From the NCBI GenBank assembly GCA_026169575.1, contig JAPFCT010000380.1:1-44267 (forward strand): DNA of 44,267 nucleotides, written 5' to 3'. Numbering within the stretch: position 1 is the stretch's first letter; the number at the start of each line of letters is the position of its first letter. Shown here piece by piece: positions 1 to 44,267 of this stretch. The translations under genes were made by a program, and so were the position numbers. The DNA comes from Faecalimonas sp. (lineage in GTDB: Bacteria > Bacillota_A > Clostridia > Lachnospirales > Lachnospiraceae). The notes under the pieces were generated by a model that saw only the letters and a list, made by a program, of their open reading frames with translations, was not told where the DNA came from and did not search any database.

Positions 1-1
1 A

Positions 2-799
2 CTTAATGCTGATGATACTTTGAAGTCTTATGGTATTACAATTAGCAAAGATACTGATAGAATTAAATTTACAAGTGCTGAGAATGGAAAAGATGCTGCT
101 CATGTAACAAACGTTACATTTGATAAAGGTACTACCGGTGGTGCGGATGGTGCTCTTGCAGCAGGTGCTCTTGTTGAAGGTAAAGATGAAGGAATGGCAT
201 ATGACCTTTCTCAGATGAAAGCCGGAGATTCTCTTACTATCAACGGTAAAACATATACTTTTGATGCCAACGCTACTGGTGATGATGGTAAGTTCAAAGA
301 TGTAGATACTTTAAAGAAAGCTCTTGATAAAGACGGAATTGAAATTTCAGGTCAGGATACAGCCGCAATCTTCAAACAGAAGAAAGATGTTGACAAAACT
401 ACAACAATCAACCTGCATGTTGGAGAATCTTCTGATAAAGCAAATACAATCGAAGTAAGTATCAAAGCGATGAATTCCAAATCACTCGGAATTGCTGATC
501 TTGATATTTCCACAGCAGAAGGTGCAAAGAAAGCGATTGATACAATCAACTCCGCAATTGATACTGTATCCAGCATCCGTTCTGACCTCGGTGCTTTACA
601 GAACCGCCTCGAACACACTATCAACAACTTAGGTGTTCAGAACGAAAACATCACAGCTGCTGAGAGCCGTATCCGTGACGTAGACATGGCAAAAGAGATG
701 ATGGCTTATACAAAGAATAATATTCTTGTTCAATCTTCTCAGGCTATGCTCGCTCAGGCTAACCAGGTTCCGCAGGGAGTTCTTCAGTTATTACAGTAA
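2..799 (+). CDS. flagellin, C-terminal part (5' end outside window)
   Basis: This is the filament subunit, exported through the flagellar type III system and polymerised outside the cell. The frame is open through the left edge (codons from base 2), so the N-terminal D0/D1 region lies outside the window; the TTG at 20 is only an internal codon. The last 72 residues, from DLGALQNRLEH to the end QGVLQLLQ, form the conserved C-terminal D1/D0 helices and match the next flagellin almost exactly. The segment before them, starting near GTTGGADGALA, is a longer variable D2-type region with a flagellin-IN-like motif (SLTINGKTYTF). This makes it larger in the centre than its 272-residue neighbour. It is the first of two tandem flagellins and is followed by its own terminators. 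The family is certain; the full length is unknown. Confidence 0.95.
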   Translation, partial: LNADDTLKSYGITISKDTDRIKFTSAENGKDAAHVTNVTFDKGTTGGADGALAAGALVEGKDEGMAYDLSQMKAGDSLTINGKTYTFDANATGDDGKFKDVDTLKKALDKDGIEISGQDTAAIFKQKKDVDKTTTINLHVGESSDKANTIEVSIKAMNSKSLGIADLDISTAEGAKKAIDTINSAIDTVSSIRSDLGALQNRLEHTINNLGVQNENITAAESRIRDVDMAKEMMAYTKNNILVQSSQAMLAQANQVPQGVLQLLQ

Positions 800-820
800 T
801 TGAATACAATAAAATTTATG

Positions 821-849
821 CTGTCCGGTTTGTTCCGGGCAGTATTTTT
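821..849 (+). terminator. Rho-independent terminator after flagellin 1
   Basis: CTGTCCGG at 821-828 pairs with CCGGGCAG at 835-842 (one G-U pair) around a six-base loop, followed by a T-rich stretch at 844-849. It lies 22 bases after the flagellin stop. Confidence 0.75.
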
Positions 850-893
850 ATACGTTATTAAAAAAATAAACTTTTATGCAATAAATACATTTC

Positions 894-934
894 AAAAAGG
901 CATTGACTGTTTTACAAATGGTCAGTGCCTTTTT
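894..934 (+). terminator. second, bidirectional-looking terminator
   Basis: AAAAAGGCATTGAC at 894-907 pairs with GTCAGTGCCTTTTT at 921-934 (one G-U). The A run on the left and T run on the right let it work on either strand. With the hairpin at 821-849 it isolates the two flagellin transcription units. Confidence 0.75.
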
Positions 935-1130
935 GTAAATCTCTTATTTTTCCATTAAATGGTACTTTACTGGACACTACGCCGGCGGTCTGTAATGTGC
1001 AAAATCACTACTTTTTTACATGTTAGGAGAGTACATAGATTATTCATAGTATTAGAAAGAATATGAATAATTATACGTCGCCTGAAAGCAGGGAAGCTTT
1101 CGGTAAACAGATTCAAGGAGGAAATTAATT
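935..1130 (+). promoter_or_regulatory. flagellin 2 upstream region and leader
   Basis: The gene-free stretch 800-1130 holds two terminators and then this leader. I looked for a sigma-28 promoter (TAAA-N15-GCCGATAA) and found no convincing match: a TAAA at 956-959 and a GCCG at 981 are 21 bases apart, which is too far. The leader ends with a hairpin at 1082-1103 (CTGAAAGC pairing with GCTTTCGG) that presents AGGGAA in its loop, and a strong ribosome site AAGGAGG at 1115-1121. Both AGGGA in the loop and AAGGA in the ribosome site fit the ANGGA core bound by CsrA. Confidence 0.5.
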
Positions 1131-1949
1131 ATGAGAATTCAACACAACATTGCAGCATTAAATGCACACAGAAACTTAATGACAAACAATAGTTCAGTAT
1201 CTAAAAACTTAGAGAAGTTATCTTCAGGTTACAGAATCAACCGCGCTGGTGATGACGCTGCCGGACTTGCTATTTCTGAAAAGATGAGATCACAGATCAC
1301 CGGACTTCAGACAGCACAGAAGAACGCAGAGGACGGTGTTTCTTTAGTACAGACAGCTGAAGGTGCTTTAACAGAAGTTCACTCTATGTTAAACCGTATG
1401 GTAGAGCTTGCTACACAGTCAGCCAACGGTACATATTCTGATGCCAACAGAAAAGAAATGCAGAAAGAAATTAAGGCATTAAGAGATGAAGTTGACCGTA
1501 TCGGTTCTACATCAAACTTCAACGGAACAAAATTATTTGCTGCTGCAACAGGATCTGTTGCTTTACATGTAGGTGAAGGTGTGGATGCAGGAAATGCAGT
1601 GACAGTATCACTTGGTAAGATGGATTCCACAGCTTTAACAATTAATACGATTGATATTTCTACTGCTGCCGGAGCTAAGACAGCGATCACATCAATCAAT
1701 AATGCTATTGATAGAGTTTCAAGCATGAGAGCTGATTTTGGTGCACTGCAGAACCGTCTGGAACATACAATCAATAACCTGGGTGTTCAGACAGAGAATA
1801 TTACAGCTGCTGAGAGCCGTATCCGTGACGTAGACATGGCAAAAGAAATGATGGCTTATACAAAGAATAATATTCTTGTACAGTCCTCTCAGGCTATGCT
1901 TGCTCAGGCAAATCAGGTTCCTCAGGGAGTTCTTCAGTTATTACAGTAA
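1131..1949 (+). CDS. flagellin, complete
   Basis: This is the major filament subunit, 272 residues, short like Bacillus Hag-type flagellins, with little D2/D3 domain. The N-terminus MRIQHNIAALNAHRNL and the segment LEKLSSGYRINRAGDDAAGL are the classic D0/D1 helix; the C-terminus ends VPQGVLQLLQ. The D1 segment NRMVELATQSANG keeps the Arg and Leu, and a downstream Glu (KEMQKEI), at positions matching the TLR5 contact residues of Salmonella FliC. The start is fixed by AAGGAGG nine bases upstream and by the family N-terminus. Its 3' part is nearly identical in DNA to flagellin 1. It is followed by a terminator and then the glycosylation genes, whose products probably modify it. Confidence 0.98.
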   Translation: MRIQHNIAALNAHRNLMTNNSSVSKNLEKLSSGYRINRAGDDAAGLAISEKMRSQITGLQTAQKNAEDGVSLVQTAEGALTEVHSMLNRMVELATQSANGTYSDANRKEMQKEIKALRDEVDRIGSTSNFNGTKLFAAATGSVALHVGEGVDAGNAVTVSLGKMDSTALTINTIDISTAAGAKTAITSINNAIDRVSSMRADFGALQNRLEHTINNLGVQTENITAAESRIRDVDMAKEMMAYTKNNILVQSSQAMLAQANQVPQGVLQLLQ

Positions 1950-1970
1950 TTAGAAGAAAGAAACAAAGAA

Positions 1971-2007
1971 AAAAGCGCTGGTCCACTGGATGGGCGCTTT
2001 CTTTTTT
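1971..2007 (+). terminator. terminator after flagellin 2
   Basis: AAAAGCGC at 1971-1978 pairs with GCGCTTT from 1994, followed by C and six T (2001-2007). Its 3' arm is shared with a second, competing hairpin (1995-2037). Confidence 0.75.
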
Positions 2008-2037
2008 ACATAAATTATTTATGTAAAAAAGAAAGCG
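1995..2037. repeat. 20-bp perfect inverted repeat with 3-base loop
   Basis: Bases 1995-2014 and 2018-2037 are exact reverse complements with a TTA loop. The left arm includes the 3' arm and T run of the terminator at 1971-2007, so in RNA the two structures exclude each other. It could stabilise the flagellin mRNA 3' end or tune read-through into the glycosyltransferase gene, for which no promoter is evident. Confidence 0.8.
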
Positions 2038-2083
2038 TCTGCTTTAAAAAAGAATGAAGAAATTAGCAGGAAGGAAAAGAAAG

Positions 2084-4090
2084 ATGAATATAAAGCTTAG
2101 TATTTCTTTATTAGTATCGGATCGAGGGGGATTTCAGGAGAGATGTCTGGATTCTCTGAGTGAATTGAGGCGAAAAGTTCCCAGTGAATTAATTGTAGTG
2201 TTTACGGGAAAGGATCCCGAAGTGAGAAAAAACATCGAAAAGTATACCGATAGAATTATTCCATTTGAGTGGTGCGACGATTTTTCGGCAGCGAGAAACT
2301 GCGGACTGCGGGAGGCGCGCGGAGAATGGTTTTTGTTTTTGGACGATGATGAATGGTTTGAAGATACTGAAGAAATTGTCCGTTTTTTTTTGAGTGGAGA
2401 GTACAAAAAGTATCAGACTGCGATGTATGCTGTGCGTAATTACAGAAACTGGCAGGGGAGAGGTTACATGGAATTTCATGCATATAGGATGAGCCGGATC
2501 AGTGAAAAGCTTCACTTTCAAAATCCGATTCATGAGGAACTTCTTCCGGCGGGTATGCCTTGCAAAATATTGGATTCTTATGTACATCATTACGGCTATG
2601 TCAATAGTAATGGAAAAGGAAAAACAAAGAAAACAGAAAGAAATATACCTGCCATATTAAGAGATATGGAAAAAAATCCACAATATTTGAAAAACTATAT
2701 GCAGATTGTAAATGAATATTGCATTTTGGAAGAATGGGACGATGCAGAAAAATATTGTGAAAAAGGAAGAATGCTTTGCACGACGCAGAAAAATTCTTTT
2801 TGTCAGGATTGGTTCAGGGTATATTATGCGACGATCCTCAAAGGCAAAGGTGATTTAAAAACAGCAGTCCAGGAGATTGATGCGATGCTGACGGAGGAGA
2901 TGCCAAGGGAAATTGTGTGTCTGAAGCTGTATAGTATTTTGATTTCTATCTGTGTGGAAGCAAAGCGGTACGAGGAAACTATTGTATATGGCAAAAAATT
3001 TGAAGAACTGCTTCAGTATATGGACCGGAACAAAAAACTTTGGAGAGAGCAGGAGTATCCAGGGATATCGGAGAGAGAAATAAAAGACTCCGGACATTTA
3101 TACGCAGGAAGATGCAATTGTGTTGTGGCTGCGCTTTCGTTAGGAAAAGAAGAGGAAGTGAAATATTTTCTTGAGCTTCTGCCATGGAATGAAGAGCATA
3201 TAATGGAGGAATATTATCCTTATTTAGATGTCTGGAAAGAAAAGTTTGGGAAAATGCTGGAAGATATATTGCGGAAATTTTCTTATCCTTCTCCGTACTT
3301 ATTATTACAGAATCTGATGATGAATATAGAATTGGACAATAAAGATGTTGTGCGGATTTTCCAGAAGGCTTCAGAGGAGGTTGAGAACAATTATCTGCGA
3401 AAGCAGCTGATTCAAATTGGAATTAAAAATAATTTTGACCTGTTGACAGTAGCAAAGAAAATGGACTTGTTATCGTGGCAGTCATGTGTCACGAGTGCAG
3501 TCGAAGAAATGGATCTTCTGGATATAAAAAGTGTACAGAGAAATTTTCAGGAGAGAAAAGAGATTCCTGCTGCATATTTTCTATGGCTTCAAAAGGAAGT
3601 CTTGGAAAAGGAACTTTTTCAGGAAGGGTTGATTGAAGAAAGACTTCAAAAGAGGCTTTATAAGTATTGTGAATGTGTGTTGGAATTCTATCAGCAATTT
3701 TATAAGAAAGAGATCTTTGAGAAAGAGAATAAAATGTTGCTTCCCAAAGAAGCCCGCTTTGCGATTTTAATGCTGGAAAGTCTTGAACTAAGTAAGGAAG
3801 GAGAATACGTGGCATGTATACGTATGTTCAGGGAGATGCTTCAGATTTGCCCGGAGTTTACCGGTATTATTAATGAATTAGTTCGTGAAATGAAGAAGAA
3901 GGCAGAAATGAACCGGGAAAATCAGGAAGAGCTATGTGCTTTGGGAGAAAAAATGAAAGAAGCAATCCGCACTATGCTGCTTCAGGGACAATATCAGCAG
4001 GCAGCGCCAGTTATAGAACAGCTTTTGACAATTTTACCGGAAGATATTGAGATATTGAAAATGAGAGACAAAATTTTAAAATCTGTCTAA
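2084..4090 (+). CDS. GT2 glycosyltransferase with long helical C-terminal region
   Basis: Probably transfers a sugar from a nucleotide-sugar in the cytosol; the neighbouring flagellins are the likely acceptor. The N-terminal ~230 residues are a GT-A domain of family 2: an SISLLVSDRGGF start, DDFSAARNCGLREARGEW, and a DxD-type metal site FLFLDDDEW at about 87-90. The remaining ~430 residues are helix-rich with TPR-like segments (for example YYATILKGKGDLKTAVQEI), a combination seen in peptide-modifying SunS-like transferases. I chose ATG 2084 (668 aa) because AGGAAGG lies before it and the domain starts there; an in-frame ATG at 2054 lacks a ribosome site. No promoter is evident, so it may depend on read-through from flagellin 2. 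The acceptor and the sugar are inferences. Confidence 0.85.
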   Translation: MNIKLSISLLVSDRGGFQERCLDSLSELRRKVPSELIVVFTGKDPEVRKNIEKYTDRIIPFEWCDDFSAARNCGLREARGEWFLFLDDDEWFEDTEEIVRFFLSGEYKKYQTAMYAVRNYRNWQGRGYMEFHAYRMSRISEKLHFQNPIHEELLPAGMPCKILDSYVHHYGYVNSNGKGKTKKTERNIPAILRDMEKNPQYLKNYMQIVNEYCILEEWDDAEKYCEKGRMLCTTQKNSFCQDWFRVYYATILKGKGDLKTAVQEIDAMLTEEMPREIVCLKLYSILISICVEAKRYEETIVYGKKFEELLQYMDRNKKLWREQEYPGISEREIKDSGHLYAGRCNCVVAALSLGKEEEVKYFLELLPWNEEHIMEEYYPYLDVWKEKFGKMLEDILRKFSYPSPYLLLQNLMMNIELDNKDVVRIFQKASEEVENNYLRKQLIQIGIKNNFDLLTVAKKMDLLSWQSCVTSAVEEMDLLDIKSVQRNFQERKEIPAAYFLWLQKEVLEKELFQEGLIEERLQKRLYKYCECVLEFYQQFYKKEIFEKENKMLLPKEARFAILMLESLELSKEGEYVACIRMFREMLQICPEFTGIINELVREMKKKAEMNRENQEELCALGEKMKEAIRTMLLQGQYQQAAPVIEQLLTILPEDIEILKMRDKILKSV

Positions 4091-4169
4091 TTATAGAATA
4101 TACAAAATGCTATTTGGTAGAGACTGGATAGTTCAGTAAGAAAGATAAATCGAAAGGAAGGAGAAGGAA

Positions 4170-5693
4170 TTGAAACAGGCAAAAATTACATTTCTTATGC
4201 TGGCATTTAACAGTGAGAAATTTATCAGACGGACAATAGAGAGTATTCGTAAGCAGACTGAGCCGGATATACGGCTGATCATTAGGAATAATGCGTCCAC
4301 AGATGGGACAGATAAGATTATTCGCCAGTATGTGAAGAAAGATCCAAGGATCAGGTATGTACATAATGAGAAACCCTTTGTGACAGATGAGGGGGTGATG
4401 TATTACGAACGAGGTTGGTGGCCGCAGTTTCAGAGTGAGTATATTTCGATTATAGATCATGATGATATACTGGATCCTGAGTTTGCGGAGAGGATGTACC
4501 GTAAAGCGAAGGAGAATGATGCAGATCTTGTTGTTGCCGGATGTCTGTTTTTTCAGGCAGAAACGCTCAGAGCTGTGGGGCAAAGGGAGATCGCAACCTT
4601 TTGTGCAGAAAATAAAAAAGGACTGGAACCTTATTTTAAGAGCGTATATCCGGCATTTCGCACACTTTGGGGAAAGCTAATACGGACAGAAATTTATGAC
4701 AAATATTATGAAGAAGTTTGTAAAGAGCCGGAAAACCTGTGCTTATCCAAAGATACATGGAGGATGTTCGGATATTTGAATCACTGTGAGCGGATTGCGG
4801 GGATTAATGAACCCTTGTATTACTATCAGATTTCAGAACATTCCCAGTTCCATAGTAATGTGAAACGGGGAAGGATTGGCGATGCGGACATTTTATATGA
4901 GAAGGCAATGACATTTCTCGAAAAATCTGGAATAGATACGGAAGAAAATAGAGAATACCTGAAAAATGTACACTGGGGACATATGTATGATATTTTATCC
5001 TGCCTTGAAAAATGTGAGAAAATGACAGTGTCTGAAAAAATAGATTATGCGCAGGAAATTTTCAGGAATCAGCGTGTGGGAATATATCTGATGGAATATT
5101 TTTCTGAAATTGTGGAGGTTGTATTTCAGTTTATAGAAAAAATCCTGCCGGATGGAGAGGTGCAGACTGCTGAGTACAGTCAGTTTTGGCTTGTGCGTCT
5201 GTATCAGAGTTATTTAAGAAGCCGGGAACGGAAACAGAATGCATTCTTTCTGCTGTTGTCTGCTGTTCTTGACGAAGGAAATATCCACTTTTTCGGGAGA
5301 GAATTTCTTTCGGATCCTTATTATCTTGGAACAGACGGAGAAGAGGCGTTTGGAAATCTGACGTGGAAGGAACAAGGAGAATTATTAGAAGGTGACCGCA
5401 GAGAAATAATTGACATACTTGCAGGAGGAATACCGGAACAGACAATTCATGAGATGGAGGATGCTCTTTCGGAAGCGGCAGAGAATGGGAAACTGGATGT
5501 AGCTGCCGTAAGGCTGGAAGAACTTGCAGAAGTATTTCCGGAGGATGAATATGTTGGATATTACAGAATGTATCTGTCAGCATTGATCGGAGAGACAGAG
5601 CATGCGCGGGAACTTGCATATGCGGCTCAGGCAGTGTATCCCTATGAAGAGAATATTTGCGAACTTTGCAGGGAAATCTTAAAGGAAATATAA
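4170..5693 (+). CDS. GT2 glycosyltransferase
   Basis: A second cytosolic family 2 glycosyltransferase, 507 aa. The GT-A domain covers about 1-230: ITFLMLAFNSEKFIRRTIES, the NNASTDGT nucleotide-binding segment, and the metal site DHDD at 96-99. The C-terminal half is helical, ends with a TPR-like stretch, and has no membrane segment. The start is TTG 4170, preceded by AAGGAAGGAG at good spacing; no ATG in frame is as well placed. It sits 79 bases after the previous transferase and is followed within 2 bases by the aminotransferase, so it belongs to one operon. It probably extends or starts the flagellin glycan; donor and acceptor cannot be read from sequence. Confidence 0.88.
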   Translation: MKQAKITFLMLAFNSEKFIRRTIESIRKQTEPDIRLIIRNNASTDGTDKIIRQYVKKDPRIRYVHNEKPFVTDEGVMYYERGWWPQFQSEYISIIDHDDILDPEFAERMYRKAKENDADLVVAGCLFFQAETLRAVGQREIATFCAENKKGLEPYFKSVYPAFRTLWGKLIRTEIYDKYYEEVCKEPENLCLSKDTWRMFGYLNHCERIAGINEPLYYYQISEHSQFHSNVKRGRIGDADILYEKAMTFLEKSGIDTEENREYLKNVHWGHMYDILSCLEKCEKMTVSEKIDYAQEIFRNQRVGIYLMEYFSEIVEVVFQFIEKILPDGEVQTAEYSQFWLVRLYQSYLRSRERKQNAFFLLLSAVLDEGNIHFFGREFLSDPYYLGTDGEEAFGNLTWKEQGELLEGDRREIIDILAGGIPEQTIHEMEDALSEAAENGKLDVAAVRLEELAEVFPEDEYVGYYRMYLSALIGETEHARELAYAAQAVYPYEENICELCREILKEI

Positions 5694-5695
5694 AA

Positions 5696-6814
5696 ATGGA
5701 TAAAGAAAAAATTTTTGTGACGAAAGCATTGCTGCCGTCCTACGAAGCGTATTGTGAAATGCTCAGAGATATCTGGGACAGTCACTGGCTGACAAATAAT
5801 GGGAAGTACCATAAGGAACTGACGGAAAGGTTGGAAGAATACCTGAAAGTTCCCTATCTGACTTTATTATGTAATGGACATATGTCGCTGGAACTGGCAA
5901 TCCAGGCGCTGGGGCTGTGCGGAGAAGTGATCACGACTCCGTTTACATTTGCTTCCACAGCGCATGCAATCGCAAGAAGCGGTCTGACTCCGGTATTCTG
6001 CGACATTAATTACAGAGACTATACGATTGACGTGACACAGATTGAAAAAATGATTACGGAGAAAACAACTGCGATTCTTCCGGTGCATGTGTATGGAAGC
6101 GTCTGTGATGTTGAGGCGATAGAAGAGATTGCAAAAAAGCATGGACTGAAAGTACTCTATGATGCAGCGCATGCATTTGGCGTTTCCTATAAGGGAAAAG
6201 GCGTTGGAATGTATGGAGATGCGTCTGTTTTCAGTTTCCATGCGACAAAAGTATTCAATACTATTGAAGGCGGAGCGGTAGTGACGAAGAATAAAGAAAT
6301 GGCAGAGAAACTCCGGTATCTGAGAAATTTTGGAATCCAGTCGGAGGAGGAGATTGCATATATTGGAGCAAATGCAAAGATGAATGAGTTTCAGGCTGCA
6401 ATGGGGCTGTGCAATTTGCAGCAGATAAATAGTGCGATTCGTGCAAGAGGCCAGGTGATCAGACACTATAGGGAGCGGCTGTATGGGCAGAAAGGGATTG
6501 TTTTACTACAACAACAGAAAGAGGCTTCATCCAATTATGCATATATGCCCGTATTGTTTACGGAAGAATTTGGGGCAGACAGAGATGAGATTTACAGCAG
6601 GCTTAAGGAAGAGGGGATTTACAGCAGGAAGTATTTTTACCCGCTGTTAAATACACTGGAATGTTATAAAGGGGTTGCAAGGAGTGGAGCGACACCGGTT
6701 GCAGAATATGTGTCCAGACATATTTTGACGCTTCCGGTTGATCCGTCTCTGACAGAAGAGCAGATTGACAGAATTTGTGAGCAGATTCTGAAATGCAGAA
6801 TGGAGGCAAAATGA
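5696..6814 (+). CDS. DegT/DnrJ/EryC1/StrS-family sugar aminotransferase
   Basis: A PLP-dependent enzyme that converts a keto nucleotide-sugar into an amino sugar, usually with glutamate as donor. The 372 aa match the family length. The PLP lysine is K185 in FSFHATKVFNTIEGG; the cofactor Asp is in VLYDAAHAFG; the N-terminal LTNNGKYHKELE-like segment and LLCNGHMSLELA are typical. The motif resembles 4-aminotransferases of the VioA type, which make dTDP-4-amino-4,6-dideoxyglucose, a sugar found on Pseudomonas syringae flagellin; the exact substrate is inference. I chose ATG 5696 over the upstream TTG 5657, which lies inside the previous gene; AAAGGA precedes it. Its stop overlaps the next start in ATGA (6811-6814), which indicates translational coupling. 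Confidence 0.92.
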   Translation: MDKEKIFVTKALLPSYEAYCEMLRDIWDSHWLTNNGKYHKELTERLEEYLKVPYLTLLCNGHMSLELAIQALGLCGEVITTPFTFASTAHAIARSGLTPVFCDINYRDYTIDVTQIEKMITEKTTAILPVHVYGSVCDVEAIEEIAKKHGLKVLYDAAHAFGVSYKGKGVGMYGDASVFSFHATKVFNTIEGGAVVTKNKEMAEKLRYLRNFGIQSEEEIAYIGANAKMNEFQAAMGLCNLQQINSAIRARGQVIRHYRERLYGQKGIVLLQQQKEASSNYAYMPVLFTEEFGADRDEIYSRLKEEGIYSRKYFYPLLNTLECYKGVARSGATPVAEYVSRHILTLPVDPSLTEEQIDRICEQILKCRMEAK

Positions 6815-8949
6815 AAATATTAGTGACGGGACTCTGCACGCTTCACTGGGGGCGTCTGGAGTTTGGGAATATAGGAAATTATTATATTATAGAGCCGTTG
6901 TTTCGAGAACTGCACAGAGTATTTCCAGAAGCAGAGATTCTGACAACGTTTCAGATGACGGCGGAGTTTGTGGAGAAAGAACAAGTGACTGTGCTTCCGA
7001 TGGGGTTTTACTATGAATGGAAAGAAGATGATCTGGAGCGGGCAAGGGAAGAGTGGGAGATTGCAAAAAGGCTTCTGAGTGATCCTGCATATAAAAAGAC
7101 AACGCCTTATATGGAAGCGGTGCGGCAGTGTGAACTGGTCGTTAACGTATCAGGAGATATGTGGGGAGACAACGCAGAGCATGTGGGGCATGCAAGATTT
7201 CTGGTAGATCTTTTCAAAATGCGTACAGCACAGCTTCTTGGCAGTAAGACCGTCTTATTTGCAGGAACCCCCGGACCATTTTCAGATGAGAAGACAGTTG
7301 ATTTTGCGAAGGAAGTGTACCAGGGATTTGATCTTGTTGTAAACAGAGAGCCGACTTCTACTGCGAATATGAGAAAATGGGGATTTGTAAATGACCATGT
7401 AAAAGATTTTGCGTGCCCGGCGTTTTTGTATACACCGCAGCTGAATGAACAGCAGCAGAAAGAATTTGCAGCTGTCATGAAAATGATCCGAAAGACAGAT
7501 GAAACAAAGAAGGTCATTGGATTTACGATTGGCGGTTTTAATATGCCGGTCGGTCCGTATGATATGTGGCCGCGCAGTGACAGCCAGTATGAAGTGTTTG
7601 CAGAGGTGATTGAACATATGATCTGTGACCTCAAAGCAAAGGTTGTACTGATCTCCCATACGAATGGCTTTCATCTTCCGCCGGATTTCGAACTGATCAA
7701 TGGGCGGGATTATCCTATCTTGTGCCAGCTCAGGGAAGTTGTTCTGAAGAGAGGAAAGATAGAAAATGAGGAAGACCTGATCTGTCTTCCGGGACCGTAT
7801 CTTCCGGTTATGACGAAATCTCTGATCGGACAGTTTGATATGATGGTAACGGGAAGAGTGCATGCTTCTGTGGCGGCAGTCAGTCAGTATGTGCCGACCG
7901 TATTTATGACTTATGAGCCGGGGTTTATTCCAAGCACAAAGATGTATGGATTTGCAGATTTGTCCGGCGTGGGTGAATTTGTGTGCGAACCAGGACAGAA
8001 AGAAAAAATGATAAAACTGACAGATCTTTGTTATACACAGCTTCCGGCAATCCGTGAGAGGCTGAAGAAAAGGATTCCGGAAGTAAAACAGAAAGCAGGA
8101 CTGGCATTTGACGAGATGAAGAAGGTTGTAGAGATGGAAAAAGAAGCTGAAAAAGAGAAGATCCACCTTCTTAGCACCTCTCTGATGGTGACGGAAAAAT
8201 GCAGTTTAAAGTGTCGGCTGTGTCTGTCCTATGTGCCATATTATGAGAATCCTGAAGTTCTGACGCTGGAGAAAGCAAAAAAGATTCTGAAAAAGTATTT
8301 TTCGCTGGCTGATACAGTGGGGAAATTTTCAATCACGGGTGGAGAGCCTCTGACCAATATGGAAATTGTGCCAATTATGGAAGAAGTTTACCGCTATGAG
8401 AATCAGATCAAAGAAAAGATTATTTTTATTACGAATGGAACCATCGTATTTCCGGATGCGCTGATACAGATTTGGAAGACATATCCGCAAAAGACAAGAG
8501 TGATTATTAATGATTATGGAAATGGATTGTCGCACAAGGCTGAAGAAAATTACAGAAAACTTTGCGAAGCAGGACTGAAAGAACAGACGATTCTTTACAC
8601 GGAGGAGAACCGTTATGGCTGGATAGACTGCCGGGGACATGAGCAGCTTCATTTTACAGAAGAAGAGATTATGCGTCAGGCGCAGTCGTGTGTATTTCAT
8701 AAAGAGAAAAAGTTTATCATCGGGAGAGGGGAACTGCATACATGTACAAGGTCGTTTTACCGGATGCTGAAGGGAATCATTCCAAAAGTGGAAGGAGAAT
8801 TTCTCGACCTTTGCGGAGAGGAAAGTATTGAGAAGGAAAGAGAGAAACTTCAAAAAATGCTCCGCGCAGATAAAACGGCATCATGTGCATTTTGTACGGG
8901 GCTGACGGATCACGTGAAAAAATATCCGGCAGCGGAACAGATAGAATAA
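6811..8949 (+). CDS. polysaccharide pyruvyl transferase-radical SAM fusion
   Basis: A 712-aa protein with two domains. About 1-440 is a polysaccharide pyruvyl transferase family domain: KILVTGLCTLHWGRLEFGN at the start, VVNVSGDMWGD, TVLFAGTPGPFSD, and the late GRVHASVAAVSQYVPTVFM segment. About 455-712 is a radical SAM domain with C464-x3-C468-x2-C471 for the 4Fe-4S cluster, a TGGEPL SAM-binding segment, ITNGT, and further cysteines near the end (SCVFHK, HTC, CAFC) like a SPASM/twitch extra-cluster region. The start ATG 6811 overlaps the aminotransferase stop and has GGAGG before it. The chemistry is unknown: the first domain may add pyruvate or act as a family relative, and the second would do a radical step on the sugar or on protein. 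Its radical SAM part is paralogous to the gene at 10245. Confidence 0.85.
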   Translation: MKILVTGLCTLHWGRLEFGNIGNYYIIEPLFRELHRVFPEAEILTTFQMTAEFVEKEQVTVLPMGFYYEWKEDDLERAREEWEIAKRLLSDPAYKKTTPYMEAVRQCELVVNVSGDMWGDNAEHVGHARFLVDLFKMRTAQLLGSKTVLFAGTPGPFSDEKTVDFAKEVYQGFDLVVNREPTSTANMRKWGFVNDHVKDFACPAFLYTPQLNEQQQKEFAAVMKMIRKTDETKKVIGFTIGGFNMPVGPYDMWPRSDSQYEVFAEVIEHMICDLKAKVVLISHTNGFHLPPDFELINGRDYPILCQLREVVLKRGKIENEEDLICLPGPYLPVMTKSLIGQFDMMVTGRVHASVAAVSQYVPTVFMTYEPGFIPSTKMYGFADLSGVGEFVCEPGQKEKMIKLTDLCYTQLPAIRERLKKRIPEVKQKAGLAFDEMKKVVEMEKEAEKEKIHLLSTSLMVTEKCSLKCRLCLSYVPYYENPEVLTLEKAKKILKKYFSLADTVGKFSITGGEPLTNMEIVPIMEEVYRYENQIKEKIIFITNGTIVFPDALIQIWKTYPQKTRVIINDYGNGLSHKAEENYRKLCEAGLKEQTILYTEENRYGWIDCRGHEQLHFTEEEIMRQAQSCVFHKEKKFIIGRGELHTCTRSFYRMLKGIIPKVEGEFLDLCGEESIEKEREKLQKMLRADKTASCAFCTGLTDHVKKYPAAEQIE

Positions 8950-8964
8950 GGAGAAGATGAGAAA

Positions 8965-9672
8965 GTGAAGATCGGAATTATGCAGCCGTATTTTTTCCCG
9001 TATATCGGCTATTTCTCTTTGATAAATGAAGTGGATCATTTCATATTGCTTGATGAAGTGCAGTTTATCCGGCATGGATGGATTGAAAGGAACCGTATTT
9101 TAAAGCCGTCCGGAGGATGGCAGTATATCCGGGTTCCCCTGCAAAAGCATTCGCAGAAAACAAAGATCCGTGAGATTCGGATTGAGGAACGCAGTGACTG
9201 GAGGAGAAAACTGGAAGCCCAGCTGGAGCATTATAAAAAAGCGCCATATTATGAGCAGGTGAAAGAGCTGGTCGTCCAGGCTCTGGAGTGTCGTGCCGGT
9301 CGGATTGCAGAGCTGGATCTGGAATGTCTGAGAGCGGTGTGTAAGTATCTTGGAATTGATACGCCGATCGAAATTTTTTCAGAGATGAATCTTGAGATAG
9401 AACCGGTTCATGCTTCTGACGAGTGGGCGCTGAATATATGTAAGTGCATTCCGGATGCCGTGGAATACTGGAATCCACCGGGAGGAAGCGAATTTTTTGA
9501 CCGGGCGAAATATGAAAAAGAAGGAATCCGGCTGTTTTTTCAGGAGATGGAACTGGAAGCATACAGACAGAACAGAGAGGGGTTTGAACCGGGATTGTCT
9601 GTGATTGATGTAATGATGTTCAATTCGCCTGACCGGATACGGACGATGATGAAGAACTACCGTACCTTTTAG
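8965..9672 (+). CDS. WbqC-like family protein
   Basis: 235 aa, matching the WbqC family found in polysaccharide and sugar-modification clusters. The N-terminus KIGIMQPYFFPYIGYFSLI and the segment HFILLDEVQFIRHGWIERNRI are diagnostic, and NPPGGSEFF comes later. The family's reaction is not well established, and I make no substrate claim. It starts at GTG 8965 with AAGGAGAAG upstream, 15 bases after the fusion gene, so it is in the same operon. Its neighbours (aminotransferase, acetyltransferase, radical SAM) suggest it helps decorate an amino sugar for the flagellin glycan. Confidence 0.85.
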   Translation: MKIGIMQPYFFPYIGYFSLINEVDHFILLDEVQFIRHGWIERNRILKPSGGWQYIRVPLQKHSQKTKIREIRIEERSDWRRKLEAQLEHYKKAPYYEQVKELVVQALECRAGRIAELDLECLRAVCKYLGIDTPIEIFSEMNLEIEPVHASDEWALNICKCIPDAVEYWNPPGGSEFFDRAKYEKEGIRLFFQEMELEAYRQNREGFEPGLSVIDVMMFNSPDRIRTMMKNYRTF

Positions 9673-9735
9673 AGAGAATGAGAAACATTTGGCAGAGACG
9701 GTACGATGCCGGAGAGTACAGAATAGAAGGTGGAG

Positions 9736-10200
9736 ATGAAATTGAAAATAGAGCATGACATGTCACCTTGCAAGCAGCAGAGGGTTGAAAAGATATTGCG
9801 GGAGCTGGATGATATACTGATGCCAAAATTATCAGAGCGCGTGGATGTGGAAATGTATGCAAAAAAGCTTGCGGCGCATGCGGAACTGTACTATGCGGTG
9901 GAAGGTGGAAGAGATATTGCAAATGCCGCTGTTTATATGAATCAGGGGAAACAGTGCTTTCTCTCTTCTTTCGGAGTTCTTACAGAATATCAGAGAAAAG
10001 GAGCCGGAAGGAAGCTGATGCAGGAGATTGTGCGCGAGGCGGGGAGCAGAGGATTTACGGAAATCAGGCTTCAGGTATTGGAAGCAAATCAGAAAGCGGT
10101 TGATTTTTATCGTTCCCGGGGATTTTCGGCGGAAGAAAAGGCGGGCGAATGGATAGAAATGAGATACTGTATTTCTCATCAGCCGACAGAAACTACATAA
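9736..10200 (+). CDS. GNAT-family N-acetyltransferase
   Basis: An acyl-CoA-dependent transferase of about 154 aa. The acetyl-CoA-binding loop is YQRKGAGRKLM, with the following helix and the C-terminal NQKAVDFYRSRGF motif that closes the GNAT fold. In this operon it could acylate the amino group installed by the DegT-type enzyme, or the alpha-amine of a ribosomal or flagellar protein; the first is favoured by context. The start is uncertain: GTG 9730, ATG 9736 and TTG 9742 all follow the AAGGTGGAG ribosome site, and TTG 9742 has the best spacing. It lies 57 bases after the WbqC-like gene, with no promoter seen between them. Confidence 0.88.
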   Translation: MKLKIEHDMSPCKQQRVEKILRELDDILMPKLSERVDVEMYAKKLAAHAELYYAVEGGRDIANAAVYMNQGKQCFLSSFGVLTEYQRKGAGRKLMQEIVREAGSRGFTEIRLQVLEANQKAVDFYRSRGFSAEEKAGEWIEMRYCISHQPTETT

Positions 10201-10244
10201 AGAAACGATATAACGGAGCGAAAGAAAAGCTGGCAGGAGGAAAA

Positions 10245-11047
10245 ATGGAACATACGATAAACTTGAAAAGAACCGGATTTTGTGTAACACAGAGGTGTAC
10301 GCTGAAGTGCAAATTGTGTCTGGCATTTATCCCATATTACGTCCGAAAGATGTGACATTTGGGGAAGCAGAAAGAGTGCTGGAGAATTATTTCCAGATTG
10401 TGGATCATGTGGATATTTTTACGGTCACTGGAGGAGAGCCGCTGATGAATCAGGAACTTGTTCCGATTCTTAAAAAAGTGTATACCTATGCGCCGGAGCG
10501 GATCGGGCGTGTAGATTTTGTGACAAATGGGACGCTACGGATCCCGGAAGAAGTGCTTTCTGTGTTTGAGGAAAACCGTGAACGGACAAGAATTGTACTG
10601 AGTGATTATGGAGAATTGTCTGCAAAAATCGGATTGGTGGAAGCGCAGCTTTCAGAAAGAAAAATTCCGTACCGTGTTTCAAATTTCCACGGAGATGATC
10701 TGTATTTTGATGGCTGGATCGATTTCACAGATCATTCCAAGAAGATATATACACGAAAAGAGCGGGATGCCATGAGTTCGCAGTGCATTCACAGTGTTGG
10801 GAAATATTTTCTGATCAATGAAGGGGAACTGCATTCCTGCTCACGGTCTTACTGGAGAATGCGCCAGGGAATTATCCCAAGAAATCCGGATGAATATGTG
10901 CCTTTGACAGATGAACATATTTCTCTGGAAGAGAAAAAAGAGAGAGTGCGCAGGATGCTTGCACAGAAGAGCAGTGAGTCGTGCGCGCATTGTGTTGGTC
11001 TGCGAAATGGTGTCAAACGGTGTTATCCGGCAGAACAGATAAAATAA
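10245..11047 (+). pseudogene. radical SAM protein, frameshifted
   Basis: A stand-alone paralogue of the radical SAM half of the fusion gene at 6811. The start is ATG 10245 behind AGGAGG. The cluster cysteines C18, C22 and C25 (RCTLKCKLC) are in the first frame, which then stops at TGA 10353-10355. The rest (DVTFGEAERVLENYF, VTGGEPL, FVTNGT, ELHSCSRSYW, SCAHC, ending PAEQIK) continues in another frame to 11047. Alignment with the fused copy (CLSYVPYYENPE) puts a missing base at about 10341-10343. No slippery heptamer is present, so a real one-base loss or a sequence error is more likely than programmed frameshifting. If the base is restored, the gene would be about 267 aa and intact. Confidence 0.8.
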
Positions 11048-11061
11048 AAAAGAGTGAAAGT

Positions 11062-11107
11062 AGTGTCGCTTAATCATAAATTCATATGATTTTGCGGCGC
11101 TTTTTTT
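11062..11107 (+). terminator. terminator of the glycosylation operon
   Basis: AGTGTCGC at 11062-11069 pairs with GCGGCGCT at 11094-11101 (two G-U pairs), with an inner AATCAT/ATGATT pairing, followed by seven T (11101-11107). Confidence 0.8.
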
Positions 11108-11126
11108 GTATTATCAGAAAAATCCA

Positions 11127-11135
11127 GGGGGGGGG
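11127..11135 (+). repeat. nine-G homopolymer tract
   Basis: A run of nine G between the glycosylation-operon terminator and the promoter of the next transcription unit, about 70 bases upstream of its -10 box. It is the longest G run I noticed, and such tracts are prone to length change. Confidence 0.9.
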
Positions 11136-11164
11136 TATGGCTGCCGGGATAAAGTGAATAAAAA

Positions 11165-11209
11165 TAGTCGAAAAGGCTTTAAAATAGTCGAAAAAAGTGG
11201 TATTATAAT
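11165..11209 (+). promoter_or_regulatory. promoter with two phased Spo0A-box-like repeats
   Basis: A perfect 14-base direct repeat (AAAATAGTCGAAAA at 11161-11174 and 11181-11194) places TAGTCGAAAA twice, exactly 20 bases apart; each matches the 0A box TGTCGAA at six of seven positions. A perfect -10 box TATAAT follows at 11204-11209. No good -35 is present at 16-18 bases, as expected for an activator-dependent promoter. It would drive the lytic transglycosylase gene and perhaps the flagellar genes beyond it. Confidence 0.5.
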
Positions 11210-11281
11210 AGGAATACAAATAGAAGCGATATTACGTTTGGGTGAATATCTGAATAAGAAAAAGGCAGGAGAAGACAGGTT

Positions 11282-12061
11282 ATGGAAACAGATTATCTAC
11301 TTTATAGTCAGTGGTACCGGTATATGAGCAATATTTTCAGTCAGACACAGTCAGTATCCGATAAATATAGTCAGAAATATGCAGGGAGTGTAGTTGGGAA
11401 TGCAGAAAATTTTGCACAGACGTTCCGGAATACTGCGCAGGATCTGGGGGTTCCGGAGAGTATGGATGCTATTTTTGAGGAGGCGGCACAGCTGTATGAT
11501 GTACCGGTAATGCTCCTGAAAGCAATCGGAAAGGCAGAGTCCGGATTTGATGCAGGTGCGGTCTCGCCGGCAGGGGCGCAGGGTGTGATGCAGCTGATGC
11601 CAGGTACTGCGAGCGCTCTTGGTGTGGAGGATCCTTTTGATGCACGAAGTAATATTATGGGCGGGGCAAAATACATTTCCGATAAGCTGAAGCAGTATAA
11701 CGGAGATATCGATCTTGCGCTCGCTGCTTATAATGCCGGAAGTGGAAACGTGGAGAAGTATGGCGGAGTGCCGCCGTTCCCGGAGACAGAGAATTATATT
11801 CGCAGGATACGGGAGTACATGGGGATGGAACTTTCCGCAGACCAGATGGTAGTTACAAACCGGGGCGGAGGACAGAATACACGGACCGGCGGATACTTGC
11901 AGGCGGGGTTGCAAAATGGTATGTCCGGTAATGCGGGGATTGACATGCAGGATGCCCTTTATCTTGTCGAACTGATGCGGCAGCAGATGCAGAATCGGAT
12001 GATGATGGCAAATCAGTCGCTGCTTTCTTATTCCAGAGAAGATGCGACTACTCTTTTATAG
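11282..12061 (+). CDS. SLT-type lytic transglycosylase, flagellar
   Basis: Cleaves peptidoglycan glycan strands, probably to let the rod through the wall, the job done by FlgJ in enterobacteria. 259 aa. The transglycosylase SLT domain covers about 70-180: catalytic Glu E86 in AIGKAESGFDAGAVSP, then GAQGVMQLMPGTA and LALAAYNAGSGNV. There is no signal peptide: the N-terminus is polar (MSNIFSQTQSVSDKYSQ), so export through the flagellar secretion system is likely. The C-terminal ~60 residues are Met/Gln-rich and have no domain I recognise. The start ATG 11282 has AGGAG ten bases before it; ATG 11324 is possible but has a weak ribosome site. It is followed by the flgB promoter region. Confidence 0.88.
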   Translation: METDYLLYSQWYRYMSNIFSQTQSVSDKYSQKYAGSVVGNAENFAQTFRNTAQDLGVPESMDAIFEEAAQLYDVPVMLLKAIGKAESGFDAGAVSPAGAQGVMQLMPGTASALGVEDPFDARSNIMGGAKYISDKLKQYNGDIDLALAAYNAGSGNVEKYGGVPPFPETENYIRRIREYMGMELSADQMVVTNRGGGQNTRTGGYLQAGLQNGMSGNAGIDMQDALYLVELMRQQMQNRMMMANQSLLSYSREDATTLL

Positions 12062-12090
12062 GAAAGAACTGCATATTTTTTTTAAATACA

Positions 12091-12132
12091 TTGTCGAAAA
12101 AGGTAGAAAAACATCGAAAAGTTTGTTAATAT
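12091..12132 (+). promoter_or_regulatory. flgB promoter region with phased Spo0A-box-like repeats
   Basis: TTGTCGAAAA (12091-12100), AGGTAGAAAA (12101-12110) and ACATCGAAAA (12111-12120) form three boxes with a strict 10-base period. The first holds a perfect 0A box, TGTCGAA at 12092-12098; the third differs at two positions. A weak -10 (TAATAT, 12127-12132) follows. It would start the main flagellar operon. I found no c-di-GMP riboswitch here, unlike the flgB leader of Clostridioides difficile. Confidence 0.5.
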
Positions 12133-12168
12133 GAAAGAGATTTGTATATTGAGAAGGAAGTGAACAAA

Positions 12169-12546
12169 ATGAAATTGGGAAATACGATATCGATGGCACA
12201 GAAATCACTGGATTATTTATGGAAAAAGCAGGAAGTAACTGCAAATAATCTTGCAAATGTGGATACGCCGGGATATAAGAAAAAAACAGTCAGTTTTGAG
12301 GACACTTTTCGCCGGAAGATGGAAGCGGCGGCATCCGCAGGAGATCCTGGAAAAGTAAGGCAGGCGATTGAAGAGTCAGATTACCGTGTTCTGAGCCAGA
12401 ACAGTTCCGCGAGAGTGGACGGGAATAATGTGAATGCAGATTTTGAGTATACAGAGTTGTCCAGGACAGCGCTGCACTATCAGTATATGATACAGTCGGT
12501 AAGCAGCGATATTACAAGATACAGAAGTGCGATTAAAGGACAATAA
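12169..12546 (+). CDS. flgB: flagellar basal-body rod protein FlgB
   Basis: A proximal rod subunit exported by the flagellar secretion system and assembled above the MS ring. 125 aa, normal for FlgB. The N-terminal rod signature VTANNLANVDTPGYKKK is clear, and the C-terminal helix (TELSRTALHYQYMIQSVSSDITRYRSAI) pairs with the N-terminal one. I chose ATG 12169 because GAAGGAAG lies before it; the longer frame from 12142 adds nine unlikely residues. It is first in the long operon and followed directly by fliE; the usual partner flgC is not here but at 25107. Confidence 0.95.
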   Translation: MKLGNTISMAQKSLDYLWKKQEVTANNLANVDTPGYKKKTVSFEDTFRRKMEAAASAGDPGKVRQAIEESDYRVLSQNSSARVDGNNVNADFEYTELSRTALHYQYMIQSVSSDITRYRSAIKGQ

Positions 12547-12560
12547 GGAGGAAAAGACGG

Positions 12561-12869
12561 ATGAGTGAGATGTTCATAACACCAATACAGCCGTTACGGA
12601 TCGGCGAGGGGATTACCGGTACACAGCAGAGTAAAACACAGGCAGGCGTATCTGCATTCAAAGGGATTTTTGAGAACGCCGTTAATAATGTAAAAACGAC
12701 AGAGGATGATTTGGTAAATAAGCAGTTCCTTCTGGCAACCGGGCAGATTGAAGATGCACATTCAGTAATGATTGCGGCTTCAGAGGCGCAGATTGCTGTG
12801 GATATGCTTGTTTCTTTGCGTAATAAGGCTTTGGATGCTTACAATGAGATTATGAGAATTAACTTGTAG
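12561..12869 (+). CDS. fliE: hook-basal body protein FliE
   Basis: A 102-aa adapter that joins the MS ring and export gate to the rod. The C-terminal segment (EDAHSVMIAASEAQIAVDM, then LVSLRNKALDAYNEIMRI) is the conserved FliE signature. The ribosome site AAGGAGGAAA lies before ATG 12561, 14 bases after flgB. In most Firmicutes fliE follows flgC; here it follows flgB directly. Confidence 0.95.
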   Translation: MSEMFITPIQPLRIGEGITGTQQSKTQAGVSAFKGIFENAVNNVKTTEDDLVNKQFLLATGQIEDAHSVMIAASEAQIAVDMLVSLRNKALDAYNEIMRINL

Positions 12870-12926
12870 AGCGGGTAAGAAAAACTGCCGGCAGAATGAC
12901 GATAGAAATGAGAGAATTTTGAAACA

Positions 12927-14516
12927 ATGAAAGAAAAGATAAATCAGATAAAAGAATTTACAGGAAAGCTGAGCAGCAGAACAAAAAAGCTCATTATTGC
13001 AGGAGCGGCTGTGTTGCTCATCGGGGCGGTTGCGGCTGCGTTTATTTTGAATAATAAACCGTATGGCGTACTGTTCTCAGGACTTGGAACGGAGGAAGCG
13101 CAGGAAGTAGTTGCAAGACTTCAGGAAGACGGTGTAGAGTTTAAATATCAGGATGATTCCACAATTCTTGTCCAGGAAGACCAGCTGGATGTGACGAAGG
13201 CAAAGCTTGTGCAGGAGGGATATCCGAAAAGTGGATTTACCTATGATACATTTAAAGAAAATGCAGGAATGATGACAACAGATTCGGATAAAAACACGTA
13301 TAAATTATACGAACTGCAGGACCGGATCGGATCGACCATCCGTCTGTTTGACGGTGTGAAAGATGCAAAGGTAACGATCGCGCTCGGAGAAGAAAGCAAA
13401 TATGCGCTGAATGACGAAGCAAAAGAAAAATCAAGCGCAAGCGCTGTAGTTACGATGGAGGACGGAGGTTCTCCGACAAAGGAGCAGGCTGAGGCAATCC
13501 AGCGCCTCGTATCGAAGAGTATCCCGAACATGGCGATGGAAGACGTAGCTGTTTTTGATGGAAATGGGAATGACATCTCGGGGGAGACCGGAGCGGCAGC
13601 TACAAGTTCTGATGCGGAAGAAATTGCCAAAGTTGTGGAAGACCAGATCGCCCAGAGGGTTATGAAAATTCTGGGATCTGTGTATGGGGAAGAAAATGTA
13701 AGGGTTTCCGCAAGAGCAGAGATTAATATGGAAAGACTGATCCGGGAATCCACAACCTATTCGACACCGGAGAAGATTAACCAGAATGATAAAGCGGGAA
13801 TCGTAGGGAAAGAAGAGACGTACAAAGAGGAGTCAAACTCCGGAAATGGAACGGCGGGAGTACCGGGAACAGAAACCAATGCAGACACACCTCAGTATAA
13901 TACAGACAGCACCGCGGGGACGGCAAATGCAAACAGTGAGAGTGTATCCCGAGAATTTCTTGTAGACCAGATCAAAGAGCAGGGGCAGATTGATCCGGGA
14001 GCGCTTGATGATCTGACAATTTCGGTAGTCATCAATGGAAATGGGTATGGAGATCTGAATGAACAGCAGGTACGTTCGCTGGTGGCAAATGCATCGGGAA
14101 TCGCGGCAGAAGACCAGGCGGCAAAGATCTCGATCGCAACAGCTCCGTTCTATAAAGGAGAGGAAGACGGAGAGGGAGATCAGGAAGTAAGCGGAAAGGC
14201 GGAAGACGGATTTGTAGGATCACCGTTATTCTGGGCGCTGATTGCAGCGGGAGTGCTGCTTGTGATTGCGGCAGTTGTAGTTATCCTGATAATCCGCAGA
14301 AAGAAGAAAAATGCGCTTGCAGCGGAAGAGGAAACGGAAGTTTCCAGTGATGAATATCCGCCAATGATGGATATGAATCAGGAGCTTCAGGAGATTCAGA
14401 ACGACCGTGGAATGGAACTGAAGCGGAATATCCGTGAATTTGCAGAACAGAATGCGGAGATATCTGCACAGCTGTTGAAAAACTGGCTGAATGGAGGCGA
14501 TGGAAATGGAGAATAA
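12927..14516 (+). CDS. fliF: flagellar MS-ring protein FliF
   Basis: Forms the membrane ring on which rod, switch and export gate are built. 529 aa. Transmembrane helix 1 lies at about 21-41 (LIIAGAAVLLIGAVAAAF); the ring-building YscJ/FliF region follows (PYGVLFSGLGTEEAQEVVARL, then DVTKAKLVQEGYPKSG and the QAEAIQRLVSKSIP segment). A long Gly/Thr/Asn-rich loop is near 290-345. Helix 2 is at about 432-455, followed by RRKKK and an acidic tail. The last ~40 residues (ELKRNIREFAEQNAEISAQLLKNWL) are the FliG-binding helix. The gene overlaps fliG by 11 bases. Confidence 0.96.
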   Translation: MKEKINQIKEFTGKLSSRTKKLIIAGAAVLLIGAVAAAFILNNKPYGVLFSGLGTEEAQEVVARLQEDGVEFKYQDDSTILVQEDQLDVTKAKLVQEGYPKSGFTYDTFKENAGMMTTDSDKNTYKLYELQDRIGSTIRLFDGVKDAKVTIALGEESKYALNDEAKEKSSASAVVTMEDGGSPTKEQAEAIQRLVSKSIPNMAMEDVAVFDGNGNDISGETGAAATSSDAEEIAKVVEDQIAQRVMKILGSVYGEENVRVSARAEINMERLIRESTTYSTPEKINQNDKAGIVGKEETYKEESNSGNGTAGVPGTETNADTPQYNTDSTAGTANANSESVSREFLVDQIKEQGQIDPGALDDLTISVVINGNGYGDLNEQQVRSLVANASGIAAEDQAAKISIATAPFYKGEEDGEGDQEVSGKAEDGFVGSPLFWALIAAGVLLVIAAVVVILIIRRKKKNALAAEEETEVSSDEYPPMMDMNQELQEIQNDRGMELKRNIREFAEQNAEISAQLLKNWLNGGDGNGE

Positions 14517-15510
14517 ACTGACGCCGGAACAGAAAGCGGCAGCGGTCATCGTTTCGCTCGGCGCAGATAAGGCATCCAAGATTTATAAATATCTGAGTGA
14601 AAGCGACATTGAGAAGCTTACGATCGAGGTAGCAAAGCTTGGGCATGTTGCCCCGGAACAGACGGAAGAAGTGCTGGATGAATTTTACAAGACATGTCTG
14701 ACACAGAAAGTTGTTACAGACGGTGGAATGGAATATGCGAGAGCGGTACTGGAAAAAGCATTTGGAGAAGCGACAGCCCATGCGCTTCTGGAGCGTTTGT
14801 CGAAATCGCTGAAGACAAGACCGTTTGAATTTATCAGAAAAAGCAGTGTGAAAAATCTCTTTTCCTTTCTGCAGCATGAAAGACCGCAGACAATCGCGCT
14901 TGTACTTTCCTATGCAGAGGCGGATCAGGCGGCAACTGTGATCAGTGAACTTCCGAAGGAGAAGCGGATCAAAGTTGTGGAGTGCGTGGCGAGGATGGAG
15001 AGCGCATCCCCGGACGCGATTAAGATCGTAGAGGAATCGCTGAAGAAGCGGTTTGAGAATATTCTTACGACAGATTACACGACGATTGGCGGTATTGATT
15101 ATATTGCAGATGTCATGAATCATATGGACCGTGGAAATGAAAAATATATCTTTGATGAACTTGGAAAAGAAGATGTGGAACTTGCAGACACGATCCGCAA
15201 AAAGATGTTTGTCTTCGAAGATATTGTTTCTATGGACAACAGATCTATTCAGAGATTTATCCGTGAATGTGATATTAAAGATATCGTATACGCACTGAAA
15301 GGTTCTGATGACAGAATCAAAGAGCTTATCTTTGCGAATGTTTCCAGCCGTATGGCTGAGAGCATTCAGGCCGACCTTGAAATTACAGTCAATGTACGTC
15401 TGAGAGATGTTGAGGAAGCACAGCAGAGAATTGTTGCTGTGATCCGGAGACTGGAAGAGGCGGGCGAACTGATTATCGTTAAGAGCGGAAAGGATGAGAT
15501 CATTGTCTAA
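14506..15510 (+). CDS. fliG: flagellar motor switch protein FliG
   Basis: The rotor protein that contacts the stators and sets torque and direction. 334 aa, typical. The N-terminal domain (LTPEQKAAAVIVSLGADKASKIYKYL) binds FliF; the middle has HERPQTIALVLSYAEADQAA (EHPQTIA-type motif); the C-terminal torque helix holds charged residues (MFVFEDIVSMDNRSIQRFIRE). ATG 14506 is chosen because GGAGG (14493-14497) sits eight bases before it; ATGs at 14491 and 14500 are too close to or inside that site. It overlaps both fliF and fliH, so translation is probably coupled. Confidence 0.96.
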   Translation: MENKLTPEQKAAAVIVSLGADKASKIYKYLSESDIEKLTIEVAKLGHVAPEQTEEVLDEFYKTCLTQKVVTDGGMEYARAVLEKAFGEATAHALLERLSKSLKTRPFEFIRKSSVKNLFSFLQHERPQTIALVLSYAEADQAATVISELPKEKRIKVVECVARMESASPDAIKIVEESLKKRFENILTTDYTTIGGIDYIADVMNHMDRGNEKYIFDELGKEDVELADTIRKKMFVFEDIVSMDNRSIQRFIRECDIKDIVYALKGSDDRIKELIFANVSSRMAESIQADLEITVNVRLRDVEEAQQRIVAVIRRLEEAGELIIVKSGKDEIIV

Positions 15511-16228
15511 GGTAATGAAAAGCGCCGGGCAGGAGCAGCAGGTCCTTCCGTATGATTTCTTTGCGGGATTTCAGATAGAAGAGACGCAGACTGCAGAAGA
15601 AGAGGCGCTGACAGAAGAAAGCTTTACAGCGGATGAACGGACAGAGCAGGCAGAGATGCTGGCGAGGCAGATTCTGAATGATGCCAGAGAACAGGCAGAA
15701 CTGCTCCGTGAGGAAGCTTATGAGCAGGGCAAAAGAGAAGGCGGGGAAGAGGGACTCAGACAGGCGTATGAGGAACACCGTCAGATTTTAAATGAAGAGA
15801 TCCGAAGATTTCAGACAAATATGGCGGATGTCATTCAGAGCGTCACAGTAGAAAAAGAGAAGATTCTGGAGAGGTATGTTGATAATCTGAAGGAAATCTC
15901 CCTGACTGTGGCGGAAAAAATCATACAGACAAGTATCCGTTCCAGCGGGGATATTGTAAAGCGGATGATACTTGCGGCGACAGATAAGATAACAAAAAAA
16001 CAGTGGGCAAAGATTTATGTCACAAAATGCAATACGGGAATTTCCCTGAGTGTAGACGAGGAATTTCTGGAGGCGTTGTCGAAGCTGTCGGATAATGTGA
16101 AAGTGATCACAATGGATAATGGCGAGGAAGGAACATGTATTATAGAACTTCCGGATGAGATCATTGACGCAAGCGTCGGCACGCAGCTGGAGAATATTAA
16201 AGATATTCTGAACAATGCGAGAGTATAG
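15503..16228 (+). CDS. fliH: flagellar assembly protein FliH
   Basis: A peripheral stator of the export ATPase that regulates FliI and links it to the C ring. 241 aa. A long charged coiled coil spans about 45-130 with small-residue spacing (EQAELLREEAYEQGKREGGEEGLRQAYEEH), followed by the C-terminal V-ATPase E-subunit-like domain (LTVAEKIIQTSIRSSGDIVKRMI to the end). The start is ambiguous: ATG 15494 is one base from the AAGGA site, while TTG 15503 has ideal spacing and is preferred. It overlaps fliG by about eight bases. Confidence 0.9.
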   Translation: MSKVMKSAGQEQQVLPYDFFAGFQIEETQTAEEEALTEESFTADERTEQAEMLARQILNDAREQAELLREEAYEQGKREGGEEGLRQAYEEHRQILNEEIRRFQTNMADVIQSVTVEKEKILERYVDNLKEISLTVAEKIIQTSIRSSGDIVKRMILAATDKITKKQWAKIYVTKCNTGISLSVDEEFLEALSKLSDNVKVITMDNGEEGTCIIELPDEIIDASVGTQLENIKDILNNARV

Positions 16229-16244
16229 CTAAGGAGAAGGGATC

Positions 16245-17546
16245 ATGTTTGAAAAATTGCCGGAACTGATCCGGAAGGCAGAGACGGTCAGTTACATAGG
16301 AAAAATTGAAAATGTTGTAGGGATGGCGATGGAGTCATCGGGAAACAGAGCGAGTATCGGAGATATCGCAATGATCTATAACGAGGAGAAGCATAAACAG
16401 ATCCCGGTAGAAGTTGTTGGATTCAGAAATGACAAGATGCAGCTGATGGCATACGATAATCTGAGCGGGGTGTCAGCGGGAAGTTTTGTGAGAAATACGA
16501 AACGGCGGCTGAAGATCCCGGTGGGAGAGTTTCTGCGGGGACGCATCATTGATGCGACCGGCGCTCCGATGGATGATCTGGGAGAGTTCCCGTCCCCGAG
16601 ATATTATTACGTGGAAAATTCTTACATCAACCCGATGAGCAGACCCCCGATCACAGATACACTGGAGTTCGGGATCAAGGCGATTGACGGGCTGAATACA
16701 GTTGGAAAAGGACAGCGTATCGGAATCTTTGCGGGAAGTGGTGTCGGAAAGAGTACTCTGCTTGGAATGATTGCGAGAAATGTGAAGGCGGACATCAATG
16801 TCATTGCGCTCGTTGGAGAACGTGGACGTGAGGTCCGGGAATTTATTGAAAAGGATCTTGGACCGGAGGGATTAAAGCGCAGCGTCCTTGTCGTGGCGAC
16901 TTCTGACCAGCCGGCAATGCTTCGTATGAAATGTCCGCTTGTGGCAACGACCATTGCAGAATATTTCAAGGACCAGGGGAAGGACGTCCTTCTGATGATG
17001 GATTCGCTCACGCGATTCGCCATGGCGCAGAGGGAGATTGGACTTGCAATCGGAGAGCCGCCGGTTGCAAGAGGATATACTCCTTCCATTTATGCAGAAT
17101 TTCCGAAACTGCTTGAGCGGAGCGGGAAGTTTGAAAAGGGATCTATCACGGGGGTATATACCGTGCTGGTAGAAGGAGATGATACCAATGAGCCGGTTGC
17201 AGATACTGTCCGGGGTATTCTGGACGGACATATCGTACTGAGCAGAAAGCTTGCAAATGAAAATCACTTTCCGGCAATCGACATCAATGCGAGCATTTCG
17301 CGTCTGATGAGCAATATCGTTGCGGAAGAACACAAAGAAGCAGCGTCACAGCTGAGAGATATTCTGAGTGTTTACGCGAAAAATGAAGATTTGATTTCGA
17401 TCGGCGCCTATAAAGCCGGCACGAATCCGAAGCTTGATTTTGCAATTTCAAAAATTGACAAAGTAAATGAATTCCTGATGCAGAAAGTGGGAGAAAGTTT
17501 TTCCTATGAGGAATCGTTCCGGAAAATGCAGGAAATTCTGAGGTGA
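16245..17546 (+). CDS. fliI: flagellum-specific ATPase FliI
   Basis: The hexameric ATPase of the flagellar export apparatus, 433 aa, as usual. Walker A is GIFAGSGVGKSTLLG at about 160-172; VALVGERGREVREFIEKDLG follows; Walker B is DVLLMMDSLTRFAMAQREIGLAIGEPP, which also contains the family signature. GTNPKLDFAI is near the end. AAGGAGAAGG precedes ATG 16245, 16 bases after fliH, so FliH, FliI and FliJ are encoded together. Confidence 0.98.
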   Translation: MFEKLPELIRKAETVSYIGKIENVVGMAMESSGNRASIGDIAMIYNEEKHKQIPVEVVGFRNDKMQLMAYDNLSGVSAGSFVRNTKRRLKIPVGEFLRGRIIDATGAPMDDLGEFPSPRYYYVENSYINPMSRPPITDTLEFGIKAIDGLNTVGKGQRIGIFAGSGVGKSTLLGMIARNVKADINVIALVGERGREVREFIEKDLGPEGLKRSVLVVATSDQPAMLRMKCPLVATTIAEYFKDQGKDVLLMMDSLTRFAMAQREIGLAIGEPPVARGYTPSIYAEFPKLLERSGKFEKGSITGVYTVLVEGDDTNEPVADTVRGILDGHIVLSRKLANENHFPAIDINASISRLMSNIVAEEHKEAASQLRDILSVYAKNEDLISIGAYKAGTNPKLDFAISKIDKVNEFLMQKVGESFSYEESFRKMQEILR

Positions 17547-17585
17547 TTTTGCCGTAGAAAGGTGCAAAAATAAAGGAGAAGAGCA

Positions 17586-18038
17586 ATGAAGAAATTCTTT
17601 TTTTCGTTGGATAATGTACTGAACTTCAAAAAACAGGTTTTGGAGAACCTGAAAGGAGAACATGCAAGAGTGCTTGCCAGCCTGCATCAGTGTGAGCGGG
17701 AAATAGAACTGCTTGAAGAGGAGCACAGAGCATGTACAGCAGAGTTTAACAGACAGAAGCTTCATGGAATGAAAATCGCGGACATTTATACATATGAACA
17801 TTATCTGGATTCTCTTGGTCTGAAAATTCAGAGAAAGAGGGAAGAACTCAGCGTCTGGCGAGAGCGCGAAGAGAAAAAGCGCAGTGAAGTTGTGGAGGCG
17901 AAGCAGGAGACGTCCTCCATCGATAAGCTGAAAGAGAAAAAGCTGAAAGAATATGAAAAAGCAGTACAAAAGCAGGAAGAATTATTTATTGAAGAATTTG
18001 TCTCTACCAAAAATGCAATAGAAAGACTGATCGGGTAA
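17586..18038 (+). CDS. fliJ: flagellar export protein FliJ
   Basis: A 150-aa coiled-coil stalk protein inside the FliI ring that recycles export chaperones. The N-terminal MKKFFFSLDNVLNFKKQVLE is typical (F.L..VL..K). The rest is a two-stranded coiled coil rich in Lys and Glu. AAAGGAGAAG precedes ATG 17586. The position directly after fliI is the standard one for fliJ. Confidence 0.92.
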   Translation: MKKFFFSLDNVLNFKKQVLENLKGEHARVLASLHQCEREIELLEEEHRACTAEFNRQKLHGMKIADIYTYEHYLDSLGLKIQRKREELSVWREREEKKRSEVVEAKQETSSIDKLKEKKLKEYEKAVQKQEELFIEEFVSTKNAIERLIG

Positions 18039-18090
18039 TACTGCAATGCAGTTTACTATATAAAATATGACAGAAAGGAGGAGAAAGAAA

Positions 18091-19332
18091 TTGGGACACT
18101 TGGATATTAGCAGGATGATGCAGAGTATACGTGTGAGCGCCAGGGCAGACAGAACGGAGCATTCGGAGGAATCAAATGAAGATTTCCGAAAGCTTCTGGA
18201 AGAACAGAAAGAGCAGAATGCAGTTCAGGACAGCAGAAATGAAAAAGAAGAGACAGAGGTCTCGGAAAATAGTGAAACTGCCATTGAAAATGATTCTGAT
18301 CCGAAGGAAAATACAGAAGTAACAGAAAAGCCAGTATTCTGTCAGTGGGATTCCGTGCTGCAAAGTCTGCTGGTGCAGGAAAGCCAGAGAATAACATCGC
18401 AGCCAGATGTGCAGAAAGCAGCAAATATAAGTTTGCAGGAAGGACAGCTTGTTCTTATTCAGGGAAATCAGAATATGACAGACCAGGCAGGAATTGTGGC
18501 AGGCGCTGAAATAACGGCGGGCACAGAGCCAAATGAAACTGCAGGGGTGCCACATACAGAAACTTCCCAGAAGGAGCAGGGCCTGGCAGCAGAAGACTTT
18601 GGAAAGTCATTTGCGACAGAAACGTATGCCAGTGTGGCAGAACTGGAACAGAAAGAAAGTCATCCGGCAGAAGGAGTACTTCAGGAAGGAAAGAAAGCAG
18701 AACATTCCGGGAATCAGGAACGTTCCCATACAGATCTGATTTCGGAGGGCAGTGTGCAGAAAAAGCCTGCAGTAAGAAATGAAGAAATGGAAGGAACGGC
18801 AGCAGGACAGCAGGAAAATCTGGAAGCAGGGCAGCCGGCAGTATCGTTTCCAGTAAAAGCAGAGTCAGGGAATGGCTCCGTGGAAAGTGCAAAGCAGCCG
18901 GTACAGATCCATGTCAGACAGCCGGAAGAAATTCCACAGAAGCTCACAGAGGAGCTGCTCGTCAGAACTTCGCAGGGCAGAAAGGAATTTGAAATTCAGA
19001 TCACGCCGGAACATCTTGGCAAGATTGCAGTGAAGGTTCTCTATGAGAATGGACAGACAACAGTGTCAATTCTCTGCGCAGAGAAAGCGACGCATGACAT
19101 GGTGGCAAAAAATGCGAGAGAGATCGGAACTGTTATGGAACAGAATCTGGGAGCGCCTACGACAGTTGTTGTAGAGAAGCAGGAAGCCGACTATCTGGAG
19201 CAGCATACAAATGAAAATGCCCATGCGGGAAGAGATTCTGAGCAGGAACGGCAGAGAGAACAGCAGCAGAAACAGAAAGCAGCAGATTCAGAACAGTTTT
19301 TACAGAAGCTGCGTCTCGGACTGCATATATAA
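18091..19332 (+). CDS. fliK: flagellar hook-length control protein FliK
   Basis: A secreted molecular ruler that, when the hook is complete, makes FlhB switch export to filament proteins. 413 aa. The first ~280 residues are low-complexity, rich in Glu, Gln and Ser, and poorly conserved, as in all FliK proteins. The conserved hook-length domain is at about 290-375 (RKEFEIQITPEHLGKIAVKV, GQTTVSILCAEKATHDMV). The tail is Gln/Lys-rich. The start is TTG 18091, with AAGGAGG at 18075-18081; the ATG at 18067 would place the ribosome site inside the gene. FliK always precedes flgD, as here. Confidence 0.9.
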   Translation: MGHLDISRMMQSIRVSARADRTEHSEESNEDFRKLLEEQKEQNAVQDSRNEKEETEVSENSETAIENDSDPKENTEVTEKPVFCQWDSVLQSLLVQESQRITSQPDVQKAANISLQEGQLVLIQGNQNMTDQAGIVAGAEITAGTEPNETAGVPHTETSQKEQGLAAEDFGKSFATETYASVAELEQKESHPAEGVLQEGKKAEHSGNQERSHTDLISEGSVQKKPAVRNEEMEGTAAGQQENLEAGQPAVSFPVKAESGNGSVESAKQPVQIHVRQPEEIPQKLTEELLVRTSQGRKEFEIQITPEHLGKIAVKVLYENGQTTVSILCAEKATHDMVAKNAREIGTVMEQNLGAPTTVVVEKQEADYLEQHTNENAHAGRDSEQERQREQQQKQKAADSEQFLQKLRLGLHI

Positions 19333-19355
19333 TTTACAAAGAGGAGGAAAATACA

Positions 19356-19898
19356 ATGGCGGATGTAGGTGGAATTGGCCACAGCAGTCTGTATAATGAA
19401 ATGTTATACACACAGACGGATGCGGTTGCCAACAACAGTGAGATGTCAATGGATGACTTCTGGCAGCTGATGGCAGCGCAGTTACAGTACCAGGATTTGT
19501 CAAATCCGATGAGCAACAGTGAGATGATGAATCAGATGACACAGATGGCGACAATGAATGCGATGACAGAAGTGTCGAATGCAGTTGCAAATTTCGCGGT
19601 CGTAACAAATAATCTTTCCCAGGTAACACTGACCGGATATTCTACCGGAATGATTGGTAAGGAAGTGACAGTTGCAACCCTTGATGAAAGTGGAAAGGTC
19701 AATGGAGAAAAGACTGGTGTTGTAACAGGGGTGGATCTCACAGGAGCACAGTATGTGTATATCGATGGTGAGAAATATGCGCTGACACAGATCATGTCTG
19801 TCGGAGATGTACCGAAGAAGGAAGATACAGAAGAAAAGCCGGACAGTGGCGATAAGCCGGAAGAAAAACCGGAAGTGACTCCGGAGGAAAAGGCATAG
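19356..19898 (+). CDS. flgD: hook cap protein FlgD
   Basis: The scaffold at the growing hook tip that directs FlgE assembly and then leaves. 180 aa. The conserved N-terminal half has MDDFWQLMAAQLQYQDLSNPMSNSE (FlgD signature F..LL..QLQ.QDP) and the Met-rich MTQMATMNAM. It lacks the C-terminal Fn3/Tudor region of long enterobacterial FlgD, like Bacillus FlgD. Unusual is the last ~30 residues, a repetitive acidic tail of KP, EE and DSGDKPEEKPE type. GAGGAGG precedes ATG 19356. Confidence 0.93.
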   Translation: MADVGGIGHSSLYNEMLYTQTDAVANNSEMSMDDFWQLMAAQLQYQDLSNPMSNSEMMNQMTQMATMNAMTEVSNAVANFAVVTNNLSQVTLTGYSTGMIGKEVTVATLDESGKVNGEKTGVVTGVDLTGAQYVYIDGEKYALTQIMSVGDVPKKEDTEEKPDSGDKPEEKPEVTPEEKA

Positions 19899-19913
19899 AG
19901 AGGTGAATGTGCA

Positions 19914-20303
19914 ATGCTGAACAAATTAAATCAGATTACAAATGCACAGACGCTTCAGCTACAGCATGCGGCAGCGCAGAGTGCAGCGGGACAGAAGCCG
20001 GCGCAGGAAGAATTTGACAGTATTTTAAAGCGGGAACTGAAGAAAGACCAGGGAGTGCAGTTTTCAAAGCATGCAACGCTCCGAGTTCAGGAACGCGGCA
20101 TTGCAGTGACCGAGAATGTCATGCATGATCTGAATCAGGCAGTTCAGAAAGCGAAAGAAAAAGGTGCGAAAGATGTTGTTGTCATTGGACAGAATGGCGC
20201 CTTTATCGTAAATATCCCACATAACATTGTGGTGACAACGATGTCGAAAGCAGAGATGCAGGAAAATATTTTTACAAACATTGACAGCGCTGTACTGATG
20301 TAG
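19914..20303 (+). CDS. flagellar operon protein of the Flg_new (TIGR02530) family
   Basis: 129 aa, function unknown. It matches the Firmicute family found between flgD and flgE. Visible are FSKHATLRVQERGIAVTENVMHDLNQAVQKAKEKGAKDVVVIG, then a hydrophobic core AFIVNIPHNIVVTTMSKAE and a C-terminal ENIFTNIDSAVLM. There is no signal peptide or membrane helix, so it acts in the cytosol or is exported by the flagellar system. AGAGGTG precedes ATG 19914, 15 bases after flgD. The context points to hook assembly. Confidence 0.9.
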   Translation: MLNKLNQITNAQTLQLQHAAAQSAAGQKPAQEEFDSILKRELKKDQGVQFSKHATLRVQERGIAVTENVMHDLNQAVQKAKEKGAKDVVVIGQNGAFIVNIPHNIVVTTMSKAEMQENIFTNIDSAVLM

Positions 20304-20424
20304 CCGGACCATTTTGGAGGCGGAGGCATCTGTGTGAATGGCAGATGCTGATACAGCGTGAATGCAAACGGTTTGATAACGGAGAAAGTCAGAAAAATAT
20401 AGTAAGAGAAAAGGAGTAATCAAA

Positions 20425-21705
20425 ATGGTTAGATCAATGATCGCAGGTGTTGCAGGACTGAAAACACACCAGTCTAAACTGGACGTAATCGGTAACAATA
20501 TTGCCAACGTAAATACATGGGGATTTAAGTCATCCAGCTTCAACTTTCAGGATTCTATGTATTCTACATCCACCAACGGTTCCGCAGGAAGCGTGATGGG
20601 CGGCGGAGCAGGTGGACGAAATGCTTCCCAGGTCGGCTATGGTGTTACAGCGGGTTCCATCACTTCAGAATTCGAAGTGGGCGCTCCGGCTCCATCTTCC
20701 AATCCGCTGGACTGTATGATTGACGGAACGGGATTCTTCCTTGTGGGAAATATGATCAACGGAAGTTTTACAAACGTTGCAGAATCCGGTCTGAACTTAT
20801 CAAGAGTCGGTATCTTCCGTGTAGATGGAAACGGATATCTCGTAGATGACCAGAGAAGTTATGTATATGGATACGCGCTGAAACCGGGAACCGGTATTCC
20901 GGAGAAACCAGCAAAGGCCAGCGAATATACAGTAAATAAGGCGGACGTTCTAGTGGCAACAGTGCAGGGTAAAACAACAATCACAATCGCAGGACAGCCA
21001 GTAAAAACAACAAGTACAGATTTTGTTGACCAGGTGCAGGACTGGATCAAAGAAGTCACAAAAGACAAAAGTCATTTTGCTGATTTTAATATCTCACTGG
21101 AGAATTATGATGAGGCAAATAAAACGGCAAACTTTAAAATTACAGCAAAGAAAGCCGGAGATACAAGTGCAAATGGTACTAATATTGACAATACCGTATT
21201 GCAGGCTGGGTGGGAAGCAGCCGGAGCTGCTGATGCAGAGGCAAAACAGACAGTCATCGGAAATAACCGTGTACCAGGTGTGGCAGCAGAATATTCCGAA
21301 GAATTATCTGCAATTCAGATTCCGATTGATCCGGATACCGGAAAGCAGTACGATATCCAGAGCTACAAGATCAACGAGGACGGAACGGTGATGGGAGTTG
21401 ACAATCAGGGACGTTCCATCGCGATCGGACAGCTGGCGCTTGTGACGGTGGAGAACCCGAATGGTCTTGAGAAGACAGAAGGGTATTACTATACAATCGG
21501 ACCAAACGCAGGAACAACAACAGCGATGAAGGCAAACGGAGGTCCGGCAGGATCTATTCGCGGAAATTATCTGGAAATGGCGAACGTAGACCTTGCAAAT
21601 GAATTTTCCCAGATGATCACAACACAGAGAGGATATCAGGCAAACTCTAAGATTATTACAGTGACAGACCAGATGTTGGAAGAACTTGTAAACTTAAAAC
21701 GTTAA
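20425..21705 (+). CDS. flgE: flagellar hook protein FlgE
   Basis: The subunit of the flexible hook, exported and assembled under the FlgD cap. 426 aa. The N-terminal rod/hook signature LDVIGNNIANVNTWGFKSS is near residues 19-37; the FlgE D1 domain (DGTGFFLVGN, LSRVGIFRVDGNGYLVD) follows, with a variable D2 domain in the middle (about 170-290) that may be surface exposed. The C-terminus (EFSQMITTQRGYQANSKIITVTDQMLEELVNLKR) is the classic terminal helix. AAAAGGAG precedes ATG 20425. The 121 bases before it hold no gene. It is followed by a strong hairpin (21721-21757). Confidence 0.97.
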   Translation: MVRSMIAGVAGLKTHQSKLDVIGNNIANVNTWGFKSSSFNFQDSMYSTSTNGSAGSVMGGGAGGRNASQVGYGVTAGSITSEFEVGAPAPSSNPLDCMIDGTGFFLVGNMINGSFTNVAESGLNLSRVGIFRVDGNGYLVDDQRSYVYGYALKPGTGIPEKPAKASEYTVNKADVLVATVQGKTTITIAGQPVKTTSTDFVDQVQDWIKEVTKDKSHFADFNISLENYDEANKTANFKITAKKAGDTSANGTNIDNTVLQAGWEAAGAADAEAKQTVIGNNRVPGVAAEYSEELSAIQIPIDPDTGKQYDIQSYKINEDGTVMGVDNQGRSIAIGQLALVTVENPNGLEKTEGYYYTIGPNAGTTTAMKANGGPAGSIRGNYLEMANVDLANEFSQMITTQRGYQANSKIITVTDQMLEELVNLKR

Positions 21706-21720
21706 TTCAGATTTGTGTAC

Positions 21721-21757
21721 CGGGATATTTTATATCATGCGGGTATAAAATATCCCG
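21721..21757 (+). promoter_or_regulatory. strong intercistronic hairpin between flgE and flbD
   Basis: CGGGATATTTTATA at 21721-21734 pairs perfectly over 14 bases with TATAAAATATCCCG at 21744-21757, with a 9-base loop. No T run follows, so it is not a standard terminator. It could protect the flgE mRNA 3' end, or reduce flow into flbD-motAB, so that hook protein is made in larger amounts. Confidence 0.75.
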
Positions 21758-21786
21758 TACCTTTGCAAACAGAGGGGGAGTATGGT

Positions 21787-21990
21787 ATGATAATTTTGAC
21801 GAAATTTAACGATGAAAAAATTATAGTAAACAGTACGCAGATTGAATCGGTAGAACTGATACCGGAATCGAAAATCATTATGATGAATGGAAAGTTTCAT
21901 ATTGTAAGAGAAAGTGCAGAAGAAATAATAGAGAAAGCAATAGCATATAACAGAAAGTCTTGTTGTAGCTTGAAAATAGAAGAAAACTAA
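21787..21990 (+). CDS. flbD: FlbD/SwrD-family protein
   Basis: A 67-aa protein of the FlbD family; the Bacillus homologue SwrD raises motor torque or stator function. The N-terminal IILTKFNDEKIIVNSTQIESVE and the segment IIMMNGKFHIVRESAEEII are the family pattern. The start is ATG 21787, with GAGGGGGAG at 21771-21779; the frame extends further upstream but through the hairpin. Position between flgE and motA is the usual one. Confidence 0.9.
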   Translation: MIILTKFNDEKIIVNSTQIESVELIPESKIIMMNGKFHIVRESAEEIIEKAIAYNRKSCCSLKIEEN

Positions 21991-22005
21991 GGATGGTGAA
22001 GAAAC

Positions 22006-22848
22006 GTGGATTTGACAAGTATTATTGGAGTGATAGTAGGAGCCATACTCGTGATTATGGTTGGTATCGGACCAGATAAGATTGGGAATTTCTGGGATCC
22101 GGCCAGTGTTGCAATCGTTGTAGGCGGTACGCTGGCGGCGGTGATTGCAAGTTACCCGTTTGCAATCTTGAAGCAGGTTGTAGGTCATGCGAAGATTCTT
22201 GTGCAGGGAAAGCGCTATGATATGAAAGAACTGATCGATACACTTGTCGACATGGCGCAGGTTGCAAGAAAGAACGGGCTGCTTGCACTGGAAGAACGCG
22301 CAGGAGAACTGAACGATATGTTCTTCCGGCAGGGGATTATGCTGATCGTGGATGCGACAGAACCGGAAGAAGTCAGAAGCATGTTAGAAAATGAACTGGA
22401 TATGCTGGATCAGAGGCATGAAGAGTCACTCAGCATTTATGAGAAGGCGGCAGGTTATGCGCCGGCGTTTGGTATGATCGGTACACTGGTAGGTCTTGTG
22501 AATATGCTGATGGGGATGGATTTAAATACGGGCGCTTCTACTGATATCGGACCAAACATGGGAACTGCGCTGATCACAACATTTTATGGATGTCTGATGG
22601 CGAATCTTATTTTTTCGCCGATTGCAAAGAAATTAAGAATCAGAAATGAAGAAGAACTTTTATACAAGCAGATTATGATAGAAGGAATCCTGGCAATTCA
22701 GTCAGGAGATAATCCGAAATTTTTAAGAGAAAAATTAGTGACATATCTTGGACAGAAAGAGCGTGCGAGAATTTTAGATGAAGAGGGTACAGAAAAATCC
22801 GGGAAGTCTGAAAGAAAAGGAAAGAAAGCAAAGAAATCAAAAAAATAG
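22006..22848 (+). CDS. motA: flagellar motor stator protein MotA
   Basis: The stator subunit that forms the ion channel with MotB in the cell membrane. 280 aa. Four membrane helices: about 1-20, 30-50, 150-170 and 185-205. The conserved prolines are in AAGYAPAFGMIGTLVGLVNML (helix 3) and MANLIFSPIAKKL (helix 4). The cytoplasmic loop (about 60-140) is charged for FliG contact. The Lys-rich C-terminus is longer than usual. The start is GTG 22006 with AAGGATGG upstream. It is directly followed by motB. Confidence 0.96.
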   Translation: MDLTSIIGVIVGAILVIMVGIGPDKIGNFWDPASVAIVVGGTLAAVIASYPFAILKQVVGHAKILVQGKRYDMKELIDTLVDMAQVARKNGLLALEERAGELNDMFFRQGIMLIVDATEPEEVRSMLENELDMLDQRHEESLSIYEKAAGYAPAFGMIGTLVGLVNMLMGMDLNTGASTDIGPNMGTALITTFYGCLMANLIFSPIAKKLRIRNEEELLYKQIMIEGILAIQSGDNPKFLREKLVTYLGQKERARILDEEGTEKSGKSERKGKKAKKSKK

Positions 22849-22860
22849 TAAGGTGATAAG

Positions 22861-23619
22861 ATGGGAAAGAGAAAGAAAAAATCAGAACCGGGCAATAACT
22901 GGATGGATACTTATGGCGACATGGTAACGTTGCTGCTGTGCTTTTTTGTTCTCTTGTATTCCATTTCTTCAGTAGACCAGGCAAAATGGGTTCAGGTCAT
23001 TAAGAGTTTTAACCCGGATGCAGAGGAAGTATCACAGATCGTCACAGATCCTGTACCGAATGGGGATGAAGAGGTTCCGGGAGGAATTGATACTGACGGG
23101 GACGAGCAGATGTTTGATGAACTGTACCAGAAGCTGAAAGAGTCTGTGGAGAAAAATGGACTGAACGGCCAGGTAGAACTGTTTAAAGGAGATGGATATA
23201 CATTTGTCACATTCAGAGACCAGGTCTTTTTTGACGGGGACAGTTCTGTGATCAAGCCGGAAGGAAAGGCGGTACTTGACCATTTTGCGCAGGCGCTTTC
23301 CAGTGCGAAAGATTCGATTCAGGAAATACAGGTACTTGGGCATACAACACAGGCAGATGTTTCCAGGCAGAATACAGTTGAATTTGACAGGGTGCTGTCT
23401 GCCGAACGTTCAGCGAGGGTTGCGGCATATCTTCAGGAGAAGAGTATGGTAGATCCACAGAAGCTTGTATCAGTCGGATATGGACAGTTCCGTCCAATCG
23501 CACCTTTCGATACAGAAGAGAACCGGGCAAAGAACCGGAGAGTAGAGCTTCTGATCACAAAGTCAGATTCGGTAGTGATGAGTCTGGAACAATATTATGA
23601 AGAAATGAACAAAAAGTAG
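22861..23619 (+). CDS. motB: flagellar motor stator protein MotB, sodium-type signature
   Basis: The stator subunit that anchors the motor to peptidoglycan. 252 aa. One membrane helix, about 20-40; the ion-carrying Asp is D20 in YGDMVTLLLCFFVLLYS. C27 and L31 fall at the positions of C31 and L35 in Vibrio PomB, while proton-type MotB has Val at the latter, so a sodium-coupled motor is inferred. The plug region follows (VDQAKWVQVIKSFN). The C-terminal OmpA-like peptidoglycan-binding domain is at about 115-245 (IQEIQVLGHTTQAD, DRVLSAERSARVAAYL, NRRVELLI). ATG 22861 is preceded by AAGGTGATAAG. Confidence 0.96.
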   Translation: MGKRKKKSEPGNNWMDTYGDMVTLLLCFFVLLYSISSVDQAKWVQVIKSFNPDAEEVSQIVTDPVPNGDEEVPGGIDTDGDEQMFDELYQKLKESVEKNGLNGQVELFKGDGYTFVTFRDQVFFDGDSSVIKPEGKAVLDHFAQALSSAKDSIQEIQVLGHTTQADVSRQNTVEFDRVLSAERSARVAAYLQEKSMVDPQKLVSVGYGQFRPIAPFDTEENRAKNRRVELLITKSDSVVMSLEQYYEEMNKK

Positions 23620-23637
23620 TGAAAGTAGGAGTTTGGA

Positions 23638-24657
23638 ATGGCAGACGTATTATCGCAAAGTCAGATCGATGCCTTGCTTCAGTCTATGCAGAGCGTAGAG
23701 GAGGAAAGCATAGCGGAGAAACCGAAAGAGCCTCAGCAGAAGTACAGAAAATATGATTTTTACAGTCCGAAGAAGTACACAAAAGACAAGCTGAAAATGC
23801 TGCGCAGTATTTATGACAACTATTGCAGGATTGCAACATCCCAGATCAATGGGCTGTTCCGTGTGGCGAGTGAAGTGGAAGTCGTAGGTGTTGAGGAACA
23901 GAGATATTACGAGTTTGGAAATGCGCTGAATGAATCAGATGTAATTTCGCTCGTCCGGGTGAATCTTTCAGATCACTCAAAAAATCCCCCGATGTTATTT
24001 CATATCGCACCAACGCTGATGGGAGCGATGATTGACCGTATGCTCGGGGGAACCGGAACCGACACATCCGTGGATATGTCATATACTTATACAGACATTG
24101 AACTGGCGCTCTATGAGCGGATCATCCAGTATCTTGTGGCAATCACCCCCGATGTATGGTCAAGCTATATTAAATTAAAAACAGAATTTGAGCGGGTGGA
24201 AGAAAACCCGAGCATGTTCCAGGGGATCAGCGTAGATGAGACGGTTGTGATCGTAATGATCAATATTTCCATCGGTGATGTGAAGGGTGCGATGAATATC
24301 TGCATTCCGGGAACGCTTTTAGGAAATATTTTTGATATTATTGAGAAGACAAAACACCTTGCAGACAAGGGTGGTGTAGAGGACACGACAGACAGCAGAG
24401 ATGAGATCCTTGGAAGTATTAAGGAATCAAAGATTGACGTGATGGCACAGCTCGGAGTCATGCAGCTGAATCTGGATGACGTATACAACCTCCATGTAGG
24501 GGATGTTATCAATATGAATAAACCGCAGGATTCAGAAGTGTCACTTTATGTGGCAGGACAACCGTGGTTCCAGGGGCAGCTGGGAGTTTACAATAAGAAT
24601 ATCGCGGTAAAAATCGAAGACCGGGTAGAAAGACCGGGAAGCGAAACGGCAGGGTAA
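23638..24657 (+). CDS. fliM: flagellar motor switch protein FliM
   Basis: A C-ring protein that binds CheY-phosphate and passes the signal to FliG. 339 aa. The N-terminal CheY-binding peptide is LSQSQIDALLQSM, with Q where many have E. The CheC/FliX-like middle domain is at about 40-230 (IATSQINGLFRVASEVEV, MLGGTGTD, TDIELALYERIIQYL), and the FliN-like SPOA domain at about 255-330 (DVMAQLGVMQLNLDDVYNLHVGDVINMNK). ATG 23638 follows motB by 19 bases; the fliL gene usually present before fliM is missing here. Confidence 0.96.
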   Translation: MADVLSQSQIDALLQSMQSVEEESIAEKPKEPQQKYRKYDFYSPKKYTKDKLKMLRSIYDNYCRIATSQINGLFRVASEVEVVGVEEQRYYEFGNALNESDVISLVRVNLSDHSKNPPMLFHIAPTLMGAMIDRMLGGTGTDTSVDMSYTYTDIELALYERIIQYLVAITPDVWSSYIKLKTEFERVEENPSMFQGISVDETVVIVMINISIGDVKGAMNICIPGTLLGNIFDIIEKTKHLADKGGVEDTTDSRDEILGSIKESKIDVMAQLGVMQLNLDDVYNLHVGDVINMNKPQDSEVSLYVAGQPWFQGQLGVYNKNIAVKIEDRVERPGSETAG

Positions 24658-24726
24658 GCGCAGGACTGCAGAACAGCGGACTGAGCATATAAATGAAAAA
24701 GTAAGAGAAGAAGTGAGGTAACGAAA

Positions 24727-25086
24727 ATGGCAAAAATTTTATTAGTAGATGACGCAGCATTTATGAGAATGATGTTAAAGACAACACTGACACAGGCAGG
24801 ATACACAGATATTTTTGAGGCAGAGGATGGAGTGAAGGCGATCGAAGTGTATACAGCGGAAAAACCGGATCTTGTGTTTATGGATATTACAATGCCGAAC
24901 AAGGACGGACTGGAAACATTAAAGGAAATTAAGGCAATGGATCCGGCAGCGACCGTTGTCATGTGTTCTGCGATGGGGCAGGAAGCGATGGTAATGGATT
25001 CCATTAAATCCGGAGCAAAGGACTTTATTGTAAAACCATTTAAGCCAGAACGTATTTTATCTACCGTTAAGAAAATTATTGGCTAA
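24727..25086 (+). CDS. cheY: response regulator CheY
   Basis: A single-domain receiver of 119 aa that carries the chemotaxis signal from CheA to the switch. The acidic pocket is D8 and D9, the phosphoacceptor D53 (FMDITMPNKDG), the conserved Ser/Thr is in VVMCSAMG and the Lys in DFIVKPF. It has no output domain, as in CheY. It lies between fliM and flgC/fliY, next to its binding partners. AAGTGAGG precedes ATG 24727. CheA, its kinase, is not in the window. Confidence 0.95.
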   Translation: MAKILLVDDAAFMRMMLKTTLTQAGYTDIFEAEDGVKAIEVYTAEKPDLVFMDITMPNKDGLETLKEIKAMDPAATVVMCSAMGQEAMVMDSIKSGAKDFIVKPFKPERILSTVKKIIG

Positions 25087-25106
25087 GAGTAAAGGTGGGA
25101 GAAAAG

Positions 25107-25550
25107 ATGTCTTTTTTAAGTTCTTTTGATATCAGTGCATCGGGGATGACTGCACAGAGACAGCGGCTTGATATTGCAGCAGAAAATATAGCAAACATGA
25201 ATACGACAAGAACTGCGGAGGGGGATGCATACAGGAGAAAGATGGTTGTACTGCAGGAAAAACCTTCGGTTTCTTTCCGGTCAGAACTTCAGAAGAGGAT
25301 GGGAACTGCCGCACCGCAGAAGGGTGGCGTGCAGGTGACGCAGATTGTGGAGGATCAGAGTGATTTAAAACCGGTATATAATCCGGGACACCCGGACGCA
25401 GATGCAAATGGATATGTCATGATGCCGAATGTGGATCTTGTCAAAGAAACTGTGGACAGCATGTCTGCTACAAGATCTTATGAGGCAAATGTGACAGCAT
25501 TTAATGCGATCAAACTGATGGCACAGAAAGCATTGGAAATTGGTAAATAG
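25107..25550 (+). CDS. flgC: flagellar basal-body rod protein FlgC, displaced
   Basis: A proximal rod subunit, 147 aa. The N-terminal signature is FDISASGMTAQRQRLDIAAENIANMNT; the C-terminal YVMMPNVDLVKETVDSMSATRSYEANVTAFNA is diagnostic of FlgC. The start is ATG 25107, with GGTGGGAG before it; the ORF's upstream GTG adds four residues only. Normally flgC lies between flgB and fliE; here it is about 12.5 kb away, between cheY and fliY. The gene is intact, so it is a rearrangement and not a loss. Confidence 0.95.
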   Translation: MSFLSSFDISASGMTAQRQRLDIAAENIANMNTTRTAEGDAYRRKMVVLQEKPSVSFRSELQKRMGTAAPQKGGVQVTQIVEDQSDLKPVYNPGHPDADANGYVMMPNVDLVKETVDSMSATRSYEANVTAFNAIKLMAQKALEIGK

Positions 25551-25589
25551 AAATGAGGGTGACTTCCCGGGAAGGAGAACATAAATAGT

Positions 25590-26861
25590 ATGGGTTCTAA
25601 TTGTTTTAGTACAATGGAAATAGATGCAATCGGCGAAATATTGAATATCAGCCTCGGTGCTTCTGCCACAGCTGTCTCTACAATGCTTAACGCAAGAGTA
25701 GATATTACAACACCGGTTGTAAATGTTGTAGGCAGAGAGGAGTTTCGGATGGACCGGGTTGAGCCGGCGGTAGGAGTTGAGATTACTTACATATCCGGTC
25801 TGGAAGGAAAAAATGTCATGCTTCTGAAACGGCATGACGTGAAGGTTATTGTTGAAATGCTGATGGGCATGGAGATGACAGATGAAGAATTTGAGTTAAA
25901 TGAGATGAACATCAGCGCGGTCTGTGAAGTGATGAACCAGATGATGGGCTCATCTTCCACAGCGCTCTCTGAGTTTTTAGGGAAAATGGTAAATATTTCC
26001 ACACCGATTTCATTTGAAGTAAAAAATGAAGAAGAATTTATTGAAAAATATTTTACGGACGATGAGCCGCGGGTTGTGGTCGGATTTACGCTGAAAATTG
26101 CCGACAAGCTGGAAAGTGAGTTCTTCAATGTGATGCCGATCCGGCTGGCAAAAGGTCTTGTAGAAGGCTTTCTTCCAGAGGATCAGATTGTGGATGTATG
26201 TCAGGAAAAGGAGAATGAGAAGCAGGAAGCGGTTCAGGAAAGTTCTTCTGGCGGAGTGATGTCACAGGAAGAGATCGAGGCGATGCTTGCAGGAAGCCAG
26301 GAAGAGCAGGAGCCGGAAGTACAGCCGGAACCGGAAAAAGAGGAAGCATCGGAGCAGACTTACCAGAATATAGGACAGCCTTATTCTGGTATGCAGCAGA
26401 TGCCAGGCGCTGGATCTGGCACCGGAGCAGAGATGTCCATGATGCAGATGCAGATGATGCAGCAGATGATGCAGCAGATGCAGTCCATGCAGCAGCAGCT
26501 CGATGAACAGAAGAAGGCAGCGGCAGAGCCGAAGATGATCAATGTGCAGCCTCCGGTCAGACCAAATCTGACACAGGATAGAGAAATTGTTCTGGAAGGT
26601 GAGCAGGAAGAAAATATGGGACTGATTATGGGAGTTCCGCTGGAGATTTCTGTAGAGATCGGAAGAACGCGGAAACTCGTAAAGGATATCCTTGAATTTA
26701 CGAAAGGATCTCTCGTTGTGCTGGACAAACTGGCAGGAGAGCAGGTAGACCTCTTTGTAAACGGACAGTGTATTGCAAAGGGAGATGTCGTTGTTGTAGA
26801 AGACAATTTCGGAATCCGTATTACAGAGATCATGAAAGTTAATTTTTCGACATTAGAGTAA
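25590..26861 (+). CDS. fliY: flagellar motor switch phosphatase FliY
   Basis: A C-ring protein combining a CheC-like CheY-P phosphatase with a FliN domain. 423 aa. About 5-200 is the CheC-type domain with two intact active sites of ExxN type: E16-N19 (IGEILNISLGAS) and a second at EVMNQMMGSS near 112. A peptide like the CheY-binding motif (SQEEIEAMLAG) is at about 225-235, unusual because it normally sits at the N-terminus. A Met/Gln-rich linker runs about 281-305. The FliN/SPOA domain is at about 335-420 (MGVPLEISVEIGRTRKLVKDIL). ATG 25590 is 30 bases after AAGGAGAAC-type sequence; the start is moderately certain. Confidence 0.93.
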   Translation: MGSNCFSTMEIDAIGEILNISLGASATAVSTMLNARVDITTPVVNVVGREEFRMDRVEPAVGVEITYISGLEGKNVMLLKRHDVKVIVEMLMGMEMTDEEFELNEMNISAVCEVMNQMMGSSSTALSEFLGKMVNISTPISFEVKNEEEFIEKYFTDDEPRVVVGFTLKIADKLESEFFNVMPIRLAKGLVEGFLPEDQIVDVCQEKENEKQEAVQESSSGGVMSQEEIEAMLAGSQEEQEPEVQPEPEKEEASEQTYQNIGQPYSGMQQMPGAGSGTGAEMSMMQMQMMQQMMQQMQSMQQQLDEQKKAAAEPKMINVQPPVRPNLTQDREIVLEGEQEENMGLIMGVPLEISVEIGRTRKLVKDILEFTKGSLVVLDKLAGEQVDLFVNGQCIAKGDVVVVEDNFGIRITEIMKVNFSTLE

Positions 26862-26872
26862 GAGGGCGGCTT

Positions 26873-27217
26873 ATGTGGAGTGTAATCTTTACGTTTGCCG
26901 CTGCGGTGGCAGTTATTTATTTAAGCTATCTTTGCAGCAAATATGTGGGAAAGACGATGAACAGAAGCAGCAGTTCCACTTATATGAAACTTGTTGACCA
27001 GATTGTTCTCGGGCAGGACAGGCATATTGCAGTGGTGGAAGTCGGAGAAAAATATCTGCTTGTCGGTATTACCGCCGGTCAGATCAATATTCTCACGACA
27101 CTGACAAAAGAGGAGCTGATCCCTCTTGCAGATGGGCAGGAAGAAGGAAAGACACCGGCAACGCCGGAATTTCGGAAATTACTGGAAAAGCTGAATCATA
27201 CAAAGAAGGAGAGGTAG
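26873..27217 (+). CDS. fliO: flagellar biosynthesis protein FliO
   Basis: A small membrane protein that helps assemble the FliP ring. 114 aa. One membrane helix at about 3-22 (VIFTFAAAVAVIYLSYL), then the conserved core MKLVDQIVLGQDRHIAVVEVGEKYLLVGIT. The C-terminus is soluble and Lys/Glu-rich. It is in the standard position before fliP, which follows after 6 bases. GAGGGCGG precedes ATG 26873. Confidence 0.9.
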   Translation: MWSVIFTFAAAVAVIYLSYLCSKYVGKTMNRSSSSTYMKLVDQIVLGQDRHIAVVEVGEKYLLVGITAGQINILTTLTKEELIPLADGQEEGKTPATPEFRKLLEKLNHTKKER

Positions 27218-27223
27218 AAGGAC

Positions 27224-27883
27224 GTGAATGAGGCACTTGTAAATATAAACGGGAACCAGGTTCCGACTCTGGAAATTATATTGCTGCTGACGATCATAGC
27301 GCTCCTCCCTTCTCTCATTATTATGATGACATCCTTTACAAGGACGATCATTGTTTTATCTTTTTTGCGGAATGCACTTGGAATCCAGCAGACACCTCCA
27401 AATGTTGTGTTAGTTGGAATTGCATTATTTCTTACCTTATTCATTATGGATCCCGTTATACAGGACATTAACACTACCGCATATACACCATATAAGAATC
27501 AGGAGATTTCCCAGGAAGAAGCGCTTAACCGGGCGCAGGTTCCGCTGAAACGCTTTATGTTAAATCAGACAGAGAAGAGTTCCCTTACATTGTTTACCGA
27601 GATGGCGAACCAGGAGACGATAGAAAATGTGGAAGAACTTCCGATGACGGTGATCATTCCGGCATTCATGACAAGTGAATTAAAGCGCGCATTTGTGGCG
27701 GGATTTTTATTGTTCATTCCATTTATGCTGATTGACATTATTGTATCAAGTACTCTGATGTCCATGGGAATGATGATGCTTCCTCCGGCAATGATTTCGC
27801 TGCCGTTTAAGCTTTTGCTGTTTGTAAGTGTAAATGGATGGGAACTTTTATTTTCTACACTTGTAAAAAGTTTTCGATGGTAG
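27224..27883 (+). CDS. fliP: flagellar export gate protein FliP
   Basis: A core of the export gate, five subunits forming the channel. 219 aa. Four membrane helices: about 17-38, 50-65, 150-175 and 185-205. Signatures: PSLIIMMTSFTRTIIVLSFLRNALGIQQTPPN and FVAGFLLFIPFMLIDIIVSSTLMSMGMMMLPP. Start GTG 27224 with AGGAGAGG upstream; there is no separate long signal peptide, as is common in Gram-positive FliP. Confidence 0.97.
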   Translation: MNEALVNINGNQVPTLEIILLLTIIALLPSLIIMMTSFTRTIIVLSFLRNALGIQQTPPNVVLVGIALFLTLFIMDPVIQDINTTAYTPYKNQEISQEEALNRAQVPLKRFMLNQTEKSSLTLFTEMANQETIENVEELPMTVIIPAFMTSELKRAFVAGFLLFIPFMLIDIIVSSTLMSMGMMMLPPAMISLPFKLLLFVSVNGWELLFSTLVKSFRW

Positions 27884-27899
27884 ATAAGGAGGCATAAGA

Positions 27900-28160
27900 A
27901 TGACAAATGGAGAAATTGGAGATCTGATGTATCAGGTATTTGTTCTGGCAGTGCAGCTCAGCGGTCCGATGCTTGTGATTAGTATGCTTGTGGGAATTGT
28001 AATTTCGATCATTCAGGCAGCGACACAGATCCACGAGCAGACGATCACGTTTGTTCCGAAGCTTCTTGTGATCGGTCTGATCCTTGTATTTACGGGAAGC
28101 ACAATGCTTCAGACACTGCAGGATTTTACGCTTCAGATTTTCGCAATGATCCAGGGATAA
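27900..28160 (+). CDS. fliQ: flagellar export gate protein FliQ
   Basis: 86 aa, two membrane helices (about 17-40 and 50-75), matching FliQ. The loop QAATQIHEQTITFVPKL is the family signature. AAGGAGG precedes ATG 27900, 16 bases after fliP. It packs on the FliP-FliR gate. Confidence 0.97.
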   Translation: MTNGEIGDLMYQVFVLAVQLSGPMLVISMLVGIVISIIQAATQIHEQTITFVPKLLVIGLILVFTGSTMLQTLQDFTLQIFAMIQG

Positions 28161-28184
28161 CAGGACAGATGGAGGGCAACGACT

Positions 28185-28952
28185 ATGCAGATAGGTGATA
28201 CTGCACATCTGACTTTATTTTCCTTAATATTAATGCGGATGTCGGGGTTTATTTTATTTAATCCCATTTTTGGCAGAAGGAACATACCGACAATTGTAAA
28301 ATCAAGTATGATCTTTATTCTGACGGTGGCTGTGTATTCTTTTTCCCGGGAGACTGCGTTTGTAGTAGAAAGTCCGGTTGAATATTACATGTTACTTTTG
28401 AAAGAATTTGCAGCAGGCTATGTTCTGGGACTGGTAGCGGATTTGTTTTTTATGGTGATCAGTTTTGCCGGATATATTATAGATTTTCAGATGGGTATGT
28501 CCATGGCAACCGTATATGATCCACAGAGCAATTCGCAGATGGCAATTACCGGAAATGTCATGCAGACATTTTTTGTATTGCTTTTTTTTGCAGTTGACGG
28601 TCATCTGGCCCTGATGAAGATTCTGCTGACTTCGGCAGAGATTGTTCCCTACGGAGGTTTTCTGATTACAAAAGGACTTGCGTGGAGAGTGGTCGAGATT
28701 TTCATGGAATGCATGATCATGGGGGTGAAATTCTCAATGCCGATTCTTGCGGCGGAATTTCTTGTGGAAATTGGAGTAGGGATTCTGAATAAAGTAGTAC
28801 CGCAGATTAGTATTTTCATCATCAATATTCAGTTGAAGATTATAGTCGGCATGGGACTTCTGGTGATTTTATTTTCACCGGTCAAAGAATATCTGGAGCA
28901 GATCATGAGTACGATGATCAAAACACTTCAGGGAATGCTGACATTCTTCTGA
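28185..28952 (+). CDS. fliR: flagellar export gate protein FliR
   Basis: An integral membrane subunit that completes the FliP5-FliR core. 255 aa with about six hydrophobic helices; MRMSGFILFNPIFGRRNIP at the start, the conserved DFQMGMSMATVYDPQSNSQM loop, and VEIGVGILNKVVPQISIFIINIQLKI near the end. ATG 28185 follows GGAGGGCAACG, 24 bases after fliQ. Confidence 0.97.
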   Translation: MQIGDTAHLTLFSLILMRMSGFILFNPIFGRRNIPTIVKSSMIFILTVAVYSFSRETAFVVESPVEYYMLLLKEFAAGYVLGLVADLFFMVISFAGYIIDFQMGMSMATVYDPQSNSQMAITGNVMQTFFVLLFFAVDGHLALMKILLTSAEIVPYGGFLITKGLAWRVVEIFMECMIMGVKFSMPILAAEFLVEIGVGILNKVVPQISIFIINIQLKIIVGMGLLVILFSPVKEYLEQIMSTMIKTLQGMLTFF

Positions 28953-28982
28953 CAGAGGTAAGAGAAAGAGAAGTGAGAAGTA

Positions 28983-30041
28983 TTGGCAGAAGAAAAGACC
29001 GAGAAGGCGACTCCCAAGAAGCGCAGGGATGAGCGGAAAGAAGGAAATGTATTTTCAAGTAAAGATGTCATTGCTGTTGTATCGCTTTTGGGAAGTTTTT
29101 ATGCACTGCAGGCTTTTTTTCCTATGATTTACCGGTCGGTGAGCAGGAATATGACAGAGTTTATATCCTATATAGCAGAGATCAGTGATCTTTCCATGGG
29201 AACACTGCAGCAGCTTGGAAGAAGCGCTGTCGAGGTGGCGGCAGAGTGTATTCTGCCGGTTGGAATTGTGGTAATCGCACTTTCGGTGATTGCTTCCGGC
29301 GTGCAGACACGCTTTATATTTGTGGCAAAATCAGCTGCATTTAAATTAAGTAATTTAAGCATTCTCAAAGGAATTAAAAATCTGTTTTCCATGAGGAATG
29401 TAGTTGAACTTTTAAAAGCAACTTTAAAAATTATTATTTTATGTTATGTACTATATGGAATTCTCAAGGATGAAATGATCAATGTAGCACAGATGATGGA
29501 TATGAGTCCGGTTTCTTCATCTGTATTTATTTTGCAGGAAGTCATGTCCATGGTGATGAAGATCAGTCTTATTTTTGCAGCGATTGCAGGATTTGACTAT
29601 TTTTATCAGAGATGGTCTTATGAGAAAAAGATCAAGATGACGAAGCAGGAGATTAAGGAAGAATTCAAGCAGACAGAAGGAAATCCGGAGATCAAAGGAA
29701 AAATCCGGAATCTGCAAAGAAGTATGGCAAGAAACAGAATGATGCAGGCAGTGCCGGACGCGGATGTGATCATCAGGAACCCGACGCATTTTGCCGTTGC
29801 ATTGAAATATGATATTGACCATGACAATGCCCCGGTTCTTGTCGCGAAAGGGCAGGATCTGCTGGCATTGAAAATTATAGAGGTAGGGCAGCAAAGCGGA
29901 GTGGCAATCGTAGAAAACCGTCCGCTTGCAAGGGGAATCTACGCTTCCACACCACTGGAAGGGGAGATTCCGGCAGAGTATTATGGAGTTGTAGCGGAAA
30001 TTCTTGTACAGGTATTCCGCATGAATAAGAAAATGGAGTAA
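28983..30041 (+). CDS. flhB: flagellar export switch protein FlhB
   Basis: A membrane export protein with a self-cleaving cytoplasmic domain that changes substrate class after hook completion with FliK. 352 aa. N-terminal MAEEKTEKATPKKRRDERKEGNV is typical; four membrane helices lie between about 30 and 210; the cleavage site N266-PTH is intact (RNPTHFAVALKYD). The start is TTG 28983 with GAAGTGAG upstream. It precedes flhA by 4 bases, so the two are coupled. Confidence 0.97.
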   Translation: MAEEKTEKATPKKRRDERKEGNVFSSKDVIAVVSLLGSFYALQAFFPMIYRSVSRNMTEFISYIAEISDLSMGTLQQLGRSAVEVAAECILPVGIVVIALSVIASGVQTRFIFVAKSAAFKLSNLSILKGIKNLFSMRNVVELLKATLKIIILCYVLYGILKDEMINVAQMMDMSPVSSSVFILQEVMSMVMKISLIFAAIAGFDYFYQRWSYEKKIKMTKQEIKEEFKQTEGNPEIKGKIRNLQRSMARNRMMQAVPDADVIIRNPTHFAVALKYDIDHDNAPVLVAKGQDLLALKIIEVGQQSGVAIVENRPLARGIYASTPLEGEIPAEYYGVVAEILVQVFRMNKKME

Positions 30042-30045
30042 AAAA

Positions 30046-32112
30046 ATGAAGAAGCTATTGAACAATTCAGTGGCGATCATTGTCGTTATGATTGTATTGC
30101 TGCTGATCATACCATTAAATCCGTTTTTGCTGGACGTTATGATTATTTTAAATATTTCGATTTCGCTGATTATTCTTTTGATCAGTATGAGCATTAAAGA
30201 GCCACTGGAATTTTCCATTTTTCCATCGATGCTTCTGGTCACGACTTTATTCCGGATCGGAATCAATATTTCTTCTACAAGAAATATTCTGTCACAGCAG
30301 GGATCAGCGGGAGCTGTCATTCAGGCGATGGGAGATTTTGTTCTTCAGGGAAATGTTGTTGTCGGTGGAATCATCTTCCTGATCATCGTTCTTGTCCAGT
30401 TTCTCGTAATTACGAAAGGTGCAGAGCGTGTAGCAGAAGTTGCAGCGAGATTTACACTGGATGCGATGCCGGGAAAACAGATGGCGATCGACGCGGATCT
30501 CAGTACGGGGCTGATCAATGAACAACAGGCGAAAGAGAGACGTTATAAGATACAGAAAGAGGCAGATTTCTATGGCTCTATGGATGGTGCGACAAAGATC
30601 GTAAAGGGAGATGCGATCATGTCCCTGATCATAACGGCAGTCAACTTCCTTGGAGGTATGATCATCGGTATGGTACAGTCAGGCATGAGCCTTGGGGAAG
30701 TATTTTCGGTATATTCTATTGCAACAGTCGGTGATGGTCTTGTATCACAGATCCCTGCGCTGCTGATTTCAACGGCAACCGGTATGATCGTTACCCGGGC
30801 AGTATCCGATGAAAGTCTGAATGAGGATGCGGCAAAACAGTTTGCAAACCAGCCGAAAGCGCTTATGATTACCGGAGGAGTGCTTGCGATCCTGCTTTTA
30901 GTTCCGGGGATGCCTAAGATTCAGCTTGGAGCCGTATCACTGGCGCTGATGCTTGGAGGATGGCAGATTCTGAAAAAGATGGAGCATATTTCAGAGGCAG
31001 ATGCATTTTCTGAGGAGCAGGAAGCGGCAGGAATGCAGGATATGGCGCTTTCAGAAGCAGAAAGTTTCAAGGATATCAATAATGTATATTCGCTGATTTC
31101 AGTAGAGCCGATCGAGATGGAATTTGGATACAGTCTGATTCCGCTTGTAGATGAGGAGAGCGGTGGAAAAATGATCGACCGTATTGTCATTTTCCGGCGG
31201 CAGTATGCACAGGATATGGGACTTGTTATCCCATCAATCCGGCTGCGTGACAGTTCTGCGCTAAATACGAATCAGTATGTGATAAAAATCAAAGGAGAAG
31301 AGGTGGCAAAAGGAGAGATCCTTGTCGATTATTATCTGGCCCTGGAGCCGCCGAATCCGGAAAAAGAGATCGAGGGAATCGATACGATTGAGCCGTCCTA
31401 TGGAATTCCAAGTAAATGGATCAGCGTAGACAAAAAAGAGATGGCAGAGCTCTACGGATATACAGTAATTGACCCGCTTTCTGTTATGCTGACACATTTA
31501 TCTGAGACGGTGAAGAAGCATGCGTTTGAACTTCTGAACCGGCAGGAGGTTGTCCGGCTCGTTGAGAATATGAAGAATCAGTGTCCGGAACTTGTGGAGG
31601 AACTGATCCCGAATGTGATTTCCTATGGAAACTTCCAAAAGATTCTTACGAATCTTCTGAAAGAGGGAATTCCGATCAAAGACCTGGAGACAATTATGGA
31701 GACAATCATCGATTCTTCTATGACAGTCAAAGATCTGGATACCATTACGGAAAACATCCGTGTGGCATTAAAGCGGACAATCACAAGGAAATTCTGTGAG
31801 GGCGGAAGCATGCGGGTGATCACACTGGATGCAGAACTCGAGAAAAGTATCATTACCAGCCTTACAAAAGGGGATTATGGAGTGTATCTTGCCCTGAGCC
31901 CGGAAATTATGCAGGGGATCATCGCACAGCTTTCAGAGGAAATTAAGAAGTTTAATGATATTGGACAAAGCCCGATTATTTTGACAAGCCAGGTTGTAAG
32001 AACACATTTTTATCATATGATCGAGCAGTTTTTTCCAAATGTATATGTACTTTCATTTAATGAGATCAGTAATAATATTCAGATACAGGCAGTAGGTAAT
32101 ATTGTAGTGTAG
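30046..32112 (+). CDS. flhA: flagellar export gate protein FlhA
   Basis: The nonameric export gate that binds chaperone-substrate complexes. 688 aa, typical. Eight membrane helices fall in about 8-310; the FHIPEP signature is AERVAEVAARFTLDAMPGKQ, then MAIDADLSTGLI. The large C-terminal cytoplasmic domain begins near 350 (VEPIEMEFGYSLIPLVDEESGG). ATG 30046. In many Firmicutes flhF and flhG follow; here the sigma factor gene follows after 10 bases. Confidence 0.98.
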   Translation: MKKLLNNSVAIIVVMIVLLLIIPLNPFLLDVMIILNISISLIILLISMSIKEPLEFSIFPSMLLVTTLFRIGINISSTRNILSQQGSAGAVIQAMGDFVLQGNVVVGGIIFLIIVLVQFLVITKGAERVAEVAARFTLDAMPGKQMAIDADLSTGLINEQQAKERRYKIQKEADFYGSMDGATKIVKGDAIMSLIITAVNFLGGMIIGMVQSGMSLGEVFSVYSIATVGDGLVSQIPALLISTATGMIVTRAVSDESLNEDAAKQFANQPKALMITGGVLAILLLVPGMPKIQLGAVSLALMLGGWQILKKMEHISEADAFSEEQEAAGMQDMALSEAESFKDINNVYSLISVEPIEMEFGYSLIPLVDEESGGKMIDRIVIFRRQYAQDMGLVIPSIRLRDSSALNTNQYVIKIKGEEVAKGEILVDYYLALEPPNPEKEIEGIDTIEPSYGIPSKWISVDKKEMAELYGYTVIDPLSVMLTHLSETVKKHAFELLNRQEVVRLVENMKNQCPELVEELIPNVISYGNFQKILTNLLKEGIPIKDLETIMETIIDSSMTVKDLDTITENIRVALKRTITRKFCEGGSMRVITLDAELEKSIITSLTKGDYGVYLALSPEIMQGIIAQLSEEIKKFNDIGQSPIILTSQVVRTHFYHMIEQFFPNVYVLSFNEISNNIQIQAVGNIVV

Positions 32113-32122
32113 AAGAAAGTTG

Positions 32123-32923
32123 ATGGAACAAGGGATGAAGACACAGACGATATACAAAGAAAAAAACAATGAAGAACTTTTGCAGGAATACAAACAGACA
32201 AAGTGCCTCGGGATCAAGCAGGAACTGGTCATGCGGTATATTTATCTTGTGAAGAGCATTGCGATTCAGATGCGGGATATTTATATGAATTTTGCGCAGA
32301 TCGATGATATTGTAAATGAAGGAGTCATTGCCATTATGGCGGCAATCGATAAGTATGATCCAGAAAAAAATGTGAAGTTTGAAACTTATATCTCAAAAAG
32401 ATTAAAGGGGATGATCATTGATCTGGCAAGAAAGAATGACTGGGTGCCAAGAACTACGAGAAAGAATTCAAGAGATATTGAAGACGCTGTGACAATGTTA
32501 TATAATGAATTAGGATATTACCCTTCTGTGCAGGAAGTGGCAGATTATCTGGAAATATCCGTGGAAAAATATCAGGAAGTAGTCAGAAAGTCGGCATTAT
32601 TTAATATTTTGTCTCTGGATATGGTACTTGCGGAGGCGCAGGAGAATGGGATAAGTACCGGGATTCCCGCAGGCGAAGAAAGGGAACAGCCGGAGCAGCA
32701 GCTTCTCAGAGCCGAACTGGCAGAAATTCTGGCAGAAGCAATCGGAAAGTTGAAAGAGAAAGAACAGCTGGTAATTTCTCTTTATTATGTCGAGGAGCTG
32801 AATATGCGGCAGATTGCCGATGTTCTTGATGTGAGTGAACCGAGGGTTTCACAGATTCATTCCAATGCAATTAAGAAACTCAGAAAATATATGCAGAAAT
32901 TCAGTGAAGAAAGGGAGCGATAA
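32123..32923 (+). CDS. fliA: flagellar sigma factor FliA/SigD (sigma-28)
   Basis: Directs RNA polymerase to late flagellar genes (flagellin, fliD, chemotaxis). 266 aa. Region 2 includes QIDDIVNEGVIAIMAAIDKYDPEKNVKFETYISKRLKGMIIDLARK; region 3 DWVPRTTRKNSRDIED; region 4 helix-turn-helix NMRQIADVLDVSEPRVSQIHSNAIKKLRKY. The FliA/WhiG family is clear. The start may be TTG 32120, ATG 32123 or ATG 32135; the ribosome site is weak for all. It follows flhA closely and precedes flgF by one base. Its antisigma FlgM is not in the window. Confidence 0.95.
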   Translation: MEQGMKTQTIYKEKNNEELLQEYKQTKCLGIKQELVMRYIYLVKSIAIQMRDIYMNFAQIDDIVNEGVIAIMAAIDKYDPEKNVKFETYISKRLKGMIIDLARKNDWVPRTTRKNSRDIEDAVTMLYNELGYYPSVQEVADYLEISVEKYQEVVRKSALFNILSLDMVLAEAQENGISTGIPAGEEREQPEQQLLRAELAEILAEAIGKLKEKEQLVISLYYVEELNMRQIADVLDVSEPRVSQIHSNAIKKLRKYMQKFSEERER

Positions 32924-32924
32924 T

Positions 32925-33665
32925 ATGTTTCAGGGATTTTATGATCTGGCATCCAATATGATTACGCAAAACCGTATTATGAATGTAATCAGTAATAACA
33001 TGGCAAATGTGTCCACACCGGGGTTTAAGAGTGACAGAATGCTTGAGCGTACATTTAAGGAAGAGCTGCTCTACCGTTATGACAGTCATGGAAAGACACC
33101 GGTTGGTACGGTATCCCGTATGAATGTGGCAGACCAGAAGGTCACGAATTATGAAGATGGGATTTTAAGGGAGACGGGAAGAGCGCTGGATGTGGCGCTG
33201 ACCGGGAAGGGATTTTTTGTGATCCAGACAGAAAATGGGAATGTATACTCCAGAAACGGCTCGTTTAATCTGGACAACGAAGGGTATCTGGTCCAGCAGG
33301 GCGTTGGACGTGTGATGGGGACAAACGGACCGATCCGTCTGAATACAGACGATATCGCAATCGACAGTCAGGGCAATATTACAAGCGCTGACGGATTTCA
33401 GTATTTTGGAAAGATCCAGGTTGTTGATTTTGAAGATTATGCAACGCTGAATAAGACAGCAGGCGGTGTGTTCACAGCAGATGCACAGCCTCAGATTGTT
33501 GCAAATCCGGTCATGAAGCATAAATGTACAGAAGCATCAAATGTGTCCATGGTAGAAGAGATGACTGCAATGATGAGCGGACAGAGAGTGCTTCAGAGTT
33601 CCTCGCAGGTATTAAAGATGTATGACCAGCTTATGGGAAAAGCAATACAGACTGGTACGTTGTAG
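32925..33665 (+). CDS. flgF: flagellar rod/hook-basal body protein, FlgF/FlgG family (first)
   Basis: A rod subunit exported by the flagellar system, 246 aa. The N-terminal NVISNNMANVSTPGFKSDRM is the rod signature; GRALDVALTGKGFFVIQTENG and YSRNGSFNLDNEGYLV are the FlgF/G core; the C-terminal EASNVSMVEEMTAMMSGQRVLQSSSQVLKMYDQLMGKAI helix closes the fold. ATG 32925 is preceded by AAGGGAG. It corresponds to Bacillus FlhO or FlhP; assignment to flgF rather than flgG rests on gene order only. Confidence 0.88.
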   Translation: MFQGFYDLASNMITQNRIMNVISNNMANVSTPGFKSDRMLERTFKEELLYRYDSHGKTPVGTVSRMNVADQKVTNYEDGILRETGRALDVALTGKGFFVIQTENGNVYSRNGSFNLDNEGYLVQQGVGRVMGTNGPIRLNTDDIAIDSQGNITSADGFQYFGKIQVVDFEDYATLNKTAGGVFTADAQPQIVANPVMKHKCTEASNVSMVEEMTAMMSGQRVLQSSSQVLKMYDQLMGKAIQTGTL

Positions 33666-33737
33666 AAACAGAAAACATATTCGGAATGTGCAGTCAGATA
33701 ATGGAGCGGCTGCACCGGTTACAAAGAGGAGAAAAAT

Positions 33738-34448
33738 ATGGATACTTCATTTTATACAGCCGCACGGGGAGCAATCGAACAGCAGAAGAGAATGGATGTT
33801 GTTGCCAATAACCTTGCGAACACAAATAACTATGGATACAAGACGAAAAACGCAGTTTTTTCAGATCTGATGTATTACAATATGCATAATATTGACGGTG
33901 GGGAAACACAGAGAAAAGCAGGCAGTGGAATTGTAGTAGAAAAGACAGATACAGATTTCACTCCAAATGCGTTTGTCACGACAAATGGAGCATATGACTA
34001 TGCAATCAAGGGGCAGGGATTTTTCATGCTCAGAAATCCGCAGAGCGGGGAGATTACTTATACGCGGAACGGACATTTCAGTCTCTCGCAGAGAGATGGG
34101 CAGATGTACCTTGTAAACGACAATGGAAATCTTGTACTGGATGAAAACCAGAATCCAATTACTGCAGGTCAGGGAGGCCTGAATGGCAGAATCGGTGTTT
34201 TTGGATTTAACATCCTTGACGGGATGCTGAACACGGGAAATAATGAATTTGTTCCGGTAGAGAAAAACGGAGCGCCATTTCTTGTGCAGGGAGACGTTCT
34301 GCAGGATCATGCCCTGGAATCCTCCGGGGTAAATGTCGCAGATGAAATGACACGGATCATCGAAAGCCAGAGGGCATATTCCTATGCGCTCAGAATGGTA
34401 CAGACATCAGATGAAATCGTAAACACAATCAATTCATTAAGGCAGTAG
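33738..34448 (+). CDS. flgG: flagellar rod/hook-basal body protein, FlgF/FlgG family (second)
   Basis: The second distal-rod-type protein, 236 aa. N-terminal DVVANNLANTNNYGYKTKNA; core YAIKGQGFFMLRNPQSGEITYTRNGHFSL; C-terminal ESSGVNVADEMTRIIESQRAYSYALRMVQTSDEIVNTINSLR, a FlgG-type end. GAGGAGAAA precedes ATG 33738. It is paralogous to the gene before it. The pair probably makes the distal rod, like Bacillus FlhO and FlhP. Confidence 0.9.
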   Translation: MDTSFYTAARGAIEQQKRMDVVANNLANTNNYGYKTKNAVFSDLMYYNMHNIDGGETQRKAGSGIVVEKTDTDFTPNAFVTTNGAYDYAIKGQGFFMLRNPQSGEITYTRNGHFSLSQRDGQMYLVNDNGNLVLDENQNPITAGQGGLNGRIGVFGFNILDGMLNTGNNEFVPVEKNGAPFLVQGDVLQDHALESSGVNVADEMTRIIESQRAYSYALRMVQTSDEIVNTINSLRQ

Positions 34449-35083
34449 TGGTGACAGAGATGGCGATAAATACATATGAAGAAATGAATGAACTGGAAAT
34501 AGATACGTTAAAAGAAATCGGAAGTATTGGAAATGGAAATGCAGCGACTGCGCTGTCCGGGATTCTGAATACAAAAATAGAAATGTCACTGCCGGAAGTA
34601 GAACTGCTGGGATTTAATGAGGCGATGTATGCCATGGGAGATCCGGAAGATCTTGTAGCAGCCGTTCTTGTGGAATTGTCAGGAGATATTGAGGGTGTCA
34701 TGTTGTTTATTCTGACGCAGGAATTTGCGGACGAGGTACTAAAGCGGATGCTTGGAAGAGAAGGTGTGGATTTCTTTTCTCTTGATGAGATTGATATTTC
34801 AGCGCTGACTGAAACTGGGAATATTATGATCTCCTCTTACATTAATGCACTGGCTTCCCTGACAAATGTCAACGTGACACTGTCGGTTCCGCAGATGTCA
34901 GTAAATATGTTAGGGGGGATTTTAAGTATCCCAATGGCAACTATGGGCTATTATTCCGATAAGCTGATGATGATCAACGCCGGATTCAGACTGGAAGGAA
35001 AAGAACTGAAAAGTGATATGATTCTGTTACCGGATGTAGAATCACTGAATATGCTTATGAAAAAATTAGGAGTGGACAGTTAA
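34448..35083 (+). CDS. cheC: CheY-P phosphatase CheC
   Basis: Removes phosphate from CheY and helps adaptation together with CheD. 211 aa. Two CheC active sites: the first is DTLKEIGSIGNGNAATALSG, with E23 but Ser at 26 where Asn is expected; the second, DISALTETGNIMISSYINALA, has ExxN intact. The second site is the more active one in Bacillus CheC, so activity is likely kept. The start is uncertain: GTG 34448, GTG 34451 or ATG 34460. The stop codon overlaps cheD's start in TAATG. Confidence 0.93.
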   Translation: MVTEMAINTYEEMNELEIDTLKEIGSIGNGNAATALSGILNTKIEMSLPEVELLGFNEAMYAMGDPEDLVAAVLVELSGDIEGVMLFILTQEFADEVLKRMLGREGVDFFSLDEIDISALTETGNIMISSYINALASLTNVNVTLSVPQMSVNMLGGILSIPMATMGYYSDKLMMINAGFRLEGKELKSDMILLPDVESLNMLMKKLGVDS

Positions 35084-35565
35084 TGGGGAAACAAGTGTCA
35101 GTAGGCATCGCAGATATGAAAATTTTGAGGCAGGAAGGGGTACTGATCACATATGCCCTTGGTTCCTGCATAGGGATTTCCTTTTATGATCCGATGATCA
35201 AACTGGGAGCGCTTCTGCACATCATGCTTCCGGAGGGAAGGCAGATCGGTGGAGCGAACCTTATGAAATATGCAGATACCGGAATCCGGGAAACATTGAG
35301 AAAACTCAATGCATTTGGCGGGACAAACCGGAGAATGGTCTGCAAAATCGCAGGTGGTGCAAAAATGTTCGAGATGAAAGGACCGGGAGGTCTTGGAAAT
35401 ATCGGAGAGAGAAATGCAGCGATGGTAAAGCGTGTGCTGATGGCAGAGGGACTCCGGATTGCCGGGGAGGATACCGGAGGGACTTATGCAAGGACGATGC
35501 AGCTTGATGTCGCCAGTGGAGAGGTAAGAATCAGAACAGTGGGAAAACAAGACCGGATTCTTTAA
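35083..35565 (+). CDS. cheD: chemoreceptor glutamine deamidase CheD
   Basis: Deamidates glutamines in chemoreceptors and interacts with CheC. 160 aa. The catalytic Cys is C29 (YALGSCIGISFYD) and the His is H46 (GALLHIMLP); the Thr of the triad is T23. GGAKMFEMKGPGGLGNIGERN is the family core. It overlaps cheC by one base, the usual coupled arrangement for this pair. Confidence 0.96.
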   Translation: MGKQVSVGIADMKILRQEGVLITYALGSCIGISFYDPMIKLGALLHIMLPEGRQIGGANLMKYADTGIRETLRKLNAFGGTNRRMVCKIAGGAKMFEMKGPGGLGNIGERNAAMVKRVLMAEGLRIAGEDTGGTYARTMQLDVASGEVRIRTVGKQDRIL

Positions 35566-35572
35566 GAGTATT

Positions 35573-35598
35573 TAGAAAAGAGCAGTTTGTGTCGATAT
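35573..35598 (+). promoter_or_regulatory. possible sigma-28 promoter before cheV
   Basis: TAGA (35573-35576), 14 bases, then GTCGATAT (35591-35598) resembles TAAA-N15-GCCGATAA. The spacing is one short and each element has mismatches. CheV is often a late gene. The TGTCGAT at 35590-35596 is also one mismatch from a Spo0A box, so the call is tentative. Confidence 0.25.
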
Positions 35599-35631
35599 AC
35601 AAATAAGATGATATAAAGGAGAGAGCAGGAA

Positions 35632-36555
35632 ATGGCAGAAACAGAAATTCTATTAGAGTCTGGAACAAATGAGATTGAGATCATGCAGTTTACCATTTTT
35701 GGGGAACTATATGGAATCAATGTGGCGAAAGTGCGGGAAATCATGATGGCAGATAAAGTGAAGCCAGTACCGCATTCCCACGAAGCAGTAGAGGGAATTT
35801 TCAAGCCGAGGGAAATTCTTTTGACAGTGATTGATCTTCCAAAGTATCTTACGGGAGAGAATCAGACAAAAAATCCAAGAGATTTATTTATTATTACAAA
35901 TTTTAATAAGATGCATATTGCATTCCGTGTCCATTCTGTTGTAGGGATCAGCAGGATTTCATGGGAGGACATTCAGAAGCCGGACAATACGATCAGCCAT
36001 GGAGAAGAAGGCGTTGCAACAGGAATCGCACAGTGTGGATCCAAGCTTGTCACGATTCTTGACTTTGAAAAGATCGTAGCGGAGATTGCGCCGGAGACAA
36101 CAATCCAGATGGAAGAGATCGACCGTCTTGGAGAGCGTCAGATCAGAGAATCCCACATTCTTCTGGCAGAGGATTCTATTTTGTTATCCAGAATGATCGA
36201 GGATTCTCTTTCAAGGGCAGGATATATTAATATTACAAGCTTTAATAATGGAAAAGAGGCATGGGATTACCTCTGCTCTATCCGCAATGACTCGGATTTT
36301 GACAGTAAGGCGGGCTTGCTGATCACGGATATCGAGATGCCGGAGATGGATGGTCACAGACTGACAAAGCTCGTGAAAGAAGATGAGGTGATGAAGAAGG
36401 TTCCGGTAATTATTTTCTCTTCTCTGATCAATCAGGAGATGCGCATCAAAGGGAAACAGCTTGGAGCAGATGAACAGATGTCAAAGCCGGAGATCGGACA
36501 TCTGGTGGAAGTTATGGACGAGTTGTTAGCACGTAAGGAGGCACAGCATGGATAA
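35632..36555 (+). CDS. cheV: chemotaxis coupling protein CheV
   Basis: Couples receptors to CheA and adapts through its own phosphorylation. 307 aa. CheW-like domain at about 15-160 (MQFTIFGELYGINVAKVREIM, GIFKPREILLTVIDLPKYL). Receiver domain at about 178-300: LLAEDS acidic pocket, phosphoacceptor Asp in LITDIEMPEMDGHRL, VPVIIFSSL, and K in MSKPEIG. AAAGGAGAGAG precedes ATG 35632. It overlaps the EAL-HDOD gene by 8 bases. Confidence 0.95.
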   Translation: MAETEILLESGTNEIEIMQFTIFGELYGINVAKVREIMMADKVKPVPHSHEAVEGIFKPREILLTVIDLPKYLTGENQTKNPRDLFIITNFNKMHIAFRVHSVVGISRISWEDIQKPDNTISHGEEGVATGIAQCGSKLVTILDFEKIVAEIAPETTIQMEEIDRLGERQIRESHILLAEDSILLSRMIEDSLSRAGYINITSFNNGKEAWDYLCSIRNDSDFDSKAGLLITDIEMPEMDGHRLTKLVKEDEVMKKVPVIIFSSLINQEMRIKGKQLGADEQMSKPEIGHLVEVMDELLARKEAQHG

Positions 36556-37786
36556 ATGTGTAGTGAGACAGACAATTAAGAATCAGAAGACAGATGAAAT
36601 CGTAGGATATGAGCTGATGGTGCAGGGAGATGAAGAGACTCTGTATAATTCCAGCTCAGACAGTGTGGCGGCAAATGCGATGATTGCTTTTCTTACAGAG
36701 AATTCTGGCAGAATTTTCAGTGAGAAGCCGACATTTATGACATTTACCCCGGCGCTTTTATTCAGAAATACTCCGAAGATCTTTGATAAAGATAAGATTG
36801 TCATTCAGATTGAAGACAATATTGTCATTCATCCGCTGTCTTCTGTCCTGATCAGCAAATATCGCGAGGAAGGGTATCGCTTTGCGATCAATGATTTCCA
36901 GTTTACACCGAAGTATTTCAGCATGCTGGAATATGTAGATTATATCAAAGTAAATATTTCCGGGAAGATGGATGAGACACATAAACGCTCTCTGAATAAT
37001 ATTGTAGAAATGTCACATGGTTTTCAGAAAGAATTTATTGCGACAGGAGTCAATACAAAGGAAGCATATGAATATGCAAAAGAGCTGAATGCGGATTATG
37101 TGGAAGGAAATTATATTTCAGATGCGATGCTGACAAAAGCAAACAAGATGGAATACCTTCAGGGGAATCTTTATCAGCTGATCATGGAAATCACGAAGGA
37201 AGAGCCGGATATCGAACTGCTGGAGCAGATTATCAGCCGGGATGCTTCGCTGACATATGCTTTGTTAAAAATGGCAAATTCCGCGTACTTTGCAGTGCGT
37301 CACCAGACATCGTCCATTCAGCAGGCGATTGTGCGCGTCGGTATTGACCAGTTAAAGAAATGGGTGTATTTATTGAGTTTCAAAGAAGAGGAAAACACAT
37401 CGGAAGAACTTTTAAAAGCTTCCTTTATGCGGGCAAGTTTTGCATCTGCACTTGTGAAAAAGATGGATCATTTTCCGATCAACAGTTCTGATGCATACCT
37501 GATGGGAATGTTCTCGACACTGGACTACATGATTGACGCTCCGATGGAAGAGATTTTAAATGGAATCCCGGTTGTGGAGGAAGTGAAAGCTGCGCTGATC
37601 TCAAAAGAAGGCAAAGCAGGACGTTTGTATGAACTGATTCTCTGCTATGAAAAAGCCGAATGGGGAGAAATCAAGTATATTGCAGAAGAATTAGAACTTC
37701 CGACGCATGTCATGGCACAGATTTACATGGAATGTGTAGACGAGGTAAATGAAATCTGGAACAGTGTTGTCGGAGAAATAAAATAG
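36548..37786 (+). CDS. EAL-HDOD signalling protein, degenerate EAL
   Basis: 412 aa of the YuxH/CdgJ type. The N-terminal ~200 residues have the EAL fold (VVRQTIKNQKTDEIVGYELMV, YIKVNIS, FIATGVNTKEAYEYAKELNADYVEGNYI) but the EAL motif itself is ELM and several metal-binding residues are missing, so c-di-GMP hydrolysis is unlikely. The C-terminal HDOD domain covers about 205-400 (EQIISRDASLTYALLKMANSAYFA, SSIQQAIVRVGIDQLKKWVYLLSF). In Vibrio cholerae a similar protein, CdgJ, controls motility. ATG 36548 overlaps cheV; a terminator follows. Confidence 0.9.
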   Translation: MDKCVVRQTIKNQKTDEIVGYELMVQGDEETLYNSSSDSVAANAMIAFLTENSGRIFSEKPTFMTFTPALLFRNTPKIFDKDKIVIQIEDNIVIHPLSSVLISKYREEGYRFAINDFQFTPKYFSMLEYVDYIKVNISGKMDETHKRSLNNIVEMSHGFQKEFIATGVNTKEAYEYAKELNADYVEGNYISDAMLTKANKMEYLQGNLYQLIMEITKEEPDIELLEQIISRDASLTYALLKMANSAYFAVRHQTSSIQQAIVRVGIDQLKKWVYLLSFKEEENTSEELLKASFMRASFASALVKKMDHFPINSSDAYLMGMFSTLDYMIDAPMEEILNGIPVVEEVKAALISKEGKAGRLYELILCYEKAEWGEIKYIAEELELPTHVMAQIYMECVDEVNEIWNSVVGEIK

Positions 37787-37840
37787 AACAGCGCTTCCGA
37801 AAAGAAGCGGAGAAAAAGAAAGATCACCTCATGGTGTGAA

Positions 37841-37890
37841 AAAAAGAGTATGTTTCTGTTAAGTATTTTTCAGAACATACTCTTTTTTTG
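37841..37890. terminator. bidirectional terminator between converging operons
   Basis: Bases 37841-37859 (A run, then AGAGTATGTT and CTG) pair with 37872-37890 (CAG, AACATACTCT, then T run), with one bulged T. A on the left and T on the right allow termination on both strands, of the EAL-HDOD gene on plus and the ComFB-domain gene on minus. Confidence 0.85.
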
Positions 37891-37922
37891 ACTTTTGCTA
37901 TGCTGTACAGATCTGTCCGGAT

Positions 37923-38768
37923 TTAATGTCTTGGATTTTCCTTGATCGTGATACATGCCTTTGTCGCTTCCACAGTAATATCAGCAATGAATTTATTTGT
38001 ATAAAAGCTGATAAGCGGATCGACAGCGGCAGGCGTTGTAACAATATATTTTGGAGGAAGTCCGTTGAGCGTAAGGGCGATGGTATCAGCCACGCAGCGT
38101 GGGCAGGTACAGACGTCAAACTGGCGCATATAGTAGATGATCTTATCCCGGACGATGCGTTCCATCAGGTTCAGCGCGATGAATTCCGGTTCTTCCGGTA
38201 TCTCCGGTTCAGAAACTGTGCCAGGTTCTGCGGCAGCTGCCGGTTTCGGAGCCGGCTGAGGTTCTGAGGCAGCTACAGTATCTGAAGGTTCGGCCGCTGC
38301 TAAAATGACTGCAGTATCTGAAGGTTCAGCAGGTTCCAAAACAACCGCAGGGTCCGAAGTCTCGTCCGGTTCTGAAACGACCGTGGTGTCTGAAGCCTTG
38401 TCCGGTTCTGAAACGACCGTGGTGTCTGAAGTTTCATCCGGTTCCTGGGCAACTGTGGTAACAGAAGGTTCCGGAATACTGGTATCTTCTGTTACAGAAG
38501 CCTCTGGCGTAGTGTGAGAGTCTGATGTCTGTTCTGGCTCTGATCCAAATTCTTCCCTGAGCTTGTCTGCAATCAGTTCCGCAACCGGATCCGTTTCAGT
38601 GTGATCGATCACGGAAACAGTCTGTCCGGCAGGGGCAGAAGCGGCTTCCGGCTCAGAGGATGACGGAACTTCCGGAACAGAAGCAGTTTCATCAGAAGGT
38701 GTTTTCTGAGAATCATGACCTGCAAGCAGGTTCAGGACATGTGCGGTTTTATTACTTTTTCTTGCCAT
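37923..38768 (-). CDS. ComFB-domain protein with basic N-terminal peptide and repeat linker
   Basis: 281 aa. Residues 1-17 (MARKSNKTAHVLNLLAG) are basic and well formed, like peptides that activate ParA-type ATPases. A disordered linker (about 20-195), rich in Ser, Glu, Pro and Thr, contains five 12-residue repeats (SEPDETSDTTVV type). The last ~86 residues are a ComFB domain: NLMERIVRDKIIYYMRQFDV, CTCPRCVADTIALTLNGLPP, KYIV, ending KENPRH. ComFB domains have been reported as cyclic dinucleotide receptors; that this one binds such a ligand is inference. ATG 38768 has AGGAGG before it, inside the end of the ParA gene; the two genes are 2 bases apart and surely co-transcribed. Confidence 0.85.
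   Translation of the reverse strand: MARKSNKTAHVLNLLAGHDSQKTPSDETASVPEVPSSSEPEAASAPAGQTVSVIDHTETDPVAELIADKLREEFGSEPEQTSDSHTTPEASVTEDTSIPEPSVTTVAQEPDETSDTTVVSEPDKASDTTVVSEPDETSDPAVVLEPAEPSDTAVILAAAEPSDTVAASEPQPAPKPAAAAEPGTVSEPEIPEEPEFIALNLMERIVRDKIIYYMRQFDVCTCPRCVADTIALTLNGLPPKYIVTTPAAVDPLISFYTNKFIADITVEATKACITIKENPRH
38268..38447 (-). repeat. 36-bp tandem repeat array (5 units) in the ComFB gene
   Basis: Five in-frame 36-base units on the minus strand encode QEPDETSDTTVV, SEPDKASDTTVV, SEPDETSDPAVV, LEPAEPSDTAVI and LAAAEPSDTVAA. Two neighbouring copies are identical over 32 bases (38364-38395 and 38400-38431), so recent expansion is likely and the copy number may vary between strains without breaking the frame. 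Confidence 0.9.
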
Positions 38769-38770
38769 CG

Positions 38771-39553
38771 TTATACCTCCTGTCTGCAAGAAGAAATCAT
38801 ATCTACAACTTCTTTTACGAAAGATTTATAATCCTGGGCAGGATTAGAACGCGGGGAATGATCAAAAATACTGAGTCCGTGCGCAGGCGCTTCTGCAACG
38901 GCAACCCCGTTCCGGATCTGTGTCTGGAATACTTTTGTACCAATCTGTGCGGCAATGTTTTCTGTCATTTCTTTGACTTCCTGTGCCAGAAGTGTACGTT
39001 TGTTGAAACGGGTAAGGAGCAGACCTAGTACATGGAGACGTGGGTTTACGCTCTGATATACGGAGTCGATCGTTTCCTTCAGCTGTGAAACGCCAAGAAG
39101 ACTGAGAATTTCAGGCGCCATAGGAATGATCAGGTAATCTGCCACAGCATAGGCATTGACGGTCAGAATGTTCAGTGCAGGCGGTGTGTCAATGATGATG
39201 TAATCATAATTGCCGATAACCGGTGCAAGCGCCTTCTTTAAGATCAGCTCCCGGTCTGTACCGTGAAATTCCAGTTCTGCACTGCTGAGCAGAATATTGG
39301 AAGTCAGTATATCACAGTATTCAGTTTTCTGAACTGCCTCTGTCACGGAGACGGTTCCTTTCATCACGTCATAGATTGTAGCGCCGTTTTCAATATCCAG
39401 CCCGAGGCTGAATCCAAGACTTCCCTGCGGGTCGAGATCGACAGCAAGGACTTTTTTATCATAAAAAGAGGCGAGTCCGGCAGCAAGAGAACTGGATGTA
39501 GTTGTCTTGCCTACCCCGCCTTTCTGATTTGTAAGAGCAATGATCGTTGCCAA
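38771..39553 (-). CDS. ParA/Soj-family ATPase
   Basis: A cargo-positioning ATPase that binds nucleoid DNA or membrane when ATP-bound. 260 aa. Deviant Walker A K11-GGVGKTT with both lysines; LAVDLDPQGSLGFSLG; Walker B-type DYIIIDTPP; conserved NAYAVADYLIIPM and the C-terminal GLSIFDHSPRSNPAQDY. The start is TTG 39553, with GGAGGAG ahead of it; the ATG at 39568 would swallow that site. It lacks the basic C-terminal amphipathic helix of MinD and the N-terminal activation motif of FlhG, so it is ParA/Soj-like. It is coded opposite to the flagellar genes and paired with the ComFB gene, without a parB. Confidence 0.93.
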   Translation of the reverse strand: MATIIALTNQKGGVGKTTTSSSLAAGLASFYDKKVLAVDLDPQGSLGFSLGLDIENGATIYDVMKGTVSVTEAVQKTEYCDILTSNILLSSAELEFHGTDRELILKKALAPVIGNYDYIIIDTPPALNILTVNAYAVADYLIIPMAPEILSLLGVSQLKETIDSVYQSVNPRLHVLGLLLTRFNKRTLLAQEVKEMTENIAAQIGTKVFQTQIRNGVAVAEAPAHGLSIFDHSPRSNPAQDYKSFVKEVVDMISSCRQEV

Positions 39554-39597
39554 AATAAACTCCTCCATTCGTAATTAAAACTCTGTAAGCTATTATT

Positions 39598-39620
39598 TAA
39601 AGTATACTATATGCCGATAA
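39598..39620 (+). promoter_or_regulatory. candidate sigma-28 -10 element for fliD
   Basis: GCCGATAA at 39613-39620 is a perfect sigma-28 -10 sequence. A TAAA lies at 39598-39601, but the spacing is 11 instead of about 15 bases, so the -35 is imperfect. It is 66 bases before fliD, a typical FliA-dependent late gene. Confidence 0.4.
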
Positions 39621-39635
39621 ATAAGTACAGAGCAA
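39606..39635 (-). promoter_or_regulatory. candidate sigma-A promoter of the parA-comFB operon
   Basis: Read on the minus strand: TTGCTC (39635-39630), 18 bases, TATAGT (39611-39606), leaving about 45 bases to the TTG start. It overlaps the candidate late promoter of fliD on the other strand. Confidence 0.4.
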
Positions 39636-39685
39636 ATTTTGTGATTGCAAAACCGAAGAATATCAAGATAAAAGGAGAGATTAAG

Positions 39686-42049
39686 ATGGCAAATATAGGC
39701 GGATTAAGCGGAACGACAAGTAACAGCTTAAATGGAATCAGAGGTTACGGCGGACTTGCCAGCGGACTTGACAGAGACTCTCTGATCGAGAGTATGACAT
39801 ATGGAACTACAAGTAAGATCGACAAACAGAAGATCAAAAAGACACAACTTCAGTGGCAGCAGAACGCGATTCGCAATATTACAGATAAGATGATTGCATT
39901 TGCAGACAAGTACACGGCGACATATACATCATCTACGAACCTGTTCAGTTCTGCATTCTGGGGAAGAGCAGATATCACAGCGCTTGGCGTGAATAATAAG
40001 TACATCAGTGTATCAGGGACAGCGAATTCTTCCTCTTCTGTCTCAATTGCGGGAATCAAGCAGCTGGCGGAGAAGGCAAAATGGTCTTCCAAAAATTCTG
40101 TTTCAGATAAAACATTGGAAACTGGTACGATTGACACGAGTGCAGAGCAGAAACTGGATACACTTCAGGGGAAAACGCTGACTTTTGAATATGGAAATAA
40201 GGATTATACGATCACTTTATCTGGAAAAGATGAGAATGGACAGCCGTATAAATTCAGCACTGTGGAGGATGTGAAAAATTCCATTAACGCGATTTTAAAG
40301 GCAGAGTCAAAAGACGGAGGAATGCCGGAAGGTGCAGTAGTTGCAGAGGTAAAAGACGGAAAACTTGTCTTTAAGACAAACGAGACCAGTGGAAATAACA
40401 TCAAGTTAAAAGATGGAACGGCCCTTGAGACTTTAGGCTTCAAGGAGGCAGGAAAAGATTTTGAGGCAAAGGAGATCACACAGCAGGGAATCAGTTCGGA
40501 CAAGGCTTTGACAGAGAATGAACTGATTCAGAAAGTATCTTTTGTAGATAAGATTGCAGGAAAAGAACTGACATTCAGCTACAATGGAGTTTCCAAGACA
40601 TTTACACTGCCGGATAAGGAGACATTATCTAAGGCAAAAGATGTAATGGCAGAAGTAAAAAATTCACTTCAGAAACAGTTTGATGATGCTTTTGGAAGCG
40701 GAAGAGTTGAAGTGAAATGGGAAAATAACAAACTGGAATTTAAGACGACAAAGCCTGGCGGTGGAGAAGATCAGAGTTCCACACTGACACTTGTCAATGG
40801 AAGTGCAGAATTAATCGGGGAGGGCGGCGCGCTGAATATCCGTGCGGGAGAGTCCAACCGTCTGAATCTGAATGCAAAATTAGGGGAAGCAGGATTCCAG
40901 AATGGAGTAACCATCGGCGATACCCCGGTCAAAGTGAAAATCAATGGCACAGAGATTGAGATTACAAAGGATGATACTGTCTACTCCCTGATGGAGAAGA
41001 TTAATTCCCAGACAGATGTCACAGTAAGCTATCAGGAAGCGGCAGACAAGTTTACGATCACTGCCAAAGCGGACGGAGCAAGCGGGAAGATCAAAATCGA
41101 GGATGCTTCCGGTACACTGGAAAAGATATTCGGACAGGGAATTCCAACCGATGACTCCTGCGTCGGAAAGGATGCGATCATCGGAGTGAAATACGGGGAT
41201 TCCGATGAAGTTGTTGAGATCATAAGAGGTTCCAACAGCTTTGAACTTGATGGAATGACCATCGGTCTGAACGGTACATTTGGATATGATGAAAAGGGAA
41301 CATATATTGAAGGAACAGAAGAGATCACATTCGACGCCAAAGTAGATACCGATAAGATTGTGGAAGCAGTAAAGACGATGGTGGATGAATACAATGAAAT
41401 CATCGAGCTTGTCAATAAGGAACTGAGTACAAGACCGGACAGAGAATACCAGCCGCTGACTTCTGAGCAGAAGAAAGAGCTGACAGAAGAAGAGATCAAG
41501 CTGTATGAGGAGAAGGCAAAGGAAGGAATTCTTTTCGGTGACAGTGATCTCCGCGCCCTGAGTTCAGAACTCCGCTTTGCAATCAATCCGGCAGACCTGG
41601 CAGAGATGGAGAAGATCGGACTGTCAGTGTCAAGCTCATATTCAGACAATGGTAAATTATCATTTGATGAGAAGAAATTTAAGGCGGCGCTGGAAGCAGA
41701 TCCGGAAAATGTGCAGGAACTGTTTACAAAGAAAAAATCAGATGGAAATGCAACCGGAACCGACGGACTTGCCACGAATCTCAAGAATACAATGAGTAAA
41801 TTTGCAAACAATGTGGGAACGATGGGGATTCTGATTGAAAAAGCGGGATCGACAAAGGCGCCGAAAAGTATTACAGATAATGCGTTATATGACCAGATGG
41901 AACAGATTGACAAGAAGATTAAAGATCTTGAAGTTCGTCTGAAAATGGAGCAGGACCGCTATATCAAGCAGTTTACAACTCTTGAGACGGTAATTGCACA
42001 GATGAACAGCCAGAGCGGCTGGTTAAGCCAGTTTGGCGGTGGCTACTAG
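39686..42049 (+). CDS. fliD: filament cap protein FliD, enlarged
   Basis: Caps the filament tip and guides flagellin folding; exported with chaperone FliT. 787 aa, far above the ~500 of Bacillus FliD. The N-terminal domain GYGGLASGLDRDSLIESMTYG is the FliD_N signature; FliD_C ends with MEQIDKKIKDLEVRLKMEQDRYIKQFTTLETVIAQMNSQSGWLSQFGG. Between them, about 165-290 and 310-435 look like two copies of one domain (KxLTFxY at the start, NxKLxFKT, then the late ETLGFKE and ELIGEGG segments), followed by flagellin-IN-like repeats. The start is ATG 39686 after AAGGAGAG; the upstream frame extension adds residues that overlap the promoter. Confidence 0.93.
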   Translation: MANIGGLSGTTSNSLNGIRGYGGLASGLDRDSLIESMTYGTTSKIDKQKIKKTQLQWQQNAIRNITDKMIAFADKYTATYTSSTNLFSSAFWGRADITALGVNNKYISVSGTANSSSSVSIAGIKQLAEKAKWSSKNSVSDKTLETGTIDTSAEQKLDTLQGKTLTFEYGNKDYTITLSGKDENGQPYKFSTVEDVKNSINAILKAESKDGGMPEGAVVAEVKDGKLVFKTNETSGNNIKLKDGTALETLGFKEAGKDFEAKEITQQGISSDKALTENELIQKVSFVDKIAGKELTFSYNGVSKTFTLPDKETLSKAKDVMAEVKNSLQKQFDDAFGSGRVEVKWENNKLEFKTTKPGGGEDQSSTLTLVNGSAELIGEGGALNIRAGESNRLNLNAKLGEAGFQNGVTIGDTPVKVKINGTEIEITKDDTVYSLMEKINSQTDVTVSYQEAADKFTITAKADGASGKIKIEDASGTLEKIFGQGIPTDDSCVGKDAIIGVKYGDSDEVVEIIRGSNSFELDGMTIGLNGTFGYDEKGTYIEGTEEITFDAKVDTDKIVEAVKTMVDEYNEIIELVNKELSTRPDREYQPLTSEQKKELTEEEIKLYEEKAKEGILFGDSDLRALSSELRFAINPADLAEMEKIGLSVSSSYSDNGKLSFDEKKFKAALEADPENVQELFTKKKSDGNATGTDGLATNLKNTMSKFANNVGTMGILIEKAGSTKAPKSITDNALYDQMEQIDKKIKDLEVRLKMEQDRYIKQFTTLETVIAQMNSQSGWLSQFGGGY

Positions 42050-42072
42050 AAGAGAGCAGAAGGGAAAATAGC

Positions 42073-42444
42073 ATGTATCAGAACGGATATGAACAATATA
42101 AAATGCAGTCAGTAAGTACAATGACAAGGGGAGAGATGCTTCTTTTATTGTACGACGAACTGATCAAAAGGCTCAACCGGGCACAACTTGCACTGGAGAC
42201 AGAGGAATATGATTTGTTTGAAAAATCAGCAGTCAGGTGCAGTGAGATCGTGCAGTATCTGAAGACGACATTGAATATGGAGTATGAGATCAGCCGGGAT
42301 CTGCGAAAAATGTATGACTTCTTTCTGTATGAGATCGCAAGACTGCGCGCAGGAAGAAATAAAGAGATTGTTCAGGAACTGAAACCTCTTGTTGCAGAAC
42401 TCCGGGATGCATTTAAAGAAGCAGACAGAACAAGCGGGGTGTAA
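42073..42444 (+). CDS. fliS: flagellin export chaperone FliS
   Basis: Binds newly made flagellin and keeps it from polymerising in the cytosol. 123 aa, four-helix protein. The N-terminal YEQYKMQSVSTMTRGEMLLLLYDELIKRLNRA is the FliS signature; LKTTLNMEYEISRDLRKMYDFFLYEIARLR is the second half. GGGAAAATAGC before ATG 42073 is a weak ribosome site; the gene follows fliD by 23 bases. It is the usual third partner of flagellin and FliD. Confidence 0.95.
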   Translation: MYQNGYEQYKMQSVSTMTRGEMLLLLYDELIKRLNRAQLALETEEYDLFEKSAVRCSEIVQYLKTTLNMEYEISRDLRKMYDFFLYEIARLRAGRNKEIVQELKPLVAELRDAFKEADRTSGV

Positions 42445-42453
42445 GATCTGGAG

Positions 42454-42861
42454 ATGGAACAGAAGCAGGAATTACTGACAGAAGTATTAAGAATTCTTCA
42501 GCAGAATTATAAATATATGCTGGAAATCAACCGGGTGACAAAGGAACTTGCAGACACGCTTTCCAGAGGAGACAAAGAGTCTGCCAGCCTTCTTTTGAAA
42601 ATGAGAAGTGAAGAAATGGACAAGGCAGATGAGAATAAGAGGAAAATCCAGACGATTCTCACAGCGGTCGATCTTCAGACGAGGGAGGAACTCCGGGGGC
42701 TTTTGAACCGGGAAGATAAGAGAAACCTGCAGGATTTTGAATCAAAGAAGATTGTGGAGTTCAGTGAAAAAATACAGAATGTACTCCGGCAGACGATTGA
42801 AACAGACCGGATTGTAAGCAGAAAACTGGCAGGAAAGGATTCTTATTATCAGAAGAAATAA
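42454..42861 (+). CDS. FlgN/FliT-like flagellar chaperone
   Basis: 135 aa, almost all helical and charged, in the position where flagellar operons often carry fliT or flgN. No clear family motif is visible; the pattern LTEVLRILQQNYKYMLEINRVTKELADTLSRGDKESASLLLKMR is of the type seen in FlgN-like export chaperones for hook-associated proteins or FliD. ATG 42454 is preceded by CTGGAG. It lies 9 bases after fliS and before the operon terminator. The chaperone role is inferred from place and helix content. Confidence 0.6.
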   Translation: MEQKQELLTEVLRILQQNYKYMLEINRVTKELADTLSRGDKESASLLLKMRSEEMDKADENKRKIQTILTAVDLQTREELRGLLNREDKRNLQDFESKKIVEFSEKIQNVLRQTIETDRIVSRKLAGKDSYYQKK

Positions 42862-42869
42862 CAGGAGAA

Positions 42870-42913
42870 GAGATAACAGACCATTTGGGGATAATGCTGT
42901 TATCTCTTTTTTT
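42870..42913 (+). terminator. terminator of the fliD-fliS operon
   Basis: GAGATAACAG at 42870-42879 pairs with CTGTTATCTC at 42897-42906, followed by seven T (42907-42913). A perfect 10-bp stem. Confidence 0.9.
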
Positions 42914-42972
42914 GGGGAAAGACAGAGAACCGGTATTGTATCTTGTGAATGGGAAAGTATCTTGCAGAAAGG

Positions 42973-43001
42973 TTGACTCTGTCAGGGCAACACAGTATAG
43001 T
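42973..43001 (+). promoter_or_regulatory. sigma-A promoter of the FtsE-like gene
   Basis: TTGACT (42973-42978), a 17-base spacer and TATAGT (42996-43001) match the sigma-A consensus closely. The start of the gene is about 50 bases downstream. It shows the ATPase is a separate unit from the flagellar operon. Confidence 0.75.
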
Positions 43002-43051
43002 AGAAGAGAAAAGACCTGGGAAAAGAAGTTCTGAAGTGAGGAGCTGGGAAA

Positions 43052-43804
43052 ATGTCGGAGATAATTTTTGATCATGTGACAAAAATGTTTGGCGAAGAAG
43101 TCGGAGTGGAAGATATTACGTTTCGCATAGAAAAAGGAGAGTTTGTTTTTTTGATTGGAAAAAGCGGGGCAGGGAAAAGTACGCTGCTGCGGCTTATGAT
43201 GAAGCAGATCGATGCGACGGATGGAAAAATAACGATCCGGGGAAAGAGACTGGATCTGATGCAGAAAAACAGAGTCCCATACCACCGGCGCCGGATTGGA
43301 ATTATGACGCCGGATATCGGACTTTTGAAAGACAGAAGTGTGTATGAAAACATTGCGTTTGCAATACGTGCTGTGGAGAAAGCAACATTCCGTATGAGAA
43401 GCACTGTGATGAATGCGCTTGGTAAGGTGGGAATCGCAGGGAAAGTGGATGCATATCCGGATGAGCTGTCGGGCGGGGAACAGGCGAGGGTGCTGCTGGC
43501 AAGAGCACTCTGCGTGGAACCGGAGATCATCATTGCAGATGAACCTACCGCGAATCTGGATCCGGATGCCGCATGGGATCTGATGCAGTTGTTTGATGAG
43601 ATCAATCATCAGGGGATGACTGTGGTGATCGCAAGCCAGTCAAGAGAGCTGGTTACAATTATGAAGAAACGCTGTATGACAATCGTTGCAGGTGCTCTTG
43701 TGGCAGATGAAAAAAATGCAATCTATAATTATAAGGCGCTGGATATTTTTGAAGAAAGAAGGATCCTCGAGGAAAGGGAGAGAAAAAGAGCAAAAAAATC
43801 TTAA
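43052..43804 (+). CDS. FtsE-like ABC ATPase, orphan, altered Q- and H-loops
   Basis: 250 aa, closest in pattern to the cell-division ATPase FtsE: Walker A GKSGAGKST (36-44), signature LSGGEQARVLLARAL (139-153), Walker B IIIADEPTANLD (159-170), and the FtsE-type IGI..D..LLKDRSVYENIAFA. But the Q-loop Gln is P87 (MTPD instead of FQD) and the H-loop His is Q196 (ASQS instead of ATHD). These normally bind metal and activate water, so hydrolysis may be weak or lost. No FtsX partner follows. The C-terminus has an extra basic tail. ATG 43052; AGTGAGGAG upstream. The role is unknown. Confidence 0.88.
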   Translation: MSEIIFDHVTKMFGEEVGVEDITFRIEKGEFVFLIGKSGAGKSTLLRLMMKQIDATDGKITIRGKRLDLMQKNRVPYHRRRIGIMTPDIGLLKDRSVYENIAFAIRAVEKATFRMRSTVMNALGKVGIAGKVDAYPDELSGGEQARVLLARALCVEPEIIIADEPTANLDPDAAWDLMQLFDEINHQGMTVVIASQSRELVTIMKKRCMTIVAGALVADEKNAIYNYKALDIFEERRILEERERKRAKKS

Positions 43805-43808
43805 TCTT

Positions 43809-43828
43809 TTGTCGAAAATGGTCGATAA
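43809..43828 (+). promoter_or_regulatory. two Spo0A-box-like sites 10 bases apart
   Basis: TTGTCGAAAA (43809-43818) holds a perfect TGTCGAA, and TGGTCGATAA (43819-43828) is a second, weaker copy at exactly 10 bases. It is the same arrangement as before the lytic transglycosylase and flgB genes. A weak -10 (TAGGAT, 43835-43840) follows. Confidence 0.45.
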
Positions 43829-44267
43829 AAAAACTAGGATATTCTGTAAATTGATTGGAGGGGATCCTATTAATTATGAAGTAGCATATTTGATGATACT
43901 GCTGAAAGCAGCTATCAATCAAAAACCGGTTCAGAATCCGAGAAGACCGGTAGACTGGAAAAAGTTTCTGAAAGCTGCTGATTTTCAGGATGTTACGAGT
44001 ATTGCATATCTGGGAATGCTTGGACACCAGCAGGAATTTGGAAAAGAATATGAGGAGCAGTTTTATCAAAAGTACAAAAAATGTCTTTTGCTGAACGAGT
44101 CTTATAAGAGCATAGAAGAAGTGCTGGTATGGCAGATGGAAAAGCATAAAATTCATGGACTGCTGCTGTCAGGATGTGGGATTCAGGATGTCTATCCGAG
44201 CACTGAGATGGCTTGTATTGAGCAGATTGAGATTCTCGTGGAGAAGGAAAAACTTCCGCTGCTATGC
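43818..44267 (+). CDS. probable nucleotidyltransferase-family protein, 3' end cut
   Basis: The open frame runs off the right edge. Residues such as YEVAYLMILLKAAINQ, DFQDVTSIAYLGMLG, KIHGLLLSGCGIQDVYPSTEMACIEQIEILVE fit the PF14907-type nucleotidyltransferases (target often sugar or unknown). The start is unclear: ATG 43818 overlaps the Spo0A-like boxes and has no ribosome site; TTG 43851 is possible; the only good ribosome site, GGAGG at 43857-43861, points to an ATT at 43869. I give the longest frame. Function is not clear; it may act with the FtsE-like gene upstream or be independent. Confidence 0.6.
   Translation, partial: MVDKKTRIFCKLIGGDPINYEVAYLMILLKAAINQKPVQNPRRPVDWKKFLKAADFQDVTSIAYLGMLGHQQEFGKEYEEQFYQKYKKCLLLNESYKSIEEVLVWQMEKHKIHGLLLSGCGIQDVYPSTEMACIEQIEILVEKEKLPLLC

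Follow-up and report, generated by a model that had tools for sequence, protein, structure and literature searches.

The flagellar gene cluster of a Faecalimonas sp. (Lachnospiraceae) raises the question of what a ParA-type ATPase and a ComFB-domain protein do side by side among motility genes. The window, i.e. the whole stretch of 44,267 bp that was analysed, carries on its plus strand genes for FlhB, FlhA, FliA, FlgF/FlgG-type rod proteins, CheC, CheD, CheV (CheW plus receiver) and an EAL-HDOD protein (36548..37786; Pfam), whose EAL motif is degenerate by eye (YELMVQ, NDFQ). The ParA-ComFB pair follows on the minus strand, convergent with the EAL-HDOD gene and divergent from fliD (39686..42049, plus strand; FliD_C and FliD_N), which likely starts at the ATG at 39686 behind aaaggagag and is followed by FliS. 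A sequence-only reading of this DNA had described the pair as lying opposite to the flagellar genes and sharing its promoter region with fliD; the orientation and the fliD neighbour are as described.

The ATPase (38771..39553, minus strand) is 260 amino acids long, starts at a TTG after GGAGGAG, with an in-frame ATG at 39568 as a possible alternative, and matches Pfam AAA_31 with an E-value of 4e-52. By the motif definition for ParA/MinD ATPases given in the available part of PMC9178275, it is a small ParA, with a deviant Walker A box (KGGVGKT) that includes the signature lysine, a Walker B box and no N-terminal HTH. Residues K11 (signature), K16 (Walker A), D41 and D122 show at least 95% identity in 80 ParA rows, namely the window and 79 related loci. 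On the ParA side of the family, basic surface residues contact nucleoid DNA and take the place of a membrane-targeting helix. The same rows hold K or R at position 182 (100%), R186 (95%) and R214 (99%), which may be the counterparts of the DNA-binding arginines of Soj; when aligned with T. thermophilus Soj, R214 falls one place off. The C-terminal end has no obvious extension, and the closest named relatives are from Lachnospiraceae. No ParB-like neighbour of parA was detected in the window with Pfam, the flanking genes being those for the ComFB protein and FliD. The partner matches ComFB only (Pfam), and a ParABS system would pair the ATPase with a ParB that has DNA-binding and CTPase domains. 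The earlier description of a ParA-type ATPase without ParB is thus borne out.

The partner protein (281 amino acids; 37923..38768, minus strand) has an ATG start behind AGGAGG, 2 bases past the ParA stop codon TAA, exactly the spacing reported before. The ribosome-binding sites of parA and of its partner are both good. Its first 19 residues form a basic peptide, MARKSNKTAHVLNLLAGHD (38712..38768, minus strand), proposed here as a ParA-activating motif. Measured over some 18 residues, the peptide has a median charge of +3 among 68 rows of the 69-row alignment A3; the remaining row, P0118, was left out by the charge script because its motif departs from the pattern used. K7, T8, H10, V11, L12 and L14 are invariant in all 69 rows, many of which were seeded by the motif. 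A short helix is predicted at amino acids 9-15 with low confidence (pLDDT 57-59), and a joint fold prediction of ParA and ComFB is uninformative, the peptide merely prolonging the last helix of ParA in it. According to the available parts of PMC7993993 and PMC10241942, proteins that partner ParA/MinD ATPases work through an N-terminus that is short and carries positive charge, and an N-terminus of this kind, short, positively charged and disordered, is present in the ComFB protein. The peptide is followed by an acidic linker of 107-289 amino acids with a median charge of -33 (same 68 of 69 rows), part of which is encoded in the window by a 36-bp tandem repeat of 3.6 copies (38317..38444, minus strand). 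A second conserved helix lies at amino acids 61-75 (38544..38588, minus strand; pLDDT 84 for amino acids 61-70 and 66 for 71-80); L70 in it is invariant in the 69 rows of A3, and by eye a similar block is kept in L129, a relative without ParA. In the AlphaFold model the ComFB domain has block means of 95-98, and apart from the helix at 61-75 the rest is a low-confidence chain.

The ComFB domain (amino acids 197-281; 37926..38180, minus strand) matches Pfam PF10719 over amino acids 200-279 (E 1.7e-15; 57.3 bits against a curated cut-off of 25), and both the repetitive linker and the ComFB domain named in the sequence-only reading were recovered. The NCBI ComFB equivalog NF052654 scores 32 bits, below its 120-bit cut-off. 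Foldseek returned two matches at E < 1, B. subtilis ComFB (4wai; E 1.5e-4, TMt 0.71-0.74) and the complex of CdgR and c-di-GMP (8hja; E 1.4e-3); after these, the best E-value is 2.8. Zinc-ligand cysteines and dimer-interface residues are described for B. subtilis ComFB in the available part of PMC4381287, and the CxCxxC motif and most of the dimer residues recur in the ComFB domain of the pair. C220, C222, C225, H281, N200, D228 and Y241 are invariant in an alignment of 28 diverse ComFB rows; E203 and N235, putative dimer-interface positions, vary in these rows. The domain probably holds zinc through C220, C222 and C225, with H281 as the likely fourth ligand, and is probably dimeric through a putative interface of N200, E203, D228, N235 and Y241. 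Cyanobacterial ComFB binds c-di-AMP and c-di-GMP (PMC12313861, available part), and by the modelled fold the ComFB domain of the pair may be a sensor of the same nucleotides. The likeness to B. subtilis ComFB and cyanobacterial CdgR/ComFB lies in the domain fold; the difference is that here the domain is joined to a ParA-type N-terminal peptide and a linker and is encoded in a flagellar locus.

Relatives of the locus were taken as the best 80 of 105 loci from a protein-alignment scan of one-per-species genomes. This set was seeded by the exact peptides TVEATKAC or KTAHVLNL, and motif conservation within it is therefore partly a product of selection. ParA lies beside ComFB in 79 of these best 80 loci, the exception (L072) being cut by a contig end, and flagellar genes accompany the pair in 77 of the best 80. 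The search for the same pair near flagellar genes in other genomes, suggested with the sequence-only reading, thus places it within motility contexts rather than mainly outside them. The three loci without a flagellar marker are L014, on a contig of 4.6 kb, L061 (10.7 kb) and L069 (20.3 kb); the typed neighbours of the latter two are non-flagellar. Where the upstream sequence is long enough (74 loci), the gene directly divergent from the pair encodes FliD in 70; in L060 and L062, by contrast, pair and neighbours run in one direction, with the pair between FlgG and FliD. Among the 63 loci with more than 8 kb downstream, EAL-HDOD is found there in 39 and CheV, CheD or CheC in 44.

A recurrence of 79 in 80 is more than chance would give, and it bears on the view that these are common partition genes, or mobile cargo, found in the locus by accident. 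That view can point to the many NCBIfam ParA models that match the ATPase, none of them above its cut-off among the best 25 matches listed; the constant pairing, the divergent FliD and the missing ParB-like neighbour speak so clearly against it that it is considered very improbable. A plasmid or phage partition module was rejected as a separate candidate, as no phage match was obtained and the two plasmid matches covered the ComFB domain only, or 30% of the query.

The tie between the peptide and the ATPase was followed in loci from the genome surveys. The motif type K[TS]x[HR]V[LM]x[LI] occurs in 24 ComFB proteins (including two seed genomes, G001 and G012, and two rows of G493), and ParA is encoded directly upstream in all 24. 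Two long ComFB proteins without ParA (L129, L166) also lack the motif, and 60 short ComFB proteins have neither motif nor ParA, one of them (L162) being of the pair type but truncated where its contig stops. Three ComFB proteins have ParA with another N-terminus (L164, L165 and L167). In its charge and in its tracking of ParA the peptide behaves as the earlier comparison with ParA activators had it. Genome G429 (locus L247) keeps FliD, ComFB, EAL-HDOD, CheV, CheD and CheC in order, with a gap that holds no ParA. Its ComFB protein begins with MSAQNNDKITKD; the peptide is absent, and the second-helix-like block and the ComFB domain are kept. Because G356, the nearest neighbour of G429 in the FlhA tree, has both ParA and the motif, this looks like a joint loss of ATPase and peptide. 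Such a loss looks like what a ParA-docking peptide would predict, though it is one event.

The argument rests on profile surveys of genomes, and profile A2 itself contains the motif. In the order sample of 147 genomes, FlhA was found in 107, FlhF in 92 (E ≤ 1e-35; 87 of the 92 above the curated cut-off) and a long, pair-type ComFB in 13 (E ≤ 5.2e-35, the next best match being 6.4e-24). All 92 FlhF-positive genomes also have FlhA. The 13 pair-type genomes all fall among the 15 that have FlhA and lack FlhF, and the profile search of this sample found pair-type ComFB in none of the 92 FlhF-positive and none of the 40 FlhA-negative genomes (Fisher p 5.8e-15, uncorrected for kinship). In each of the 13, the ComFB gene is on the FlhA contig, 5.0 to 9.0 kb away; ParA adjoins it in 12, and FliD, CheV or CheD lies within the 3.4-3.9-kb locus in 12, L125 showing EAL-HDOD only. 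The two remaining genomes with FlhA and no FlhF are G404, where a contig edge falls inside FlhA, and G327, in which FlhA is followed by genes for a PilZ protein, CheC and CheD, and FlhF is absent. Apparent long ComFB matches in two FlhF-positive genomes were rejected: in G083, a genome of the class sample, a short ComFB is read across masked bases and continues in a different frame that by eye resembles shikimate kinase; in G339 an upstream frame is read into a short ComFB.

The class sample of 293 genomes contains 118 with FlhA, 11 of which lack FlhF; a long ComFB is present in 4 of these 11 and in 0 of the other 107 (p 4.3e-5). The other seven (G021, G054, G091, G095, G171, G240 and G267) have neither FlhF nor long ComFB and fall outside the clade of the pair; a genome can thus be without FlhF and not carry the pair. 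Among 197 genomes from the order of G012, a pair-like protein (E < 1e-25) occurs in 14, with the other N-terminus in two of them, and FlhF in 11; the overlap is zero, which is not significant (Fisher p = 1). FlhF above the cut-off was found in 0 of 12 related genomes. For FlhG, queried with the protein of G379, none of 26 genomes with pair-type ComFB gave a match at FlhG level (best E 1.6e-21); as a control, 8 of 8 FlhF-positive genomes gave E ≤ 1.2e-82, and their second, MinD-like matches lay at about the 1.6e-21 level. In the window the FlhA gene runs to 32112 and that of FliA begins at 32120, which leaves no FlhF or FlhG between them; the FlhF-positive relatives L147 and L148 have both genes behind FlhA. 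The pair and FlhF were never found together in three genome samples, nor were the pair and FlhG in the 26 genomes searched for it. This pattern stems from a single clade, and some genomes have neither system. A loss of PilZ as part of the same swap was rejected, since PilZ is present in 22 of the 26 genomes with pair-type ComFB.

A tree of FlhA was built from 71 rows: 23 with the pair, G429, 40 with FlhF (hand-chosen, 35 of the 92 in the order sample and 5 of the 107 in the class sample) and the seven class-sample rows with neither. G429 groups with the pair rows in a single clade (support 100). A branch with support 95 separates off the FlhF rows, and the seven rows with neither are on the pair side, outside the pair clade. 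The simplest reading, a tentative one drawn from this tree, is that FlhF and FlhG were already absent from the flagellar lineage and that the pair was gained once. The order of loss and gain is tentative because the tree was made by a quick method without bootstrap, was midpoint-rooted for drawing and has two of the neither-rows as long branches. With one clade and a single event, the exclusion of FlhF is stable across many species and not independently replicated. ParA distances correlate with ComFB-domain distances (Spearman 0.76) and with FlhA distances (0.68).

Taken together, the pair is held, with slightly better than even confidence, to be a ParA positioning system of the flagellar locus whose activating ComFB adaptor acts on the flagellar or chemotaxis machinery. 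An ATP-bound ParA dimer would coat the nucleoid, and the basic N-terminal peptide of the ComFB protein would touch ParA and trigger ATP hydrolysis. The long, acidic, disordered linker would serve as a tether, and the ComFB domain, probably a dimer that holds zinc and possibly aided by the second helix, would bind a flagellar or chemotaxis part as cargo, most likely the flagellum or basal body. Through the ComFB fold, c-di-GMP or c-di-AMP may switch the tether on or off. In the genomes sampled, the system occurs where FlhF and FlhG are absent. A flagellar cargo is favoured because FliD is the most constant neighbour and an FlhG-type ATPase was not found. Against a positioner stand the flagellar locus that G429 keeps without ParA there, the pairs of L061 and L069 with no flagellar marker and the three pairs with another N-terminus, as do the single clade in the FlhA tree, the seven class-sample genomes with FlhA and neither FlhF nor long ComFB, and the non-significant result in the order of G012. 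Oscillibacter valericigenes is peritrichous (PMC3558957, available part), and the pair is carried by Oscillibacter MAGs (L063, L073, L074), a comparison at genus level.

Like FlhF and FlhG, the pair is encoded in the flagellar locus, includes one ParA/MinD-family ATPase and has a proposed role in flagellar number or position. It differs in that its partner is a ComFB protein and not the SRP-type GTPase FlhF, in the lack of an FlhG-level match in the 26 pair-type genomes, and in a ParA that keeps the basic residues and has no obvious C-terminal extension. McdA-McdB and PomZ-PomX likewise join a ParA-type ATPase to a partner other than ParB that bears a basic peptide at its N-terminus (PMC7993993, available part); the cargo of those systems is the carboxysome or the division site, whereas the pair has a ComFB domain, a candidate binder of zinc and nucleotide. 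PpfA-TlpT and ParC-ParP resemble it as orphan ParA proteins in a motility context with a protein partner in place of ParB (PMC9178275, available part). If the pair acted like these, its cargo would be the chemoreceptor array, a reading we regard as unlikely. ParA-like ATPases are known to place chemoreceptor clusters (same source), CheV, CheD or CheC is common downstream (44 of 63 loci), and a CZB chemoreceptor adjoins the pair in L003; yet FliD adjoins the pair more constantly (70 of 74), L034-L038 have no CheV, CheC or CheD in the 10 kb downstream of the pair, and the ComFB-domain partner, unlike those of PpfA and ParC, contains no CheW or MCP domain (Pfam).

A narrower form of the positioning proposal is put forward tentatively and is thought somewhat unlikely: the ComFB adaptor would sense c-di-GMP or c-di-AMP through its fold and switch the flagellar tether on or off in the Clostridia clade without FlhF and FlhG. 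The placement or signalling system that the sequence-only reading had proposed is supported in part, namely in its motility link, in a peptide that tracks ParA and in a fold like that of a c-di-GMP receptor; the support stops short of placement and sensing as such.

The pair could also be a regulator that adjusts the expression of flagellar genes or the activity of the motor when a cyclic dinucleotide is sensed, without positioning anything. FleN-type ATPases act on transcription. The region between parA and fliD is relevant here, as it holds a conserved 28-bp element, TTATTTAAAGTATACTATATGCCGATAA (39593..39620, plus strand in the window). Within it, GCCGATAA resembles a sigma28 -10 box oriented to fliD, and AGTATACT in the core is palindromic. 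The 21-mer core is exact in 36 of 86 loci, and, with up to three mismatches allowed, 8 of 10 genomes contain the element exactly once (6 without a mismatch, 2 with three), against 0 for the reversed control. By eye, TTAA or TTAT precedes GCCGATAA by some 16 nt. A sigma28 box spaced as TAAA-N13-17 was rejected (0 of 72 loci toward fliD, 1 of 72 toward ParA), and the fliC of the window has no -10 box of the GCCGATAA type within 300 nt. L062, whose pair does not diverge from fliD, keeps GCCGATAA but not the remainder of the element; G429, without ParA, retains a close variant. These data fit a two-way promoter common to parA and fliD and are not proof of one. For fliD at least, the element points to late, sigma28-type expression, and such timing would be unexpected in a factor that selects where assembly takes place.

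This close link to a promoter-like element shared with fliD speaks for a regulator, as does the retention of ComFB without ParA in G429. CdgR/ComFB proteins are cyclic-dinucleotide receptors, CdgR working via the transcription factor DevH (PMC12313861, available part; PMC13075795). Nevertheless, the charged N-terminus, the long tether and the conserved basic residues of ParA fit a positioning ratchet, and neither protein has a transcription-factor domain at E ≤ 0.001 (Pfam), so that a regulator is judged improbable.

The positioning proposal would make the pair a conserved, testable candidate for flagellar placement in bacteria without FlhF and FlhG. Many Clostridia without the genes that usually place flagella have it in their flagellar clusters, so that it may be a positioner of motility machinery not described before. 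No paper on a ParA-ComFB pair was among the matches listed in a literature search that covered titles and the starts of abstracts, with most subscription papers and all bioRxiv preprints outside its scope. The carriers make up a large clostridial group, and for many of them gut metagenomes are the only source. A ParA partner with a receptor-type domain would tie second messengers directly to organelle position and, should the nucleotide-switched form hold, would put the counting, placing or sharing-out of flagella in the FlhF/FlhG-less clade under second-messenger control.

The three ComFB proteins with another N-terminus represent a second kind of ParA-ComFB pair (L164/L245, L165/L246 and L167/L244), and in two of the three the N-terminus reads MYKK[IL]MPS. 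L244 lies near fliC and cheA-like genes, L245 shows a weak fliC-like match, and L246 has no flagellar marker and a weak FlhG-like match. In several loci of the first kind, a small gene with a RelA/SpoT domain lies directly 3' of ComFB on the same strand (L024, 10975-11733; L033, 11012-11743), with further cases in L035 (10355-11083), L037 (10268-11089) and L038 (10298-11029). Genes of the PDDEXK_2 transposase family adjoin the pair in L004 (12016-12801 and 13178-14056). The chemoreceptor of L003 (10904-12550), which has a CZB zinc domain, lies between ComFB and EAL-HDOD, and ORFs of similar size (about 550 amino acids) and position are seen in other loci.
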